A DNA stretch of 64,000 bases, taken from NCBI RefSeq assembly GCF_002090095.1, contig NZ_BBRJ01000002.1:1488817-1552816 (forward strand), in the 5' to 3' direction. Below the pieces are notes generated by a model, which searched no databases, was not told the DNA's origin, and saw only the letters and a list, made by a program, of their open reading frames with translations. The stretch is from Demequina sp. NBRC 110053. Its GTDB lineage: Bacteria; Actinomycetota; Actinomycetes; Actinomycetales; Demequinaceae. Below are positions 1-64,000 of the stretch, piece after piece. Position 1 is the first letter of the stretch; each line of letters begins with the position of its first letter. Made by a program: the position numbers and the translations under genes.

Positions 1-228
1 GCGCACCTGGTGAACCCCGGCGACCTCGTCATCGTGATCGGCTACGGCATGCTCGCCGACGAGGAGGCGCGCACCTTCGAGCCGCACGTGGTGTTCGTGG
101 ACCACGACAATCGGATCGTCCAGGAGTGTGACGACCCCGGTTCCGTGCCGGACGGCTACGGCCTCGAGCGGTCGGGCGTGCCGGTGCACGAGTTCCACGA
201 GCACGGCTGGGACGCCTTCCGCCGGTGA
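1..228 (+). CDS. panD: Aspartate 1-decarboxylase, C-terminal part (truncated by window edge)
   Basis: Only the last 75 codons are visible, read from base 1. PanD makes beta-alanine from aspartate for pantothenate and CoA synthesis; it is a cytoplasmic, self-processing pyruvoyl enzyme. The recognisable segment is [14 protein letters not shown], then [18 protein letters not shown], which matches the conserved end of the family. The Gly-Ser cleavage site lies upstream, outside the window. About 34 residues follow the point where short family members stop, ending HGWDAFRR, so this protein has a C-terminal extension. The GTG at position 10 is internal, not the start. The identification rests on the tail only. 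Confidence 0.8.
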
Positions 229-594
229 CGCGCCGCGAGCGCGGCGTGTGTGCTCATCAGCGCCGCCGTTCCTGGCAGCGCGCACCCGATCCCGTGTCGC
301 GACGCGGTGCATGCCGGACGGGCCGGACGAGCGAGTCGAGGTATGGCCGGATGAGTGTCCCGCAGTCCCCGAAGTCGGCGAGCGAGTGCGCCAAGATGGC
401 ATCGGTGGTCGTAGCGCACAGCCGATGCGCTCGCCCGTCGGTTTCGAGGCATGTGGGCGGGCGTGCTCGCCACGTCAATCGTTCCGAGTCGTCCTAGCAG
501 GGGTGATGCTTCGAAACTCGGTTTCGGAGCCCAGCGCTGATGTCGAAAGCCCTCACGGTGTGATCGCTCTCATTATCGAAAACGGCACCTGGGC
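229..594. other. Intergenic region upstream of the large xylanase
   Basis: No convincing gene is visible; the reading frames here have implausible composition for this genome. The stretch becomes less GC-rich towards 600. It contains the perfect palindrome CGAAAC-tcg-GTTTCG at 512-526 and a single CGAAAAC half-site near 577, which belong to the operator cluster of the xylanase promoter. Confidence 0.6.
512..526. promoter_or_regulatory. Upstream palindromic operator of the xylanase gene
   Basis: CGAAAC and GTTTCG form perfect 6-bp arms around a 3-bp spacer. The same CGAAAC half-site recurs at 602 (as CGAAAAC), 626 and 23315, each time in front of a xylan gene. Xylan regulators of the LacI family in actinomycetes are known to use CGAA/TTCG inverted repeats. 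Assignment to such a regulator is inference. Confidence 0.5.
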
Positions 595-628
595 TTGACC
601 TCGAAAACGTTAGCGATATCGTTTTCGA
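595..628 (+). promoter_or_regulatory. Xylanase promoter overlapped by an operator palindrome
   Basis: TTGACC at 595-600 and TATCGT at 617-622 are spaced by 16 bp and make a good -35/-10 pair. The inverted repeat TCGAAAACG (601-609) and CGTTTTCGA (620-628) covers the spacer and the -10 box. The middle reads GTTAGCGATATC, close to the LacI-family core TGTTAGCGCTAACA. A protein bound here would block polymerase, so repression in the absence of xylan sugars is likely. The transcript would carry a leader of roughly 70 nt before the ATG at 701. Confidence 0.55.
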
Positions 629-700
629 AACGAGGCGGTGCGGCCTTTCCTGTCGCAGCGCCGTCGCAACGAAGCGCCTCGACAGGTTCAGGGAGTATCG

Positions 701-3700
701 ATGAAGCTACGCACCCGCGGGATGGCACTGACTGCCTCGCTCGCACTGATCGCCACGATGGGACTGGCGTCCCCCGCGTCGACCGCCACGACGGTCACCG
801 ACCTCGAGGCGACGTTCGACGACGAGTCGCTCGGCGGCCTCCAGCAGAGTGGAGGCCCGAGCCCGGCGGGCGAGTTCTTCACGTACGTCGCCGATCCGGA
901 CGACGAGTCGAACACCGTGCTGCAGGTCACGGACAGGGCGAACGACTTCGACGGGGTCTCCACGGTCGAGGGACTCCTCGATCCAGGCATCGAGTACACC
1001 GTGTCCGCGCGCGTCCGGCTCGCGGACGGCGTCGCGCCCACGAACGTCAAGCTGGTGCAGGTGCCCGGATACTCCACGGTCGGCTCGGAGACGGAGGTCA
1101 CGTCTTCGGCGTGGACGACGCTGACGGGAACCCTGACGCCATCGGACGGCAGCCACCGCGTGTACATCGGCACCGCGCCAGTCGCGGACGACCCCGACAC
1201 GACCGAGATCGACGAGAGCGCCACCCCGTACTCGTACCTGGTCGACGACGTCACCGTGACGCACGTCGAGGCCGACGAGGAGCCGGTCGACCCTGAGCAG
1301 CCTGTTGACCCTGAGCAGCCAGTCGACCCAGAGGAGCCGGGCGAGCCGGAGGTGTGCGAGCCGGTCGAGTCGGTGGACTTCGAGGGCGGCTCGATCGCTC
1401 CGTGGGAGGCCAACAACGCGACGGTCGCCGTCGAGGAGGACGGCGCGGATGCGTCCAACCAGGTGGCGGCGGTCTCTGGCCGCACGCAGACCTGGCAGGG
1501 CATCCAGTCGGCTGTGGGCGCCTACGACGAGGGCGTGCAGTACACGTTCTCCGCCCAGGTGCGCCTGACGGAGGCGGCCGACGTGCGCTTCATCGCGAAC
1601 GAGCCCGGCGCGGCCAACGAGTACGCGTGGGTGGGCAACACCGCTGGCGTGCCTGCCGGCGAGTGGACCACGATCACGGGAACCCACACGTTCGGCGCAG
1701 GAGCTTCGGGCGCGAAGATCTCCGTCGAGGTGTCGACCACGCAGGACTACGACGTCGATGACATCACCGTGACCGCGCCGTGCGACGACCCCGATGGCCC
1801 TCCCGGTGGAACGGTCGCCTTCTCGACCGACTTCGAGAACGGCGGCCTCGACGGCTGGGAGTTCCGCGACAACGGCACCGAGGTGCCCGACGGCGCGCCC
1901 ACGCCGGGAGTCGAGCTCAGCACCGACTACGCCGCGAGCCCGTCGCACTCTGCCGCGGTCGTCAACCGCACCTCTCAGGGACACGGAATCCGGTTCGAGG
2001 TGACCGAGGCTCTCGAGGCCGGCGTGGCCTACGAGGTCACCGCCTCACTGCGCTTCGCCGAGGGCGAGGAGGCAGGAGACATCTGGATGTCCCTCCAGAA
2101 CGGCGCCGAGTCCTTCAGCACGCTCGCGCAGTTCACGGGCATGTCGAACAGCGACTGGGTGACGGTGACCGGTTCGTTCACCATGCCGGCCGTCGCCGAC
2201 GGCGATCAGGCGTGGCTCTACTTCGAGACCGCGTACGACGGTGGAGCTGCGGGCAACACCTCGACGTTCTATGTCGACGACATCGCTGCCGTGGTGCCCG
2301 AGCCTGCGGTGATCCAGGACCTCACGCCCATCAAGGACACCGTGGCCTTCCCGGCGGGCGTGGCGATCGACAGCCGCGAGACGCTGGGCACCGGGGCGGA
2401 GCTGCTGCTCAGGCACTTCGACCAGGTGACGGCCGAGAACCACATGAAGCCCGAGGCGTTCTACAACGAGGAGCAGGAGTTCGTCCTGCATCCGCAGGCG
2501 GTGGCCATCATGGACTTCGCCCAGGCCAACGACCTCGCAGTCTATGGCCACGTGCTCGTATGGCACTCGCAGACCCCGGCGTGGTTCTACGAGGCTCCCG
2601 GCGGCGGCGTGCTGACCGACAGCCCGGCCGACCAGGAGATCGCCAAGCAGCGCATGCGCGACCACATCTTCAACGTGGCCGAGGCCCTGCACGACGAGTA
2701 CGGAGACTTCGGTTCGGAGACCAACCCGCTCAATGCATGGGACGTGGTCAACGAGGTGATCTCGGACTCGGGCGAGTTCGAGGACGGGATGCGCCGCTCG
2801 GAGTGGTACCGGATCCTCGGCGAGGAGTTCGTGGACTACGCGTTCCACTACGCGGACGAGGCCTTCAACGAGGTCTACGCCGCGCCCGGCACGAACCGCC
2901 CGGTGACACTGTTCATCAACGACTACAACACCGAGCAGACGGGCAAGCGCGCCCGCTACCAGGCCCTCATCGAGCGCCTGATCGAGCGCGGCGTGCCCAT
3001 CGACGGCGTGGGACACCAGTTCCACCTCAATCTGTCCTTCCCCGTCGAGGAGCTCGACGCGACGCTGGCTCAGCTCGCGCCGCTCGGCCTCGAGCAGGCC
3101 GTGACAGAGCTCGACGTCACCACCGGCACGCCGGAGTCCGAGGCGAAGTTCATCGACCAGGGCTACTACTACGAGCGTGCCTTCGAGATCTTCCGGAGCT
3201 ACGACCTCTACTCGGCCACGATCTGGGGTCTGATCGACTCGCGTTCGTGGCGCGACGCGAACGGAGGCCCGCTGGTGTTCGACGACGGCTTCCAGGCAAA
3301 GCCCGCCTACTACGGCATCGTCGGGGGCGACCTCCCTGCGCCGCTGCGCACCGCCGCCTCCTTCGCAGGCGACGTGGCGCTCGACGGCGACGCCGCCGCA
3401 TCGGCCGAGTGGGATCGTCTCCCGCTCCTGCCCGCCGGAGCCGACGGTCGGTTCCAGACCCGGTGGACCAGCGACCACCTGACGGTGTTCGTGACGGTGG
3501 ACGACGCCACGGACGGAGCGGGTGACGGCGTGGAGCTCGTGCTGGGCGAGACCACCTACACGGTGAGCCGTGATGGCTCGACATCCGACGGCGCCGATGC
3601 GGTGGTCACCGAGCGCTCGGGCGGCTACGACGTCGTGGCTCACCTGCCGCTCGGAGGGGCCGCCGAGTCCGACCAGGTGCAGCTGGACGTCCGCACCGTC

Positions 3701-4882
3701 TCCGACGGCGCGTCCGACGGCTGGAACGCGGAGGGTGTCACCGGCACGGTGACGCTCGTCGAGGAGCTGTCCTTCACCGGGACCGTCGAGGCGGCCGCTG
3801 CGCCGGCGATCGACGGCAGCGTCGAGGCCGCCTGGTCGACCGCGAACGCGATCACGACCTCGAAGGCGACCTCTGGCGCCCCCGACGCGGTCGGCACCTT
3901 CCGCACCCTGTGGAAGGACCAGACGCTGTATGTGCTCGCTGAGGTCGATGACCCGGTCATCGACTCCACGGGATCGGACCCGTGGACGCAGGACTCGGTC
4001 GAGATCTACGTGGACGCGGGCAACGCCAAGAACGGCTCGTACCGCTACGACGACACACAGATCCGCATCGGTGCGGACGGAGCCGTCTCGTTCGGCACCG
4101 GCGATGAGGCGTTCCAGGCGAACCGGGTCGACTCGGCCGTCACGGTCGTCGACGGCGGTTACGTGGTCGAGGCGGCGATCAGCCTTCTCGAGTACGGCGG
4201 CCTGGGCAGCTTCCAGGGCCTCGACGTCCAGGTCAACGACGCTGCAGACGGCGCCCGCATCGGCATCGCGAACTGGGCCGACCCCACCGGTGCCGGCTAC
4301 CAGTCCACCGCACGCTGGGGCGTGACCGAGCTGGTCGCCGCCGAGGATGGCGGATCGGGCGGCGATGGTGGCTCGGGCGGCGATGGTGGCTCGGGTGGCG
4401 ATGGTGGCTCGGGTGGCGATGGCGGCTCGGGCGGCGATGGCGGCTCGGGTGGCGACGGCTCCGGCCCGCTCGACGAGGACGAGGTCACGGCCCAGCCCGA
4501 CGGCGGCATCACGGCGCCCGGGTCGGCGCGAGCCGGCGAGACCATCACGATCGGGCTCGGCAGCGACCACGCAGGCGAGGACACCTCCGCCTACATCTAC
4601 TCGGAGCCCACGCTCATCGGCACGCCCACGGCTGATGGCGCGGGTGACATCCGGGTGACGATCCCGCTCGACACGACTCCCGGGCCGCACACCCTCGCGG
4701 TGTACGACGCTGATGGCGCGCTCATCGGATGGGTGTCGATCGAGATCCTCCCCGCTTCGGAGCTGTCCAGCACGGGCGCAGATGGCTACCTGCCGTTCTT
4801 GGTGGCGGCAGCGATGCTCGTGCTGATCGGATCCGCGGCGGTCGCCCGCTCGCGTGCGAAGGTGGCAACCGTGCGCACGTGA
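701..4882 (+). CDS. Secreted multidomain GH10 endo-xylanase with sortase-type C-terminus
   Basis: A 1393-residue extracellular endo-1,4-beta-xylanase. The ATG at 701 follows GGGAG and opens a clear signal peptide (MKLRTRGMALTASLALIATM). Approximate order: three carbohydrate-binding modules of the CBM4_9 type (33-182, 222-365, 375-530), with a Pro-Glu-Gln linker near 192-217; a GH10 catalytic domain (535-870); two CBM9/DOMON-like modules (875-1025, degenerate, and 1030-1205); a GGSGGD repeat linker (1215-1254); an Ig-like domain; and a tail with LSSTG at 1355-1359, a hydrophobic segment and RSRAK. GH10 hallmarks are the acid/base Glu685 in DVVNEV, the nucleophile Glu803 in TELDV, and AENHMKPE and HVLVWHSQTP. 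The tail looks like a variant LPXTG/LAXTG sortase signal, so the enzyme is probably wall-anchored. It is transcribed alone. Confidence 0.93.
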   Translation: MKLRTRGMALTASLALIATMGLASPASTATTVTDLEATFDDESLGGLQQSGGPSPAGEFFTYVADPDDESNTVLQVTDRANDFDGVSTVEGLLDPGIEYTVSARVRLADGVAPTNVKLVQVPGYSTVGSETEVTSSAWTTLTGTLTPSDGSHRVYIGTAPVADDPDTTEIDESATPYSYLVDDVTVTHVEADEEPVDPEQPVDPEQPVDPEEPGEPEVCEPVESVDFEGGSIAPWEANNATVAVEEDGADASNQVAAVSGRTQTWQGIQSAVGAYDEGVQYTFSAQVRLTEAADVRFIANEPGAANEYAWVGNTAGVPAGEWTTITGTHTFGAGASGAKISVEVSTTQDYDVDDITVTAPCDDPDGPPGGTVAFSTDFENGGLDGWEFRDNGTEVPDGAPTPGVELSTDYAASPSHSAAVVNRTSQGHGIRFEVTEALEAGVAYEVTASLRFAEGEEAGDIWMSLQNGAESFSTLAQFTGMSNSDWVTVTGSFTMPAVADGDQAWLYFETAYDGGAAGNTSTFYVDDIAAVVPEPAVIQDLTPIKDTVAFPAGVAIDSRETLGTGAELLLRHFDQVTAENHMKPEAFYNEEQEFVLHPQAVAIMDFAQANDLAVYGHVLVWHSQTPAWFYEAPGGGVLTDSPADQEIAKQRMRDHIFNVAEALHDEYGDFGSETNPLNAWDVVNEVISDSGEFEDGMRRSEWYRILGEEFVDYAFHYADEAFNEVYAAPGTNRPVTLFINDYNTEQTGKRARYQALIERLIERGVPIDGVGHQFHLNLSFPVEELDATLAQLAPLGLEQAVTELDVTTGTPESEAKFIDQGYYYERAFEIFRSYDLYSATIWGLIDSRSWRDANGGPLVFDDGFQAKPAYYGIVGGDLPAPLRTAASFAGDVALDGDAAASAEWDRLPLLPAGADGRFQTRWTSDHLTVFVTVDDATDGAGDGVELVLGETTYTVSRDGSTSDGADAVVTERSGGYDVVAHLPLGGAAESDQVQLDVRTVSDGASDGWNAEGVTGTVTLVEELSFTGTVEAAAAPAIDGSVEAAWSTANAITTSKATSGAPDAVGTFRTLWKDQTLYVLAEVDDPVIDSTGSDPWTQDSVEIYVDAGNAKNGSYRYDDTQIRIGADGAVSFGTGDEAFQANRVDSAVTVVDGGYVVEAAISLLEYGGLGSFQGLDVQVNDAADGARIGIANWADPTGAGYQSTARWGVTELVAAEDGGSGGDGGSGGDGGSGGDGGSGGDGGSGGDGGSGGDGSGPLDEDEVTAQPDGGITAPGSARAGETITIGLGSDHAGEDTSAYIYSEPTLIGTPTADGAGDIRVTIPLDTTPGPHTLAVYDADGALIGWVSIEILPASELSSTGADGYLPFLVAAAMLVLIGSAAVARSRAKVATVRT
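4345..4460 (+). repeat. In-frame GGSGGD linker repeats in the xylanase
   Basis: A run of about six near-identical 18-bp units (ggc gat ggt ggc tcg ggc and variants) encodes a flexible Gly-Ser-Asp linker between the CBM9-like module and the wall-proximal Ig-like domain. Such tracts change length easily by slippage. Confidence 0.85.
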
Positions 4883-5277
4883 GCTCGAGGAGCGGCCGGT
4901 GTGCTCGGCTCGCGTTCCGCAGCGGCCCACCGCGCATCGGGCCGCTCGAGAAGCGCGAATCCCAGGGCGCGGGGAGACAGGGCCCCGCGACCAGGGTGAC
5001 GTACCGGCCGCTCCTCCAGGCACCCGATGAGGGTGTCGCGCGGCCCCGGCGCTTGTGGCGCGCCGGGGCCGCTTCACGTCCGTTCGGGCAGCCGATTACC
5101 GCATCGGCGCCGCCGCCGGTGTGCCAGCTCCTCGAGCCGACGACGCTCTCGAGCCGCCGCAACCCTCCGCGTTCCGGAACCAGTGGTTCACACTGTCGGG
5201 GCGTCGAGGGGCCCGGACGTCGATGTGTGCAGGCGCCGGGGACGGGCGGGTCGCGAGCGGGCCGCTAGGTTGAGCCC
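4883..5277. other. Intergenic region between the xylanase and nadB
   Basis: No gene is supported. The only clear structure is the hairpin at 5041-5071. The nadB -10 box, TAGGTT at 5266-5271, lies at the right end. Confidence 0.6.
5041..5071 (+). terminator. Hairpin terminator after the xylanase
   Basis: A perfect 11-bp GC stem: CGGCCCCGGCG at 5041-5051 pairs with CGCCGGGGCCG at 5061-5071 around a 9-nt loop. There is no T-run, as is common in actinomycetes. It lies about 160 bp after the stop codon. Confidence 0.6.
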
Positions 5278-6972
5278 ATGACCCGCTACGTCCGCCATCT
5301 CGCCGCGCCCGCGCCCGGCTGGACCATCGATGCCGACGTGATCGTGGTCGGCTCGGGGATCGCCGGCCTCACCGCCGCCCTCGAGCTGCGCGCCAAGGTC
5401 GATCGCGTGCTCGTGGTGACCAAGGGCGAGCTCAGCTCAGGGTCGACGGTGTGGGCCCAAGGAGGGATCGCCGCGGCGCTGCACCCCGAGGACACGCCGC
5501 AGGAGCACCTCGAGGACACGCTCACGGCGGGCGCGGGTCTGTGCTCGGAGCAGGCGGTGCGCGCACTGGTCACCGAAGGCCCCGACCGCGTGCGCGAGCT
5601 CGTGGCGCGCGGCGCGAACTTCGACACCGGCCCCGACGGCGACATCACCCTGACCCGGGAAGGCGGACACCACCGCGACCGGATCGCGCACGCGGGAGGC
5701 GATGCGACGGGCGCCGAGATCTCCCGAGCGCTGGTGGCTCAGCTCGACGCGATCCGCAATGACCCCGGCATCGAGGTCATCGAGAACGCGATGGTGGTGG
5801 ACCTGCTGACGGCCGCGCCCGACGGGGACGGGCGTCCCGGGCCCGTGTGCGGGGTCACGCTCCACATCATCGGCGAGGGCTCGCGCGACGGCGTGGGCGC
5901 CGCTCTCGCGAAGTCCGTGATCATGGCGACGGGCGGCATCGGCCAGATCTACCGCTCCTCCACCAACCCCTCGTCCGCGACCGGCGACGGGCTCGCAGCC
6001 GCTCTGAGAGCGGGCGCAGCCGTCGCCGACATCGAGTTCGTGCAGTTCCACCCGACCGTGCTGTGGCAGGGATCGGCCGCGCGCGGCCAGCAGCCGCTGA
6101 TCTCGGAGGCGGTGCGCGGCGAAGGCGCCTACCTGCTGAACGGTGCTGGCGAACGGTTCATGGTCGACCGGCACGCGATGGCGGAGCTTGCGCCGCGCGA
6201 TGTGGTCAGCAAGGGGATCGTCGCGATGATGGACGAGGAGGGCTCGGACAACGTGTTCCTCGACTGCCGCCACCTCGGACGATCCTTCCTGCGCGAGCGC
6301 TTCCCCACCATCTGGGAGCGCTTGGGGGAGCGCGGCATCGACATGGCCGAGGACCTCATCCCGGTCGCGCCCGCCCAGCACTATCATTCTGGCGGCGTGC
6401 TCACCGACCTGCGCGGGCGATCGACGCTGCGGGGCCTGCATGCCGTGGGCGAGGCGGCCTGCACCGGCGTCCACGGAGCCAACAGGCTCGCCTCGAACTC
6501 GCTGCTCGAGGGCCTGGTGTTCGCCTCGCGCGCGGCGACCGACGCCGCCGCGGCCGTCGCGGACGGCACCGTGCGTCAGCTCGAGCCCGTGACCCGTCCC
6601 GGCCCGGCCGCCCTGGTCCCCGCGACCATGCGCGCTCAGGTCCAGTCCATCGCACACCGGGGCGCCGGGCCGGTGCGTACGGGCGCCGGTCTCCTCCATG
6701 CATCCGAACGCCTGGCGGCGCTGCGTGCTCGCTTCCACGATCCGGAGCCCGTGCCCGCGCTCCCTCAGACCGCGGAATGGGAGACGAGCAACGTGCTGAC
6801 TGCCGCATCCGCGGTGGTCGCGACCGCGCTCGCGCGGGAGGAGACCAGGGGAGGGCATCTGCGCGATGACTTTCCCGACAGGGACGATGCGCGCTGGGCC
6901 GTGCGTCTGGCCGCCACCCTCGACGGGGACGGCGAGCTGCAGCTCCAGAGGGCGCCGCTCGAGCTGGGCTGA
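5278..6972 (+). CDS. nadB: L-aspartate oxidase
   Basis: A 564-residue flavoenzyme that oxidises aspartate to iminoaspartate, the first step of de novo NAD synthesis. The FAD-binding GSGIAG is at residues 25-30 after VIVV; the family signatures GGIGQIYRSSTNP, FVQFHPT and HGANRLASNSLLEG follow. Length is normal. TAGGTT at 5266-5271, six bases before the ATG and with no Shine-Dalgarno sequence, suggests a leaderless mRNA. nadC follows after about 250 bp, but nadA, usually next to nadB, is not in this block; the preceding gene is a xylanase. NadB needs NadA to use its unstable product, so nadA should be elsewhere. Confidence 0.95.
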   Translation: MTRYVRHLAAPAPGWTIDADVIVVGSGIAGLTAALELRAKVDRVLVVTKGELSSGSTVWAQGGIAAALHPEDTPQEHLEDTLTAGAGLCSEQAVRALVTEGPDRVRELVARGANFDTGPDGDITLTREGGHHRDRIAHAGGDATGAEISRALVAQLDAIRNDPGIEVIENAMVVDLLTAAPDGDGRPGPVCGVTLHIIGEGSRDGVGAALAKSVIMATGGIGQIYRSSTNPSSATGDGLAAALRAGAAVADIEFVQFHPTVLWQGSAARGQQPLISEAVRGEGAYLLNGAGERFMVDRHAMAELAPRDVVSKGIVAMMDEEGSDNVFLDCRHLGRSFLRERFPTIWERLGERGIDMAEDLIPVAPAQHYHSGGVLTDLRGRSTLRGLHAVGEAACTGVHGANRLASNSLLEGLVFASRAATDAAAAVADGTVRQLEPVTRPGPAALVPATMRAQVQSIAHRGAGPVRTGAGLLHASERLAALRARFHDPEPVPALPQTAEWETSNVLTAASAVVATALAREETRGGHLRDDFPDRDDARWAVRLAATLDGDGELQLQRAPLELG

Positions 6973-7047
6973 TTCGGGGGCGCACCCGCCGGCACGCCGA
7001 GCACGCGGGCGGCGCCCGTGCGCGGTGCGCGCTCGGACGCCGCCTCG

Positions 7048-7089
7048 CGCTCACCCCCCAGCGTTCACCCCTCAGCGTTCACCCCTCGG
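7048..7089. repeat. Three tandem 14-bp repeats between nadB and nadC
   Basis: Three consecutive 14-bp units at 7048-7061, 7062-7075 and 7076-7089 share the form CGTTCACCCCTCAG; the first unit is slightly divergent. They contain GTTCACC, but with a 14-bp period rather than the 11-bp PHO-box period. They could be a regulator binding array or simple tandem duplication. Confidence 0.6.
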
Positions 7090-7146
7090 TGCCGCCTTGC
7101 GGCGGAAGCGTCAGAACTGGCTGCGACTCCGCGGCAAGCCCCTAGT

Positions 7147-7160
7147 GTGACACATGTCAC
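7147..7160. promoter_or_regulatory. Palindromic candidate operator before nadC
   Basis: GTGACA and TGTCAC form perfect 6-bp arms around CA. The site is about 65 bp before the nadC start and overlaps a possible -10 (TAGTGT at 7143-7148). An NAD-responsive regulator such as an NrtR-type repressor would fit the context, but nothing here identifies the protein. Confidence 0.4.
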
Positions 7161-7226
7161 TCCGGCGCGCCTAGTGGTGAGTGGACGGGTCCGCGGATGC
7201 GCCCGACGGGACTACGCTTGTGCGCC

Positions 7227-8132
7227 GTGAGCATGCCAGAAGACCTGCCTCAGGACCGTCCGCTGCGCGCCTCATGGCTCGCCTCCGCCGTGGGTGAGGC
7301 CCTCGATGAGGATCTGGGCGCCGATCCGGGGCGCGACGTCACCACCCAGGCGACCATTCCGGCCTCCGCGCAGGTGAGCGGCGCGATCGTGATGCGCGAA
7401 CCGGGGGTCATCGCCGGCATCCCGGTCATCGCGGAGGCGCTCGGCCAGGTGGCCGAGCGGCTGTCGCTGCCTCAGCCGGTGCTGGAGGTGCGCGCGACGG
7501 ACGGCGACCGTCTCGACGCCGGCGCCAAGGTCGCGGAGCTCTCCGGCGCGGGCCACGTGATCCTCATCGCCGAGCGCACGATCCTGAACTTCCTGTCGCG
7601 TGCCACGGGCATCGCGAGCCACACCCGGCAGTGGGCGGATGCGCTCGAGGGCACGGGCGCGCGCGTGCTGGACACCCGCAAGACCACGCCGGGGCTGCGC
7701 GAGCTCGAGAAGTATGCGGTGCGCGTGGGCGGCGGCGTCAACAAGCGCTCAGGGCTGCACGACTGCGCGATGGTGAAGGACAACCACATCCTCGCGGCGG
7801 GCTCGGTGGGCGCAGCAGTGCTGGCGATCCACGCCCGCTTCCCCGACGTGCCCGTTCAGGTCGAGGTCGAGTCGCGCGAGCAGGCGCGCGAGGCCATCGA
7901 CGCCGGCGCGCGGTTCCTGATGATCGACAACATGGCCCCGGACGCGATGCGCGCACTGGTGCTCGAGGTCCGCGAGCTCGAGCCCGAGGTGGGCCGCATC
8001 CGTCTCGAGGCGACGGGCGGCCTCATCCTCGCCACCGCGCGCGAGGTCGCCAGCACGGGAGTGGACTACATGTCGGTGGGCGCGCTCACCCACTCGAGCC
8101 CCATCGTCGACCTCGCGCTCGACGTGAGCTGA
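7227..8132 (+). CDS. nadC: Nicotinate-nucleotide pyrophosphorylase (carboxylating)
   Basis: A 301-residue quinolinate phosphoribosyltransferase. It converts quinolinate and PRPP to nicotinate mononucleotide, downstream of NadB and NadA. Family signatures are [44 protein letters not shown] and KDNHI. The GTG at 7227 is chosen because TACGCT at 7213-7218 lies eight bases upstream, the leaderless pattern seen throughout this window; an upstream ATG at 7197 would put this promoter inside the gene. The protein ends with the family's usual [10 protein letters not shown] segment. Confidence 0.93.
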
Positions 8133-8160
8133 ACCGAGCGCGCGAGGAAGGCCCCGGCCG

Positions 8161-8170
8161 GCGCATCGGC
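8161..8170. repeat. Intergenic 10-mer GCGCATCGGC (first of 13 exact copies)
   Basis: Exact intergenic copies of GCGCATCGGC or its complement start at 8161, 19447, 20023, 31800, 34311, 34331, 38913, 41928, 43110, 45146, 54600, 55679 and 55701. Near copies are at about 13290, 30029, 45477 and 54483. Two exact copies also fall in the variable tail of the small membrane protein (10071, 10095). None was seen inside the integrated element right of 55.8 kb. Confidence 0.7.
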
Positions 8171-8193
8171 GCTCCAGCTCCGTACCGCTCGAC

Positions 8194-8264
8194 ACACGCC
8201 TGGGGCGACTGTGGTCCCTGTGATGGCACACCAATCGCGCGAATGCGACTCGCCCCAGACGTGT
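8194..8264. other. Long hairpin in the nadC-lysS gap
   Basis: ACACGCCTGGGGCGA (8194-8208) pairs with TCGCCCCAGACGTGT (8250-8264) with one mismatch over 15 bp, enclosing a 41-nt loop. It may act as the nadC terminator or be a remnant of a repeat element. Confidence 0.45.
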
Positions 8265-8278
8265 GCTCACGGGCGCGC

Positions 8279-8295
8279 CGACAGTCCCGAACATC
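8279..8295 (+). repeat. Interspersed 17-bp repeat, copy 1
   Basis: CGACAGTCCCGAACATC occurs here and in inverted orientation at 43055-43071. A GCGGACACC word follows both copies at a similar distance, so the repeat is longer than 17 bp but degenerate. Confidence 0.55.
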
Positions 8296-8428
8296 GGCGC
8301 TCGCGACGCCCCGGCGGACACCGCACGCGCGACCGCCGTACCCGCGTGTCGCGCTCGGGATGTTCGGAGGTGTCGGGTGGGCAGGCGCAGGAGGAGGGGC
8401 GCCCGCACCCGCCGGTACCCTAGTGGGC

Positions 8429-9937
8429 GTGACTGAAGCGCCCGAGACCGAGATCGACGTCCCCGAGCAGATGCGCGTGCGCCGTGCCAAGCGCGACCGC
8501 ATCATCGCGGCCGGCGGCGAGGCGTACCCGGTGGGCGTCGCCCGCACACACGACATCGCGGCCGTCCGCGCGCAGTACGACAATGCGCTCGAGGCTGGCG
8601 AGGAGACCCAGGACGTCGTCGGCGTCGCCGGGCGCGTGGTGTTCGTGCGCAACACGGGCAAGCTGTGCTTCGCGACCATTCAGGATGGCGCGGGTGAGCG
8701 CCTGCAGATCATGTTGAGCCTCGCGGAGGTGGGAGAGGAGTCGCTCGCCGCGTTCAAGGCCGACGTCGACCTGGGCGACCACCTGTTCGCGCACGGCCGC
8801 GTCATCAAGTCGCGCCGCGGCGAGGTGTCGGTGTTCGCTGACGACTGGGCCATCGCCGCGAAGGCGCTGCGCCCCCTGCCGGTGCTACACAAGGACCTCG
8901 CCGAGGACACCCGCGTCCGTCAGCGCTACGTCGACCTCATCGCACGACCCCTCGCTCGTGACACGGTGCGCCATCGCGCCTACGTCACGCGAAGCCTCCG
9001 GGAGAGCCTGCACACGCGCGGGTTCCTCGAGATCGAGACGCCCATGCTGCAGACGCAGCACGGCGGCGCTGCGGCGCGCCCATTCCTGACCCACATGAAT
9101 GCGTTCGATATCGATCTGTATTTGCGCATCGCGCCCGAGCTATTCCTCAAGCGGGCCGTCGTGGGCGGCATCGACAAGGTGTTCGAGATCAATCGAAACT
9201 TCAGGAATGAGGGCGCGGATTCCTCCCACTCGCCGGAGTTCTCGATGATCGAGATCTATGAGGCGTACGGCGACTACGACACCATGGCCACGCTCACGCG
9301 CGAGCTCATTCAGGGCGCGGCGCGCGACGTCTTCGGCACCGAGGTCGTGACCCTCGCGGATGGCACCGAGTACGACGTGTCGGGCCAGTGGACCGAGCTC
9401 ACCATGTACGGCTCCCTGTCCGAAGCGCTCGGGGAGGAGATCACGCCGCAGACCTCCGTCGAGCGCCTGCAGGCGCTGTGCGACGCGGTCGACGTCTCGG
9501 TGGACCCCAAGCGCGTCAACCACGGGAAGCTGGTCGAGGAGCTGTGGGAGCACTACGTGGCGGACTCGCTCGTGGCGCCCACCTTCGTGCGTGACTTCCC
9601 CGTCGAGACCAGCCCCCTCACCCGCGACCACCGCACCCAGGAGGGCGTGGTCGAGAAGTGGGACCTGTACGTGCGAGGGTTCGAGCTCGGCACGGCGTAC
9701 TCCGAGCTGGTGGACCCCGTCATCCAGCGCGAGCGCTTCGAGCAGCAGGCGCGGATGGCGGCGCAGGGCGACGACGAGGCGATGCCCATCGACGAGGACT
9801 TCCTCACCGCGATGGAGTTCGCGATGCCTCCGTCGGGCGGCATGGGCATGGGGATCGACCGCCTGCTGATGGCGCTGACGGGCCTGGGCATCCGGGAGAC
9901 CATCACCTTCCCCCTCGTGAAGCCCACGGAGGACTGA
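8429..9937 (+). CDS. lysS: Lysine-tRNA ligase, class II
   Basis: A 502-residue cytoplasmic lysyl-tRNA synthetase that charges tRNA-Lys. An OB-fold tRNA-binding domain comes first ([20 protein letters not shown]), then the class II catalytic core with motif 2 ([18 protein letters not shown]) and motif 3 ([15 protein letters not shown]). The frame stays open far upstream. The GTG at 8429 is chosen because the family-like N-terminus begins there and TACCCT at 8416-8421 precedes it by seven bases, indicating a leaderless transcript. A small membrane protein gene follows after one base. Confidence 0.95.
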
Positions 9938-9938
9938 C

Positions 9939-10142
9939 ATGCCCACGTGGCAGCTGGTGGCGATCGGCCTCATTCCATCGATAGCGGTGGGTGTGATCTT
10001 CTGGCTCGCGATGCGCGCGGTGGTGCGCGCCGATCGCAACGAGCGTGCCGCGCTGGCGGCGATCGAGGAGGCCGATGCGCGAGCGGGGTCGAGCGCCGAT
10101 GCGCCCGAGGCCGGGAAACAGTCGCCAGGATCGGTTTCCTGA
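9939..10142 (+). CDS. Small single-pass membrane protein
   Basis: A 67-residue protein with one N-terminal membrane segment (LVAIGLIPSIAVGVIFWLAM), a basic RAVVRADRNERA stretch and a low-complexity Ala/Glu/Ser tail. The ATG is one base after the lysS stop, so the two genes are co-transcribed and probably translationally coupled. Small proteins of this kind often follow lysS in actinomycetes. Function is unknown. The tail is unusual in containing two exact copies of GCCGATGCGC, a word otherwise concentrated between genes. Confidence 0.75.
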   Translation: MPTWQLVAIGLIPSIAVGVIFWLAMRAVVRADRNERAALAAIEEADARAGSSADAPEAGKQSPGSVS

Positions 10143-10207
10143 AGTCACGCGCGGGCCCATTGTTCGCGCACAGCACGTGGGGCTCACGCAATGCGACGAA
10201 TTCTCCA

Positions 10208-10236
10208 TTGACGTTGAAGCACCATTGTGTGAATCT
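10208..10236 (+). promoter_or_regulatory. Probable lsr2 promoter
   Basis: TTGACG at 10208-10213 and GAATCT at 10231-10236 are 17 bp apart in a relatively AT-rich gap. The leader is short and carries an AAAGGA ribosome-binding site just before the ATG at 10266. Confidence 0.4.
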
Positions 10237-10265
10237 GAGCGTGCTTCTTCAAGAAAGGACGTGCG

Positions 10266-10580
10266 ATGGCACAGAAGGTGCAAGTGGTGCTCGTCGACGA
10301 CATTGACGGCGGCGAGGCGACGCAGACCGTGAGCTTCGCGCTCGACAATGTGTCCTACGAGATCGACCTCTCGGAGGACAACGCGGCGAGGCTGCGGGAG
10401 GAGCTCGGCTCCTGGGCGTCGAAGGCGCGCCGCGTGTCGACGTCGAAGCGGGGGACCGGGCGCCCGCGCCGTGCCGACTCCGTCAAGGTCCGCGCGTGGG
10501 CGAAGGACAACGGCTACGACATCTCGGAGCGTGGCAGGATCTCCACGGAGATCCGTGAGGCGTACGCCGCGGCGCACTGA
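10266..10580 (+). CDS. lsr2: Lsr2 nucleoid-associated protein
   Basis: A 104-residue H-NS-like DNA-bridging protein that binds AT-rich DNA and silences horizontally acquired genes in actinomycetes. The N-terminal dimerisation domain begins MAQKVQVVLVDDIDGG, and the C-terminal DNA-binding domain contains VRAWAKDNGYDISERGRIS. The RGR minor-groove motif is intact. The linker is Ser/Arg-rich. It has its own promoter and a strong terminator. A likely target is the less GC-rich promoter DNA of the xylan genes and the integrated element, but that is inference. Confidence 0.95.
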   Translation: MAQKVQVVLVDDIDGGEATQTVSFALDNVSYEIDLSEDNAARLREELGSWASKARRVSTSKRGTGRPRRADSVKVRAWAKDNGYDISERGRISTEIREAYAAAH

Positions 10581-10597
10581 CCGACGAGACCGATCGG

Positions 10598-10627
10598 CGG
10601 CTCCGCTCCCTCCAGGGAGCGGAGCCG
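10598..10627 (+). terminator. lsr2 terminator
   Basis: A perfect 14-bp stem, CGGCTCCGCTCCCT at 10598-10611 with its complement at 10614-10627, around a minimal CC loop. It starts 17 bases after the lsr2 stop. Confidence 0.8.
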
Positions 10628-10647
10628 CAGCGCTGTGGGAGGCGACG

Positions 10648-11739
10648 ATGACCCAGACGACGTGGTGGGGAACCTTCCCCGCTGCAGGCAACGGCACGCC
10701 CGTGGGACGAGGCGAGGGCCTGTGGCGCCAGCGCGGAGAGGATGTCCAACTGGTGCTCGAGCTGCCCGCTCCGGCGTTCGTCATCGCGCATCCAGGCAGG
10801 CCGCTGCTCTACGCGATCACAGAGTCCGACGACTCCGCCGTCCACGCGATCGACGTGAGCGACCCAGACGCCCCTGCGGTGATCGCCACCGTCCCCACCG
10901 GAGGACGTGCCGGCTGCCACCTGAGCCTCGCCCCCGGCCATCGCGCGCTCTACGCGAGCCACTACATGAGCGGCGACGTCGCGGTGATCGCGCTCGGGGA
11001 GACTGGAGCTCCCGTCGGCACGACGCCGGCTCAGGTGTTCGGCCACGAGGGAAGGGGTCCGCGCGAGGACAGGCAGGAGGCTCCCCATGCGCACTTCTCA
11101 GGGCTCGCGCCCGGCGGGCGGCATCTGCTGGTGTGCGACCTCGGCACCGACGAGCTGCGGCGCTACTCGATCCGGCCCGACGGCCTGCTGGACGACGACG
11201 GCATCGCGGCGGTCCTGCCCGCCGGCGCGGGGCCGCGCCACTTCGCCGTCCGCGGCGACCTCATCTACGTGACGTGCGAGCTCGACAACCGTCTGAGGGT
11301 GCTGCGGTGGGACGGCGCGAACGCCGTCGCGGACGTCATCGAGGACCTGCCGTCGACGACCGCTGTGAACCGCACGGGCGAGGCGGGCCTGCAGGACGGG
11401 CACATCCTCATCCACGGTGACGTGGTGCTGGTGGCGGTGCGCGGAGCGGACGTGATCGCGCTGTTCGACCTCGGTCCGGAAGGGGAGGCACGGTACCGGA
11501 CGTCGTTCGACGTGGGCGAGTGGCCGCGCCACTTCGCCATCGCGCACGACCGCCTGCTCGTCGCCTCGGAACGCGGCCATGACGCCCGCTGGTACCCCCT
11601 CGCCGAGGTGCTCGCGCTGCCTCCCGAACGGGAGGTGGGCGAGATCGCCACGGTGCCCCACGCATCGGCGCCCATCCCGAGCGCGGCCTGCGCCTGCCCC
11701 GAACTGGGCCCCCGCATCGGCGCTACGCTGAAACCATGA
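10648..11739 (+). CDS. Lactonase-family beta-propeller protein (6-phosphogluconolactonase-like)
   Basis: A 363-residue protein of the seven-bladed propeller lactonase family (Pgl type). Recognisable pieces are [19 protein letters not shown] near the N-terminus, [40 protein letters not shown] and AGPRHFAV in mid-protein, and [17 protein letters not shown] near the end. Members hydrolyse 6-phosphogluconolactone or related lactones, though many have no tested activity. The ATG at 10648 has GGGAGG eight bases upstream; the long upstream open frame overlaps lsr2 and is not used. The stop overlaps the gpmA start by four bases (ATGA), so the two are coupled. Confidence 0.8.
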
Positions 11740-12479
11740 CCTACACACTGATCCTGCTCCGCCACGGCGAGAGCGACTGGAACTCGAAGAACCTGTTCAC
11801 CGGCTGGGTGGACGTCGAGCTCAACGAGAAGGGCTGGGGCGAGGCCATCCGCGGCGGCGAGCTGCTCAAGGAGGAGGGCATCCTCCCCGACGTGGTCCAC
11901 ACGTCGCTGCTGCGCCGCGCGATCATGACCGCGAACCTCGCGCTCGACGCCGCGGACCGCCACTGGATCCCCGTCAAGCGCGACTGGCGCCTCAACGAGC
12001 GTCACTATGGCGACCTGCAGGGCAAGAACAAGGCGGAGACCCTCGAGCAGTTCGGCGAGGAGCAGTTCATGACGTGGCGCCGCAGCTACGACGTGCCGCC
12101 GCCGCCGATCAGCGCCGAGAACCAGTACGGTCAGGCCGGCGACCCCCGATACGCCGGCGAGCCCGTCCCCGAGACGGAGTGCCTCAAGGACGTGCTCGAA
12201 CGCGCCCTGCCTTACTGGGAGGGCGAGATCGTGCCGGACCTCAAGGCCGGCAAGACCGTCCTGGTCGCAGCGCACGGCAACTCGCTGCGCGCCATCATCA
12301 AGCACCTCGACTCCGTGGCGGACGACGACATCGTGGGCGTGAACGTGCCCACGGGCATCCCGCTGGTCTACGAGCTCGACGAGGACACGCTCGCGCCCGT
12401 CAAGGCGGGCGGCACCTACCTCGACGCCGATGCCGCGGCCGCCGCGATCCAGGCCGTCGCCAACCAGGGCAAGAAGTAG
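11736..12479 (+). CDS. gpmA: 2,3-bisphosphoglycerate-dependent phosphoglycerate mutase
   Basis: A 247-residue glycolytic enzyme interconverting 3- and 2-phosphoglycerate. The [10 protein letters not shown] signature places the phosphorylated His at residue 10; [12 protein letters not shown], the [11 protein letters not shown] substrate loop and the second catalytic His in [11 protein letters not shown] are all present. Length is normal. It overlaps the lactonase gene by four bases and also has its own -10 (TACGCT at 11724-11729) six bases before the ATG. gpmA next to the SenX3/RegX3 system is a common actinobacterial arrangement. Confidence 0.96.
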
Positions 12480-12514
12480 AGGCGCTCGGTCACCCTCTCA
12501 TCGCGTGGCCGACA

Positions 12515-12544
12515 GGGGCCCTCGCCGTTCGCGGCGGGGGCCCC
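12515..12544. terminator. Bidirectional terminator between gpmA and phoU
   Basis: GGGGCCCTCGCCG (12515-12527) pairs with CGGCGGGGGCCCC (12532-12544), 12 of 13 positions, around a TTCG tetraloop. It separates the convergent gpmA and phoU genes. Confidence 0.8.
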
Positions 12545-12571
12545 GTTCTCATGCCGGGGGACGATGCGCGG

Positions 12572-13231
12572 TCAGGCGCGCGAGCGGTCGCCCGTGTGGT
12601 CGCCCGTCACCAAATAGACGATGCGTCGCGAGACCGCCACGGCGTGGTCGCCGAACCGCTCGAAGTAGCGAGCCAGGAGGCTGATGTCGAGCGTCTCCTG
12701 CGTCGACCCTGTGTAGGACTCGTCCAGGAGCGTCTTGTACGCGCGGGCGTGGAGCTTGTCGAGGTCGTCGTCGTCGGAGACGATTCCTGCGGCGGTGTTG
12801 AGGTCGCGGGTCTCGAGCAGCTCGCTCACCTCGGCGGCCGCCTTCTTCGCGGCCACGGTCATCTCTTCGATGATCTCGGTGTGCTCGCTGGGGATCGCGG
12901 ACCCCGGGTAGGCGCGGCGGGCGGCCTCGGCGATGTGCTGCGCGAGGTCGCCCATGCGCTCGAGCGACTGCGAGATGCGCAGCGCGGAGATGATGGTGCG
13001 CAGGTCCAGGCCCACCGGCTGCTGCTGGGCGATGAGCAGCACGCAGCGCTCGTCGACCGTCTCCTCGAGGTCGTCGAGCTTGGCGTCGTCGGCGATGACT
13101 GCCTGCGCGAGCTCGACGTTCTGCGTCAGCAGCGCCTCGGAGGCGCGGCTGATGGCGGACTCGACGTGGCGGCTCATGGCCACCAGGTCGCCCGCGAGCT
13201 CGGACATCTCGGCAGTGAACAGGGTGCGCAT
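12572..13231 (-). CDS. phoU: Phosphate transport system regulatory protein PhoU
   Basis: A 219-residue all-helical protein with two PhoU domains, residues about 15-105 and 118-205. It transmits the state of the Pst transporter to the sensor kinase and represses the Pho regulon when phosphate is plentiful. Signatures are the start MRTLFTAEM, ISALRISQSLERMGDLAQHI and ISLLARYFERFGDHAV. The ATG at 13231 has GGAGAA just upstream; the open frame continues further but lacks PhoU sequence there. It is divergent from senX3 over a 143-bp region that holds a PHO box. Confidence 0.95.
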   Translation of the reverse strand: MRTLFTAEMSELAGDLVAMSRHVESAISRASEALLTQNVELAQAVIADDAKLDDLEETVDERCVLLIAQQQPVGLDLRTIISALRISQSLERMGDLAQHIAEAARRAYPGSAIPSEHTEIIEEMTVAAKKAAAEVSELLETRDLNTAAGIVSDDDDLDKLHARAYKTLLDESYTGSTQETLDISLLARYFERFGDHAVAVSRRIVYLVTGDHTGDRSRA

Positions 13232-13325
13232 GGTTCTCCTCAACGGTCGTGCGTCCTCCCTAGTGTGGCATCGCCACCCAGCGACCGGCCCGATGCGCAC
13301 CATCGGAACGGTGAACATTGGGTGC

Positions 13326-13347
13326 TGTCGCTGAACTTTGGGTGAAC
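13326..13347 (-). promoter_or_regulatory. PHO box in front of senX3-regX3
   Basis: Read on the minus strand, GTTCACCCAAA (13347-13337) and GTTCAGCGACA (13336-13326) are two consecutive 11-bp direct repeats of the PHO-box type. A further GTTCACC lies at 13310-13316. Binding of RegX3/PhoP-type regulators here would give autoregulation of senX3-regX3, possibly also of the divergent phoU. Confidence 0.65.
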
Positions 13348-13374
13348 TCGGATATCCGTCGTTACTGTGACCAC

Positions 13375-14517
13375 ATGAGCCCCGAAACGTGGCTGCTCGC
13401 CCTCCTCGCCCTCCTCGTCGGCGCGGGCGTCGGCGCCCTCCTCCGCCCCCGGCCATCGGAGGCGGCGACAGGTGCCGGCACGCTCGTCCCCCACAGGACC
13501 CGAGAGGTGCTGTCCGTCCTCCAGTCCGGCGCGGTGATCGTGCGCCGCGACCGCCGCAGCGCGTTCGCGAACACCACGGCCCATGCCCTGGGCGTGGCGC
13601 GCGCTGACGGCGCCCTGCACGGCTCGGTCGCTGACCTGGCTGAGAAGGCATGGAAGGCGGATGCGCCGGTCGAGGACGAGGTCGAGATCAAACGCGGAGT
13701 GCTGGGCACGTCGAACTACGTTCATGTCCGCGTCACTCCGCTGAACGACGAGCTCGCCCTCGCGGTCGCCAACGACAACACCGAGCAGCGCGCGGCGGAG
13801 GCCACGCGCCGGGAGTTCGCGGTCAACGTCTCGCACGAGCTCAAGACGCCCGTGGGCGCGCTGTCGCTGCTCGCCGAGACCATCGAGGACAACGCGCAGG
13901 ACACCGCGATGGTGGAGAAGTTCGCCGGCAAGATCCGCAAGGAGACGCGGCGGCTGTCCAAGCTGATCCAGGAGATCATCGAGATCTCGAGACTGCAGGG
14001 CGGCGAGTCCGTCATGGACTATGACCTCGTCCCGCTGGACGGGGTGATCGACGAGGTGCTCGAGTCGGTCCGCATCGCCGCCGAAGGCAGGCGCATCACC
14101 CTCGTGCGAGAGGTGACCGCCTCGCCCGCCGTGATGGGCGACCGCGACCTCCTGGTGATGGCGATGCGCAACCTCGTCGACAACGCGATCAACTACTCGG
14201 AGCCGGCCGGGCGGGTGACGGTGTCGCTCGCCGCCGAGGGCGACGTGGCGCGGGTGGCCGTCATCGACCAGGGGCTCGGCATCGCCGAGGAGGACCAGGA
14301 GCGCATCTTCGAGCGCTTCTACCGCACCGATCCGGCGCGCTCGCGCGACACGGGCGGCACCGGCCTGGGTCTGTCGATCGTCAAGCACGTGGTGGCCCAG
14401 CACTCGGGCACCGTTCATCTGTGGTCGCAGCCCTCGGTGGGCTCGACGTTCACCATCCGCCTGGCGATCGAAGGCCAGGTGGACGACGCGGCTTCGGCCG
14501 ACGAGGAGGAGTCATGA
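13375..14517 (+). CDS. senX3: Sensor histidine kinase of the phosphate two-component system
   Basis: A 380-residue membrane kinase. The N-terminal hydrophobic segment (LLALLALLVGAGVGALL) is followed by a PAS-like region (about 40-140), a HisKA domain with phosphorylatable His154 in NVSHELKTP, and an HATPase domain with NLVDNAINYS and GTGLGLSIVKHV. With RegX3 it controls phosphate-starvation genes. The ATG at 13375 is chosen because TACTGT at 13363-13368 lies six bases before it (leaderless). The stop overlaps the regX3 start by four bases. Confidence 0.93.
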   Translation: MSPETWLLALLALLVGAGVGALLRPRPSEAATGAGTLVPHRTREVLSVLQSGAVIVRRDRRSAFANTTAHALGVARADGALHGSVADLAEKAWKADAPVEDEVEIKRGVLGTSNYVHVRVTPLNDELALAVANDNTEQRAAEATRREFAVNVSHELKTPVGALSLLAETIEDNAQDTAMVEKFAGKIRKETRRLSKLIQEIIEISRLQGGESVMDYDLVPLDGVIDEVLESVRIAAEGRRITLVREVTASPAVMGDRDLLVMAMRNLVDNAINYSEPAGRVTVSLAAEGDVARVAVIDQGLGIAEEDQERIFERFYRTDPARSRDTGGTGLGLSIVKHVVAQHSGTVHLWSQPSVGSTFTIRLAIEGQVDDAASADEEES

Positions 14518-15209
14518 CCGAGGGGCGCGTGCTCGTGGTCGAGGACGAGGAGTCGTATCGCGACTCGCTCAAGTATCTGCTGAGCCGTGAGGGCTTCGAC
14601 GTGCTGCTGGCCGAGACGGGCCCGCAGGGCGTCGAGGCATTCCAGCGCGACGGCGCGGACGTGATCCTGCTGGACCTCATGCTCCCTGGCATGTCCGGCC
14701 AGGAGGTGTTCCGGGCGATCCGGGAGCGCTCGGACGTGCCCGTGATCATGGTGACGGCCAAGGACGACCAGGTCGACAAGATCATCGGCCTGGAGCTGGG
14801 CGCGGACGACTACGTGACCAAGCCGTACTCGGGCCGCGAGCTCGTGGCGCGGGTGCGGGGTCTGCTGCGTCGCCAGCAGCTGGCCGCGTCCGGCATCCCT
14901 GACGAGCCCGAGCGGCTCTCCGTGGGCGGGCTCACGCTCGACCCCGAGCGCCTGTCCGTCACGCGGGGGGACGAGGTGCAGTCGCTGCCGCCCAAGGAGT
15001 TCGCCCTCCTGCACCTGCTCGCTCAGAACGCCGGACGGGTGCTGCCGCGCCAGGTGATCATCGACCGTGTCTGGGGCGCCGACTACTTCGGGGACACCAA
15101 GACGCTCGACGTCCACATCAAGCGGCTGCGAGGCCGGATCGAGGCGGATCCGTCGGAGCCGCTGCTCATCCAGACCGTCCGAGGTGTGGGCTACACGTTC
15201 GAGGCGTAG
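14514..15209 (+). CDS. regX3: Response regulator of the phosphate two-component system
   Basis: A 231-residue OmpR/PhoB-type regulator. The receiver domain (3-118) has the phospho-acceptor Asp54 in ILLDLMLPG and the conserved Lys in YVTKPYSGREL; the winged-helix DNA-binding domain (about 130-228) ends with KTLDVHIKRLR and VRGVGYTFE. It starts at the ATG within the ATGA overlap with senX3. Its likely targets in this window are the 11-bp repeats before pstS and senX3. Confidence 0.95.
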   Translation: MTEGRVLVVEDEESYRDSLKYLLSREGFDVLLAETGPQGVEAFQRDGADVILLDLMLPGMSGQEVFRAIRERSDVPVIMVTAKDDQVDKIIGLELGADDYVTKPYSGRELVARVRGLLRRQQLAASGIPDEPERLSVGGLTLDPERLSVTRGDEVQSLPPKEFALLHLLAQNAGRVLPRQVIIDRVWGADYFGDTKTLDVHIKRLRGRIEADPSEPLLIQTVRGVGYTFEA

Positions 15210-15243
15210 CGTCTCACGAACGGCCCTTCCGGTCCGCGTGCGC

Positions 15244-15276
15244 GTTCACGGATTGTTCACCGAGTGTTCAGTCTGG
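15244..15276 (+). promoter_or_regulatory. Three-unit PHO box before pstS
   Basis: Three contiguous 11-bp direct repeats: GTTCACGGATT (15244-15254), GTTCACCGAGT (15255-15265) and GTTCAGTCTGG (15266-15276). This is the classical arrangement for PhoB/PhoP/RegX3-family activators, about 90 bp upstream of pstS. Confidence 0.8.
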
Positions 15277-15365
15277 GCCCTCGGCCTCGTTACCTGCCAT
15301 CCCTAACTTTGAGAGCGTCCGGCAGGTTGCCGGGACCCCATCAATCCAAGTGAGGAAACTCGACT

Positions 15366-16508
15366 GTGAAGATTGCACTGCGTACCGGCGCCGTGGCCTC
15401 GGCCGCCGCGCTGACCTTCGTGCTCGCGGCCTGCTCGCCCTCGAACGAGCAGACGACCGACTCGTCGGACGAGCCCACCGCCGCCGGCACCGAGTCCGCG
15501 GCCGGCGAGCCCACGTCGCTGTCCGGCAACCTGCAGGGTGCCGGCGCATCGTCGCAGGAGTCCGCGATGGACGCCTGGCGCGCCAAGTTCCAGGAGGCCA
15601 ACCCCGAGGTGACCGTCGGCTACGACCCGGTGGGCTCTGGCGGCGGCATCGAGCAGTTCCTCTCGGGCGCCGTGCCCTTCGCCGGCTCCGACGGCCTGCT
15701 CGAGGACGCGGAGTACGAGCAGGCTGTCGAGCGCTGCGACGGTGACGGCGGCGCCTACCACCTGCCCATGTACATCTCGCCCGTCGCGGTGATCTTCAAC
15801 CTCGAGGGCGTGGACTCGCTCAACCTCGACGCGGCGACCATCGGCGCGATCTTCAACGGCGACATCACGACGTGGGACGACGAGGCGATCGCCTCGCAGA
15901 ACGAGGGCGTGGAGCTCCCCGGTGACACGATCACCGTCGCGCACCGCTCGGACTCGTCGGGCACCTCGGAGAACTTCACCGACTACCTCGAGCAGGCGTC
16001 GGACGGCGCGTGGCCTCACGAGGCCTCGAAGGAGTTCCCCGAGACCGCCGCGCAGCGGGTGGGCTTCGACGGCACCTCGGCTCTCGTCGAGGGCGTCACC
16101 GCCACGGCAGGCTCCATCGGGTACGCCGACGCGTCGCGCGCCGGCTCGCTCGGCACGGTCGCGATCAAGGTGGGCGAGGAGTACGTGCCGTTCTCCCCTG
16201 AGGCCGCCGCGAACATCGTCACCGCATCGCCGCTCGCGGAGAACTCGAACGGTGAGAACGACCTCGCGTACGCCATCGACCGCACCACGACGGACTCGAC
16301 CGCCTACCCGCTCACCCTGGTCTCGTACCACATCGTCTGCTCGCAGTACGACGACGAGACGGAGCGCGCGCTGGTCACCGGCTTCGAGAAGTACGTCGCG
16401 TCGGAGGAGGGCCAGGCGATCTCCGCCGAGGCAGCCGGCTCCGCCCCGCTCTCGGCCGACCTGAGCGCGCAGATCACCGCGATCCTCGACGAGATCGCGG
16501 CGGGCTGA
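15366..16508 (+). CDS. pstS: Phosphate ABC transporter substrate-binding lipoprotein
   Basis: A 380-residue periplasmic-type phosphate-binding protein. It starts at a GTG after GAGGAA and has a lipoprotein signal peptide with lipobox LAAC (lipidated Cys23), then an Asp/Glu/Ser-rich tether. PstS signatures are GAGASSQESAMDAW, PVGSGGGIEQFLSGAVPFAGSD and HRSDSSGTSENFTDYL, the last with phosphate-binding Ser/Thr residues. It delivers phosphate to PstC/PstA, is first in the operon, and is likely induced by RegX3 through the PHO box. Confidence 0.95.
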   Translation: MKIALRTGAVASAAALTFVLAACSPSNEQTTDSSDEPTAAGTESAAGEPTSLSGNLQGAGASSQESAMDAWRAKFQEANPEVTVGYDPVGSGGGIEQFLSGAVPFAGSDGLLEDAEYEQAVERCDGDGGAYHLPMYISPVAVIFNLEGVDSLNLDAATIGAIFNGDITTWDDEAIASQNEGVELPGDTITVAHRSDSSGTSENFTDYLEQASDGAWPHEASKEFPETAAQRVGFDGTSALVEGVTATAGSIGYADASRAGSLGTVAIKVGEEYVPFSPEAAANIVTASPLAENSNGENDLAYAIDRTTTDSTAYPLTLVSYHIVCSQYDDETERALVTGFEKYVASEEGQAISAEAAGSAPLSADLSAQITAILDEIAAG

Positions 16509-16524
16509 CCCCAACCCCTACAGT

Positions 16525-16561
16525 GGCAGTGGGCTCATCCAGTCGGGGTGAGCCCACTGCC
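16525..16561 (+). terminator. Hairpin between pstS and pstC (attenuator-like)
   Basis: GGCAGTGGGCTCA (16525-16537) pairs perfectly with TGAGCCCACTGCC (16549-16561) around an 11-nt loop, only 16 bp after the pstS stop. It probably terminates part of the transcription or protects the pstS 3' end, giving more PstS than membrane subunits. Confidence 0.7.
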
Positions 16562-16599
16562 CCTGTCACCAGTGACGCACTAGCGAGGGAGACTCGAGC

Positions 16600-17595
16600 G
16601 TGACGACCACCACGTCGCCGCAGCCGGCGACCGAGGACGACTACGGGACCCACCCAGGGGCAGCGGCCAACCGCTTCTTCAAGGGGCTCTCGACTGGCGC
16701 GGGCGCGCTGATCCTCGTCACCCTCGCGGCCGTCGCGACCTTCCTCCTGCTGGAGGCATGGCCGGCGATCACGATGAGCGCGGCGGAGCTGGGGGAGTCC
16801 GTCTCCTTCATCAAGCCCGAGGACGGCCAGAGCCTCATCGAGATCATCGGGTATCTGGTCTACGGCACCCTGCTGATCTCGATCATCGCGCTGCTGCTGG
16901 CGACCCCGGTGTCGATCGGCATCGCGCTGTTCATCTCGCACTATGCGCCGCGCAAGCTCGCGCAGGGCCTGGGCTACCTGATCGACCTGCTCGCCGCGGT
17001 CCCGTCCGTGGTCTACGGCCTGTGGGGCGTCGCCGTCCTGGTGCCCGTGCTCACGCCGTTCTATCAGGTCCTCGCGGACTACCTGGGCTTCATCCCGCTG
17101 TTCGCGCCACCGGAGTCGGGAGAGATCTTCACCGGACGTGTCGCGATGAGCGCCGGCATCGTGCTCGCGATCATGATCATCCCGATCATCACCGCGGTCA
17201 GTCGCGAGGTCTTCCTGCAGACGCCCACTCTCCACGAGGAGGCGGCGCTCGCCATGGGCGCCACCCGGTGGGAGATGATCAAGATGGCGGTCTTCCCGTT
17301 CGGCCGCTCGGGCATGGTCGGCGCGACCATGCTGGGCCTGGGTCGCGCACTCGGCGAGACCATGGCCGTGCTGATGATCATCGGCCCCGGCCTCAGCTAC
17401 TCCGCCCACATCCTGCAGCCCAACCAGCACAACACCATCGCCGCCTACATCGCGCTCCAGTTCCCCGAGGCCAACGCGCTCGGCGTGAACTCGCTGATCG
17501 CGATGGGCCTGGCGCTGTTCCTCATCACCCTGCTCGTCAACATGCTCGCGCGCTGGATCGTGTCGCGTCGCAGCGAATTCTCGGGAGCGAACTGA
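16600..17595 (+). CDS. pstC: Phosphate ABC transporter permease PstC
   Basis: A 331-residue inner-membrane permease with six predicted membrane spans. Recognisable parts are YGTLLISIIALLLATPVSIG, IDLLAAVPSVVYGLWGV and the EAA-type loop ALAMGATRWEMIKMAVFP, which contacts PstB. The start is a GTG after GAGGGAGA. Its stop overlaps the pstA ATG by one base (TGATG), so translation is coupled. Confidence 0.95.
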   Translation: MTTTTSPQPATEDDYGTHPGAAANRFFKGLSTGAGALILVTLAAVATFLLLEAWPAITMSAAELGESVSFIKPEDGQSLIEIIGYLVYGTLLISIIALLLATPVSIGIALFISHYAPRKLAQGLGYLIDLLAAVPSVVYGLWGVAVLVPVLTPFYQVLADYLGFIPLFAPPESGEIFTGRVAMSAGIVLAIMIIPIITAVSREVFLQTPTLHEEAALAMGATRWEMIKMAVFPFGRSGMVGATMLGLGRALGETMAVLMIIGPGLSYSAHILQPNQHNTIAAYIALQFPEANALGVNSLIAMGLALFLITLLVNMLARWIVSRRSEFSGAN

Positions 17596-18578
17596 TGGCC
17601 GTCACGACGCAGTCCCCCGCGCCCGTCAGGGAGGTCACGCCTCTCGGGCAGATCTCGCGCTCGCGGCGCCTCAAGAACCAGGCGATGAGCGCGGTCATCT
17701 ACGGCGCCTTCATCGTCGCTCTGATACCGCTGGTGTGGCTGTCGGTCACGGTGGTCGTCAAGGGCATCGACCGGTTCATGATCTCGGATGCCGAGGGGCT
17801 CGATGCGGGCTTCAACCTCGAGTTCCTCAACCAGACCATGCGCGGCATCTTCGGCGCCGACGCGCCCTTCGGCGGAATCTCGCACGCAATCGTCGGCACG
17901 CTCATGATGACGCTCGCCGCGACGGTGATCTCCGTGCCGGTGGGACTGCTCACGGCGATCTATCTGGTCGAGTACGGCGAGGGCTGGCTCAAGCGCGCGA
18001 TCACCTTCTTCGTCGACGTCATGACCGGCATCCCCTCCATCGTGGCCGGCCTGTTCGCGTACGCACTGTTCGCGCTGACGCTCGGACCGGGGACCAAGCT
18101 CGGCATCGTGGGCGCGATCGCGCTGTCGGTGCTGATGATCCCCGTGGTGGTGCGCTCGAGCGAGGAGATGCTCAGGCTCGTGCCCAATGAGCTGCGCGAG
18201 GCGTCCTACGCGCTGGGCGTGCCCAAGTGGCTGACCATCCTCAAGGTCGTCCTGCGCACCTCGATCGCCGGCGTGACGACGGGCATCACCCTCGCGATCG
18301 CCCGTGTGGTCGGCGAGACCGCTCCGCTGCTGGTCGCGGTGGGCGTCGCGGACTCGCTCAACTGGAACCTCTTCGAGGGCCGCATGATGAGCCTGCCCGT
18401 CTACATCATCTCGGAGTACGAGAAGGGCGTGCTGCCGTGCAGCACCGACGCCTGCATCGGCGAGATCACCGAGTACCGCGCGTGGGGAGCGGCCCTCGTG
18501 CTGATCCTCATCGTCATGAGCCTCAACCTCATCGCCCGACTGATCGCCAAGTACTTCTCCCCCAAGACCGGCCGCTGA
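17595..18578 (+). CDS. pstA: Phosphate ABC transporter permease PstA
   Basis: A 327-residue membrane permease that pairs with PstC. Signatures include FVDVMTGIPSIVAGLFAYAL, the cytoplasmic coupling loop REASYALGVPKWLTILKVVL and RVVGETAPLLV. The ATG overlaps the pstC stop; the frame is open further upstream inside pstC but is not used. pstB follows after 21 bp. Confidence 0.95.
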   Translation: MAVTTQSPAPVREVTPLGQISRSRRLKNQAMSAVIYGAFIVALIPLVWLSVTVVVKGIDRFMISDAEGLDAGFNLEFLNQTMRGIFGADAPFGGISHAIVGTLMMTLAATVISVPVGLLTAIYLVEYGEGWLKRAITFFVDVMTGIPSIVAGLFAYALFALTLGPGTKLGIVGAIALSVLMIPVVVRSSEEMLRLVPNELREASYALGVPKWLTILKVVLRTSIAGVTTGITLAIARVVGETAPLLVAVGVADSLNWNLFEGRMMSLPVYIISEYEKGVLPCSTDACIGEITEYRAWGAALVLILIVMSLNLIARLIAKYFSPKTGR

Positions 18579-18599
18579 GCCTGAAGAACCGGAGCACCC

Positions 18600-19379
18600 G
18601 TGTCCAAGCGCATCGACATCAACAACCTCAACGTGTACTACGGCAGCTTCCTCGCCGTGGAGGACGTCTCGCTGGCCATCGAGCCCAAGTCGGTGACGGC
18701 CTTCATCGGCCCGTCCGGCTGCGGCAAGTCCACCTTCATCCGCACGCTGAACCGCATGCATGAGGTCATCCCAGGCGCCCGCGTCGAGGGAGAGGTCCTC
18801 ATGGACGGAGTCGACCTGTACGGCTCGGACGTCGACCCCGTGACGGTGCGCCGCCACGTGGGGATGGTCTTCCAGCGGCCCAACCCGTTCCCCACGATGT
18901 CGATCTCGGAGAACGTGCTCGCCGGCGTGAAGCTCAACAACAAGCGCATCAGCCGCTCCGACGCCGACGACCTGGTGGAGAGCTCGCTGCGCGGCGCGAA
19001 CCTGTGGGCGGAGGTCAAGGATCGCCTCGACAAGCCAGGCTCCTCGCTGTCGGGCGGGCAGCAGCAGCGCCTGTGCATCGCCCGCGCGATCGCGATTAAG
19101 CCTGACGTGCTGCTCATGGACGAGCCCTGCTCCGCGCTGGACCCCATCTCGACGCTTGCGATCGAGGACCTCATCCAGGACCTCAAGGAGCAGTACACGA
19201 TCGTGATCGTGACGCACAACATGCAGCAGGCGGCGCGCGTGTCGGACCGGACCGCGTTCTTCAACATCGCGGGAACGGGCAAGCCAGGCAAGCTCATCGA
19301 GATGAACGACACCCCGACCATGTTCTCGACTCCCGTCGAGAAGGCGACGGAGGACTACATCTCCGGTCGCTTCGGCTGA
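18600..19379 (+). CDS. pstB: Phosphate ABC transporter ATP-binding protein PstB
   Basis: A 259-residue ATPase that powers phosphate import. Walker A GPSGCGKS is at residues 37-44, the signature LSGGQQQR and Walker [14 protein letters not shown] follow, and the switch His is in [10 protein letters not shown]. The start is a GTG after GGAGCACCC. It ends the pst operon in front of a hairpin terminator. Confidence 0.97.
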
Positions 19380-19397
19380 GCCCCGACCTCAACGCCG

Positions 19398-19432
19398 CGA
19401 GGCGCCGTCACCCGCGAGGGGGCGGCGCCTCG
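19398..19432 (+). terminator. Terminator of the pst operon
   Basis: CGAGGCGCCG (19398-19407) pairs perfectly with CGGCGCCTCG (19423-19432) around a 15-nt loop, 18 bp after the pstB stop. Confidence 0.7.
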
Positions 19433-19500
19433 TGCGTACCCGGCCCGCGCATCGGCCTTGCCACGGACAGTACGAACCACTCTGAGCGCGACGGGGGGGC

Positions 19501-19968
19501 TCAGCCGAGTTCGGCGAGCACATCCGCGTACTCGGGCAGGGTGCCGTCCATGACCGGCACCTCGACGGTGAAGGTGCCGTCGGTGCTCGACATGAGCGCG
19601 GCTTCGGTGGTCAGCCCTGGGAGCACCTCGGTCGTGCCCGGCACCTCGGTCGCGCCGTCGGCGGGCCCGAGCTGCTGGTTCTGGCCCGCGGGGACCGTGA
19701 CCGTGGTCATCGTCTCGCCGTCGAAGGTGACCTGGACGTCGATGTCCTCGGCGGAGCTGTTGTGGAGGGTCCCGATGAGAGTCCCCGGCTCGCCGGCGCC
19801 GGGCGACACCACGATGAGGTTGAGGCCTTCGACGGCCCCCATCTGCACCTGCGAGCCGTCGGAAGCCGCGTAGTTCTCCTGTGTCGTGATCGGGTTCACG
19901 TACGAGCACCCGGCGAGGGCCAGTGCGGCGAGAGACGCGAGGGCGCCGGTGGCGAACGAAGTCTTCAC
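19501..19968 (-). CDS. Lipoprotein of unknown function
   Basis: A 155-residue protein. The GTG at 19968 opens a signal peptide with lipobox ALAGC, so it is probably lipid-anchored outside the membrane. The rest looks like a single beta-sandwich domain with EGLNLIVVSPGAGEPG, LHNSSAEDIDVQVTFDG and a C-terminal FTVEVPVMDGTLPEYADVL. Extracellular actinobacterial lipoproteins of this size often lie next to carD. No family can be named with confidence. It is divergent from carD over about 160 bp; an ATG further upstream exists but would lengthen the N-terminus without signal character. Confidence 0.75.
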   Translation of the reverse strand: MKTSFATGALASLAALALAGCSYVNPITTQENYAASDGSQVQMGAVEGLNLIVVSPGAGEPGTLIGTLHNSSAEDIDVQVTFDGETMTTVTVPAGQNQQLGPADGATEVPGTTEVLPGLTTEAALMSSTDGTFTVEVPVMDGTLPEYADVLAELG

Positions 19969-20095
19969 GGCGGAGCATTTCCTTTCGAGGGGGACAGCGC
20001 ACCAGAAGGATACCGGTGACGGGCGCATCGGCTCCACCGGCGCGTCGCTCCAGGGCAACGCGCAGACGTCCTGTTAATGCGGCGTGTCGCGGTGG

Positions 20096-20101
20096 TAGAA
20101 T
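20096..20101 (+). promoter_or_regulatory. carD promoter -10 box
   Basis: TAGAAT at 20096-20101, with a weak TTAATG at about 20074, precedes carD by a roughly 25-nt leader containing GAAGAAGG. Confidence 0.55.
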
Positions 20102-20131
20102 GGGAATCCGCGAAGAAGGGCTCAACCCACA

Positions 20132-20614
20132 ATGAACTTTGTCGTCGGCGAGACCGTCGTCTACCCGCACCACGGTGCGGCGCAGATCCAGGACATCAAG
20201 AAGCGGACCATCAGGGGCGAGGAGAAGACGTACCTCAAGCTCAAGGTGGCCCAGGGAGACCTCACCATCGAGGTGCCCGCGGAGAACGTCGATCTCGTGG
20301 GTGTCCGCGACGTCGTCGACGAGGCCGGTCTGGAGAAGGTGTTCGGCGTGCTGCGCGAGCCGTACATCGAGGAGCCCACCAACTGGTCCCGCCGCTACAA
20401 GGCGAATGTCGAGAAGCTCGCCTCCGGCGACGTGATCCGCGTGGCCGAGGTGGTCCGCGACCTGTCCCGCCGCGACACCGACAAGGGACTGTCCGCCGGC
20501 GAGAAGCGCATGCTGCACAAGGCGCGCCAGATCCTCGTCAGCGAGCTCGCGCTCGCCGAGAAGTGCGACGAGGCCGCCGCAGAGGCTCGCCTGGACGAGG
20601 TCCTCGCCTCGTGA
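20132..20614 (+). CDS. carD: CarD-family RNA polymerase-binding transcription factor
   Basis: A 160-residue global regulator that binds RNA polymerase beta and stabilises open complexes, especially at rRNA promoters. The N-terminal RNAP-interacting Tudor-like domain begins [17 protein letters not shown], and the C-terminal helical DNA-binding part contains [17 protein letters not shown] and [16 protein letters not shown]. The conserved Trp that wedges into the promoter bubble is in NWSRR. It overlaps ispD by four bases, the usual actinobacterial order. Confidence 0.96.
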
Positions 20615-21282
20615 CCACCGCGGCGGTCGTCACGGCCGCCGGCTCGGGCACTCGCCTGGGCGCAGACGTGCCCAAGGCGCTCGTGCACATCGAGGGCCGC
20701 GCGCTCGTCGCCTGGGCTGTGTCGCGCGTCCTGCAGATCGCCGATGCGGTGGTCGTGACGGCGCCCGCATCGCACCTGGATGCGTTCCGCGAGGCGGTGG
20801 ACGGAGCCGCCCGCGTGGTCGCCGGTGGCGCCACGCGCCAGGAGTCCGTCGCCGCAGGGCTCACCGCCCTCGCCCTGGACGATGACGACGTGGTGCTGAT
20901 CCACGACGCGGCGCGCGCGTTCCAGGATCTCAGCGTCATGGCCGCGACCGTCAGGGCAGTGGAGGCCGGTGCCGACGGGGCGGTGCCCGTGGTTCCGGTG
21001 ACGGACACGCTGGTCGCCGCGCCCGCCGCGGACGGCGGGTTGGGCGCGCCGCTCGACCGAGCGACGCTGCGCGCCGTGCAGACGCCCCAGACGTTCCGCG
21101 GGCGCGTCGCCCTCGATGCGCACCGCAGCACAGGCGTCGACGCCACTGACGATGCGAGCCTCGCGCGCGAGCTCGGCTACCGCATCGTCGCTGTGGACGG
21201 CCACGAGTGGGGCTTCAAGGTGACGCGCCCGAGCGACCTCATCCTCGCCGCCGCGATCGCACCACAGGTGGAGGCGTCATGA
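20611..21282 (+). CDS. ispD: 2-C-methyl-D-erythritol 4-phosphate cytidylyltransferase
   Basis: A 223-residue MEP-pathway enzyme that makes CDP-methylerythritol for isoprenoids. The nucleotide-binding [16 protein letters not shown] is at the N-terminus; [20 protein letters not shown] and VQTPQTF are family motifs. It starts at a GTG overlapping the carD stop (GTGA); the long open frame upstream lies inside carD. It ends in an ATGA overlap with ispF. Confidence 0.95.
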
Positions 21283-21767
21283 CGACTCCCCGCACCGGCC
21301 TCGGGGTCGACGTCCATGCCTTCGGCGACCCGGACGGCGCCGACCTCGCGCTCGCGGGCCTGTTGTGGCCGGGTGAGACTCCGCTGTCCGGGCACTCCGA
21401 TGGCGACGTGGCCGCTCACGCGGCGTGTGACGCGCTGCTGAGCGCTGCGGGCCTGGGCGACCTGGGCTCGACCTTCGGGACCGACCGACCCGAGCTGGCG
21501 GGCGCATCGGGCGTGGCGCTGCTGCAGGAGACCGCCCGGCTGGTGCGCGCGGCCGGGTTCGAGGTCGGCAACGTCGCGGTGCAGATCATCGGCAATCGCC
21601 CCAAGGTCGCCACGCGACGCGCCGAGGCCGAGGGCGTGCTGTCCGACGCCGTCGGCGCCCCGGTGAGTGTCAGCGCCACCACCACCGACGGATTGGGACT
21701 GACAGGGCGCGGCGAGGGCCTCGCGGCGCTGGCCACCGCGCTCGTCTTCCCTGCGTCCGACCGGTAG
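21279..21767 (+). CDS. ispF: 2-C-methyl-D-erythritol 2,4-cyclodiphosphate synthase
   Basis: A 162-residue trimeric enzyme of the MEP pathway. Metal-binding DVHAF is at the N-terminus and [16 protein letters not shown] follows; [13 protein letters not shown] and [15 protein letters not shown] match the family. The start is the ATG within the overlap with ispD. cysS follows after ten bases. Confidence 0.96.
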
Positions 21768-21777
21768 CCTGGCTCGC

Positions 21778-23199
21778 GTGACGCTGCACCTGTTCGACAC
21801 CGCGACCCGCACCGAGCGCGCCTTCGAGCCGCTCGAGCCCGGCAGGGTCGGCATCTACCTGTGCGGCCCCACCGTCCAGGCGAGCCCTCACGTGGGTCAC
21901 CTGCGCAGCGCCGTCGCGTTCGACGTGCTGCAGCGCTGGCTCGAGCGCACCGGTCACCGCGTCACCATGGTGCGCAACGTCACCGACATCGACGACAAGA
22001 CGCTCGCGAAGGCCGCAGAGGCCGACGTGCCGTGGTGGCAGTGGGCCCTCCGATTCGAGCGCGAGTTCCAGGCCGCCTACGCGGCCGTGGGCGTGCGGCA
22101 GCCGGCCGCGGAGCCGCGCGCGACGGGACACATCCCGGAGATCATCGCCCTCGTGGACGCGTTGATCGACAGCGGTCATGCCTACGAGCACGAGGGATCG
22201 GTGTACTTCGACGTGCGCTCGTTCGCCGAGTACGGCTCCCTCACGCGCCAGGCGCTCGAGGACCTCACGCCCGCGCCCGACGCCCCATCAGAGGCGAAGC
22301 GCGATCCGCGCGACTTCGCGTTGTGGAAGGCGACGAAGGCCGGTGAGCCGTCGACCGCCGCGTGGGACTCGCCGTGGGGTCCCGGGCGGCCTGGCTGGCA
22401 CATCGAGTGCTCGGCGATGGCGCGTCGCTTCCTCGGACCGGAGTTCGACATCCATGGGGGCGGGCTCGACCTGCGCTTCCCGCACCACGAGAACGAGCAG
22501 GCGCAGTCGCGAGCCGCCGGAGATGGCTTCGCGCGGCTGTGGATGCACTCCGCCTGGGTGACGCAGTCCGGCGCCAAGATGTCCAAGTCCCTCGGGAACG
22601 GCCTGCTCGTGTCCGAGGTGCTGGAGCGCTATCCAGCGCCCGCACTGCGGCTCGCGCTCGCGCAGGTGCACTACCGGTCGATGCTCGAGTACTCGGAGCA
22701 GACCATGGAGGACGCGACGGCGACCTGGGGCAGGCTCGCCGGCTTCGTGGCGCGGGCTGCCGAGCGCGTGGGGGACCGCGACAGTGCGGACGTCACCACC
22801 GTCGAGCTGCCCGAGCCATTCGTCGAGGCCATGGACGACGACCTGTCGGTGCCTCGTGCTCTCGCCCATGTGCACGAGACGGTGCGGGCCGGCAACGCCG
22901 CGCTGGCCTCCGGCGACGACGGGGCGCTCACGGCTGCCCTCGTGTCCGTGCGCGCGATGCTCGACGTGCTGGGGCTCGACCCTGCCTCGCCCGAGTGGGC
23001 GGAGACCGGCACCGGATCCTCGAGCGCCATGACGGCGCTGGACTCGCTCGTCCGCGCGGACATCGAGGCGCGTGCCGCCGCTCGTGCCGCCAAGGACTGG
23101 GCGACCGCGGACGAGATTCGGGACCGGCTCGCCGGCGCGGGAATCGTGATCGAGGACGCCGCGGACGGCGCCCGCTGGTCGCTCGCTGCTGAGAGCTGA
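21778..23199 (+). CDS. cysS: Cysteine-tRNA ligase
   Basis: A 473-residue class I synthetase charging tRNA-Cys. The HIGH-type motif is [10 protein letters not shown], the zinc ligands are in LCGPTVQ, ECSAM and HHENEQAQS, and the KMSKS loop is KMSKSLGNG. The GTG start lies seven bases after TAGCCT (21765-21770), whose TAG is also the ispF stop, so transcription can start leaderless here within the operon. In other actinomycetes rlmB follows directly; here an 8.6-kb xylan island comes between them. Confidence 0.96.
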
Positions 23200-23314
23200 G
23201 CCCTCCGGACCAGCGCGCCGACTACGCCGGACCTGTGGGGGACGGCCGCGCGGCACGAGTCGGACGGGTGCGTATCCGGCGTCGTGACACCCCTGGTGAT
23301 GGGTGTCCAAAAAT

Positions 23315-23326
23315 CGAAACGGTTCG
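23315..23326. promoter_or_regulatory. Upstream operator half-site pair of the GH43 operon
   Basis: CGAAAC and GGTTCG form a near-perfect 12-bp palindrome (5 of 6 positions). The CGAAAC half-site is the same as at 512-526 in front of the first xylanase. Confidence 0.5.
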
Positions 23327-23361
23327 TTGCTTCCCGCTAGCGATCTCCTGACTTAGAGTGC

Positions 23362-23390
23362 TTGGCAACGCTAGTTGTTCACGCTAACAT
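23362..23390 (+). promoter_or_regulatory. Promoter and LacI-type operator of the xylan island
   Basis: TTGGCA (23362-23367) and TAACAT (23385-23390) are spaced by 17 bp, the best promoter in the window. TGTTCACGCTAACA at 23376-23389 overlaps the spacer and -10 and fits the LacI-family core TGTTAGCGCTAACA in 12 of 14 positions. The transcript would have a leader of about 95 nt before the ATG at 23491. Confidence 0.6.
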
Positions 23391-23490
23391 CGCACTATTG
23401 CCTGTCGATTGAACGTTAACAGTCGGCTCTCTCGGCGGGCGTCAGCACGACTCATCAGCAGGACAGCTTCTCGCGATCAATGGAGATCTC

Positions 23491-26400
23491 ATGAGTTGGA
23501 ACGTCGCGGCGCCTCGCCGTCGCTCGGCCCTCGCCGTCATCGGCGCCGTCGCCCTCGCCAGCATCGCCCTCCCTTCGCCTCACGCCGAGGCGGCCGTGGA
23601 CGACCCCGAGGACGTCATCGTGAACGGGACCTTCGAGGACGGGATCGCGGGGTGGACCGGCGATGGCAACGCGGAATCGACGATCGCCGCGGTCGACACA
23701 CCAGTGCACGGCGGCACCGGCGCGGTGGGCGTGACGGATCGGGCCGCAACGGGAGCGGGTCCCTCGCAGGACCTGAGCGGACTGCTCGATCAGGGGCGCT
23801 CGTACGACATCAGCGCGTGGGTGCGCTTCGACGAGGGTCCGGCCACCAAGCAGTTCAACGCCACCGTGCGCTATGGCTCCGCGACCTGGGACGACTTCGC
23901 CAGCGTCGTGGCGACGCGCGGGGAGTGGGCGCAGATCACGGGCACGCTCGAGGTGGGGGCGACGGCGAACGTCGCCGACGTCACCCTGTTCTTCGAGACG
24001 CCGTGGACCTCCTCGCCGGACCCGGTGAACGACCTCATGGACTTCTTCGTCGATGACGTCTCGCTGATCGGCCAGCCCTTCACGCCGCCCACGCCTGAGG
24101 CCGGCCCCGCCATCCGCGGCCTCACGTCGACCGCGCGCGATGACGGCACCTTCGAGAACTCCATCCTGAAGGCGGACGTGCCCGACGTGAGCACGATCAT
24201 GGTGCCCAAGGAGGACACCGGCGCCGAGCACGACGCCTACTACATGGTGTCCACCACCATGCACCTGTCGCCCGGCGCGCCCATCATGAAGTCGATCGAC
24301 CTCGTCAACTGGGAGATCGTCAACTACACGTACGACATCCTGTCGACCGGCGACACGGACTCGCTCAGGGGCGGCACCAGCGCCTACGGGGAAGGCCAAT
24401 GGGCGACGTCCCTGCGGTACCACGACGGCAAGTACTACGTGTTCTTCAACACGAACAACAACGGGCACGCGTACCTCTTCATCACCAATGACATCGAGAG
24501 CGGCGAGTGGGAGCGCATCGAGTACGACCGCACGTTCCACGATCCGTCGCTCTTCTGGGATCCGACCGACGACGACAAGCCGTATGTGCTCCACGGATAC
24601 AACGGCCTGACGATCACGGAGCTCACCGAGGACCTCACACGGGCGGCGCCGGGCGGAGTCAACGCGACCCTCATCAACCAGTCGATGTACGAGGAGACGC
24701 TGGGCAGCGGCTTCGAGGGCGCTCACGCCTACTACATCGATGGCACCTACTACGTGGTGATGATCACCTGGATCCAGGGCCGACGTCAGACTCAGCTGTT
24801 CCGCAGCGACGACCTGCTGGGCCCGATCGACGGCGGTGACCCCTATGAGTACGAGGTCGTTCTCGACTCGAACGGCATCGCCCAGGGCGGACTGATCGAC
24901 GTCCGGCACGAGGGCGGCGAGGTGGACAGCTACGCGATGCTGTTCCGCGACAACTACCCGCTCGGGCGCATCCCCACGTTGGTGCCTGTCGAGTGGCCCG
25001 AGCCTGGGTCCGATGCATGGCCACAGTTCGGCGACGAGAACGGGGACGTCGACCTGCCGGGCGACCTCGAGATCCCGGTCGACCTGACTCCCGCCCAGCA
25101 GCACCGCGAGAACCTCCGCCAGATCGTGACGTCGGACGACTTCGCCAACGACGCGCCCGCGCGTGCGTTCAACGACGAGGCGCACGAGGGCTACGAGGAG
25201 GAGTGGGCGAACAACGGATCCGAGCTCGCTCTCGAGTGGCAGTGGAATCACGCGCCGCACAACGAGCACTGGTCGCTCACCGACCGGGAGGGCTGGCTGC
25301 GCATCGAGAACTTCGACGTGGTGACGGGACAGGCGCAGTTCCGCAAGAACCCCATCGCCGCCAACCGACTCACCTACTTCGAGGAGACCCGCAACACGCT
25401 CTCGCAGCGGACCTTCGGACCTCGTTCGTCAGCGGAGACCCGGCTGGACATCTCGGGACTCAACGAGGGTGACGTGGCCGGCCTCGCCGTCTACACCCGC
25501 GAGTTCGGATACGTGGCGGTTCAGGACAACGGTGACACCCGGACCGTGGGGGTGGTCCACCGGACCCGCACGGGCGGCGCCTACGAGGACGACGTGAGCG
25601 CCGTCGAGAACTTCGAGCCGGGCACCACCGCGGACCTGCCCGCCGATGCGACCGACGTGTACCTCAAGGCCGACGTCGACTACACCGGACCCGGCCGGAT
25701 GGCGTTCTACTACAGCCTCGACAACGAGACCTGGACGCTGCTGGGCGATGGCTACTCCATGCCGAACGACTCGTACCAGGGGCACTTCATGGGGTACCGG
25801 TTCGGACTGTTCACCTACGCGACGCTGAACGAGGGGGGCCACGCCGACTTCGACTACTACTACCTGTCGGACACCCTCACGGCCGGCTCCGACGAGCTCG
25901 ACACGTCGCGTGCGGAGGAGCTGCTCGACGAGGTGGCAGGACTCAGCGCCCAGGCGTACACGCAGGCCACCTGGAGCGCGGTCGAGGACGCGGCCGAGTG
26001 GCTCGCGGAAGCGGTGGACGGAGCGTCGACACAGAATCAGATCGACGCTCCTGAGCACGAGCTCGAGGTCGCGCTCGTGTCCCTGAGGCCCGCTCCGTCG
26101 GTGTCGTTCGTGGACGTGACGCCGGACAGCACGGAGTTCTTCGAGGAGATCATGTGGCTGGCTGGTCGCGGGATCACCAAGGGCTGGGAGACTCCTGCGG
26201 GGATGGAGTTCCGTCCCGAGAGCGAGATCACTCGTGATGCGATGGCGGCGTTCCTGTACCGCTATGCGGGTGAGCCTGAGGTGGACACCTCTGGCGAGTC
26301 GCCGTTCGTGGATGTGACGCCGGACAGCACCGAGTTCTACGAGGAGATCGTGTGGCTGTCCGAGCAGGACATCACGCTGGGCTGGGACACGCCCAGGGGT

Positions 26401-26679
26401 CAGGAGTTCCGTCCCACGGCGCCTATCACCCGTGATGCGATGGCGGCGTTCCTGTATCGCCTGGCCGGGGAGCCCGACTGGGACGCTCCGGAGGAGTCTC
26501 CGTTCGTGGACATCACGGACTCGAACACGGAGTTCTACACGGAGATCACGTGGCTGGCTGACACGGGCATCACGCAGGGCTACGACTCGCCTCGTGGTCT
26601 GGAGTTCCGTCCGTTCAACGAGACCACTCGTGACGCGATGGCCGCGTTCCTGTACCGCTACGAGGCGGCCGCCGCATGA
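23491..26679 (+). CDS. Secreted GH43 beta-xylosidase/arabinofuranosidase with SLH-like repeats
   Basis: A 1062-residue extracellular protein. The ATG at 23491 follows GGAGAT and opens a signal peptide ending near AEAAV. Approximate order: a CBM4_9-like module (40-195); a five-bladed GH43 domain (205-545; SPGAPIMKSIDLVNWEIV, YHDGKYYVFFNTNN, GFEGAHAYYIDGTYYV); a concanavalin-like C-terminal GH43 domain (555-790); a FIVAR-like helical segment (800-865); and three SLH-like repeats from 871, 936 and 1002, each of the form F-x-D-V/I-T...WL...GIT-x-G...FRP...TRDAMAAFLYR. It should release xylose or arabinose from xylan fragments at the cell surface; which sugar cannot be decided here. It is first in the island. 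Confidence 0.9.
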   Translation: MSWNVAAPRRRSALAVIGAVALASIALPSPHAEAAVDDPEDVIVNGTFEDGIAGWTGDGNAESTIAAVDTPVHGGTGAVGVTDRAATGAGPSQDLSGLLDQGRSYDISAWVRFDEGPATKQFNATVRYGSATWDDFASVVATRGEWAQITGTLEVGATANVADVTLFFETPWTSSPDPVNDLMDFFVDDVSLIGQPFTPPTPEAGPAIRGLTSTARDDGTFENSILKADVPDVSTIMVPKEDTGAEHDAYYMVSTTMHLSPGAPIMKSIDLVNWEIVNYTYDILSTGDTDSLRGGTSAYGEGQWATSLRYHDGKYYVFFNTNNNGHAYLFITNDIESGEWERIEYDRTFHDPSLFWDPTDDDKPYVLHGYNGLTITELTEDLTRAAPGGVNATLINQSMYEETLGSGFEGAHAYYIDGTYYVVMITWIQGRRQTQLFRSDDLLGPIDGGDPYEYEVVLDSNGIAQGGLIDVRHEGGEVDSYAMLFRDNYPLGRIPTLVPVEWPEPGSDAWPQFGDENGDVDLPGDLEIPVDLTPAQQHRENLRQIVTSDDFANDAPARAFNDEAHEGYEEEWANNGSELALEWQWNHAPHNEHWSLTDREGWLRIENFDVVTGQAQFRKNPIAANRLTYFEETRNTLSQRTFGPRSSAETRLDISGLNEGDVAGLAVYTREFGYVAVQDNGDTRTVGVVHRTRTGGAYEDDVSAVENFEPGTTADLPADATDVYLKADVDYTGPGRMAFYYSLDNETWTLLGDGYSMPNDSYQGHFMGYRFGLFTYATLNEGGHADFDYYYLSDTLTAGSDELDTSRAEELLDEVAGLSAQAYTQATWSAVEDAAEWLAEAVDGASTQNQIDAPEHELEVALVSLRPAPSVSFVDVTPDSTEFFEEIMWLAGRGITKGWETPAGMEFRPESEITRDAMAAFLYRYAGEPEVDTSGESPFVDVTPDSTEFYEEIVWLSEQDITLGWDTPRGQEFRPTAPITRDAMAAFLYRLAGEPDWDAPEESPFVDITDSNTEFYTEITWLADTGITQGYDSPRGLEFRPFNETTRDAMAAFLYRYEAAAA
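26302..26558 (+). repeat. 257-bp exact repeat in SLH-coding DNA, copy 1
   Basis: This 257-bp stretch is identical, base for base, to 29586-29842 in the next gene. The adjoining DNA is clearly diverged, which points to recent gene conversion or duplication confined to the SLH-like region. Confidence 0.9.
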
Positions 26680-26774
26680 TCGGCCGCGAGCGCGCTGGCG
26701 CGCTGGATCGCGCCGTGAGACCTCAGACCACGAACCACGAACCACACCAAGCACATCCAAGGAGGAATGTCACC

Positions 26775-29700
26775 ATGGTTCTGAAGACACCACGACGGGC
26801 CGCGGTCGCGGCCGTGGGGTTGGGTGCGGTGCTCGTCGCCGCGCTCGTTCCCGCGGCTCACGCCGCGGACCTCGAACTCATCCCGGACGGCGGCTTCGAG
26901 TCGGGCAGCCTTGAGGGCTGGTCGGCTCAGCGCGGCGGCGCCCTGCAGATCACCGATGACGCTCGCACCGGCGACCAGGCGATGCAGGTGAACAACCGCA
27001 CCGGCACGCAGTCGGGCCCCTACTTCGACATGTCGGACGCCGCTGAGGCGGGCGTCGAGTACAGCGTCTCCCTGTGGCTGAAGTGGAACTCCGCGGAGGC
27101 CACCGTCACCGAGAAGACGTTCAACCTCACCACGTGGTCGGGCGCCTACGCGTTCGACGACCGCTTCTCCGTCACCGCCCAGGAGGGCGAGTGGACCGAG
27201 CTGACCGGCACCTTCACGCTCACGGAGGACCAGGTCAACGAGGACACCTCGATCATGATCGAGACCCCGTTCGTCGGCTCGCCCGGCGCGAACGACCTCA
27301 TGAGCTTCGTGGTCGACGACGTCTCCCTGCTGGCCCCGATCCCCGAGGATGCCAACATCATCGAGAACGGCGGCTTCGAGGAGGGCATCGAGCCCTGGTA
27401 CGGCGACGGCAACGGCGTGTCCACGATCGAGCTCACGGATGAGACCGAGGCCCGCACGGGCGACGCAGCGCTGCTCGTCAGCGAGCGCGCGGGCACCTTC
27501 GCCGGAGCGTCCTACGATCTCAGCGGGATGCTCGAGCAGGGACGGCAGTACTACCTGTCGGCGTGGGTGCGCTACGAGGGCGAGGACACCCCGGCGACCA
27601 AGCGCTTCAACGGAACGGCGAGGTTCGGAGGCACGTCCAACACGTACTTCGACTTCGCCTACACCAACAGCACCGGCAACGGCGTCGCGGCCAAGGGCGA
27701 GTGGACGGAGATCACGGGAACTCTCAACGTCGGCGCCAGCGCCAACGTGGACGACGTGATCCTGTTCTTCGAGACGCCGTACGTCGCGAGCGGCGATCCC
27801 GACGCCGACCTCATGGACTTCTACCTCGACGACGTCGTCATGACGCTGCTCCCCGAGGTGGAGACCCCCGAGGCCGACGACGTCACCATCCCGATCGTCG
27901 GCAAGCGCGTGGGCGAGCACAATCCGCTGATGTCGCACCGCTTTGGCGCCGACGGCAACGCGTTCGTGTTCGACGGCCGCGTGTACATCTACATGACCAA
28001 CGACACGCAGGAGTGGGACCCCACTCTGGACAGCGACACCAACACCTACGCTCGGATCAACGAGATCGTCGTGATCTCCTCCGATGACATGGTGAACTGG
28101 GTCGACCACGGCGCCATCTCCGTGGCCGGGCCCGAGGGCGCCGCGACGTGGGCATCCAACTCGTGGGCGCCCGCATTCGCGGCCAAGGAGGTCGACGGCG
28201 AGCAGAAGTTCTTCCTGTACTTCTCGAACAACGGCTCGAGCGTGGGCGTCCTCGAGGGCCCGACCCCGACCGGTCCGTTCACGAGCCCGCTCGACGGACC
28301 GCTCGCGGACCGCAATACCCCGGGCGTGCCCGAGGAGTACTCGGCTTGGTACTTCGACCCGGGCGTGTACGTCGCGGACGACGGCCAGGCGTACCTCTAC
28401 TACGGCGGCGGCGACCCGAACCCGTCATCCGCGGTCGAGGACCCGGTCAACAACCCGATGACCACCTACGCGGTCAAGCTGGCCGACGACATGATCTCGC
28501 TCGACGGCGAGGCTCAGGTGGTCGACGCCCCGAACATCTTCGAGGCGAGCCACGTGTTCGAGCGAGACGGGAAGTACTACTACTCGTACTCGACGGACTT
28601 CACCACCGGCGGCCGTGATCCCGGAGCACCCCCGACGGGCGCGATCGCCTACCTGATGGCGGACGACCCGATGGGTCCGTGGACTCCCGCTCAGTTCGCT
28701 GGCACGGCGTTCCTCAACCAGGCGAACTTCTTCGGCAGCGGCACGGGTGGCAACAACCACCAGTCGTTCTTCGAGCTGAACGGCGAGTACTACTTCACGT
28801 ACCACGCGCCCACGATCAATGCCCGGATGAACTCGGAGGCGGGGACCAACATCTCCGGCTACCGCAGCCCCCACATGCAGAAGGTGGAGTTCAACGAGGA
28901 CGGCACCATCGTCCCCATCGTCGGCAACTACGCCGGCGTGGAGCAGATCAAGAACTTCGATCCGTTCCGCGTCATCGAGGCCGAGACCATCGGCTGGCAG
29001 TCCGGCGTGCTCACCGAGCTCATCGAGCGCGGCTCTGCGGAGTTCGGTCCTCAGGAGGCCAACTCCGTCCTGACGGCGCTGAACGATGGCGACTGGACCG
29101 CGCTGTCCTCGGTCGACTTCGGCGATGAGGACGAGGTGACTCTCACGGCCCGCGCGAAGCCGCTGGCTGAGGGCGCCGCCATCGAGGTCCGCGCGGGCAG
29201 CTCCACGGGCTCCCTGCTCGGCACCATCGACCTCGACGGCACCGTCGACGAGTTCGGCGAGTTCTCCACCACGCTGTCCGGCGTGGCCGGCGTGCACGAC
29301 ATCTTCTTCGTCTTCACGGGCGCCGAGGACGTCGAGCTCGCTGACATCGACACGTGGACCATGGCCCCCGCAGGGGGCAACGCCATCGAGTTCGGTGATG
29401 TGACGCCGGAGTCGACGGAGTTCTATGAGGAGATCATGTGGTTGGCCGGTGAGGGGATCTCGCTGGGCTGGGAGACTCCTGAGGGTCGGGAGTTCCGTCC
29501 CACGCGGTCGATCACTCGTGATGCGATGGCGGCGTTCCTGTACCGCTATGAGGGTGAGCCTGAGGTGGACACCTCTGGTCCTTCCCCGTTCGTGGATGTG
29601 ACGCCGGACAGCACCGAGTTCTACGAGGAGATCGTGTGGCTGTCCGAGCAGGACATCACGCTGGGCTGGGACACGCCCAGGGGTCAGGAGTTCCGTCCCA

Positions 29701-29963
29701 CGGCGCCTATCACCCGTGATGCGATGGCGGCGTTCCTGTATCGCCTGGCCGGGGAGCCCGACTGGGACGCTCCGGAGGAGTCTCCGTTCGTGGACATCAC
29801 GGACTCGAACACGGAGTTCTACACGGAGATCACGTGGCTGGCCGACACGGGCATCACGCAGGGGTGGGACTCGCCTCGCGGTCTGGAGTTCCGACCGTTC
29901 TCCACGACCACCCGTGACGCGATGGCGGCGTTCCTGTTCCGCTACGACGACCTGCCCGTCTAA
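26775..29963 (+). CDS. Secreted GH43 glycosidase with two CBMs and SLH-like repeats
   Basis: A 1062-residue extracellular protein, the same length as its neighbour but with different domains. The ATG at 26775 has an excellent AAGGAGGAA site; the frame is open upstream but the signal peptide starts here. Approximate order: two CBM4_9-like modules (35-190, 195-360); a GH43 domain (370-730; NPLMSHRFGADGNAFVFDGR, NSWAPAF, SAWYFDPGVYV); a CBM6-like module (735-870; beginning FRVIEAET); and three SLH-like repeats from about 871. It probably acts on arabinoxylan or xylo-oligosaccharides. It follows the first GH43 gene by 95 bp and precedes a strong hairpin. Confidence 0.88.
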   Translation: MVLKTPRRAAVAAVGLGAVLVAALVPAAHAADLELIPDGGFESGSLEGWSAQRGGALQITDDARTGDQAMQVNNRTGTQSGPYFDMSDAAEAGVEYSVSLWLKWNSAEATVTEKTFNLTTWSGAYAFDDRFSVTAQEGEWTELTGTFTLTEDQVNEDTSIMIETPFVGSPGANDLMSFVVDDVSLLAPIPEDANIIENGGFEEGIEPWYGDGNGVSTIELTDETEARTGDAALLVSERAGTFAGASYDLSGMLEQGRQYYLSAWVRYEGEDTPATKRFNGTARFGGTSNTYFDFAYTNSTGNGVAAKGEWTEITGTLNVGASANVDDVILFFETPYVASGDPDADLMDFYLDDVVMTLLPEVETPEADDVTIPIVGKRVGEHNPLMSHRFGADGNAFVFDGRVYIYMTNDTQEWDPTLDSDTNTYARINEIVVISSDDMVNWVDHGAISVAGPEGAATWASNSWAPAFAAKEVDGEQKFFLYFSNNGSSVGVLEGPTPTGPFTSPLDGPLADRNTPGVPEEYSAWYFDPGVYVADDGQAYLYYGGGDPNPSSAVEDPVNNPMTTYAVKLADDMISLDGEAQVVDAPNIFEASHVFERDGKYYYSYSTDFTTGGRDPGAPPTGAIAYLMADDPMGPWTPAQFAGTAFLNQANFFGSGTGGNNHQSFFELNGEYYFTYHAPTINARMNSEAGTNISGYRSPHMQKVEFNEDGTIVPIVGNYAGVEQIKNFDPFRVIEAETIGWQSGVLTELIERGSAEFGPQEANSVLTALNDGDWTALSSVDFGDEDEVTLTARAKPLAEGAAIEVRAGSSTGSLLGTIDLDGTVDEFGEFSTTLSGVAGVHDIFFVFTGAEDVELADIDTWTMAPAGGNAIEFGDVTPESTEFYEEIMWLAGEGISLGWETPEGREFRPTRSITRDAMAAFLYRYEGEPEVDTSGPSPFVDVTPDSTEFYEEIVWLSEQDITLGWDTPRGQEFRPTAPITRDAMAAFLYRLAGEPDWDAPEESPFVDITDSNTEFYTEITWLADTGITQGWDSPRGLEFRPFSTTTRDAMAAFLFRYDDLPV
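29586..29842 (+). repeat. 257-bp exact repeat in SLH-coding DNA, copy 2
   Basis: Identical to 26302-26558. It encodes the second SLH-like repeat and the first half of the third. Confidence 0.9.
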
Positions 29964-29975
29964 GGGCAGGTGACC

Positions 29976-30013
29976 GGTGTGCCCCGGCTCCCTTGCGAGA
30001 GCCGGGGCACACC
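29976..30013 (+). terminator. Hairpin between the second GH43 gene and the second xylanase
   Basis: A perfect 15-bp stem, GGTGTGCCCCGGCTC (29976-29990) with its complement at 29999-30013, loop of 8 nt. The following gene has no obvious promoter in the remaining 65 bp, so the hairpin may only reduce read-through. Confidence 0.75.
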
Positions 30014-30078
30014 CTCGCCCACAGCCACGCCGCATCGGTGACGGTGCCGCGCCCCGCTCGCAGACTCCGAGGAGAACC

Positions 30079-31779
30079 ATGACCACCGCCCCCGCCTCTC
30101 GTGCCGTGACCGTCCTCACGGCGGGTCTCGCGCTCCTCGTCGTCTCCCTGGCACCGGCGGCTGCCGAGGAGCCGGAACCTGGCCTCACACCCATGGCGGA
30201 GGCTCTGGGCGTGCCCTTCGGGTTCGCGATCGACACGCGCGAGACGTCCGGGGCGGCTGCGGAGGTGCTGCGAACGCACGCAACGCAGTTCACGGCGGAG
30301 AACCACATGAAGCCCTACGCCTGGTACTCCGCGCCCGACGTGTTCTCCCCGCACCCCGACATCGAGACCCTCATGACCTTCGCGGTCGACAACGATCTCG
30401 ACGTGCACGGCCACACGCTGGTTTGGCACTCGCAGACTCCCGACTGGTTCTTCGAGAACGCCGCCGGCGAGCCGCTGCCGGCTGACGATGCGGGTCAAGA
30501 GGTGCTGCGCGAGCGCATGCGCGACCACATCTTCGGCGTCGCGGAGCACCTCAGCTCCGAGTTCGGGCTGTTCGGCGCCGGCAACCCCATCGTCTCCTTC
30601 GACGTCGTCAACGAGGTGGTCAGCGACGGGTCGTCGGACCCGGGTGGGCTGCGCCAGTCGGAGTGGCATCGCATCCTTGGCGAGGACTTCATCGATCTCG
30701 CGTTCGCCTACGCCGACGAGGCGTTCAATCAGACGTACGCCGCTGCCGGCGCCGACCGCCCGGTCGACCTCTACATCAACGACTACTCGACGGAGTGGCC
30801 GGACAAGCGCGCCCGCCTCCACGACCTGGTCGAGAGGCTGCTCGAGCGTGGCGTGCCCGTGGACGTCGTGGGCCACCAGTTCCACGTCAGGCCGTTCATG
30901 TCGCCGCAGCAGCTCGACGACACGCTGGACGACTTCGAGGACCTCCCCATCGACCAGGCCGTCACGGAGTTCGACCTGCCCGTGGGCACGCCCGTCACCC
31001 AGCAGCGCCTCGAGGACCAGGCAGCGTACTACCGGGACGCCTTCGAGATCTTCGTCGCGCATCGCTCGGTCATCGCGGTCAGCGTGTGGGGCATCACCGA
31101 CGACCGGAGCTGGCTCGCCGCGGAGGGCGCACCGCTGATGTTCGATGCCGCTGTTCAGCCCAAGCCCGCGGCGTTCGCGGTCGCCGACCTCGAGCCGCGG
31201 GTGTCCTTCGAGGATGTGACTCCCGAGTCATCGGAGTTCTTCGACGAGATCATGTGGTTGGCCGATCGAGCGGTGACGACGGGTTGGCCGACCGCGACAG
31301 GTCGGGAGTTCCGTCCCGAGAGCGAGATCACCCGTGATGCGATGGCGGCGTTCCTGTACCGGTATGCGGGTGAGCCTGAGGTGGACACCTCTGGCGAGTC
31401 TCCGTTCGTGGATGTGACGCCGGACAGCACGGAGTTCTACGAGGAGATCGTGTGGCTGTCCGAGCAGGACATCACGCTGGGTTGGGACTCGCCTCGGGGT
31501 CAGGAGTTCCGTCCCACGCAGCCGATCACTCGTGATGCGATGGCGGCGTTCCTGTACCGCTATGCGGGTGAGCCCGATTGGGATGCTCCTGAGGAGTCTC
31601 CGTTCGTGGACATCACGGAGGACAACACGGAGTTCTACACGGAGATCACGTGGCTGGCTGACACGGGCATCACGAAGGGCTACGACTCGCCTCGTGGTCT
31701 GGAGTTCCGTCCGTTCAACGAGACCACTCGTGACGCGATGGCCGCGTTCCTGTACCGCTACGACGACCTGCCCGTGTAG
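30079..31779 (+). CDS. Secreted GH10 endo-xylanase with SLH-like repeats
   Basis: A 566-residue extracellular endo-1,4-beta-xylanase. The ATG at 30079 has GAGGAGAA upstream and opens a signal peptide ending near APAAAEE. The GH10 domain (35-370) has the acid/base Glu179 in DVVNEV, the nucleophile Glu297 in TEFDL, AENHMKPYAW and HTLVWHSQTPDWFF. Three SLH-like repeats begin at about 374, 440 and 506 and should tether the enzyme to the cell envelope. Unlike the 1393-residue xylanase it has no CBM, suggesting work on soluble or pre-cut xylan near the cell. It is last in the island. Confidence 0.93.
   Translation: MTTAPASRAVTVLTAGLALLVVSLAPAAAEEPEPGLTPMAEALGVPFGFAIDTRETSGAAAEVLRTHATQFTAENHMKPYAWYSAPDVFSPHPDIETLMTFAVDNDLDVHGHTLVWHSQTPDWFFENAAGEPLPADDAGQEVLRERMRDHIFGVAEHLSSEFGLFGAGNPIVSFDVVNEVVSDGSSDPGGLRQSEWHRILGEDFIDLAFAYADEAFNQTYAAAGADRPVDLYINDYSTEWPDKRARLHDLVERLLERGVPVDVVGHQFHVRPFMSPQQLDDTLDDFEDLPIDQAVTEFDLPVGTPVTQQRLEDQAAYYRDAFEIFVAHRSVIAVSVWGITDDRSWLAAEGAPLMFDAAVQPKPAAFAVADLEPRVSFEDVTPESSEFFDEIMWLADRAVTTGWPTATGREFRPESEITRDAMAAFLYRYAGEPEVDTSGESPFVDVTPDSTEFYEEIVWLSEQDITLGWDSPRGQEFRPTQPITRDAMAAFLYRYAGEPDWDAPEESPFVDITEDNTEFYTEITWLADTGITKGYDSPRGLEFRPFNETTRDAMAAFLYRYDDLPV
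31676..31763 (+). repeat. 88-bp exact SLH-coding repeat shared with the first GH43 gene
   Basis: Identical to 26576-26663, the 3' end of the first GH43 gene, while the catalytic parts are unrelated. Confidence 0.85.
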
Positions 31780-31841
31780 GTGGGCCAGTGGCGCTGAGGG
31801 CCGATGCGCGGTGTGGGCGGGCACCCGTCTACCCTTGACCC

Positions 31842-32798
31842 ATGGCTGGAAACTCGAAGCGCCGCGGCGCCACCCGGACGGCGGGCTCCAAGAAGGGCGC
31901 GCTGAAGGGCACCGGTGGCCACGGCCGCAAGGCTCTCGAGGGCAAGGGCCCCACGCCCAAGGCGGAGGACCGACCCAATCACAAGGCGTACAAGGCCAAG
32001 CGCAGGGCCGAGTCCGAGGCCGCCAAGCGTCCGCAGCCCCGCCGCACCACTCCACGCGACCGGACCTCGGGCTCGCTGGAGCTCGTCATCGGCCGCAACT
32101 CCGTGCTCGAGGCGCTGCGCATGGGGATGGCGGCAGAGCGGCTCTCGGTCTTCACCCGGATCGACGCGGATGACCGCGTCACTGAGATCGTGTCGCTCGC
32201 CGTCGAGCACGGGCTCGAGGTGCGCGAGGTGACCAAGGCGACCCTGGACGCCATGGGCGGAGGGTCGCCGCACCAGGGCGTCGCGCTCGAGGTGCCTCCC
32301 TATGCGTATGCGGAACCCGAGGACCTGCTCGACGGGCGCGCGCCCGTGCGCATCGTCGCGCTCGACGGCATTCAGGACCCCCGCAACCTCGGCGCGATCA
32401 TGCGCTCGGCTGCCGCGTTCGGTGCGACAGGAGTCGTCATCCCCGAGCGCCGGGCCGCGGGCGTGACGGTGGCCGCCTGGAAGGTGTCGGCCGGTGCCGC
32501 CTCCCGGGTTCCCGTGGCCCGCGCGACCAATCTCACGCGCGCGATCGAGGGGTACAAGAAAGCGGGCTGCTTCGTCGTGGGCCTCGACGCCGACGGCGAC
32601 GTCGAGGTCGGCAGGTCCGAGCTGCTCGACGGCCCTCTCGTCATCGTGACCGGCGCTGAGGGTGCCGGTCTGTCCCGGCTCGTGCGCGAGGCGTGCGACC
32701 AGATCGTGTCCATCCCGATCGCCGGCGATACCGAGAGTCTCAATGCCTCCGTCGCGGCGTCCATCGCGCTGTACGAGGCACGCAAGGCCCTCGGCTGA
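31842..32798 (+). CDS. rlmB: 23S rRNA (guanosine-2'-O)-methyltransferase RlmB
   Basis: A 318-residue SPOUT-family methyltransferase modifying the 23S peptidyl-transferase region. A basic Lys/Arg/Gly-rich N-terminus (1-75) precedes the substrate-binding domain ([12 protein letters not shown]) and the knotted catalytic domain with [34 protein letters not shown] and [20 protein letters not shown] at 31830-31835 is six bases before the ATG, giving a leaderless mRNA, so the gene does not depend on cysS or xylan transcription despite its displaced position. Confidence 0.93.
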
Positions 32799-32806
32799 CC
32801 GAGCCC

Positions 32807-34270
32807 CTACTCCGCTGTCGGCTCCGACGGGGGAGAAGGGGGCGCGTCGGCCGTGGCCCGCTCCCGGTCACGGCCCGGCACCACGGGTGCGTTCCTCACC
32901 GGGATGCGTGTGGAGGACCGCCTGACGGTGGGCGGCTCCGACTCATCGGGCTCGGGCACCCGGCCCCACGCATACGTGTTGTCGTTGGCGTACGGGTCCC
33001 GCGCGGCGTACTCGGTGCCGTGCTCCTCGGTCAGAGCAGGGAGCTCCGCGGTCATCTCGGCGATCGAGCGGCCCAGCACGGCCTGCTCGTCGTCCTTGGT
33101 GGGAAGGATGTTCTTGACGTAGCTCGCCGTCGCCACCGGCAGGGGCACGTCGTGATCGGCGGCCTCCGCCAGGTACCACCGGTGATCGAGCACCTCGTGG
33201 TACACCTGCGCCGGCTCGAGCTTGCCGCGCAGCCCGCGCGGCACGGCCCGAACCGTGGGCTCGAACATGGTCGTCAGCCACTCGTGGGCCGCGTGCGCCT
33301 CATCCTGGTCGGGCTGGTCGCGCCACGCGCGGTACTCATCCAGATCGTTGAGCAGGCGGCGCGCCTGGTTCTCCTGGACGTCGAGCCCCGTCAGCCGCAT
33401 GAGCCGCCGCTGGTGGAAGCCTGCGTCCACCACCTTGGGCCGGATGGTCACGGCCGTGCCGTCCTCGGTCTCCTCCATGTCGATCTCGTCGAGGTCGAAA
33501 CCCAGGTCGTTGAGCTGGCGGACTCGTTCGGCGATCCGCATGCGGATGTTGGACGTGTGCGTCGAGGTCTCGGTCAGCGCGCTCCACAGCTCGCGATAGC
33601 GCTTCTCGAGCCGCGCGCCGATGTCGAACGGGTCGACGCTCTCATCGAGATCCTCGGAGGCTTGGAGGTCGAGCAGCTCTCCGGTGATGTTCGTGGTGGC
33701 GATGTCGAGGTCGGTCTCGCGCTGCCCGTCCGTGAGTCGCGCGTGCATGTCACCCGTCTCGGCGTCCACGAGGTAGGCCGAGAACTCCGATGCGTCGCGC
33801 CGGAACAAGGCGTTCGACAGCGACACGTCGCCCCAGTAGAAGCCCAGCAGGTGCAGTCGCACGAGCAGCACCGACAGCGCTCCCACCAGCCGCTTGAGCG
33901 TGGCGCGTCGCAGGCCCTGCGAGAACAGCGCGCGATACGGCAGCGAGTACGCGAGGTGCTCCGTGATCAGCGCGGCGGACAGCGGCTCGCCCGACGCGGA
34001 CGTGCGTCCTGACACCACCGCGACGGGGTGCACGCACGGTGCCTCCATGCGCTGGAGCTCGCGCAGCATCGTGAACTCGCGGTGCGCGATCTCCGCGTTC
34101 GTCTCCTTCACCGCGATCACGCCGTCGCCGTGGCGCACGAACCGCACGACGTGGCGGGATAGCCCGCGCGGCAGCGCCGCGATGTGCTCCTCCGGCCACG
34201 CCTCGAGCGGCACGTCCCACGGGAGCTCGATGAGGGCAGGGTCTGCGGCTCCGGTGATGTGCAGCGGCAT
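32807..34270 (-). CDS. DUF4032 domain protein (kinase-like fold)
   Basis: A 487-residue cytoplasmic protein of the actinobacterial DUF4032 family. The N-terminal half has features of a lipopolysaccharide-kinase/aminoglycoside-kinase fold: DGVIAVKETNAEIAHREF, LHLLGFYWGDVSLSNALFR (similar to an H-x-D-x5-N catalytic loop) and AYLVDAETGDMH (a D-x-E-T metal-binding type motif). The second half is the DUF4032 domain proper, ending with a Pro/Arg-rich tail. No substrate is known. The ATG at 34270 follows TACGCT (34282-34277 on this strand) by six bases. It converges on rlmB with only eight bases between them. Confidence 0.8.
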   Translation of the reverse strand: MPLHITGAADPALIELPWDVPLEAWPEEHIAALPRGLSRHVVRFVRHGDGVIAVKETNAEIAHREFTMLRELQRMEAPCVHPVAVVSGRTSASGEPLSAALITEHLAYSLPYRALFSQGLRRATLKRLVGALSVLLVRLHLLGFYWGDVSLSNALFRRDASEFSAYLVDAETGDMHARLTDGQRETDLDIATTNITGELLDLQASEDLDESVDPFDIGARLEKRYRELWSALTETSTHTSNIRMRIAERVRQLNDLGFDLDEIDMEETEDGTAVTIRPKVVDAGFHQRRLMRLTGLDVQENQARRLLNDLDEYRAWRDQPDQDEAHAAHEWLTTMFEPTVRAVPRGLRGKLEPAQVYHEVLDHRWYLAEAADHDVPLPVATASYVKNILPTKDDEQAVLGRSIAEMTAELPALTEEHGTEYAARDPYANDNTYAWGRVPEPDESEPPTVRRSSTRIPVRNAPVVPGRDRERATADAPPSPPSEPTAE

Positions 34271-34310
34271 GGCCCCAGCGTAACCGGCGCCCGCGCGCCC
34301 GAGCCCGCCC

Positions 34311-34340
34311 GCGCATCGGCTCTGCGGCCGGCCGATGCGC
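34311..34340. repeat. Hairpin made of two inverted GCGCATCGGC words
   Basis: GCGCATCGGC (34311-34320) and GCCGATGCGC (34331-34340) form a perfect 10-bp stem with a 10-nt loop. The same design is at 55679-55710. Confidence 0.7.
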
Positions 34341-34406
34341 TCCGTCCGAGTTTCGCAACCCGCGCTGCGCACCGGCGTCGCGGAGCAGGCGGCAGGGCGG
34401 GAACAG

Positions 34407-34442
34407 CAGGAGGGGCGGCCCCTCGCGGGACCGCCCCTCCTG
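34407..34442 (-). terminator. msiK terminator
   Basis: CAGGAGGGGCGG (34407-34418) pairs perfectly with CCGCCCCTCCTG (34431-34442). It lies 15 bp after the msiK stop on the minus strand. Confidence 0.75.
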
Positions 34443-34456
34443 TGACTGCTACGCGA

Positions 34457-35620
34457 TCAGGCCTTGTGAGTCGCCGATGCGTCGGTGTGCACCTCGGACG
34501 ACAGACGCTCGCCGGTGGCAGCGGAGAACACGTGCTGCTCGCCCTCGCGGATCTTGACCCACACGGTGTCGCCCTTGCCGGGGACATCGCGGGGGTCGAT
34601 GCGCACGATCATCTGCGAGTCGCCAGCGGCGAAGTGCACGTCCTCGGCACCGCCGAACTCGTTGGGCACCTCGCCGTAGACGAAGGCGTCCGAGCCGAGC
34701 TCCTCGACCACGTCGACCTCGATCGGGATCGCTCCGTCGGTGTTGGGCGCCACGCGGTCGAGGGACTCGGGGCGGAAGCCCAGGACGACGTGGTTCTTGT
34801 CCTCTGCCTTGAGCGCGGAGACGGCCTCGCGGGCGAGGTCGACCTTGGCGCGGCCCACCTGAGCCTGGCCGTCGAACACCTGGTAGGTGCCGATGTTCAT
34901 CGCGGGCGAGCCGATGAAGCCTGCCACGAACACGTTGGCGGGGGCGTCGTACATGTCGCGCGGCGAGCCCACCTGCTGAAGGACGCCGTCCTTGAGCACG
35001 GCGATGCGGTCGCCCATGGTGAGCGCCTCGACCTGGTCGTGGGTCACGTAGACCGTGGTAGTGCCCAGACGGCGCTGGAGCGCGGCGATCTGGGTACGGG
35101 TCTGGACACGGAGCTTGGCGTCGAGGTTCGACAGCGGCTCGTCCATGAGGAACACCTGCGGCTGGCGCACGATCGCGCGACCCATGGCCACGCGCTGGCG
35201 CTGACCGCCGGACAGGGCCTTGGGCTTGCGGTCGAGGTACTCGGTCAGGTCGAGGATCTTCGCCGCGGCCTCGACGCGCTGGCGGATCTCCGCCTTGTCG
35301 ACCTTGGCGATCTTGAGCGCGAAGCCCATGTTGTCCGCCACGGTCATGTGCGGGTAGAGCGCGTAGGACTGGAACACCATCGCGATGTCGCGATCCTTGG
35401 GCTGGACGTGGGTGACGTCGCGGTCGCCCACCCAGATGGCTCCCTGGTCGATGTCCTCGAGTCCCGCGAGCATGCGCAGGGAGGTCGACTTTCCGCAGCC
35501 GGAAGGTCCGACGAGGACGAGGAACTCGCCGTCGGCGATCTCCAGGTCGAGGGAGTCGACCGCCGGGCGCTCGGTCCCGGGATAGATGCGCGACGCCTTG
35601 TCGTAGGTAACGCTGGCCAT
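34457..35620 (-). CDS. msiK: ABC transporter ATP-binding protein, multiple sugar import type
   Basis: A 387-residue MalK/UgpC-type ATPase. Walker A GPSGCGKS is near residues 39-46, the Q-loop is FQSYALYPHMTV, the signature LSGGQRQRVAMGRA, Walker B VFLMDEPLSNLDA and the switch His VTHDQVEA; the C-terminal third is the TOBE regulatory domain. In actinomycetes a single MsiK energises many di- and oligosaccharide importers, including those for xylobiose and cellobiose, and is encoded alone, as here. A role in taking up products of the xylan enzymes is plausible inference. Confidence 0.9.
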   Translation of the reverse strand: MASVTYDKASRIYPGTERPAVDSLDLEIADGEFLVLVGPSGCGKSTSLRMLAGLEDIDQGAIWVGDRDVTHVQPKDRDIAMVFQSYALYPHMTVADNMGFALKIAKVDKAEIRQRVEAAAKILDLTEYLDRKPKALSGGQRQRVAMGRAIVRQPQVFLMDEPLSNLDAKLRVQTRTQIAALQRRLGTTTVYVTHDQVEALTMGDRIAVLKDGVLQQVGSPRDMYDAPANVFVAGFIGSPAMNIGTYQVFDGQAQVGRAKVDLAREAVSALKAEDKNHVVLGFRPESLDRVAPNTDGAIPIEVDVVEELGSDAFVYGEVPNEFGGAEDVHFAAGDSQMIVRIDPRDVPGKGDTVWVKIREGEQHVFSAATGERLSSEVHTDASATHKA

Positions 35621-35757
35621 GAGATGGTCCCTTCACCGGCAGGTACGTGCCGGACGATCCGTAGTGAAGAGTGCCGATGTGGTGTCCACAGTGACACTTC
35701 CCGTGCCGAAGTCGAGACGGGTGCATTCATCCTGCCACATCGTGCGGACGGGTCCAA
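35621..35757 (-). promoter_or_regulatory. msiK promoter and structured leader
   Basis: On the minus strand TTGGAC (35757-35752) and CAGGAT (35734-35729) are 17 bp apart. The following leader of about 100 nt contains two hairpins: GTGTC/GACAC arms at 35682-35697 and a CCGGCA/TGCCGG stem at 35636-35653, the latter about 15 bases before the start codon. A conserved RNA motif is known upstream of actinobacterial msiK genes. Whether this leader belongs to it cannot be settled by eye. Confidence 0.4.
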
Positions 35758-35781
35758 CCGCGGTCGGGGTAGCGTGATGCC

Positions 35782-37401
35782 ATGGCTGGCGTGACGCGCG
35801 AAGCGGGTGAGGACATCGGCGGGTACGTCGTCATCGAGACCTTGGGTCGGGGCGGCTCTGGCGCGGTGTACAAGGTCCGCGACGCCGGCGGCCACGAGGC
35901 CGCTCTCAAGCTGGTCGATGCCCGCCACGACCACGTCGCGGCGCAACGCCTCGAGCGCGAGGTGCACGCGTTGCAGGCCCTGCGGCACCCCGCGGTGCCG
36001 CGCATCCTCGACGCGGAGCTCGACGGCGACGAGACGTTCGTGGTGTTCGAGTACATCCCTGGGGTGAGCGTGTGGCAGCACGTCCAGGACCACGGCCCCC
36101 TCGTCGGAGAGGAGCTCGCGACCTTCGCCGAGCGGACTGCGTCCGCGCTGGAGGCAGCGCACCGGGCAGGCGTGGTGCACCGCGACGTCACCCCTTCCAA
36201 CATCATGATGGGACCTGACGGACCGGTGCTGATCGACTTCGGTCTGTCGCACCGGGAGCAGGACCCCCGTCTGACCAGGGACGGACTCGTGTCCGGCACC
36301 GCCGGCTACGTCGCGCCAGAGGTCATCGACGGTGCCGTTCCCGGGCCCATCGCCGACTGCTGGTCGTGGGCGGCGACGGTCGCCTACGCGATGACGGGCA
36401 GGGCGCCGTTCGGTTCCGGCACCGGCGCGATCTCGAAGACCCTCGAGGCCGACGTCGACCTCCCGCGTGTTCCGGGCGCCGAGGCGCTGCAGGCGGCGCT
36501 CGGGCGCGACATCGGCGACCGCCCCTCCCCGTCCGAGGTGGTCGCGGCCATGCGCGGAGCCACCACGGTGATGGCGCGTTCGGACGGAGGCCTCGCGCCC
36601 ACGGCCGTGATGACCGCATCGGCCGCGCACAGCGCATCCGCCGCGCAGAGCGGCATGGCCGTAGAAGGAGGCGCGGCCGTCGATCCGACCCTGATCTATG
36701 GCGATGACGAGCCGAGCGCGTCGACAGGCACCCCCGCATCGGTCCCGTCGCCGCCGCTGTCCGGCGACCCCATCGCGCTTGAGGACGCCGATGCGGGCAC
36801 GCTGCCCATCGCGCGGGTCCGTCGCCACCACCTGATGGTGGCCACGTGGATGCTCGCCGTCGCCGGGGCGGCCGCACTCGCACCGTTCGTCGCGTTCTTC
36901 GTGCTGGTGGGCGGCGCAGTCGTGGTGCGGGCGGTGCAGCGACGCGCGCATGCGCTCCACCTTGCACGCCAGCGCAAGGGTCAGCGACGCGGGGACGCGG
37001 CGCTGCACACGCTCGGCCTGCCGTGGCACCTGCTGCGCGCGGCGGGCGAGACGGTGCCGGCCGCGCTGATCGCCGCTGGCCTGGGCGGCGCGACGGCGGC
37101 GGGCTCGTGGTGGCTCGTTTCCGCCGAGCACCTCGCGCCCGGCACCGATGCCGCTCAGGCGTGGGGTCATGCGATCGCGCTCGCGGCGGGAGGCGTCGTG
37201 GCCGCGCTCGCGCTGTGGTGGGGCCCCTGGATGGCGATGACCCGCGAAGGCGCGCACCGGGTCGCGGACGCCCTCGCGCCCACCCGCGGTGTCGCCGCGG
37301 CATGGGTCGTCGTGGCGCTCGCTGCCCTGGGCGTCATCGCGGTCGCGGTGTATCTCGGCGCGACGCCGTGGTCATGGCCGCTCCCTGAGCTTCCTGCGTA
37401 G
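35782..37401 (+). CDS. Membrane-associated Ser/Thr protein kinase
   Basis: A 539-residue Hanks-type kinase. The kinase domain (12-270) has a Gly-rich loop LGRGGSGAVYKV, the catalytic Lys in AALKLVDA, HRDVTPSNIMM as catalytic loop, DFGLSHRE and GTAGYVAPEVI. A low-complexity Ala/Ser/Pro linker (about 270-345) follows. At least four hydrophobic segments make up the C-terminal 190 residues, beginning LMVATWMLAVAGAAALAPF. There are no PASTA repeats, so it is not PknB. TAGCGT at 35770-35775 sits six bases before the ATG (leaderless). It is divergent from msiK. Substrates are unknown. Confidence 0.88.
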   Translation: MAGVTREAGEDIGGYVVIETLGRGGSGAVYKVRDAGGHEAALKLVDARHDHVAAQRLEREVHALQALRHPAVPRILDAELDGDETFVVFEYIPGVSVWQHVQDHGPLVGEELATFAERTASALEAAHRAGVVHRDVTPSNIMMGPDGPVLIDFGLSHREQDPRLTRDGLVSGTAGYVAPEVIDGAVPGPIADCWSWAATVAYAMTGRAPFGSGTGAISKTLEADVDLPRVPGAEALQAALGRDIGDRPSPSEVVAAMRGATTVMARSDGGLAPTAVMTASAAHSASAAQSGMAVEGGAAVDPTLIYGDDEPSASTGTPASVPSPPLSGDPIALEDADAGTLPIARVRRHHLMVATWMLAVAGAAALAPFVAFFVLVGGAVVVRAVQRRAHALHLARQRKGQRRGDAALHTLGLPWHLLRAAGETVPAALIAAGLGGATAAGSWWLVSAEHLAPGTDAAQAWGHAIALAAGGVVAALALWWGPWMAMTREGAHRVADALAPTRGVAAAWVVVALAALGVIAVAVYLGATPWSWPLPELPA

Positions 37402-37556
37402 CGAGCGGCCGGTCGCGGGCGCGAGGAGCTGTCCGCGTCAAGCGGTGGCGCGCACGGGAACCCGGGTCGGGTGCGGTACGTTGGCCCGGCAATGGCAAGA
37501 GCGCCAGGGGTGGGTCGCACCGCGCGATCGCACCCGGCGTGGAGGGATTCGACTTC

Positions 37557-38087
37557 ATGGGCTTCAAGAGCCGCTTCGCGACAGTGCAGCCGTGGGTGAG
37601 CCTGCTGGTGCGCCTGTCGATGGCGATCATCCTGTTCGCAGCGGCGATCCCGAAGTTCGCCGACATCCAGCAGTCCGTCAGGGCCGTGCGCGCGTATCAG
37701 CTGCTTCCCGAGGCAGTGGTGCCGTTCGTCGGCACCATGCTGCCGTTCGTGGAGGTCATCCTGGGAGCGCTGCTGCTCGTGGGGGCCTTCACGCGCTGGG
37801 CAGCCGTCGTGTGGCTGGTGATGATGGCGGGATTCACGTTCGGCGTCATCTGGGCGTGGTCGACGGGACTCAACATCGACTGCGGCTGCTTCGGCGGCGG
37901 GGGAGAGGTCGCGGAGAGCGAGACCAACTACCCCATGCACCTGCTCGAGCGCGTGGGCTTCATCGCGTTGGGCACGTACCTGGCGATCTGGCCCCGCAGT
38001 CGGTTCTCGGCGGATGGCTGGCTCAGCGGCGGCGAGGCCGACCCCGAGGCGGACCTAGAATCTGTACCGAACGACGTGAGGAAGTAG
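37557..38087 (+). CDS. MauE/DoxX-family membrane protein
   Basis: A 176-residue protein with four predicted membrane helices, starting MGFKSRFATVQPWVSLLVRL. The NIDCGCFGGG loop holds a Cys pair typical of the MauE branch, which supports disulfide formation or redox handling outside the membrane. The ATG at 37557 is preferred because GGAGGG lies ten bases upstream; a GTG at 37539 would start upstream of that site. The partner gene begins four bases after the stop, so the two act together. Confidence 0.8.
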   Translation: MGFKSRFATVQPWVSLLVRLSMAIILFAAAIPKFADIQQSVRAVRAYQLLPEAVVPFVGTMLPFVEVILGALLLVGAFTRWAAVVWLVMMAGFTFGVIWAWSTGLNIDCGCFGGGGEVAESETNYPMHLLERVGFIALGTYLAIWPRSRFSADGWLSGGEADPEADLESVPNDVRK

Positions 38088-38091
38088 CACC

Positions 38092-38856
38092 ATGGCCAAG
38101 AACACCAGCGCCCCCAAGAACGCCAAGGCGGCCGCGGCTCGCGCCCAGGCGCAGAAGAACGTGAAGTCGCAGGAGCGCCGCACGACGCTCGGCATCATCA
38201 TCGGGGTCGCCATCGCGATCGTGGTGTTCGGCGGCATCGTGCTGTTCATCGTGCAGTCGTCCCAGGTGCCCGGCCTCGACTCGGCGGACGCCGTGGCCCC
38301 GGCCGGGGCCGATGAGACCGGCGGCATCCCGATCGGCGCTGACGGTGCCGCGGGCGGCGCGGTTCCCGCAGACGCCCCGAGGCTCGACATCTATGAGGAC
38401 TTCAACTGCGTGCACTGCGCGAGCTTCGAGGCGACCAACGGCGCGGACATCGAGGCGATGGCCGAGGCCGAGGAGGCGGCGATCTGGGTGCACCCCATCG
38501 CATTCCTGGGCGACTACTCGACGCGCGCGGCGAACGCCGCAGCGACCGTCGCGGACGCCGAGCCGGAGGCCTACCTCGACTTCACCTCCGCGCTGTTCGC
38601 CAGCCGTCCCGAGTCGGGCGGCCTCACCGACGACCAGATCGAGCAGGTCGCGGTGGACGCCGGCGTCTCTGCCGACGTGGCCGCCACGTTCACCGACGGC
38701 ACGTTCACGAAGTGGGTCCTCGCGGCCACCGACCAGGCCAGCCAGGACGGCGTCACCGGCACGCCGTCGCTGATGCTCGACCGCGAGCTGCTGACGCAGG
38801 AGGACGTGCTGTACACCCAGCCGGGCGCTCTGCGAACGTTCATCCAGGAGCAGTAG
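38092..38856 (+). CDS. Membrane-anchored DsbA-like thioredoxin-fold protein
   Basis: A 254-residue protein. A basic cytoplasmic N-terminus (1-30), one membrane segment (LGIIIGVAIAIVVFGGIVLF) and an extracellular DsbA-type domain (about 95-254) are visible. The redox motif is CVHC in YEDFNCVHCASF, and the cis-Pro is in GVTGTPSLML. With the MauE-type neighbour it forms a plausible extracellular disulfide-forming pair, oxidised by the membrane partner. TAGAAT near 38057 could give an extra promoter. Confidence 0.85.
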   Translation: MAKNTSAPKNAKAAAARAQAQKNVKSQERRTTLGIIIGVAIAIVVFGGIVLFIVQSSQVPGLDSADAVAPAGADETGGIPIGADGAAGGAVPADAPRLDIYEDFNCVHCASFEATNGADIEAMAEAEEAAIWVHPIAFLGDYSTRAANAAATVADAEPEAYLDFTSALFASRPESGGLTDDQIEQVAVDAGVSADVAATFTDGTFTKWVLAATDQASQDGVTGTPSLMLDRELLTQEDVLYTQPGALRTFIQEQ

Positions 38857-38870
38857 CCGCGCAAGCGCTG

Positions 38871-38900
38871 GGAGCCCCGCCGCTGCTGCGGCGGGGCTCC
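38871..38900 (+). terminator. Terminator after the DsbA-like gene
   Basis: GGAGCCCCGCCGC (38871-38883) pairs perfectly over 13 bp with its complement at 38888-38900, loop TGCT. Confidence 0.8.
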
Positions 38901-38969
38901 CTGGCGTGTACGGCCGATGCGCAGGCTGGGTATCCTTCTGGGGCGGCCCCTGTCTCCCGAGGGTCAGAC

Positions 38970-39042
38970 GCTGGCATGGCGCAATTGGTAGCGCACCGTA
39001 CTTGTAATACGGGGGTTGCGGGTTCGAGTCCCGCTGCCAGCT
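38970..39042 (+). tRNA. tRNA-Thr (anticodon TGT)
   Basis: A full cloverleaf of 73 nt: acceptor GCTGGCA with TGCCAGC, D-arm GCGC/GCGC, anticodon stem CCGTA/TACGG with loop CTTGTAA (anticodon TGT at 39003-39005), and T-arm GCGGG-TTCGAGT-CCCGC. The discriminator is T and CCA is not encoded. It reads ACA and, by wobble, other Thr codons. Confidence 0.97.
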
Positions 39043-39370
39043 CCCTTGAGCCCCGCGGCGCGCACGCACCCGTCCATCCCACTGGTGCGGGACCAGGGTC
39101 CCGGGTGTGATCCTCGTCACCGCGCGAGACTTGAGGTCATGGGACCGCGTAGGATTCCGTCGTTCCAGGTAAGCAGCGGGTTCGCGCGAGGATCGAAACG
39201 TTCTCGATACCTGGAACCAGAAACCGCGTCATCACCGTCTCGATGCCGCGTCCCATCCTCCGTGGCAGCGCCGGCGTCAGCCTGCCGGGCCCACAGCACG
39301 ATGGCAACCCGTTCCAGGTGTCTCGAATTCGTCGAGCCCGGACGCATGTAGAACAGAGGAAAGAAATACG
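39043..39370. promoter_or_regulatory. Regulatory region of the SipW-type cluster with GTTCCAGGT repeats
   Basis: No gene is seen in these 328 bp. GTTCCAGGT(A/G) occurs three times: direct at 39162-39171, inverted at 39208-39217 and direct at 39311-39320. Between the first two is TCGAAACGTTCTCGA, a near-palindrome. An AAAGAAA-rich ribosome-binding stretch precedes the ATG at 39371. The repeated word suggests a specific regulator, not identified. Confidence 0.5.
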
Positions 39371-39763
39371 ATGGCTCAGAAGAACAACACCCGCAAGCAC
39401 GCGGCGATCGCACTCGGCATCATCGGCATCGCCGGCCTGTCGCTGGCGTCGGCCGCGACGCTCGGCGTCACCGAGGACTCGCCGCTCGTCGGCGTCAGCA
39501 CCGGGGCCGAGTGCGACGACTCCGTCAACGTCGCCTACACGACCGCGTACGGCGCGACCGGCTTCTCGACGACCGGCATCAAGCTCTCCGGCGTCGACGC
39601 CGCGTGCAGCGGCAAGGCCGTCACGGTCTACGTCCTGAACGGCTCGGGCAACCAGATCGGTTCCGCGACGGGCACCCTGAACGCCACCGGCTCGGTCACC
39701 CTGACGCCGGCGTCGCCGATCGTCTCCGAGCAGATCCGCCAGGCCGCGGTCGCGATCTCCTGA
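39371..39763 (+). CDS. Small secreted protein with a SipW-type signal peptide
   Basis: A 130-residue protein. The N-terminus (NNTRKHAAIALGIIGIAGLS, then LASAATLGV) resembles signal peptides cleaved by SipW-like ER-type signal peptidases, as in TasA/CalY-class secreted proteins. The mature part is a Thr/Gly/Val-rich single beta-domain with one Cys pair (AECDD and AACSG) and repeated TG-type turns. It is directly followed by a SipW-like peptidase gene, its likely processing enzyme. A structural surface or matrix role is inference from context; no family name can be given. Confidence 0.7.
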   Translation: MAQKNNTRKHAAIALGIIGIAGLSLASAATLGVTEDSPLVGVSTGAECDDSVNVAYTTAYGATGFSTTGIKLSGVDAACSGKAVTVYVLNGSGNQIGSATGTLNATGSVTLTPASPIVSEQIRQAAVAIS

Positions 39764-39792
39764 CATCGCTTCACCCGTATCGACGACCCCCC

Positions 39793-40377
39793 GTGACCGC
39801 ACTCTCCGAGCGCCGGACCGCCGGCGGCCTTCGTGGCCGCCGGTGGTCTCGCGTGCTCTCGAACGTGCTGGCATGGGGGCTCGTCGGGGTGCTGGCCTAC
39901 TTCGTCTGGCCCAGCAGCCTTGGCGGCGGCACGACGGCCATCGTCGTCAATGGCGAGTCGATGGAGCCGACGTATCACACCGGCGACATCGTGATCGCGC
40001 GCTCCGGCGAACCAGCCGTAGGCGATGTCGTCGTCTACACCTCTGAGGAGCTGGGCGATGGCAAGATCGTCCACCGCGTGATCGGCGGCGACGCGCGCTC
40101 CGGCTGGGTGCTGCAGGGCGACAACAACGACTTCATCGACCCGATCGAGCCCGTGGGCGACGACGTGCTCGGCGTGGCCCGGGTGCACCTGCCGTCCATC
40201 GGCGCCTGGGCCGGCGCCCTGCAGAGCCCGATCGTGTGGGGCAGCCTCCTGCTCGTCGCGCTCGCGCTGCTCATCTGGCCCTCGCGCCCGTGCCCCGAGA
40301 CAGGCGACGCCGAGACACCGGCGCCGGAGTCCGCGGACTCCGCTCGACACGGCGACGCCTCGCGAGCCGGCTCATGA
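39793..40377 (+). CDS. SipW-like (ER-type, S26B) signal peptidase I
   Basis: A 194-residue membrane peptidase. An N-terminal membrane helix (VLSNVLAWGLVGVLAYFVWP) precedes the catalytic NGESMEPTYHTGDIVIA with the nucleophile Ser, and KIVHRVIGG, where His replaces the Lys general base of ordinary LepB. A second helix is near the C-terminus, followed by an acidic tail. This Ser-His form is typical of SipW and archaeal/ER signal peptidases and generally serves dedicated substrates, here probably the neighbouring secreted proteins. The GTG at 39793 is used; the stop overlaps the next start (ATGA). Confidence 0.88.
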   Translation: MTALSERRTAGGLRGRRWSRVLSNVLAWGLVGVLAYFVWPSSLGGGTTAIVVNGESMEPTYHTGDIVIARSGEPAVGDVVVYTSEELGDGKIVHRVIGGDARSGWVLQGDNNDFIDPIEPVGDDVLGVARVHLPSIGAWAGALQSPIVWGSLLLVALALLIWPSRPCPETGDAETPAPESADSARHGDASRAGS

Positions 40378-41186
40378 GTGAGCCCACGCCCCGTCGGACG
40401 CGCACCATGGCGGTGCTCTGCGCGGCTGTCGCCGCGATCGCGGCGCTCGTCGCGAGCTCCGTGACGCACGCCTCCGCAGCGACGCTGAACGTCTCCGGCT
40501 CGGGCATCGTGACCATGACCAATCAGGCCTGCACGACCGCGTCGCTGGCCGCCACGGCGCCCGCCGCCAGCGCCGCGCAGACCACCGTGCGACTCACGGG
40601 CGTGCCCGCGGCGTGCATCGGCACCAGCATCGATGTCGCCCTTCGTGCCTCCAACGGTGCGCGGCTGTCATCCGGCACTCTCACGCCGGCAGCTCAGGGT
40701 CAGAACGCTGTGCCGATGAGCAGCTATGACACGTCCGCCGTCGCGACGGTCGCCGTACTGCTGAACGGGTGGTGGGTGCCGGCGTCATGGACCGCGCCAG
40801 CGCCTCCAGCGGCCTACTCGTGCGTCAGCGTGAACGCTTCGCTGCAGCCCACCGGTGCCCCGTGCACGGTCAATCCCACCGGCCCGTTCGATTCCTACGG
40901 CTCCCCCGGGTCACGACAGGGCCACGGGACCTTCACCGTCACCACGACATCGGCGAACGCGATCGTGTCCCTGAACCTCAACGCGGCACCGTTGCCCTCC
41001 TGGGCGAAGGGTGCGGTCGGGACCAACGGCGACTGGATCAAGGTGCCCGGCTACTCGTGCTCGGAGCTGCCGGTGCTTCGGCTGTATGCCAATCCCTCGA
41101 ACGGCGGGAAGGGCACGCCTGTCTACGTGAGCTTCGCCGAGAGCGCGTCAGCTGCGGTAGGCGGGCGGATCTGCCCCGCGCCCTGA
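40374..41186 (+). CDS. Secreted Cys-paired protein of the SipW-type cluster
   Basis: A 270-residue exported protein with a signal peptide ([19 protein letters not shown]) and a mature part that looks all-beta. Six Cys in the mature part (QACTT, AACIG, YSCVS, APCTV, YSCSE, RICPA) suggest three disulfides. The start ATG overlaps the signal peptidase stop, so the two are translated together; the frame is open upstream but overlaps the peptidase gene. Function is unknown; it is a candidate substrate or assembly partner. Its 3' end overlaps the convergent ung gene by 39 bp. Confidence 0.72.
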
Positions 41187-41864
41187 CGCGGGCTCGATGG
41201 GAGCGCCCCAGCGAATGGGTCGAGCCCCTTGCCTCTCGAGCAGCGCGTTGACCTGAGAGAACGGCCGCGACCCGAAGAATCCTCGTGAAGCGCTGAGGGG
41301 ACTGGGGTGCGCGCTCGCGACGTACGGCACGTCGCCGAGCATCGGGATGAGCGACTGCGCGTCGCGGCCCCACAGGATTGCGACCAGTGGGCCGCCGCGC
41401 TCCACGAGCGTGCGGATGGCGTGCTCCGTGATCTCCTCCCAGCCCCGACCGCGATGGGAGGCCGGCGCGCCAGGGGTGACGGTCAGCACCCGGTTCAGCA
41501 GCATCACGCCCTGATCGGCCCAGTGGCTGAGATCGCCGTCGGCGAGCAGCTCGCCGGTGTCCTCCCGCAGCTCGCGCGCGATGTTGACCAGCGAGCGCGG
41601 CATCGGGTGTCCCGGCGGGACGGAGAAGCTCAGGCCCACCGGGTCGCCCGGAGTGGGGTAGGGGTCCTGCCCGACCACGAGCACGCGGACATCGGCCAGC
41701 GGGGCATGAAACGCTCGCAGGATCGCTGCGGAGGCGGGCAGGTAGCCGCGACCGGCAGCGATCTCCTCGCGGAGGAAGCCCCCGATCGAGGCGAGGCTCG
41801 GTGCCAACGGCGCGAGCGCATCGGCCCAATCGGTCGCCACCTGGGAGCGCCATGCATCCTCCAT
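41148..41864 (-). CDS. ung: Uracil-DNA glycosylase, family 1
   Basis: A 238-residue base-excision repair enzyme that removes uracil from DNA. Family 1 motifs are [20 protein letters not shown] with the catalytic Asp, [25 protein letters not shown] and the C-terminal [20 protein letters not shown] with the catalytic His. The ATG at 41864 lies seven bases after TAGGGT (41877-41872), another leaderless start; the very long open frame upstream is an artefact of GC content. The gene's end overlaps the convergent secreted-protein gene. Confidence 0.95.
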
Positions 41865-42019
41865 GCGGGTCACCCTAGCTGCCACCTTTGCGCCCTCGCC
41901 GGCGAGGCGTCTGCGAACGCCGGAGGGGCCGATGCGCTCGCTGCGAGGACGAATGACAGGCGTGTAGTTCGCGGGTAGGGTAGGCGCAGCAGGACGCGGC
42001 ACTGGCACGAGGAGGAACG

Positions 42020-42316
42020 ATGGGCGAAGCGGCACGCACCCTTGATGCGTCGACGGGTCTCGACCTGTCCGATCGTGACGCCGAGATCCTCCGGTTCGAG
42101 CGCCAGTGGTGGAAGTTCGCGGGCGCCAAGGAGGACGCGATCCGCGAGCTCTTCTCGATGTCCAGCACGCAGTACTACCAGGTGCTCGGCGCGCTGATCG
42201 ACACGGAGGCGGCCCTGGTGTTCGACCCGATGCTCGTGAAGAGGCTGCGGCGCATGCGCTCCGCGCGCCAGCGCGGCAGGTCGGGTCGCGCCTTCGACGT
42301 GACCACCGTTCGCTAG
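42020..42316 (+). CDS. DUF3263 protein
   Basis: A 98-residue cytoplasmic protein of a family found widely in actinomycetes. [20 protein letters not shown] and [20 protein letters not shown] are its signature; the second part looks like a helix-turn-helix that could bind DNA. The tail is basic ([16 protein letters not shown]). A good GAGGAGGAA site precedes the ATG. It is divergent from ung and followed by a LytR_C-type gene after ten bases, a conserved pair. Confidence 0.88.
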
Positions 42317-42326
42317 AGTTCTGCCC

Positions 42327-42944
42327 GTGGCACAGGACTACCCGCGCGACGAGTTCGACGAGATGGCCGCCGAGGGCGGCCCCGTCGGCGTCCATCGGGC
42401 GCCGCGATCGTGGTGGACCCGGGTCCTCCCGCCACTCGTCGCACTGGTCGTCGGTGGCCTCGTCGCGTGGCTGATCGCGACCTGGCTGTGGAACTCGGGA
42501 GACACGCCCGCCGAGCCGCAGCCGACTCCGACCGTCACCGTCACACCCGACGCCGAGCCCACCACGTCTCCCGAGCCGTCCGCAGAGCCGAGCGTCGAGC
42601 CCTCCGAGGCCCCGAGCCCGGATCCGACGCCTACGGAGACCGCCGAGCCCGAGCCCGAGATCATCTACGACGCTCAGGTGCACGTGCGCAACGGCGCAGG
42701 CATCCAGGGCCTCGCCGGCGAGCAGGAGGCCATCCTCACGGAGGCCGGCTACACCAACACTGACGCGAACAACATCTCCGCGAGCCTGATCCCTGGTGAC
42801 GAGAACGTGGTGCTGTACGACGGCGATCGCCTCGCGGACACGGCACAGGACGTCGCGGACCAGCTGGGCATCGATGCCGTCGAGGGCGGAGGCACGCCCG
42901 GCGGCGCCGAGATCGAGGTGCTGCTGGCCTCGGATCCCGGCTGA
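42327..42944 (+). CDS. LytR_C-domain membrane protein
   Basis: A 205-residue protein with a cytoplasmic N-terminus (1-30), one membrane segment ([19 protein letters not shown]), an extracellular Pro/Thr/Glu/Ser linker (about 57-112) and a LytR C-terminal-type domain (about 113-205; [14 protein letters not shown]...LLASDPG). Such domains occur in wall-associated LCP proteins, but the LCP catalytic domain is absent. The GTG start follows TAGAGT (42314-42319) by seven bases, so it may be leaderless. Confidence 0.85.
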
Positions 42945-43054
42945 TCGGGCTCGCTCGGCGCGGCGACGGACCGCCAGACAGTTTCGAACCTGCGCGCGGC
43001 GACACGCCGCCGCCACCGCCATCGCGGCCCCGTGCGAAGGGTGTCCGCTTCCGA

Positions 43055-43071
43055 GATGTTCGGGACTGTCG
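43055..43071 (-). repeat. Interspersed 17-bp repeat, copy 2 (inverted)
   Basis: The complement reads CGACAGTCCCGAACATC, identical to 8279-8295 over 17 bases; GCGGACACC also follows. Confidence 0.55.
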
Positions 43072-43172
43072 CGGCGAACAAGCTGGGGGCGTGACGCCGC
43101 CCGCCGTCCGCGCATCGGCGCTGCATGGGTAAGGGGCGCGGTCAGCGGACGGTGAAATCCCGGTGACACGGT

Positions 43173-43201
43173 TTGCACTCGCAGGTGGAGAGTGCCAGAA
43201 T
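43173..43201 (+). promoter_or_regulatory. groEL promoter
   Basis: TTGCAC (43173-43178) and CAGAAT (43196-43201) are 17 bp apart, immediately upstream of the CIRCE element. Confidence 0.6.
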
Positions 43202-43206
43202 CGCAT

Positions 43207-43233
43207 TTAGCACTCTCGTCATGAGAGTGCTAA
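43207..43233. promoter_or_regulatory. CIRCE element (HrcA operator)
   Basis: TTAGCACTC, a 9-bp spacer and GAGTGCTAA: a perfect match to the CIRCE consensus. HrcA bound here would repress groEL until heat shock. An extra GAGAGTGCC near 43188 resembles a half-site. Confidence 0.95.
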
Positions 43234-43342
43234 CCACCGGCTCGTCGAGCCGAGGTGACCGGACCGGGCGTGAAAGGAACGCGCGGCCTCGGCATCGTCC
43301 GTCGCGGGCGGCTCGACGCCACATTCATCGAAAGAGGAATAG

Positions 43343-44974
<1,632 letters not shown>

Positions 44975-44990
44975 GCCACAGCCTCAACGC

Positions 44991-45030
44991 CACGAAGGCC
45001 CCCGGAGCTCGCGCTCCGGGGGCCTTCGTG
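44991..45030 (+). terminator. groEL terminator
   Basis: A perfect 17-bp stem (44991-45007 with 45014-45030) and a 6-nt loop, the strongest hairpin in the window. Confidence 0.9.
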
Positions 45031-45070
45031 CATCCTGGCGGCGCGCTTCCGCTCATCCGACGCCCATTGT

Positions 45071-45155
45071 GCGCGAGTGGGGCCCCACTCGCTCATGAGA
45101 AGGGGGCTGGTGAGCGAGAACCGACCACCAGGAGCCGGCAGGAGCGCCGATGCGC
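45071..45155. repeat. Palindrome-plus-hairpin repeat element, copy A
   Basis: A perfect 20-bp palindrome at 45073-45092 has the core AGTGGGGCCCCACT. CTCGCTCA (45088-45095) pairs with TGAGCGAG (45111-45118) as an 8-bp hairpin. GCCGATGCGCGGGC follows at 45146-45159. The same order, with a different hairpin stem, is at 54529-54613. No coding role is seen. Confidence 0.55.
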
Positions 45156-45171
45156 GGGCCGGCTCCGCCGG

Positions 45172-45447
45172 TCAGGCGCGGCCGTGACGCTCAGCGGCGG
45201 TGACGCGAAGCGGGGAGGCGCGCAGGCGGCGGATCAGCTCGCGAGTGCTCACGGGGCGCGCGCCCAGCGCGACGAGCGCGTCGTGGCGCTCGGCCGGGAC
45301 GTCGTAGTGATCGAGGTCGAAGGCGCGAGCAGGAACGCCAGCGGACCGCGCGAGGGCGTGCAGCTCGTCGAGCGCTGCGTCCGAGACCAGATGGCTCCAC
45401 GTGGTGCCGTGGCGGGGCCACAGCGGCGGATCGATGTACACCGTCAC
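45172..45447 (-). CDS. DUF4031 protein
   Basis: A 91-residue cytoplasmic protein of the DUF4031 family. It opens VTVYIDPPLWPRHGTTWSHL, with SDAALDELHALARSAG and FDLDHYDVPAERHDALVALG following. The fold and function are unknown; the Asp/His residues could bind metal. The GTG at 45447 is preferred to the ATG at 45450 because TACGCT (45460-45455 on this strand) lies seven bases before it, matching other leaderless starts here. Confidence 0.8.
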   Translation of the reverse strand: MTVYIDPPLWPRHGTTWSHLVSDAALDELHALARSAGVPARAFDLDHYDVPAERHDALVALGARPVSTRELIRRLRASPLRVTAAERHGRA

Positions 45448-45555
45448 CATGCCGAGCGTACGCGCGCAGCCGACCCCGCATCGGCCGGGCTCCTAGGGCC
45501 GCGACGCAGCGACGGCAGGCGGGGCCGCCCCCAGCGCGGCCCCGCCCGAGCCCCG

Positions 45556-45849
45556 CTACCGCACCGTGAACAGGCGCGACGCGGTGTCCTCGGCGGTCTG
45601 GTACTCGCTCGCCGCCTGCGACAGCGCGACGGTGATCGAGTCCAGCGCGCTCTCGACCTGCGCCTGTGCGCCACGCCATTGGTCGAGCACGCCAGCGAAG
45701 GCGGTCGCCGCGGAGCCCTGCCACGTGCTCTCCAGGGCGGTGAGGTGGCCCAGCATCGCGCCCACCTCGGAGCGGATGGTGTCTGAAGAGCGGGCGGCGA
45801 GTGCCGAGGCGGATGCCACCTCTGCGGCGTCGACGTGATAGCGGGTCAT
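45556..45849 (-). CDS. WXG100-family protein
   Basis: A 97-residue helical-hairpin protein of the ESAT-6/CFP-10-like family. The turn motif WQG is in ALESTWQGSAATAFAG and the C-terminal Y-x3-D/E export-type motif is in YQTAED. Such proteins are normally secreted by ESX/type VII systems through an EccC ATPase. No ESX component or partner is in the window, so it is an orphan here. GGAAGGAG precedes the ATG at 45849. Confidence 0.85.
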   Translation of the reverse strand: MTRYHVDAAEVASASALAARSSDTIRSEVGAMLGHLTALESTWQGSAATAFAGVLDQWRGAQAQVESALDSITVALSQAASEYQTAEDTASRLFTVR

Positions 45850-45957
45850 CGGGGACTCCTTCCAGGTGAGCGGGCCGTGCCGCATCTGGCGCGAGCCGCA
45901 CGCGGCGTCTGCCGCATGGCTCCGACGCTAGGTCGCCGCCGTGCTGCCCGGCAGGGG

Positions 45958-46683
45958 TCACTCGCCTTCTGTGGATAACTCTGTCGAGGCGTCGCCCGCG
46001 CGGGCGATGTCGCGCGTCAGGCGGGCGCGCTCGGCCGTGAGATTCTCGCGCGCCTGACGCTCCCATGGTGCGCCGAGCGGGCTCGTGTAGAGCCGGTCCC
46101 GCGACAGCAGCTTCTCGACGATCGAGCGGCGAGCCTCGAGATAGGCGGTCGTGGGGATGTGCGCGTACTCCTCCCGCACACGCTCCAGGTAGAGCCGGTA
46201 GCGCTGAGGGTCGGAAGCGAGGATGGCGAGGTCGGCGTCCGACAGGACTGCCGCGTCCACGCTCTCCGTGGGCGCCGCGTGGCGGGCGAGCCCCGCGACC
46301 ATGGCGGCGACCCTGTCGACCGCCTCCTCGGGCAGCCCGAGCGCGGCGAGGTCCTCGCGCGCGACCTCCGCGCTCGCGGTCTCGTCCTCTCCGCCGCGGT
46401 GGGCGTACGCCGCGGACTCGTCAGCGTCGAAGATCGCTCCGTGGTACCAGGCGGCGAGGCGGACGGCATGGACGTCGTGCGCCTCCTGATGGAGCTCGTC
46501 CACATGCTGCAGCAAATCGACCAGATGCGACACATCGTGATAGCGCCGCTCCGGCTCGGACCAACGGTCGAGCAGTCGCCGTGCGGCCGCATCGATGGTC
46601 GCTGCTGGCGCGGTGGCGCCCGCGCCGGCGGCCGCACGCGCGAACGCAGGGATCAGCCACGCAGGAGCGGTGGACGGGGGCAT
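45958..46683 (-). CDS. HD-domain metal-dependent phosphohydrolase
   Basis: A 241-residue cytoplasmic protein. His/Asp residues typical of the HD superfamily are in YHDVSHLVDLL, AAWYHGAIFDADE and VLSDADLAILA; RYRLYLERVREEY and KLLSRDRLYTS match actinobacterial relatives often annotated as predicted metal-dependent HD hydrolases. The substrate is unknown. The ATG at 46683 has GAGGTG upstream; a GTG six bases earlier is a possible alternative. It is divergent from the cold-shock gene. Confidence 0.82.
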   Translation of the reverse strand: MPPSTAPAWLIPAFARAAAGAGATAPAATIDAAARRLLDRWSEPERRYHDVSHLVDLLQHVDELHQEAHDVHAVRLAAWYHGAIFDADESAAYAHRGGEDETASAEVAREDLAALGLPEEAVDRVAAMVAGLARHAAPTESVDAAVLSDADLAILASDPQRYRLYLERVREEYAHIPTTAYLEARRSIVEKLLSRDRLYTSPLGAPWERQARENLTAERARLTRDIARAGDASTELSTEGE

Positions 46684-46862
46684 GCGCACCTCGAGAGGAT
46701 CGTCAGACGTGCCGGGACCCTTCCAGTCTGCTCCCGCGCAGGGCCGCGAGGCAAAATGGCGTGGCGGCAGGTGACGAAGTCCACCCGGCCTGGGTGAGCC
46801 CCATGAACGGTAGACTGAAGCGGCGCCGAATCCGCGGCGTCCAGGACTCACGCGAGGTAGAT

Positions 46863-47246
46863 GTGCCCACCGGCAAAGTGAAGTGGTTCGACACCGACAA
46901 GGGGTTCGGCTTCATCGCCAGCGATGAAGGCGACGAGGTCTTCCTCCACGCATCGTCGCTGCCCGCCGGCATGTCGACGCTCAAGCCAGGTGCCCGCGTC
47001 GAGTTCTCCATCGCGGACGGCCGCCGCGGCCCATCGGCCATGGGCGTCTCCGTGCTCGACCCCGTCCAGACGGTCTCGCAGGGGATGCGCAAGAAGCCCG
47101 ACGAGATGACGGTCATCGTCGAGGACCTCATCAAGATGCTCGACGGAGTGTCGACGTCGTTGCGTCGCGGCCGCTACCCCGACCACGCCAAGGGCCAGAA
47201 GGTGGCCGCGGTGCTGCGCGCGGTGGCGGACCAGTTGGAGGCGTAA
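46863..47246 (+). CDS. Cold-shock-domain protein with C-terminal extension
   Basis: A 127-residue protein. The first 66 residues are a cold-shock domain with RNP1 KGFGFI and RNP2 VFLHAS after VPTGKVKWFDTD; a helical C-terminal part follows (VIVEDLIKMLDGVSTSLRRG), as in long actinobacterial Csp proteins. It should bind single-stranded nucleic acid. The GTG at 46863 starts exactly at the family N-terminus. TAGACT at 46811-46816 could be its -10. The next gene overlaps its stop by one base (TAATG). Confidence 0.9.
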   Translation: MPTGKVKWFDTDKGFGFIASDEGDEVFLHASSLPAGMSTLKPGARVEFSIADGRRGPSAMGVSVLDPVQTVSQGMRKKPDEMTVIVEDLIKMLDGVSTSLRRGRYPDHAKGQKVAAVLRAVADQLEA

Positions 47247-48268
47247 TGCCCGTCATGGATGCCGTGCTGGCGAAGGCGATCGACGTCGCTCGTGAAGCGG
47301 CGATCGAGGTCGCCGGCTCCGGCGACGCCGTCGGCGACCACCTCAGCGCGCACGGGGACAGCGACCGACTGCTGACTCATCTGTTCGCGTGCTCGTTGCC
47401 CGGCTACCGCGGCTGGGTGTGGTCGGTGACGCTCTCCCGTGCCCCTCGCGGCAAGGAGGCTGCTGTCTGCGAGGCGCACCTGGTCGCTGCTGACGATGCG
47501 CTGCTGTCCCCGCCGTGGGTGCCGTGGGCGGAGCGCGTGCAGCCGGGCGACATCAAGCCAGGCATGGCGGTGCCGCGGTTCGACCCTGACCCCCGGCTGG
47601 AGCCCGGCTACACCGTCACCGACAGCGACGAGCACGATGCCGTTGCCATCTGGGAGCTTGGTCTCGGGCGCGAGCGCGTGCTCGGCCCTCTGGGGCGAGA
47701 CGAGGCGGCCGAGCGCTGGACTGCGCGCTCGCAGGAGTCCGGCTCGGCGTCGCGTGACTCGTCGACCCCGGTCGAGGCCGTCGGAGAGTTCGTCATCCCG
47801 CTTGCGGGATCCATGCGCCTGCACTTCGGAGTATGCGCGAACAAGTGGTGCCCGTTCGACGGGACCGTGGTGCCGCTCGATCACGCGTGCGACGGGCAGT
47901 CGCAGTCCACACCCGAGCGGTCCAGCTCCCTGTGGCCGGTCGACAACCCGGTGTTCGACACCGACGCTTCCGTGCCGCTGGACCTCAGGACGCCCGACGC
48001 GGGGGACGGCGGTGATGCGTCTGTCAACGGCGATGAGGCGCTGGCTGAGTCAGCAGACGAGGGCTCTACTGGCGCTGCGGTCGACGGCGCTGCGACGGAG
48101 GACGCCACGGCGACGGGTGACCCAGCGCCAACCGCCGAGCAGGCGGACCAGCAGGTGGGCGATCAGCCCGCTGGCGGAGAGCCTGAGGCGCAGGCCGCCG
48201 AGGAGCCCGAGCCTGCTGCGGCATCGACGGACGACGACGCATCCAGCGCGGCACCCGAGGTCCGCTGA
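47246..48268 (+). CDS. DUF3027 protein
   Basis: A 340-residue protein of the actinobacterial DUF3027 family, typically next to a cold-shock gene as here. The conserved part is residues 1-200: GDHLSAHGDSDRLLTHLFAC, PGYRGWVWSVTL, SPPWVPWAERVQPGD and, further on, CANKWCPFDGTVVPLDHACD, whose Cys/His spacing could bind zinc. The last 110 residues are a Glu/Asp/Ala-rich low-complexity tail. Function is unknown. Confidence 0.88.
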   Translation: MPVMDAVLAKAIDVAREAAIEVAGSGDAVGDHLSAHGDSDRLLTHLFACSLPGYRGWVWSVTLSRAPRGKEAAVCEAHLVAADDALLSPPWVPWAERVQPGDIKPGMAVPRFDPDPRLEPGYTVTDSDEHDAVAIWELGLGRERVLGPLGRDEAAERWTARSQESGSASRDSSTPVEAVGEFVIPLAGSMRLHFGVCANKWCPFDGTVVPLDHACDGQSQSTPERSSSLWPVDNPVFDTDASVPLDLRTPDAGDGGDASVNGDEALAESADEGSTGAAVDGAATEDATATGDPAPTAEQADQQVGDQPAGGEPEAQAAEEPEPAAASTDDDASSAAPEVR

Positions 48269-48313
48269 GCCGAGTCGGCGCGCGCGAGCCGGGTGCGCTC
48301 GCCGAAGCGGTGG

Positions 48314-49159
48314 CTACCGGAAGTTCGCCGTCGTGTAGACGACGTTGCCGTTCGCGGTCGCCGCGGCCCCGGCACCCATCTGGGAGTACGACGGGTTCAT
48401 GATGTTCATGCAATGGCCGTAGGACGCGATCCAGCCGGCGTGAGCCTTCGGGATTGCAGCTCCCATCGATGTGCCGGCGCTCGACCCGCTCATCGCGACG
48501 TTCTCGGCGCCGGGACGGTTGGGGTTGTGGGCGAGGGCGCTGCCATTGCCCTGGGTGTCCTTCGATGCCATCGATGACGACCACGATGCCGCGGCCGAGG
48601 CGAGCGATCCGCTCCACGACAGCGGCTTGGCGCCGATCTGTGCGCGCGCAGTGTTCGCCGCCGACAGCAGCGACTTGACGCTGCCCCCCGCAGCGCCGGA
48701 ACCGGACGGCGCGGAGCAGTACTGCTCGGGGGTCTTGCTCGACGTCGACGTCTCGGAACGCGACGCCTTCGACCCGGACGCCTCGGACCCCGACGATGTC
48801 GCAGGCGAACCCGTGTCGGACCGAGCGGCCTTCGACGCCTCCGGCGCCGTGCCCACGGGGACGGGCTCGGGCTCGGGCGGCGGAGGGAGCGTGACCGTGA
48901 TGGGCGAGACCTCCATCGCGAGGTTCACCTGGGTGGCCGAGCCGGGCGCGATCACCGGGGCGATGGTCGTCGCCATCGGCTCGAGGGGGCGGGCCGGCTC
49001 AGGGAGCGCGAGCGAGGTCTCCTCCGGCTCGGGCACGAGCGATGACGCGGCGAGCCCGGCGGTACCGGCGACGACGAGGGGCAGAGCTCCCAGCAGGATG
49101 ACTCCGAGTGCGCGACGGCGTCGCCGCGGGATCTCGAGGACATCCTGCTGCTGGGTCAT
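48314..49159 (-). CDS. Secreted CAP-domain protein
   Basis: A 281-residue membrane-anchored or secreted protein. A basic RRRRR stretch precedes a membrane segment (LGVILLGALPLVVAGTAGLA), then a Pro/Glu/Ser-rich spacer (about 55-155) and a CAP/SCP-like domain (about 155-281): LLSAANTARAQIGAKPLSWS, NRPGAENVAMS, HAGWIASYGHCMNIMNPSYS and GNVVYTTANFR. CAP proteins of bacteria are often envelope-associated; catalytic activity is unproven. It starts in an ATGA overlap with serC, so the two form an operon. Confidence 0.85.
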   Translation of the reverse strand: MTQQQDVLEIPRRRRRALGVILLGALPLVVAGTAGLAASSLVPEPEETSLALPEPARPLEPMATTIAPVIAPGSATQVNLAMEVSPITVTLPPPPEPEPVPVGTAPEASKAARSDTGSPATSSGSEASGSKASRSETSTSSKTPEQYCSAPSGSGAAGGSVKSLLSAANTARAQIGAKPLSWSGSLASAAASWSSSMASKDTQGNGSALAHNPNRPGAENVAMSGSSAGTSMGAAIPKAHAGWIASYGHCMNIMNPSYSQMGAGAAATANGNVVYTTANFR

Positions 49160-50280
49160 GTCACCAATCTCTCCACTAGCCAGTCGATGCAAGCAGTGAG
49201 CGCGGACACGTCGTCCGGATCCACGGCGGGGAACATCCCTACGCGAATCTGATTGCGGCCAAGCTTGCGGTACGGGTCGATGTCGACCACGCCGTTCGCC
49301 TTCAGATGCGATCGGATCTCGGTCGAGTCGAGCGGGTCGTGCAGGTCGACGGTAGCGACCACGGTTGACCGATTTGAATGAGATGTGACGAATGTCTCAG
49401 CGAAGGACGAGGCATCCGCCCAGGCGTAGATCCGGCGGGCGGACTCGTCGGCGCGGCCCGTGGCGAACGCCATCCCCCCGTTGTCGTTGAACCACCGGAC
49501 CTGGGCGTCCATCATCACGAGCGTCGCGACCGCAGGCGTGTTGAGGGTCTGCTGCTGACGCGAGTTTGCCAGGGATGTCGCCAGATCCAGCGTGGGAGGG
49601 ATCCACCGTCCAGACGAGGCGATGCGCTCGATGCGCTCGATCGCCGCAGGAGAGACCAGCGCGAACCACAGCCCTCCGTCGGACCCGAAGCTCTTCTGCG
49701 GAGAGAAGTAGTAGACGTCCGCCTGCGACGCGTCGAGCGCCAGGCCGCCCGCTGCCGAGGTGCCGTCGATCACAGTCAGCGCGCCAGCGTCGGCCACGAC
49801 TCGCTCGACGGGCGCCATCGCCCCTGTCGACGTCTCGTTGTGCGGCCACGCGTAGACGTCGATGCCCTCTTGGGCCTCCGGCAGCGCCACGGCGCCCGGT
49901 TCGGCGGTTCGGATCACGGACGGCTCGAGAAACGGTGCAGTGTCGGTCACCGCCGCGAACTTCGCGCCGAACTCCCCGAACGCGCAGTGCTGAGCGCGGC
50001 TCTCGACGAGCGAGAACGCCGCGGCGTCCCAGAAGCTCGAGGCGCCGCCGTTTCCGAGGATCACCTCGTAGCCGTCCGGCAGGTCGTAGAAGGCGGCGAG
50101 CCCTTCCCGCACGGAGCGCACCACGTCCTTGACGGGCGCCTGGCGGTGCGACGTTCCCAGCACACCGGGCTGGGAGGCGACGAGCGCCTGGAGCTGCGCG
50201 TCGCGCACGCGCGACGGTCCCGACCCGAACCGCCCGTCGCGGGGCAGCAGGTCACGCGGGATGGAGAGCGGTTCGGCCAT
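49156..50280 (-). CDS. serC: Phosphoserine aminotransferase
   Basis: A 374-residue PLP enzyme of serine synthesis, converting 3-phosphohydroxypyruvate to phosphoserine. The actinobacterial SerC signature is visible: PRDGRFGSGPSRVRDAQL, VILGNGGASSFWDAAAF, DGTSAAGGLALD and YYFSPQKSFGSDGGLWFAL with the PLP-binding Lys. The ATG at 50280 is six bases after TACGCT (50292-50287 on this strand), the leaderless pattern; the GTG at 50286 is too close to that box. It is divergent from manA over about 40 bp. Confidence 0.95.
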   Translation of the reverse strand: MAEPLSIPRDLLPRDGRFGSGPSRVRDAQLQALVASQPGVLGTSHRQAPVKDVVRSVREGLAAFYDLPDGYEVILGNGGASSFWDAAAFSLVESRAQHCAFGEFGAKFAAVTDTAPFLEPSVIRTAEPGAVALPEAQEGIDVYAWPHNETSTGAMAPVERVVADAGALTVIDGTSAAGGLALDASQADVYYFSPQKSFGSDGGLWFALVSPAAIERIERIASSGRWIPPTLDLATSLANSRQQQTLNTPAVATLVMMDAQVRWFNDNGGMAFATGRADESARRIYAWADASSFAETFVTSHSNRSTVVATVDLHDPLDSTEIRSHLKANGVVDIDPYRKLGRNQIRVGMFPAVDPDDVSALTACIDWLVERLVT

Positions 50281-50321
50281 GGCCACAGCGTAGTGCTGAG
50301 GGGTGCTGGCACACTGTCGCC

Positions 50322-51455
50322 ATGCACTTCCTCACCCCGGTCCTGCGTGACTACGCCTGGGGTACGTCACGGGACATCCCCGACCTGCTGGGAATCCGCC
50401 CGACGGGCGAGCCAGTCGCGGAGGCGTGGTGGGGAGCGCACACGAGCGCTCCTTCGCGGGTGCACTCCCACGACGGGCCGCTGCCGCTGAGCTCGCTCGT
50501 GGCACGTGAGCCTGTCGCGTGCCTAGGGGCCGATGCGGTGGCGAGGTGGGGAGCGAGGCTCCCCTTCCTCCTCAAGGTGCTGGCCATCGACAAGCCGCTG
50601 TCGATCCAGGTCCACCCCACGCTCGAGCAGGCGCGCGCGGGGTTCGAGCGCGAGCAGCGCGGGACGGGTGGGGCGGCTCATCACTTCCTCGACCCTTTCC
50701 ACAAGCCGGAGATGGTCGTCGCGATCTCGCCGATGACGGTGCTCGTGGGCGTCCGCCAAATCGCTGCGCTCCGCGACGACCTGACCGCCATCGCGACCGA
50801 AGGCGCCGCGGTGCTGTCAGCGACGCTCGACTCGGGCGACCTGCACCACTTCATCCCGGCCGCGCTTGCGGGAGCGGCGGACTCGCGGACCCTGTCGCGG
50901 CTCGCAGAGGTGGGCGCGGGGGCGCCACCCGGCACGTCGCTGGGCGCGGCTGCGGCGGCGCTGCGGAGCTTCCCCGGCGATCCCGGCGCCATGATCGCGC
51001 TAGCGATGAACGTCGTCGAGCTCGAACCGGGGCAGGCCATCTTCACCGATGCCGGGGTGCTCCACAGCTACCAGTCGGGCATGGGGCTCGAGATCATGGC
51101 GAACTCGGACAACGTGGTGCGCGCAGGGCTGACGCACAAGCCGGTCGACGTCCCGCTGCTTCTCGACCTCGCCGACACCCAGCCGACCCTGCCCGCCCGG
51201 CCCGAGCGGCGCGAAGGCGAGGGGCGCGTCGACCTCACCACCTCCGCGGAGGAGTTCGCCCTCACCCTCGTGACGGCGAGCGCGACCGTGCCGGCCGGCT
51301 CGCGCATCGTCCTTGCCGTCCGCGGTGGTGCGACGATCACGGCCGGCGCCGCGACGATGACGCTCGCCCCGGGGCAGGCGGCATTCGTCCCCCACGCGCA
51401 GGGCGACGCGGAGATCGTGTCGACCGGGATGTGCGCGGTCGCGCGCGTGCCCTGA
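50322..51455 (+). CDS. manA: Mannose-6-phosphate isomerase, class I
   Basis: A 377-residue zinc enzyme linking fructose-6-phosphate and mannose-6-phosphate, and so supplying GDP-mannose for glycans. Signatures are LRDYAWGT near the start, VAEAWWGAHTSAPS, KVLAIDKPLSIQVHP with a zinc ligand His, HKPEMVVAISP and GVLHSYQSGMGLEIMANSDN. A jelly-roll C-terminal domain follows. It is 41 bp before ugd, another nucleotide-sugar gene. Confidence 0.95.
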   Translation: MHFLTPVLRDYAWGTSRDIPDLLGIRPTGEPVAEAWWGAHTSAPSRVHSHDGPLPLSSLVAREPVACLGADAVARWGARLPFLLKVLAIDKPLSIQVHPTLEQARAGFEREQRGTGGAAHHFLDPFHKPEMVVAISPMTVLVGVRQIAALRDDLTAIATEGAAVLSATLDSGDLHHFIPAALAGAADSRTLSRLAEVGAGAPPGTSLGAAAAALRSFPGDPGAMIALAMNVVELEPGQAIFTDAGVLHSYQSGMGLEIMANSDNVVRAGLTHKPVDVPLLLDLADTQPTLPARPERREGEGRVDLTTSAEEFALTLVTASATVPAGSRIVLAVRGGATITAGAATMTLAPGQAAFVPHAQGDAEIVSTGMCAVARVP

Positions 51456-51496
51456 CAGCGCGGTGCGGGCGAGTCGCAGCCGATAGTCTGAGCGGC

Positions 51497-52831
51497 ATGG
51501 CTGAACGCATCTCCGTCTTCGGCACGGGGTATCTGGGTGCGACCCATGCGGCAGGGATGGCAGAGCTGGGTCACGAGGTCATCGGCGTCGACATCGATCC
51601 ATCGAAGATCGAGCGGCTCGCTCGCGGCGAGGCCCCGTTCTTCGAGCCTGGCCTCCCGGAGCTGCTGAGCAAGCATGTCGAGTCGGGGAGGCTGCGCTTC
51701 ACGACGGACGCCGCCACGGCGGCCGCGTTCGCCGATGTCCACTTCATCGCCGCTGGGACGCCGCAGGTGGAGAACGGCTACGGAGCGGACATGTCGCACG
51801 TCGACTCCGTGGTGGAGACGCTGGCGCCGATGCTCGACCGTCCCGCAGTGATCCTGGGCAAGTCGACTGTGCCCGTCGGCACGGCCCAGCGGCTCGCCGC
51901 CCGCGTGCGCGAGCTCGCGCCCGCAGGAGATCAGGTGCAGCTGGGCTGGAACCCGGAGTTCCTGCGGGAGGGACTGGCCGTCGAGGACACGCTCCGACCC
52001 GACCGGCTGGTGCTGGGAGTCGATCCTCACGACCCCGGTCGCGTCGAGGAGGTCGCTCGGCGCGTCTACGCGCAGGCTCTCGAGCGCGGCACCCCGTTCG
52101 TGGTGACTGACCTCGCGACCTCCGAGCTGGTGAAGGTGTCGGCCAACGCCTTCCTCGCGACCAAGGTCTCCTTCATCAACGCCATCGCCGAGGTGTGCGA
52201 GGCGACGGGCGCGGACGTCAAGGACCTTGCCGACGCGATCGGATACGACGAGCGCATCGGTCGGAAGTTCCTCGGTGCTGGCCTCGGCTTCGGCGGCGGC
52301 TGCCTTCCCAAGGACATCCGGGCGTTCATGGCGCGCGCGGGCGAGCTGGGCGTCGACCAGGCGCTGACGTTCCTTCGTGAGGTCGACACCGTCAACCTGC
52401 GCCGTCGCCAGCACGTCGTGAACCTCGCAGCCGCGCAGGTGGGAGGGCGTCTCAACGGCGCCCGCATCGCGGTGCTCGGCGCCGCGTTCAAGCCCGACAG
52501 CGATGACGTGCGCGACTCGCCCGCACTCGATGTCGCTGGCACTCTTCACCTGAAGGGCGCGCAGGTGCGTGTCCACGACCCCCAGGCGATGGACAGCGCC
52601 GCGCGCGTCTGGCCCACACTCGACTTCGTGCCCACCCCCGACGACGCGATGCGTGACGCCGACCTCGTCATCGTCGCGACCGAGTGGACGGTCTTTCGCG
52701 AGCTCGACCCCGACCACGTGGGCAGGCTCGTCGCGCACAAGCGCATCATCGATGCGCGCAACTGCTTGCCCGAACGTGCCTGGATCGACGCGGGATGGGC
52801 GTACCGAGGGATGGGACGGCACAGCGCATGA
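51497..52831 (+). CDS. ugd: UDP-glucose 6-dehydrogenase
   Basis: A 444-residue NAD-dependent enzyme making UDP-glucuronate for surface polysaccharides. The Rossmann FGTGYLGATHAAGMAELGHE is at the N-terminus. KSTVPVGTAQ, WNPEFLREG, SANAFLATKVSFINAIAE and the catalytic Cys loop GFGGGCLPKD are all present; the C-terminal UDP-binding part contains AFKPDSDDVRDSP. TAGTCT at 51484-51489 is seven bases before the ATG (leaderless). The DtxR-type gene overlaps its end by four bases. Confidence 0.94.
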   Translation: MAERISVFGTGYLGATHAAGMAELGHEVIGVDIDPSKIERLARGEAPFFEPGLPELLSKHVESGRLRFTTDAATAAAFADVHFIAAGTPQVENGYGADMSHVDSVVETLAPMLDRPAVILGKSTVPVGTAQRLAARVRELAPAGDQVQLGWNPEFLREGLAVEDTLRPDRLVLGVDPHDPGRVEEVARRVYAQALERGTPFVVTDLATSELVKVSANAFLATKVSFINAIAEVCEATGADVKDLADAIGYDERIGRKFLGAGLGFGGGCLPKDIRAFMARAGELGVDQALTFLREVDTVNLRRRQHVVNLAAAQVGGRLNGARIAVLGAAFKPDSDDVRDSPALDVAGTLHLKGAQVRVHDPQAMDSAARVWPTLDFVPTPDDAMRDADLVIVATEWTVFRELDPDHVGRLVAHKRIIDARNCLPERAWIDAGWAYRGMGRHSA

Positions 52832-53538
52832 GCGACCTTGTCGACACGACCGAGATGTACCTGCGGACCATCTACGAGCTGATCGAGGACGGCGTGGTGC
52901 CCATGCGCGCGCGGATCGCCGAGCAGCTCGGCCACTCCGGGCCCACGGTGTCGCAGACCATCGCGCGCATGGAGCGTGACGGCCTCGTGCGCCTCGCACA
53001 GGACCGGCACCTCGAGCTCACCGACGAGGGCGAGGCGACGGCGCTGCGCGTGATGCGCAAGCATCGTCTCGCCGAACGGCTCCTCGTGGACGTCATCGGC
53101 CTCGAGCTGCCGTACGTGCACGACGAGGCGTGCCGCTGGGAGCACGTGATGAGCGAGCGCGTCGAGCGGCGGCTGCTCGAGCTGCTCCACGAGCCGCGTC
53201 GCTCCCCGTATGGCAACCCGATCCCCGCGCTGGACGAGCTCGGGCTCTCCGACGATGACACGTCCGAGGCGACCCTGATCTCTCTCGAGCAGGCGGCCGA
53301 CGAGGGTGTGAGCAAGGTCACCCTGGTGCGCATCGGGGAGAACCCCCAGGCGGCATCAGGGTTCCTTGAGGCAGCCGTCTCGGCAGGCGTCGTACCAGGA
53401 GCGACGGTGACCGTGAGCGTCGAGGGCGGGCGCATCGCCGCAAGCACCGGCGAGCAGGGCGTGTCGATGACGCGAGAGGCCGCTCGACACCTCTTCGGAA
53501 CCCCCGACTTGGAGATTCATCACGAATTGGTAACATAG
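52828..53538 (+). CDS. DtxR/IdeR-family metal-dependent regulator
   Basis: A 236-residue repressor with the full three-domain architecture: winged helix (1-75; VDTTEMYLRTIYELIEDG, SGPTVSQTIARMERDGLV), metal-binding/dimerisation domain (75-140) and SH3-like FeoA domain (155-230). The regulatory metal ligands of DtxR/IdeR are conserved: Met10 in EMYLRT, and Cys, Glu and His in DEACRWEHVMS. It should therefore respond to Fe2+ or Mn2+. It lies in an ATGA overlap with ugd, an unusual partner for an iron regulator. No obvious iron box was found in the window. Confidence 0.93.
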   Translation: MSDLVDTTEMYLRTIYELIEDGVVPMRARIAEQLGHSGPTVSQTIARMERDGLVRLAQDRHLELTDEGEATALRVMRKHRLAERLLVDVIGLELPYVHDEACRWEHVMSERVERRLLELLHEPRRSPYGNPIPALDELGLSDDDTSEATLISLEQAADEGVSKVTLVRIGENPQAASGFLEAAVSAGVVPGATVTVSVEGGRIAASTGEQGVSMTREAARHLFGTPDLEIHHELVT

Positions 53539-53539
53539 G

Positions 53540-53656
53540 CGATCAGACACACCAGAGGAAGACCACCTCGCCGGTCTCTCGTACGCAGCTGGGGAAGGCT
53601 GCATCGTCCGAGAGGCCATGGAACATCGACGCACTGGATGGCGGTGCGGAAGGAAC
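53540..53656 (+). other. Structured leader of the NlpC/P60 gene
   Basis: GGTCTCTCG (53573-53581) pairs with CGAGAGGCC (53609-53617) over nine positions including one G-U, and an inner stem GCAGC/GCTGC (53585-53589 with 53598-53602) lies inside. The leader is about 120 nt. It lacks the conserved sequences of the c-di-AMP (ydaO) riboswitch that often precedes such genes. Confidence 0.4.
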
Positions 53657-53662
53657 GTGGCA

Positions 53663-54418
53663 TTGAAGTACGGATACATGCGTGCCAGGACGCGCGCGGT
53701 GGCGGCTACGGCCGGCGCAGCACTCGTCGTGGTACCTCTCACGGGAGCCGCTGCGGCCGCTCTCGTCTCGCAGGACCTGACCACCGACGGCACCGTCGAC
53801 CCCGACACCCTCGCGATCGCGACGGTGTCTGACGATGTCGCAGCCGTCGACGCCGGCGCCGCCGCCGCGACGGACCTCGCAGCGGTGACCGCGACCGTGA
53901 CCGCCGACGACGAGGCTGCCTTCGACGTCGCGACGCCGGAGATCAAGGTGAAGGAGGACCCGCCGCCCCCGCCGCCGCCAGTGGCCGCGACCTCGACGGC
54001 ATCGGACTCGGGCGACTCCGGGAACTCCGGCAGCTCCGGCACCAGCGCCCGGCCCGTGGCCCAGTCCGCGAACGTGAAGTCCGCGATCTCGGGCTCGGCG
54101 ATCATCGCCGAGGCCGCCAAGTACGTGGGCGCGCCCTACGTCTCAGGCGGGTCGTCGCCAAGCGGCTTCGACTGCTCGGGCTTCGTGTCGTACGTCTACA
54201 AGCAGTTCGGCATCTCGCTGCCCCGGTCATCGGGCGCGTACTGGAACGTGGGCACTCGCGTGTCCTCCCCGCAGCCGGGCGACATCATCGTCACCCCCGG
54301 CCACGTGGGCCTGTACGCCGGTCCGAACCTGCAGATCGACGCGCCGACGCACGGCAAGACCCTGCAGTTCCGTGGGATCTGGCAGTCGAACCCCACCTAC
54401 GTCCGCGTCACGGGCTAG
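53663..54418 (+). CDS. Secreted NlpC/P60 peptidoglycan hydrolase
   Basis: A protein of about 251 residues. A signal peptide (RAVAATAGAALVVVPLTGAA) is followed by a Thr/Asp/Val/Ala-rich low-complexity region, a Pro and Ser/Gly linker and a C-terminal NlpC/P60 domain (about 140-251): GAPYVSGGSSPSGFDCSGFV with the catalytic Cys, and PGDIIVTPGHVGLYAG with the catalytic His. It should cleave peptide stems of peptidoglycan. GGAAGGAA at 53648-53655 is spaced best for the TTG at 53663; the GTG at 53657 and ATG at 53678 are alternatives. Confidence 0.88.
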   Translation: MKYGYMRARTRAVAATAGAALVVVPLTGAAAAALVSQDLTTDGTVDPDTLAIATVSDDVAAVDAGAAAATDLAAVTATVTADDEAAFDVATPEIKVKEDPPPPPPPVAATSTASDSGDSGNSGSSGTSARPVAQSANVKSAISGSAIIAEAAKYVGAPYVSGGSSPSGFDCSGFVSYVYKQFGISLPRSSGAYWNVGTRVSSPQPGDIIVTPGHVGLYAGPNLQIDAPTHGKTLQFRGIWQSNPTYVRVTG

Positions 54419-54436
54419 CGCCCCGACGCCTCACGA

Positions 54437-54466
54437 GAGCCGCCGCCCCGCTGGGGTCGGCGGCTC
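54437..54466 (+). terminator. Terminator of the NlpC/P60 gene
   Basis: GAGCCGCCG (54437-54445) pairs with CGGCGGCTC (54458-54466), extended by CCCC/GGGG inside with a one-base bulge. Confidence 0.75.
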
Positions 54467-54468
54467 GC

Positions 54469-54613
54469 GTGCGTCGAGTGCGCCCGATGCGCGAATGGGG
54501 TCCAACTAGTGCGTCAAATGCGCCTGACGCGCGAGTGGGGCCCCACTGGTGCATCAAGAGGGCACGATGCACCAGGAGCGACCACTCCGGCTTCCTGAAG
54601 CCGATGCGCGGGC
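54469..54613. repeat. 40-bp tandem repeat and palindrome-hairpin element, copy B
   Basis: Two 40-bp units (54469-54508 and 54509-54548) share GTGCGTC-rA-TGCGCC and GCGCGArTGGGG and end in a palindromic CCAACT/CCCACT block; a partial third unit follows. The second unit contains the same 19-mer as copy A (54529-54547). TGGTGCATC (54547-54555) then pairs perfectly with GATGCACCA (54566-54574), and GCCGATGCGCGGGC follows at 54600-54613. Confidence 0.6.
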
Positions 54614-54686
54614 TCGGCTGTCGTCTGCCGCCACGTTCGCGCTCTGCCCGCCGCGTCCCCAGGTGGGAAGGCTTAGGGTGGAAGGC

Positions 54687-55670
54687 ATGCGTTCAACCTT
54701 CGTCCCGCGGCTCGGCCGCGACGTGTCCGTGATCGGCCAGGGCTGCTGGCAGCTGGGGGCCGACTGGTCCCACGTGGGCGACGACACCGCGCAGGAGATC
54801 CTCAGCGCGGCTGCCGACGCCGGCGTCACCTTCTTCGACAGCGCCGACGTCTACGGCGACGGCCGCTCGGAGCGCGCGCTGCGTGACTTCCTGGCGTCCC
54901 ACGGCGCGACGGGCATCACCGTCGCCACCAAGATGGGTCGGCGTGCCGACCCGCACGTCGCCTCCGAGTACACCCTCGACAACTACCGCCGCTGGACCGA
55001 CCGCTCGCGCGAGAACCTGGGCGTCGACACCCTTGAGCTGGTGCAGCTGCACTGCCCTCCCACGGAGGTCCTGGAGGATCCGCGCACCTACGACCACCTG
55101 AGGACCTTGCGGGACGAGGGGCGCATCGCGCACTTCGGGGTGTCGGTGGAGACCTGCGACGAGGCGCTCGCCGCGTTGCGCGACCCCGATGTCGCAACGG
55201 TCCAGATCATCCTCAACGTGTTCCGCCGCAAGCCGCTCGAGCAGGTGGTGGGCGCCGCGCATGAGGCGGGCGTGGGCATCATCGCGCGCGTCCCCCTGGC
55301 CTCCGGACTGCTGTCGGGCAAGTACGACGAGTCCACGACGTTCGGCGAGGGCGACCACCGCAACTTCAACCGCCACGGCGAGGCCTTCGACGTGGGCGAG
55401 ACGTTCTCGGGCGTGCCCTACGAGGTGGGGGTCGAGGCCGCTCGCGAGGTCGCCGCCCTCACGCCCGAGGGCTGGACGACGGCGCAGTTCGCGCTGGCCT
55501 GGATCTCCGCCGTCGGTGCTGCGACCATCATCCCTGGCGCCTCGCGGCCCGAGCAGGCGCGCGCCAACGCCGCCGCAGCTGACCTGCCGTCGATCGACGA
55601 CGAGACGCTCGCCGCCCTGGCCGCCATCTACAACGACAGGATCCGCGAGCACGTCCACGCGCGCTGGTGA
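54687..55670 (+). CDS. Aldo/keto reductase
   Basis: A 327-residue TIM-barrel oxidoreductase, probably NADPH-dependent. The catalytic tetrad residues are recognisable: Asp and Tyr in FFDSADVYGDGRSE, Lys in VATKMGRR, and His in LELVQLHCPP. The C-terminal cofactor region has IIPGASRPEQARANAAA. It resembles the YajO/Tas-like branch; the substrate is unknown. TAGGGT at 54674-54679 is seven bases before the ATG (leaderless). It is the last chromosomal gene before the tRNA-Arg/integrase junction. Confidence 0.9.
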   Translation: MRSTFVPRLGRDVSVIGQGCWQLGADWSHVGDDTAQEILSAAADAGVTFFDSADVYGDGRSERALRDFLASHGATGITVATKMGRRADPHVASEYTLDNYRRWTDRSRENLGVDTLELVQLHCPPTEVLEDPRTYDHLRTLRDEGRIAHFGVSVETCDEALAALRDPDVATVQIILNVFRRKPLEQVVGAAHEAGVGIIARVPLASGLLSGKYDESTTFGEGDHRNFNRHGEAFDVGETFSGVPYEVGVEAAREVAALTPEGWTTAQFALAWISAVGAATIIPGASRPEQARANAAAADLPSIDDETLAALAAIYNDRIREHVHARW

Positions 55671-55678
55671 GGTGACGG

Positions 55679-55710
55679 GCGCATCGGCCGCCATGACGAG
55701 GCCGATGCGC
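55679..55710. repeat. Second GCGCATCGGC inverted-pair hairpin
   Basis: GCGCATCGGCC (55679-55689) and GGCCGATGCGC (55700-55710) form a perfect 11-bp stem with a 10-nt loop, just after the reductase stop. It may also act as its terminator. Confidence 0.7.
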
Positions 55711-55739
55711 AGGTGAGGGTACTCTCGTAGGTGCCCCAC

Positions 55740-55812
55740 GCGCCTGTAGCTCAGGGGATAGAGCACCGCTCTCCTAAAGCGGGTGTCGCGCGTTCGAATC
55801 GCGCCAGGCGCA
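55740..55812 (+). tRNA. tRNA-Arg (anticodon CCT), integration site
   Basis: A full 73-nt cloverleaf: acceptor GCGCCTG with CAGGCGC, anticodon stem CCGCT/AGCGG with loop CTCCTAA (anticodon CCT at 55773-55775), T-arm with TTCGAAT, discriminator A. The 3' end abuts an integrase gene, so this is the likely attachment site; the tRNA is intact. No second copy of its 3' end was found in the window, so the far junction probably lies beyond 64 kb. Confidence 0.96.
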
Positions 55813-55839
55813 CCACGAAGGTGCTGGTAGACGCGTTGG

Positions 55840-56934
55840 TCATTGCGCACGACCGAACGAGACCGGTTCACCAGTCCGCAAATAGTCCGCACGAGCCCGC
55901 TCCCGCGCCGAGTCGAGCGCGCCGGCCACGGCATCGAGATCCTCGTCGAACAGGTCCGAGTACACGTCGAGAGTCGTCGAGGCCTTCTCATGCCCGAGCA
56001 TCCGCTGCAAGGCCAAGACGTTCGCACCGTTGCTCACGGCCAGGCTCGCCGCGGTGTGGCGCAGCTCGTGCGGCGTGAGGCCCTCGAGCCCGCAGGAAGC
56101 AGCCGCGAGGTCGAACCAGCCACGGCGTGCGTTGCGCACTCGAAGCGGTGTTCCCTGGCCCGTCGTGAACACCAGATCGCCCGACCCCTTGTCGGCCACT
56201 CGCGCCGCGAGATCGTTCGTCAGGAACGCCGGGAACGGCACTGCGCGCCGCTGGTGGTCTTTGGGCGCCGACCACGTGAGCGTGCCGTTCACCTCTGTGA
56301 CTGACTCCTCGATCAGCACACGCCGCTTGAGCATGTTCACGCGCCCGACGCGCAGCGCAGCCATCTCGCCCCACCGAAGTCCGGTGTACGCGAGGAAGTG
56401 CACCACGTCGCCCCACTCGTCACACGCTTCGGCTAGGGCCTCGACCTCGAGTGCCGTCAAATACTTGCGTGGCACGAGGCGCTGACGCGGCAGCCGCAGG
56501 TCGGTGAGCGGGCTGACCTTGAGGCCGAGCGAGACGATGCCAGTAAACACTCCTGCGATCTTGCGAACGGTGCCGCCAGCGAGCCCCGACGCCGCGAGCT
56601 CATTCACCCACTTCTGAGCGTCCTCGAGCGTCACTCGGTTGAGCGGCACCGCTCCCCAGCGGGGCAGCACGTGTACGTCAAGGATGCTGCGCATGCGCGC
56701 GGCAGTCGACGCCGACCATTCCGGATGTGCGGCCCACACCTCGGCAGCGCTCGCCACGGTCTTACGCGCATCTTTGGGGTCGACGTAGGTGCCGGTCGCC
56801 ACTGCGGTCGTCACGCCGTCGAGCCACGCCTGAGCATCGACCTTGCGGGCGAAGTGGCGCGAGTGCTCCTTGCCGCTGGCGTCCCGGTAGCGGGCTCGCC
56901 ACTTGCCGTGTGGACGCTTCTTCACTGATGCCAT
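55840..56934 (-). CDS. Tyrosine-type integrase
   Basis: A 364-residue site-specific recombinase. An AP2-like arm-binding N-terminus (MASVKKRPHGKWRARYRDAS) and a SAM-like core-binding domain (about 60-150) precede the catalytic domain. Its residues are Arg in AYTGLRWGEMAAL, His-x-x-Arg in TPHELRHTAASLA, His in LGHEKAS and the nucleophile Tyr in TTLDVYSDLF. It points towards the tRNA-Arg, as expected for an integrase next to its att site. AGAAGG precedes the ATG at 56934. Confidence 0.95.
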   Translation of the reverse strand: MASVKKRPHGKWRARYRDASGKEHSRHFARKVDAQAWLDGVTTAVATGTYVDPKDARKTVASAAEVWAAHPEWSASTAARMRSILDVHVLPRWGAVPLNRVTLEDAQKWVNELAASGLAGGTVRKIAGVFTGIVSLGLKVSPLTDLRLPRQRLVPRKYLTALEVEALAEACDEWGDVVHFLAYTGLRWGEMAALRVGRVNMLKRRVLIEESVTEVNGTLTWSAPKDHQRRAVPFPAFLTNDLAARVADKGSGDLVFTTGQGTPLRVRNARRGWFDLAAASCGLEGLTPHELRHTAASLAVSNGANVLALQRMLGHEKASTTLDVYSDLFDEDLDAVAGALDSARERARADYLRTGEPVSFGRAQ

Positions 56935-56935
56935 T

Positions 56936-57517
56936 TCAAGCCTTCTTCTGTCCGCGCTTTGTTGGTGGAAGGTAGCCCCTTTTCCGAGCGCGCGAGACGT
57001 ACTCAGCTGCCGTTCGCTGGCGCACCTGAAAGTAGTGCTCCACGGCCTTGTTGGGATGCCGGTCGATGTTTTCCCGGTAGACCCGGGCGACCTCGCGAAG
57101 AAGGGCATCGTTGATGTTGCGCGTTGCCGGGGATGTGCGCAGGCGGCTCGCGAACCGCAACGCGGCGTCGAAGTCAGGGGTATTCGCGTAGGGCGCGCGC
57201 ACTTCCTTCGCGTCGCGATCGATGTAGAACGTGAACCCCGCGATGAAGTCCTCGAGCAGCGCCGAAATGGACACGTCGCGCAGGTCTTGCTGGATCACGC
57301 CGCGCTCGTCGTCGCCCGTGTCAAAGTGCAGCGCGGTGAGCTTCTGTCCGTGCTCACTTACCTCAACCCGGGCGTAGACGCGAGGCTCCCCAGGATTGGA
57401 AATCTCGATCTCGAGAGTGCGCGGGATCGAGTGATCGGAGAGCACGACGTGCTCGTCCGAAACGCGCAAGCGCACGGGAAGCCCGTCGAGAACTATCCAC
57501 TCCGTACTGTTCCGCAT
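56936..57517 (-). CDS. Hypothetical protein upstream of the integrase
   Basis: A 193-residue protein of no family I can name. The N-terminal half reads as beta-rich (RLRVSDEHVVLSDHSIPRTL, PRVYARVEVSEHG), the C-terminal half as helical and basic (TPDFDAALRFASRLRTSPA, HYFQVRQRTAAEYVSRARKR). The C-terminal part recalls small proteins that sit next to integrases in actinobacterial elements and end in a DNA-binding-like helix pair. It ends one base before the integrase start, so both share the promoter at 57525-57553. A regulatory role is possible but unproven. Confidence 0.7.
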   Translation of the reverse strand: MRNSTEWIVLDGLPVRLRVSDEHVVLSDHSIPRTLEIEISNPGEPRVYARVEVSEHGQKLTALHFDTGDDERGVIQQDLRDVSISALLEDFIAGFTFYIDRDAKEVRAPYANTPDFDAALRFASRLRTSPATRNINDALLREVARVYRENIDRHPNKAVEHYFQVRQRTAAEYVSRARKRGYLPPTKRGQKKA

Positions 57518-57521
57518 GTTG

Positions 57522-57553
57522 CCAACTATGCACCCAACTATGCATCCTGTCAA
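57522..57553 (-). promoter_or_regulatory. Promoter with 12-bp direct repeats driving the integrase operon
   Basis: On the minus strand TTGACA (57553-57548) and CATAGT (57530-57525) are 17 bp apart; the ATG is seven bases further, so the mRNA is leaderless. Two copies of TGCATAGTTGG with a 12-bp period (57544-57534 and 57532-57522) cover the spacer and -10, a likely operator for a lysogeny-type switch against the divergent excisionase operon. Confidence 0.65.
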
Positions 57554-57597
57554 TGTGGCCACGCAGCGCCACCGACAACCACAGGGAGTTGAGCGGC

Positions 57598-57780
57598 ATG
57601 ACGAAGTACATGACCACCGAGGAAGTTGCGGAGTATTTGCGCACTTCCGTCGACACGGTGCGCTACTGGCACCACCGGGGCACTGGGCCGGCTTCCGTAA
57701 AGCTCGGGCGACGGCGGCTCTATGCAATCGAGGACGTTGAGGCGTGGATCGCGAAGCAGCGCGAGGCGGTGCCGGCCTGA
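57598..57780 (+). CDS. HTH excisionase-like protein
   Basis: A 60-residue MerR/HTH_17-type DNA-binding protein: MTTEEVAEYLRTSVDTVRYW and GTGPASVKLGRRRLYAIEDV. Such proteins act as excisionases or small regulators in integrated elements, bending att DNA for the integrase. GGGAG at 57584-57588 precedes the ATG at 57598. It is divergent from the integrase operon and overlaps the next gene by one base. Confidence 0.88.
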   Translation: MTKYMTTEEVAEYLRTSVDTVRYWHHRGTGPASVKLGRRRLYAIEDVEAWIAKQREAVPA

Positions 57781-58088
57781 TGATGAGCATGGAAAAGCCC
57801 GCCCCTCGCGGCAACGAGGAACGGGCCGAGCAGATCAACCTCCAGGCGACTGCTGACCCCACACTACCGAGCCGCCGGGTCATCCGCGATGACCTCGAGC
57901 GCCAGAAGGTGTCCCATGCACTCGAGAGGATCATCGGTTCGCAGACCGCCCAGCGGGAACCCCGCCGTTCGTCGTACGGCATGACAGCACCACAGTTGCG
58001 GTCCTACGCCGCCGAGCTCATGTCGCACGGATGGCAGGCCTGGGAGTGCCGCGCGCGACTAATGGACCCTCGAGAGGTTGCCGCGTGA
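57780..58088 (+). CDS. Hypothetical protein
   Basis: A 102-residue charged protein with no recognised domain; a helical, Arg/Gln-rich middle (VIRDDLERQKVSHALERII) and an Ala/Trp-containing end (YAAELMSHGWQAWECRARL). It lies between the excisionase and the ATPase, overlapping both (TGATG and GTGA), so all three are one translation-coupled operon. In plasmids and phages such a small gene before a RepA-like ATPase may be a replication helper; that is guesswork. Confidence 0.6.
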   Translation: MMSMEKPAPRGNEERAEQINLQATADPTLPSRRVIRDDLERQKVSHALERIIGSQTAQREPRRSSYGMTAPQLRSYAAELMSHGWQAWECRARLMDPREVAA

Positions 58089-59143
58089 CGACCGACTTAC
58101 TCGCAGGCATCCGCACTGGCGACCAGCTCGACAGGATGCATTTTCCCCCGCTCGCGTGGGCCGTTCACGGCATCCTCCCGGAAGGGTTCGGGATCTTCAC
58201 TGGTGCACCCAAGACCGGCAAGTCATGGGCGGCCTACGGGATCGCCCTCGCGGTCGCCAGTGGCAAGCCCGCTTTCGGGAAGATCGCCACGGGTCACCCG
58301 CGACCCGTCCTCATGCTCGCACTCGAGGACGGCGAGAAGCGCCTGCAGGCCCGAGCCCGCCACCTCCTCGACGAGGGGCAGCCGATCCCTGCGAACCTGC
58401 ACTACCTGACCGTCGTGAACCCGCACGAGTGGGCAGACACGATCGCGGCCTGGCTCGAGGTGCACGGCGACCGCGACCCGCTGGTGGTGCTCGACACGCT
58501 CGGGAAGGTCATGCCGCCGTCGATGCCCGGCGAAGGTGCCTACAACCGCGACTATCGGATCGGGTCGAAGCTCAAGGCCCTTGCCGACGCCCACCCCGGC
58601 ACCTGCCTGATTGTGGTGCACCACACGAACAAGCGCGCCGCAGGCGACGATTGGATGGACTCGACCAGCGGCACCAATGGTCTGAACGGTGCGGCCGACT
58701 TCACTGTCACGCTGACCCGGACGCGGGGCAGCACCGCCGGCACACTCAAGGTGACTGGGCGAGACGTTCCCGAATCCGAGTACGCCGTCACGAGCGATGA
58801 CGGTCGATGGACGCTCGACGGGAACACCCTGGCCGATGCGGCCCGCGCGGCCTTCCAGCGCGGCACCACAGACGGTCTCGGGGATCGCTCCGCTGAGATC
58901 CTCGCCTACGTCGCTTCGCAGGCTGACCCTGTGAGCCCTAAGCAGGTCGACGATGCGCTCGACATCCCGGATGCGCGTGTGTACCTCAAGCGCCTTGCGG
59001 ACAGTGGCCGTCTCGGTCGGGCGGGCCGTGGCCTGTACGTACCTGTAACAACCGTCACGGTGTCACTTTCCGATGAGGCACTACCCCTCGAAAGTAACGA
59101 AGTTACGGATGTAACACCGAGGCACCAGGGGGGCGACGAGTGA
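58085..59143 (+). CDS. RecA/RepA-like AAA ATPase (probable replication helicase)
   Basis: A 352-residue protein of the AAA_25/RepA type. Walker A is GAPKTGKS in GIFTGAPKTGKSWAAYGIAL, Walker B is DPLVVLDTLGK, and LIVVHHTNKR plus STSGTNGLNGAADFTVTL match hexameric replicative helicases of plasmids and phages. A winged-helix-like segment follows (QVDDALDIPDARVYLKRLAD), suited to initiator binding. The GTG at 58085 overlaps the previous stop. It suggests the element replicates autonomously after excision. Confidence 0.85.
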   Translation: MTTDLLAGIRTGDQLDRMHFPPLAWAVHGILPEGFGIFTGAPKTGKSWAAYGIALAVASGKPAFGKIATGHPRPVLMLALEDGEKRLQARARHLLDEGQPIPANLHYLTVVNPHEWADTIAAWLEVHGDRDPLVVLDTLGKVMPPSMPGEGAYNRDYRIGSKLKALADAHPGTCLIVVHHTNKRAAGDDWMDSTSGTNGLNGAADFTVTLTRTRGSTAGTLKVTGRDVPESEYAVTSDDGRWTLDGNTLADAARAAFQRGTTDGLGDRSAEILAYVASQADPVSPKQVDDALDIPDARVYLKRLADSGRLGRAGRGLYVPVTTVTVSLSDEALPLESNEVTDVTPRHQGGDE

Positions 59144-59295
59144 TGGCCTCCGCGATCCAGATCCCGGGCGGTTGCCAGGACTGCGACGCCTTCCAGACCC
59201 TCGACGAGACGAGTCCCGGCATCTACGTGCTCGCGGTGCACCACGACGACACGTGCCCCCAACTGCGGGCGCAGATCCGAAAGGGGAACCGATGA
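59143..59295 (+). CDS. Small Cys-containing protein
   Basis: A 50-residue protein. The ATG overlaps the ATPase stop by one base (TGATG) and its own stop overlaps the next ATG (ATGA). It contains CQDCD and, after a His-His-Asp-Asp stretch, TCPQL, so a single zinc site is possible. Small mini-zinc-finger-like proteins of this form are common in actinophage genomes. Confidence 0.65.
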   Translation: MASAIQIPGGCQDCDAFQTLDETSPGIYVLAVHHDDTCPQLRAQIRKGNR

Positions 59296-59552
59296 CCCGG
59301 CTGCGCGATGACCGCTACGGCTGGCCCAAGCGTGCACTCAAGGAGCGCAGACGCCGCCGACTCAAGTCCCAGGGGCAGCCCGACAAACCCGGCCCACGCG
59401 ACTACGGCCTCGCGGGCGCTCAGTGGGAGATCGTGCGCGCCGTTCAGGCTCACCGAGAGCAGTACGGGCACATGACCTCACCGCCGCCCCCGCCGATCCT
59501 CGAGGCCCCACGCCTTGACCTGAACGGACGCCCTGCCCGCGGCAGGAACTGA
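59292..59552 (+). CDS. Hypothetical basic protein
   Basis: An 86-residue protein with a very basic N-terminal half (RYGWPKRALKERRRRRLKSQ) and an EIVRAVQAHREQYGHM helix followed by a Pro-rich end. It is likely nucleic-acid binding by composition. It is translation-coupled to the preceding small gene. No family is recognised. Confidence 0.55.
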   Translation: MTRLRDDRYGWPKRALKERRRRRLKSQGQPDKPGPRDYGLAGAQWEIVRAVQAHREQYGHMTSPPPPPILEAPRLDLNGRPARGRN

Positions 59553-59563
59553 AAGGAAACACG

Positions 59564-59773
59564 ATGACCACGACGCCCCCACGTGACCCGATGGCCGACT
59601 TCGCTCGCCAGCTGTTCGGGACCGCTGACCCTGAGCCCACCGCCGAGCCCGACACTCGCCCCGGCCCGCGCGCTCCACAGTCCAAGCGCACAGCCTCCGG
59701 CACGGACGTACTCGCGTACGGCAAGCACGGCGACATGAGCGACTTCACCCGCCGCCTGTTCGGGCGCGACTGA
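59564..59773 (+). CDS. Hypothetical protein with duplicated MxDFxRxLFG motif
   Basis: A 69-residue protein with a GAAAGGAAA site. DPMADFARQLFG near the N-terminus and GDMSDFTRRLFG at the C-terminus are the same short motif, separated by a Pro/Arg/Ser-rich disordered linker. Duplicated linear motifs in a disordered chain suggest a bivalent tether or clamp-type binding peptide. Function is unknown. Confidence 0.6.
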   Translation: MTTTPPRDPMADFARQLFGTADPEPTAEPDTRPGPRAPQSKRTASGTDVLAYGKHGDMSDFTRRLFGRD

Positions 59774-59797
59774 ACACCCCCAACGAAAGGAATCACC

Positions 59798-60598
59798 ATG
59801 ACTACCGACCTCGACCGAGCCATCGCCCCGGCCCGCACGCACCAGTTGTCTGGCGTGATCTCATCCCTGCGAAACCTGGGACTCGACCTGCCGGCCAAGC
59901 ATGCCAAGGCCATCGACACCGCGCAGACCCTCCCTGCTAGCATCGCAGAGCACGCGCCCACGCCTGACGAGGTGCTCGCCGCGATGGAGAAGGCACTCAA
60001 GGGCGGGAAGAACCCACTGGACTGCGAGGAAGCCCGTCGCTACGCCGCGGCGCAGATGCTCACCGCCCCCGACATCGCAGGCCTGAGCCGACGCCGTGCC
60101 GAGGCTGCGGTGAACGATGCCGTCGCACACGCCATCCCCGACGTGGTCGAGAGCGTCCGTCCCCTGGTCGAGAAGGCCGGCGAGGACATTGAGCACGCCT
60201 TCGCCAGCCTGGGCAGCGGATGGGTCAACCAGGCGTCGAACTCGTACGGCGGGGCGTCGCTGGCCGCATGGGCGAACGGCACCGAGGCCCTCAAGACCCT
60301 GCACAAGGTCGCCGGGCTGTGGGGGTCGATCATCAACCTGTCCAGCGTCAAGGCAGGCATGGGCGACAAGTGGCTGATCTTCGCTGAGCCAGATGCCGAC
60401 CACCTCGCCATCCCGAGTGAGCGTCTCGACGCGCTGTGGCTCGTGCGCCAGGGCAAGCCCGTGGAGATGGCCACGCTCGAGACTCTCGCCCAGCGTCGCG
60501 CCAACGCAGCCGAACTGAACGCCGCGGCGCAGCGTGCCCAGCAGAGGAGCGACCTCGACGCTCGCACCAACCACATGAACCGCGTTCGCGTGAGCTAG
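59798..60598 (+). CDS. Hypothetical protein of the integrated element
   Basis: A 266-residue, largely helical Ala-rich cytoplasmic protein with its own GAAAGGAA site. It starts MTTDLDRAIAPARTHQLSGV; a central HAFASLGSGWVNQASNSYGG and the later SIINLSSVKAGMGDKWLIFA look like a compact domain. It resembles phage-encoded hypothetical proteins found between replication and packaging genes, but no function can be assigned. Confidence 0.65.
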   Translation: MTTDLDRAIAPARTHQLSGVISSLRNLGLDLPAKHAKAIDTAQTLPASIAEHAPTPDEVLAAMEKALKGGKNPLDCEEARRYAAAQMLTAPDIAGLSRRRAEAAVNDAVAHAIPDVVESVRPLVEKAGEDIEHAFASLGSGWVNQASNSYGGASLAAWANGTEALKTLHKVAGLWGSIINLSSVKAGMGDKWLIFAEPDADHLAIPSERLDALWLVRQGKPVEMATLETLAQRRANAAELNAAAQRAQQRSDLDARTNHMNRVRVS

Positions 60599-60753
60599 CG
60601 AGTCGTCACAGCCGGTCCCGCGTCGACTCAACTGCTCGCGCGGGGCCGGCCCAGGGGGAGGTGCCCCCTCCCGGGGCGGCTCGGCTCACTCGCAGGCACT
60701 GAGCAATCCTTCCGCAGCAAATCTCAAATGACGAGCCCTTGAAAGGCCATGAC

Positions 60754-61098
60754 ATGACCACACGAGCCCCCACCGGCCTCAGAGCACCGGGCAAGAAACT
60801 CTGGTCCGCGGTGACGCACGAGTTTGAGCTGGCAGAGCATGAACTGGCTCAACTCGAGGAAGCGTGCCGGGTTCGCGACACGATCGCGAGGCTTCGTACG
60901 GCCCTCGAGAGGGACGGCACCATGATCGCGTCGTCTCAGGGGTCGCGCCTGCACCCGGCGATAGCTGAGATTCGCCAGCAGCAACTCGCGTTGGCGCGAC
61001 TGCTAGCGACACTCGATGTGCCCGGCCTCGAGGATGACGACCTACCGGCCTCACGGGGCGTGCGCGGCGTCTATAGCCTCGGATCGCGGAGCGCGTGA
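60754..61098 (+). CDS. P27-type phage terminase small subunit
   Basis: A 114-residue protein. APGKKLWSAVTHEFELAEHE, LEEACRVRDTIARLRTALER and GSRLHPAIAEIRQQQLALAR are the order and wording of the P27/TerS family, which recognises phage DNA for packaging with TerL. The ATG at 60754 has GAAAGG eight bases earlier. In a complete phage an HNH nuclease and TerL follow; here a 99-residue hypothetical protein and then a 15-G tract come next, and no TerL is seen. A lone TerS is what phage satellites carry to redirect helper packaging. Confidence 0.8.
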   Translation: MTTRAPTGLRAPGKKLWSAVTHEFELAEHELAQLEEACRVRDTIARLRTALERDGTMIASSQGSRLHPAIAEIRQQQLALARLLATLDVPGLEDDDLPASRGVRGVYSLGSRSA

Positions 61099-61099
61099 C

Positions 61100-61399
61100 A
61101 TGCGCCGTCGGCGCCCAGCCGTCGAGGTACAGGACATCCCAGAGCATCTCGACCTGTTCGACATCGCGTATTGGCATCCCCTGCCCGCCGACAAGGCACA
61201 CGAGCAATGGCTCGAGGCGCGCAGAGAGTGGATTGCAGCGCACCCGCTGTTCCCCCTCGAGCTGTGTGATGGCGACTACTTCGACGGCACAGGCTCGGAG
61301 TTCGTCGACGCCCGCGAGGCTTGGGAAGCGTTGCACGATCGGGAGCTGCCGTGGCCCGAGCGCGTGCCCGACGATCCGTTCGACCCCGACGATGTTTGA
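61100..61399 (+). CDS. Hypothetical acidic protein after the small terminase
   Basis: A 99-residue protein starting MRRRRPAVEVQDIPEHLDLF, rich in Trp, Glu and Asp (AYWHPLPADKAHEQWLEARR, then DAREAWEALHDRELPWPE). Its ATG is two bases after the terminase stop, so it is in the same operon. No family is recognised. Confidence 0.6.
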   Translation: MRRRRPAVEVQDIPEHLDLFDIAYWHPLPADKAHEQWLEARREWIAAHPLFPLELCDGDYFDGTGSEFVDAREAWEALHDRELPWPERVPDDPFDPDDV

Positions 61400-61640
61400 C
61401 CACCAACTGTGCCGCGCCGGGTTTCCTCCTTTCCCCGTCGCTGCGGCCCCAGCGCCACCCCGCCGACACTTACCCCCGCCTGGCGGGGTGGCGAGCTGGG
61501 CCTACACCAACGAACGTGCGTGCCCCGTGGATGCCGACCTCGCGGGGGGGGGGGGGGGAAGTGGGCGTGGAATGCAATTGTTCACCCAGCGACGAGAATC
61601 AGGCGTTTCTAGTGCGTGTCAGAGGTGTGATGCACCATGA
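61394..61640 (+). pseudogene. Possible open frame crossing the poly-G tract
   Basis: An ATG at 61394, overlapping the previous stop region, opens 81 codons: MFDHQLCRAGFPPFPVAAAP and on to the G15 tract (61544-61558), where it reads five Gly, then SGRGMQLFTQRRES. Before the tract the sequence is phage-type GC-rich DNA; after it the composition changes. The frame may be an artificial junction of two unrelated pieces. Confidence 0.25.
61544..61558 (+). repeat. Homopolymer of 15 G
   Basis: Fifteen consecutive G bases, by far the longest homopolymer in the window. It could be a slippage-prone tract, a poly-G sequencing artefact or an assembly join. Confidence 0.95.
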
Positions 61641-61849
61641 TGAGACATACCGGCGAGAGTGGAGGCAACATCGTGGTTGAGGTTCTCGATCCCCAAGATG
61701 CACGCGAGCGTCGCGACGCACTCCTTCGCACTGTGCACCTCTCTGAAGATGAGCTCGCTGACCGGGCGGAGCGCTACGCCTTGACACTCGACGAACTCGA
61801 AGTCGCTGACGAGGTTAAGGGCCTGACGTTCATCATCGGCGACCGTTGA
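61637..61849 (+). CDS. Small protein of a two-gene module
   Basis: A 70-residue acidic protein: VVEVLDPQDARERRDALLRT, then VHLSEDELADRAERYALTLD, largely helical. GAGGTG precedes paired ATG codons at 61637 and 61640. Its stop overlaps the TTG start of the larger gene by TTGA, so the pair is coupled. Size, order and coupling resemble an antitoxin-toxin or immunity-type pair, but no family name is certain. Confidence 0.6.
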   Translation: MMRHTGESGGNIVVEVLDPQDARERRDALLRTVHLSEDELADRAERYALTLDELEVADEVKGLTFIIGDR

Positions 61850-62598
61850 CGTCTGCCGACGACGCGAGGCTCATTTCCGAGTCGAGCGCGTTCGCACAGC
61901 GTTGTAGCAACCTCGTGCGCTCGGTGGTCGGAGACCACTGCCCCGCATTCTCGGCGGTCGCCGTTGCCGGTGGTGACGCCGTTTTTGTTCGCCAAGAAGG
62001 CAAGGGCATTCCATTGCGGAGCAGTGACGGGCGCCTAGTCCTGTACCTTCAGGCAAAGTTCAACTGCCGCTTCAGCGCGATGCACGATTACCTCAAGGTC
62101 GAGCGATCGTCCTTCTCGGTCTTCCCAGCTCTCGACGAAACGCCGGCAGAGCCCGTTGTGCGCTACGACTTCAATGAAGATCCTGTGGGAGACGTTCCAG
62201 CTGCGCACGTGCAGTTCCACGGTTCCCACCGGGGCCTCGAAGCGGTCTTGGCGGTGTCCGGGGACTCAACTCGGCGTGGACGCCGCCGCCGCAGGGCCGC
62301 GGATCGCGGTGACGCTATGCACATCCACCGCCTGCACTTTCCGGTCGGTGGCCGACGTTTCCGACCCGCACTCGAGGACGTTCTAGAGATGCTTATTGTC
62401 GAGTTCGGGATCAGTCATGTCGAAGGCTCTAGGGAGGCGATAGCCGACGAACGCGAGCACTGGCGACGAATCCAACTGCGAGCGGCCGTGGCGGACGCTC
62501 CCGAGGTCGCAGTGCAGGAACTAGAACGGCGTGGCTACGTTGTCGACAACTCGAAGGCGGACCGCGTCGGCAGCCCTAATCGAATGCGCGAGGCCTAG
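61846..62598 (+). CDS. Larger protein of the two-gene module
   Basis: A 250-residue protein of unknown function. The N-terminal part (SAFAQRCSNLVRSVVGDHCP, AVAVAGGDAVFVRQEGKGIP) is followed by a basic [10 protein letters not shown] stretch. A motif HRLHFPVGGRRFRPALEDVL, then EMLIVEFGI, comes next and recurs, to my knowledge, in uncharacterised actinobacterial proteins. The C-terminus (EVAVQELERRGYVVDN) is helical. The rare TTG start overlaps the upstream stop. GC content is slightly lower than in core genes, in keeping with cargo. Confidence 0.6.
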   Translation: MTSADDARLISESSAFAQRCSNLVRSVVGDHCPAFSAVAVAGGDAVFVRQEGKGIPLRSSDGRLVLYLQAKFNCRFSAMHDYLKVERSSFSVFPALDETPAEPVVRYDFNEDPVGDVPAAHVQFHGSHRGLEAVLAVSGDSTRRGRRRRRAADRGDAMHIHRLHFPVGGRRFRPALEDVLEMLIVEFGISHVEGSREAIADEREHWRRIQLRAAVADAPEVAVQELERRGYVVDNSKADRVGSPNRMREA

Positions 62599-62822
62599 TT
62601 GCGCGCGGATAGGATCCCTAGGATCGCCTGCCGGTCTTCGCAACTCACACGCAGATCGTTGGCACTGGGCGAGGTGTAGACCTCGACTGGGCTGTCGCGG
62701 CTCGCCACGTTGATTGCGAGGAATGCCGATCCTGGCCGCAACCGTTCGACATTGCGTGCATCACTCGCGAGCCCTCGGAGCCCCGCAAGTTCCGTCCACT
62801 GACCGCACCGGAGCGCTACCGT
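62595..62822 (-). pseudogene. Possible gene remnant on the minus strand
   Basis: The frame reads like real protein near its end (AFLAINVASRDSPVEVYTSP, then SANDLRVSCEDRQAILGILS) but has no good start; upstream it becomes an antisense reading of the next small gene. It may be the 3' remnant of a lost gene. Confidence 0.2.
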
Positions 62823-62828
62823 CGGGTC

Positions 62829-62990
62829 ATGGAGAAGCGTAATGGCGTGTGGACCTCGCAAACGCGCGAGGATGACGCTCGAGACATCGCGTCGCTCGCG
62901 CGGCGCATCGCTGAGTCGACTGACGACCCGCAGGTCAAGGAGTGGGCCGAGAAGATTCGCAGGCTCGCGCGAGACCTCGAGGACAGTTAG
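62829..62990 (+). CDS. 53-residue protein with leaderless promoter
   Basis: MEKRNGVWTSQTREDDARDI opens a short, highly charged helical protein ending EKIRRLARDLEDS. TACCGT at 62817-62822 is six bases before the ATG, the same spacing as the other leaderless genes, and a very strong terminator follows within 10 bp, so this is a self-contained transcription unit. Function is unknown. Confidence 0.5.
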   Translation: MEKRNGVWTSQTREDDARDIASLARRIAESTDDPQVKEWAEKIRRLARDLEDS

Positions 62991-62996
62991 CCCAGT

Positions 62997-63052
62997 GGAC
63001 ACACCACCGCCCCACCTAGCCGCAATGGTCGGGTGGGGCGGTGTTTGTGTCC
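62997..63052 (+). terminator. Strong two-part hairpin terminator
   Basis: Outer stem GGACACA (62997-63003) with TGTGTCC (63046-63052) and inner stem CACCGCCCCACC (63005-63016) with its complement at 63032-63043; the 3' side carries a short T-run. Confidence 0.8.
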
Positions 63053-63055
63053 GAC

Positions 63056-63332
63056 GCGCAGGAGATGGTCCGTCGCTCCGCGTTCGCGCTAGGAAAGGCG
63101 ATTCGCGCTGGGCAAGAGACCGGGACGATTCGCCGTCAAGGGTAAGAACGTGGTTACACCCAACAACTTCCGATGCCCACCGACTTCGCAAGCCACGACG
63201 AACCGATGGGCAACGAGGCCGGCATCTACCAGATGTCCGACGGCCTGGACGAGGCTGAGTTCGAGTCTGCTCTGTCCGAAGCCCGCGCCGAGGGCAACGT
63301 CTCCCGCGCCAACGTCGTGCGCGCTAGGGTTC
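63056..63332 (+). pseudogene. Broken phage-type DNA-binding protein gene
   Basis: One frame reads VRRSAFALGKAIRAGQETGT, IRRQG, then a TAA stop at 63143-63145, and continues in the same frame with IYQMSDGLDEAEFESALSEA, RAEGNVSRANVVRAR. Both parts resemble consecutive segments of small DNA-binding proteins common in actinobacterial phages and integrative elements. The N-terminal part is missing. An ATG at 63173 could still express the second piece. Confidence 0.4.
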
Positions 63333-63336
63333 CCTC

Positions 63337-63573
63337 ATGGAAACCGTTGCAGTCCGAGACATCCCCGAAGACTTCACCAAGGGCTCGTATCGCATCATTG
63401 TCGATGGAGACGAGTACCGTGTGAGCCGGTTTCAGTCGAACGTGATGCTCGACCGACTCGACACCAAGAGCCACATCGGAGAGGTCTATCCAGTAGAGGG
63501 GGGCTGGACCAGCGACGGCGCGCCAGTCGACGCGTCCCTCGAGGACGCCATCATGCGTTTTTTGACACGGTAA
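63337..63573 (+). CDS. Hypothetical 78-residue protein
   Basis: METVAVRDIPEDFTKGSYRI and IIVDGDEYRVSRFQSNVMLD suggest a small beta-rich domain; the end SLEDAIMRFLTR is helical. TAGGGT at 63325-63330 is six bases before the ATG (leaderless). A bidirectional hairpin separates it from the convergent HTH gene. Unknown family. Confidence 0.6.
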   Translation: METVAVRDIPEDFTKGSYRIIVDGDEYRVSRFQSNVMLDRLDTKSHIGEVYPVEGGWTSDGAPVDASLEDAIMRFLTR

Positions 63574-63577
63574 CCGC

Positions 63578-63611
63578 CACCGCCCCGCCAGCCCAAGCCG
63601 ACGGGGCGGTG
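63578..63611. terminator. Bidirectional terminator
   Basis: CACCGCCCCG (63578-63587) pairs with CGGGGCGGTG (63602-63611) between two convergent genes. Confidence 0.7.
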
Positions 63612-63621
63612 CTCATGCGTG

Positions 63622-63939
63622 TCAGGCGCCCTGCATCGCCCAGCCCTCGCGCCGGGCAGCCTCGACAACCTCCTCGAAGTCGACCTCGACAGGCGCAGCG
63701 TCGACGTCCCCTGCGACCCCCGACAACACCGCACTCGTTCCGACGCGCAGTGCTCGAGCAAGTCTCGCCACGTGGTCGGTGTTGAACGGCAGATCGCCGT
63801 TGATCATCGTGGCGAGTTGAGTGGGACGAATCTCCGCGGCCTCTCCGAGTTGCTTGATGGTGAGGCCTCGCTGATCTGCCAACTCCGAGATCGTCGCACC
63901 GATGGCGAGCGCGAGGTTCGCCCCCTCGTGCCGACTCAT
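63622..63939 (-). CDS. XRE-family HTH regulator
   Basis: A 105-residue protein with a Cro/CI-type helix-turn-helix: LAIGATISELADQRGLTIKQ, LGEAAEIRPTQLATMINGDL and HVARLARALRVG. The tail is acidic (AAPVEVDFEEVVEAARREGW). It could be the element's repressor or an antitoxin-type regulator. Its ATG overlaps the end of an upstream gene (ATGA) that runs off the window, so it is the second gene of an operon. Confidence 0.85.
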   Translation of the reverse strand: MSRHEGANLALAIGATISELADQRGLTIKQLGEAAEIRPTQLATMINGDLPFNTDHVARLARALRVGTSAVLSGVAGDVDAAPVEVDFEEVVEAARREGWAMQGA

Positions 63940-64000
63940 GATGCCGCGGCTTCCGCTCGGTACATCACGTCACTCAGCCTCTCGCCGAGTGCGTTCGCCA
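63936..64000 (-). CDS. C-terminal fragment of a gene truncated by the window edge
   Basis: The last 20 or so codons read ANALGERLSDVMYRAEAAAS before a TGA that overlaps the HTH start. Too little is present to name it; the coupling suggests a partner of the HTH regulator. Confidence 0.4.
   Translation of the reverse strand, partial: ANALGERLSDVMYRAEAAAS

Follow-up and report, generated by a model that had tools for sequence, protein, structure and literature searches.

A conserved cassette of an S26B signal peptidase and two homologous exported proteins in Demequina and related actinobacteria, a candidate donor-strand surface fibre system

What is made by a signal peptidase of the eukaryotic Sec11 type when it is encoded between two exported proteins in the actinobacterium Demequina sp. 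NBRC 110053? The locus is part of a 64,000-nucleotide stretch of DNA that was analysed as a whole and is here called the window. The host genome has a size of 2.5 Mb and a completeness of 99.75%. An earlier note, made from the sequence alone, had described three ORFs at 39371–41186, and their coordinates were confirmed (Table 1). The genes are here called P1, P2 and P3. The stop codon of P2 and the start codon of P3 overlap as ATGA, and mature P3 contains six cysteines, in agreement with the earlier description of a six-cysteine exported protein translated together with the peptidase.

Table 1. Features of the three-gene cassette and its upstream region, given as positions in the window.
Feature	Position	Strand	Basis
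GTTCCAGGT, copy 1	39162..39170	+	
GTTCCAGGT, copy 2	39209..39217	-	
Promoter-like element CGTCAT-N18-TCCCA, one mismatch from CGTCAT-N18-TCTCA of relatives	39227..39255	+	
GTTCCAGGT, copy 3, between promoter-like element and P1	39311..39319	+	
Ribosome-binding-site-like AGAGGAAAG before P1	39355..39363	+	Read from sequence
P1, small exported protein, probable major subunit, 130 aa	39371..39763	+	ORF
P1 signal region, residues 1-28, ending ASA; motif R-K ... G-x-A-G-L-S-x-A-S-A	39371..39454	+	
P1 mature N-terminal segment, residues 29-47, candidate donor strand	39455..39511	+	pLDDT, conserved residues
P1 predicted Ig-like domain, residues 48-130, with Cys48 and Cys79	39512..39760	+	AlphaFold2, P1 alignment
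P2, S26B/Sec11-type signal peptidase, GTG start, 194 aa	39793..40377	+	TIGR02228 above cut-off, catalytic residues
P3, exported, P1-like domain and second domain, ATG start, 270 aa	40374..41186	+	
P3 signal region, residues 1-35, ending ASA	40374..40478	+	Ala35 in 34/34 of P3 alignment
P3 mature N-terminal segment, residues 36-52 (Leu38, Val40)	40479..40529	+	pLDDT, P3 alignment
P3 P1-like, predicted Ig-like domain and extra C-terminal strands (Trp133, Trp139)	40530..40793	+	
P3 C-terminal domain, variable between genomes	40806..41183	+	22% mean pairwise identity

P2 was shown to belong to the S26B/Sec11-type signal peptidases, with 68 bits against TIGR02228 (cut-off 51.85) and scores over the cut-offs of PF00717 and PF10502. 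Ser56, His94 and Asp116 were invariant in all 19 aligned P2 rows including the window, which bears out the earlier assignment as an ER-type peptidase with Ser and His, and the solved chains nearest to P2 by sequence were SEC11 subunits (E 8.5e-6). The closest P2 in the tree was that of D. aurantiaca (64% identity). The earlier labelling of the cluster as SipW-type was not supported as regards membership in the SipW equivalog, P2 having only 26.3 bits against NF046067, compared to a cut-off of 190.

The survey of S26B gene neighbourhoods that the earlier note had proposed was based on a P2 alignment and covered 79 named loci (the best 80 of 188 hits). Fifty-four of these loci (L061–L113 and L115) were found to be cassettes, and they were from Demequina, Cellulomonas, Actinotalea, Sanguibacter, Cellulosimicrobium, Flavimobilis, Pengzhenrongella, Arthrobacter and relatives; the remaining 25 (L114 and L116–L139) contained a different S26B type. 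Within this set of best hits, a P1 match was present upstream of P2 in all 54 cassette loci (partial or broken in L083, L112 and L113; the L112 cassette is frameshifted), and a P3- or P1-type exported protein followed P2 in 50 of the 51 loci with a continuing contig. The exception was L115, where P2 is fused to the C-terminal part of P3 and the rest of P3 is missing. The P1–P2–P3 cassette is conserved in Demequinaceae, Cellulomonadaceae and some of their neighbours. Among the window and L061–L115 (56 loci), a DsbA-like gene was found upstream in 25 and ung downstream in 39, which points to an old and mostly fixed chromosomal place.

The two genes P1 and P2 were also shown to occur together. 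Among 396 genomes of the order, P1 was found in 28 and P2 in 32 (at least 100 bits, the next match having 73 bits), and all 28 P1 genomes were among the 32 P2 genomes. In the four further P2 genomes, a P1-like ORF adjoining P2 was found with a broader model. Within the taxonomic family of the host, P1 was present in 20 of 47 genomes and 27 had no P1 match, so that the system is optional. Together with the survey, the co-occurrence upholds the expectation of a conserved actinobacterial system of exported proteins with its own S26B peptidase.

In eight distinct genomes (L052, L054, L075, L076, L081, L100, L105, and L106), P2 and the whole of P3 formed one ORF of 466–535 aa, L115 with its partial P3 being a ninth fusion. 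In the fused ORFs two hydrophobic segments were followed by a linker, which was often acidic, then by a third hydrophobic segment and finally by the P3 part. As read from the translations, an internal cut-site-like segment, A-x-A with Leu at +3, was kept in the eight fusions and was missing in L115. On the P2 tree the fusion label required four changes, at least two of them forced by strongly supported branches. This tree left out L102, L103, and L104, which are cut by contig ends, and L112 with its frameshifted assembly; in an earlier tree, where these four rows were counted as unfused, at least five changes were forced. S26B enzymes can be generalists, but it is very improbable that P2 serves the cell as a second, general signal peptidase with unrelated passengers for neighbours, in view of the ordinary signal peptidase I in the same genome (C3:487545, 140 bits), the co-occurrence of P1 and P2 and the P2–P3 fusions. 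P2 looks like a dedicated peptidase.

The P1 alignment consisted of the window and 53 of 77 listed P1-type proteins (54 rows); the 24 proteins outside it were, near-copies aside, mostly paralogues located farther downstream. Mean pairwise identity in these 54 rows was 65.5% in residues 8–28 compared to 29% in residues 48–130. Ordinary signal peptides show the opposite pattern, the signal being less conserved than the mature domain, and the conservation of the P1 signal is a sign of specific recognition. The earlier note had regarded this signal as SipW-dependent by its look. Instead, an A-x-A site carrying a motif specific to the family was found at its end, and the SipW-type signal motif of Bacillus was absent from it.

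Beyond the cut site, Leu31 was present in all 54 rows and V/L/M/I33 in 53, and Cys48 and Cys79 were each present in 54. Among the 53 P1 genes that immediately precede P2, 52 had the context A-x-A-x-x-L/M-x-V/L/I/M followed by exactly two cysteines. Overall, the cut-site context was kept in 62 of the 77 P1-type proteins, and in only 11 of the 24 outside the alignment (mostly the paralogues farther downstream). A crude pattern picked out 15 further ORFs with a signal in the flanks, and none of these had Leu or Met at +3. The P1-like proteins of L193–L195 contained no cysteines, so a disulphide is not essential in the wider family. Mature P1 is predicted to be an Ig-like sandwich with a disordered N-terminus: the AlphaFold2 model showed six strands with pLDDT 94–97 in blocks from residue 51, compared to 47 for residues 31–40 and 62 for residues 41–50, the signal region being low too. 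In 53 of the 54 rows the protein ended 1–3 residues past an Ile that is conserved in the last strand.

P1 and P3 had been presented in the earlier note as two exported proteins; both are present, but their kinship had been overlooked. Profile–profile comparison showed P1 to be homologous to the N-terminal half of P3 (probability 98.9, E 3.7e-17), with a match spanning the end of the signal and the whole of mature P1, and BLASTP of P1 against P3 gave E 3e-4. P3 is thus a P1-like unit plus a second domain. An alignment of the window P3 and 33 of 56 listed P3-type ORFs (34 rows), leaving out mostly fused, broken or near-identical ORFs, showed L/M38 and V/L/I40 in all rows, and the context A-x-A / A or S - x - L - x - V or L was common to P1 and P3. 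The P3 signal showed 32% identity in this alignment, without the signal conservation of P1. AlphaFold2 predicted two well-defined domains for P3, preceded by a poorly predicted segment before Cys53 (pLDDT 51 for residues 31–40 and 61 for residues 41–50), so that in both models the mature N-terminal segment was of low confidence and the sandwich confident. Past the strand at which P1 ends, P3 continues with the near-invariant Trp133 and Trp139 and two extra strands, and on this basis the first domain of P3 may be closed by its own extra strands.

The second domain of P3 varied. Among 34 scanned P3 proteins, Ricin_B_lectin was detected in two (best E 9.8e-22) and the beta-trefoil-like DUF7910 in one (E 2.3e-7, under the cut-off); the other tails, including that of the window, gave no match that explained the tail. 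In L195, which represents a sister lineage, the third gene encodes a P1-like domain followed by an LPITG motif, a membrane segment and a basic tail; with 15.6 bits it falls slightly short of the LPXTG model cut-off of 15.9. The C-terminus of the window P3 has no sorting signal and does not qualify as an LPXTG sortase anchor. Tails as varied as these indicate that the second domain is interchangeable, as expected of a binding or anchoring end-piece. The fourth genes of L193 and L195 were observed to encode terminal domains that resemble cellulose-binding modules by eye and have no Pfam match.

The statement that the two proteins are unlike known families was supported, as searches of Pfam, NCBIfam and PDB revealed no homology to a known enzyme. 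Neither P1 nor P3 had a meaningful match in Pfam or NCBIfam, and no recognised Pfam binding module was present in P1, including the 20 P1 members scanned. Some P3 tails excepted, matches over the cut-offs are lacking, and annotation by these libraries therefore misses the family. A scan of the genome contigs for P1 alone gave 144 pattern stretches, none of which was confirmed. Sequence searches of the PDB with P1, P3 and their profiles gave only matches with E above 0.05; the best profile matches were viral fusion-protein fragments (E 0.07) and were judged to be due to chance. The structure predictions and remote-homology searches that had been proposed gave Ig-like models and no significant match to a known family. 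Neither the best Foldseek match of P1 (E 0.06) nor that of P3 (an antibody fragment, E 0.007) was significant, and a library of viral structures gave no good match (best E 0.0096, TM 0.25). By VIA-align, the predicted folds appear Ig/fibronectin-like (best for P1 Z 6.7, rmsd 2.5 over 81 residues; best for P3 Z 6.0, rmsd 3.4 over 91 residues), with Z values not above chance for common sandwiches. TasA and chaperone-usher pilins were absent among the Foldseek and VIA matches listed, which excludes neither.

Codon usage differed between the three genes. With groEL of the same locus as the reference, codon adaptation was 0.734 for P1, 0.489 for P2 and 0.398 for P3, compared to 0.79 for groEL itself, and the P1 value would rank third among the 53 non-overlapping ORFs of the window. 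A comparison of 28 rows, which with repeats removed correspond to 17 distinct genomes with groEL available, showed higher values for P1 than for P3 in 17/17 and than for P2 in 16/17 genomes. P1 ranged from 0.44 to 0.78 across relatives, the window value being near that of groEL. This order fits P1 as a major subunit, P2 as an enzyme and P3 as a minor subunit.

Upstream of P1, the earlier note had seen three repeats of GTTCCAGGT and taken them to suggest dedicated control. The repeats are real and clustered: the window contained three copies (0.33 expected), all at 39162–39319, where they flank the promoter-like element. Genome-wide, 36 copies were found compared to 26 for the reversed pattern; the sequence is not rare, and it is the clustering that is unusual. 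No exact copy was found in 14 upstream regions (400 bp before P1; 13 other loci) of Demequina and kin, and a 7-base part was present in two of the 14. A role as conserved operator was rejected on this basis, and control by GTTCCAGGT was not supported. The copies could represent a species-specific layer of control.

The promoter-like element itself was recurrent. In 20 genomes, CGTCAT-N18-TCTCA gave 119 matches compared to 3 for the reversed pattern, and 16 of these genomes have the cassette; in 12 of the 16 the element was located before P1. It gave good scores in Demequinaceae and almost none in Cellulomonadaceae. The downstream genes of 19 of 25 matches in four genomes, with Pfam searches of one or two of each kind, included those for a BldC-like MerR regulator (2), NIT-sensor-like proteins (3), leucine-rich-repeat-variant proteins (4) and a conserved 250-aa protein (4). 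Pfam identified the regulator as MerR/HTH only, and BldC is what we take it to be from its sequence. Since the element also precedes other groups of genes, the cassette seems to be part of a small regulon.

On balance we favour, with moderate confidence, the view that the cassette makes and assembles a surface protein filament or adhesive polymer by donor-strand assembly, with P3 as the end-piece. P1 would be made in large amount and exported by Sec, and the membrane peptidase P2 would cut it after A-S-A to give the mature N-terminus A-x-L-x-V/L.... In such donor-strand assembly the freed N-terminal segment of P1, unpacked on its own subunit, would supply the strand that is lacking in the Ig-like sandwich of the following P1. 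P3 would be present in smaller amount, be cut at the same kind of site and carry the same N-terminal segment. With its P1-like domain self-closed by the extra strands, P3 would start or end the polymer, and its second domain would be displayed or would serve as an anchor for the polymer.

Alternatively, P1 and P3 might be secreted or wall-associated adhesins or carbohydrate binders that are processed by P2 and act as monomers or small complexes, with no fibre being formed. The lectin domains of some P3 agree with this, and Ig-like domains are common in non-polymeric adhesins, adhesin repeats being among the VIA-align rows; against it stand the lack of a recognised binding module in P1, the higher predicted amount of P1 than of P3, a P1 chain that stops where its last strand does, and a P1 N-terminus that is unpacked in the model and common to P3. 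We regard such non-polymeric adhesins as less likely. The conserved residues at +3 and +5 could serve peptidase recognition only. Also weighing against the polymer are the lack of a significant structural match, the poorer keeping of the cut-site context in the paralogues farther downstream, the missing cysteines of L193–L195, the low P1 codon adaptation in some relatives and the optional occurrence of the system.

The donor-strand polymer has a precedent in its working principle. According to PMC9674648, TasA polymerises through an N-terminal donor strand, by which the following subunit is completed; both TasA and TapA are trimmed by SipW, and the N-terminus of TapA resembles the TasA donor strand. 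The Ig fold of TapA is already complete according to PMC10151520. The cassette resembles tapA-sipW-tasA of B. subtilis in containing an exported subunit, an accessory protein and a dedicated S26-type peptidase, and in that the subunits are (here by prediction) beta-sandwiches and the accessory protein has a similar mature N-terminus (PMC9674648). The complete fold of the accessory TapA (PMC10151520) is also comparable to the first domain of P3, which may be self-closed. In contrast to the Bacillus operon, P1 and P3 have no TasA/camelysin sequence match and are homologous to each other, the cut site is of the A-x-A type, the peptidase falls outside the SipW equivalog, the presumed major subunit P1 is first in the operon, and P2–P3 fusions occur. 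PF12389 (TasA/camelysin) was found neither in 20 P1 members (E 0.1) and 34 P3 members (E 0.01) nor in the whole host genome (E 0.001), the B. subtilis control being positive.

It is quite improbable that the cassette belongs to the classical SipW-TasA/camelysin system as its branch in actinobacteria, even though the set of functions and the enzyme superfamily are the same and P2 has a weak SipW match. The score of 26.3 bits stays below the cut-off of 190, PF12389 is missing from the 20 P1 members and the genome, and membership of the SipW and TasA families was rejected on these grounds. Furthermore, the same genome contains a separate, classical SipW-like locus (L197; G000:C2 near 807 kb). It shares with the cassette a TIGR02228 S26B peptidase beside exported proteins, but this second peptidase is closer to SipW (74.9 bits, still below 190), and its exported protein, which has an AYW-type N-terminus and a ricin-type lectin, showed no similarity to P1 (probability 0.3). 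The best explanation is a donor-strand fibre or adhesin that would work, by analogy, like TapA-SipW-TasA while standing outside the SipW and TasA families.

P1 was also compared with FimA, the type 1 pilin of E. coli K-12, using what we take to be the FimA cut site and strands. In both proteins about 20 residues precede the first Cys as an N-terminal extension, with a Gly seven residues before this Cys, and both have a Cys pair and a C-terminus flush with the last strand. They differ in Cys spacing (31 in P1, 40 in FimA) and showed no detectable homology (hhalign probability 2.5). Pfam fimbrial families had no match among 20 P1 members, and a weak NCBIfam match to MyfA/PsaA in one of the 20 (E 0.004) was judged to be due to chance. 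The usher PF00577 was not found in the host genome, with a positive E. coli control. Classification as a chaperone-usher pilin was rejected on the basis of the Pfam, FimA and usher results, and the resemblance of P1 to FimA is an analogy. The thread filament of Sulfolobus, which is archaeal and not actinobacterial, also appears to be a donor-strand filament outside the chaperone-usher pathway (PMC9715654).

The cassette is real and conserved, and the libraries that were searched contain no description of it; the system was not found in open-licence PMC literature on actinobacterial SipW, actinobacterial donor strands and Demequina pili. The earlier note was largely right, except on SipW membership and on the repeat. 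The working principle of the cassette is precedented in TasA, and in these searches no precedent was found for the subunit family, the type of cut site and the peptidase–substrate fusions. We tentatively suggest that it may be the first donor-strand surface fibre of Actinomycetota, having independent, cystine-bearing Ig-like subunits, no usher or sortase signal here, its own S26B peptidase, a homologous self-closed cap with interchangeable lectin or anchor domains, and, in several lineages, peptidase–substrate fusions in which the peptidase would release itself from an adhesin in cis. The natural P2–P3 fusions would offer a way to study signal-peptide recognition by S26B peptidases within one chain. 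If the proposed assembly is true, the principle of a dedicated peptidase and donor-strand subunits, known from Bacillus, would also apply in actinobacteria, where the subunits are of an unrelated family, and the cassette would be a candidate attachment structure for Cellulomonas and Demequina.

Second copies of the cassette, which encodes a small exported protein (P1), an S26B signal peptidase (P2) and an exported protein with a P1-like domain, were found in tandem or nearby at five loci (L070, L091, L093, L107, and L111) from Cellulomonas, Sanguibacter, and one Demequinaceae MAG. A Demequina genome containing the main cassette also carries a second S26B peptidase (136 bits) accompanied by two more small exported proteins (L196), and the window's own genome has a second SipW-like S26B locus, of classical type, where an exported protein with an AYW-type N-terminus and three RicinB_lectin_2 stretches lies near the peptidase (L197). 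A sister lineage (L193 and L195) combines P2 with a P1-like protein without cysteines and a large exported protein, whose domains resembled cellulose-binding ones by eye and gave no Pfam match; the third gene of L195 encodes a P1-like domain with an LPITG-type tail. At L114 and L116–L139, from Blastococcus, Chloroflexota, Acidimicrobiia, and others, the S26B peptidase forms the N-terminal part of longer proteins (about 490–790 aa), with a DUF5305 match C-terminal to it in all four tested (below cut-off in L114) and additional HD domains in L116.

Features located in the window and at related loci
Feature	Locus	Positions	Strand
CGTCAT-N18-TCTCA, promoter-like	window; also L198–L215	39227–39255 (window, with one mismatch)	+
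Second S26B peptidase	L196 (G007:C8:1410000-1420442)	4883–6471	-
Second SipW-like locus	L197 (G000:C2:802418-812630)	4698–7656	-
Sister lineage	L193	4214–7645	
Sister lineage	L195	2784–6115	

Near the promoter-like element, TGTGA-N6-TCACA-like palindromes, presumably CRP/GlxR-type, were seen by eye 5′ of P1 in L072, L081, L102, and L105; none was seen by eye upstream of the window's P1, where GTTCCAGGT copies are present. The element itself gave 119 matches in 20 genomes, compared to 3 for the reversed control. Downstream genes encode a BldC-like regulator (MerR/HTH by Pfam), NIT-sensor-like and LRV proteins, and P1. The matches probably represent an ECF-type sigma regulon, the sigma type itself being a guess.
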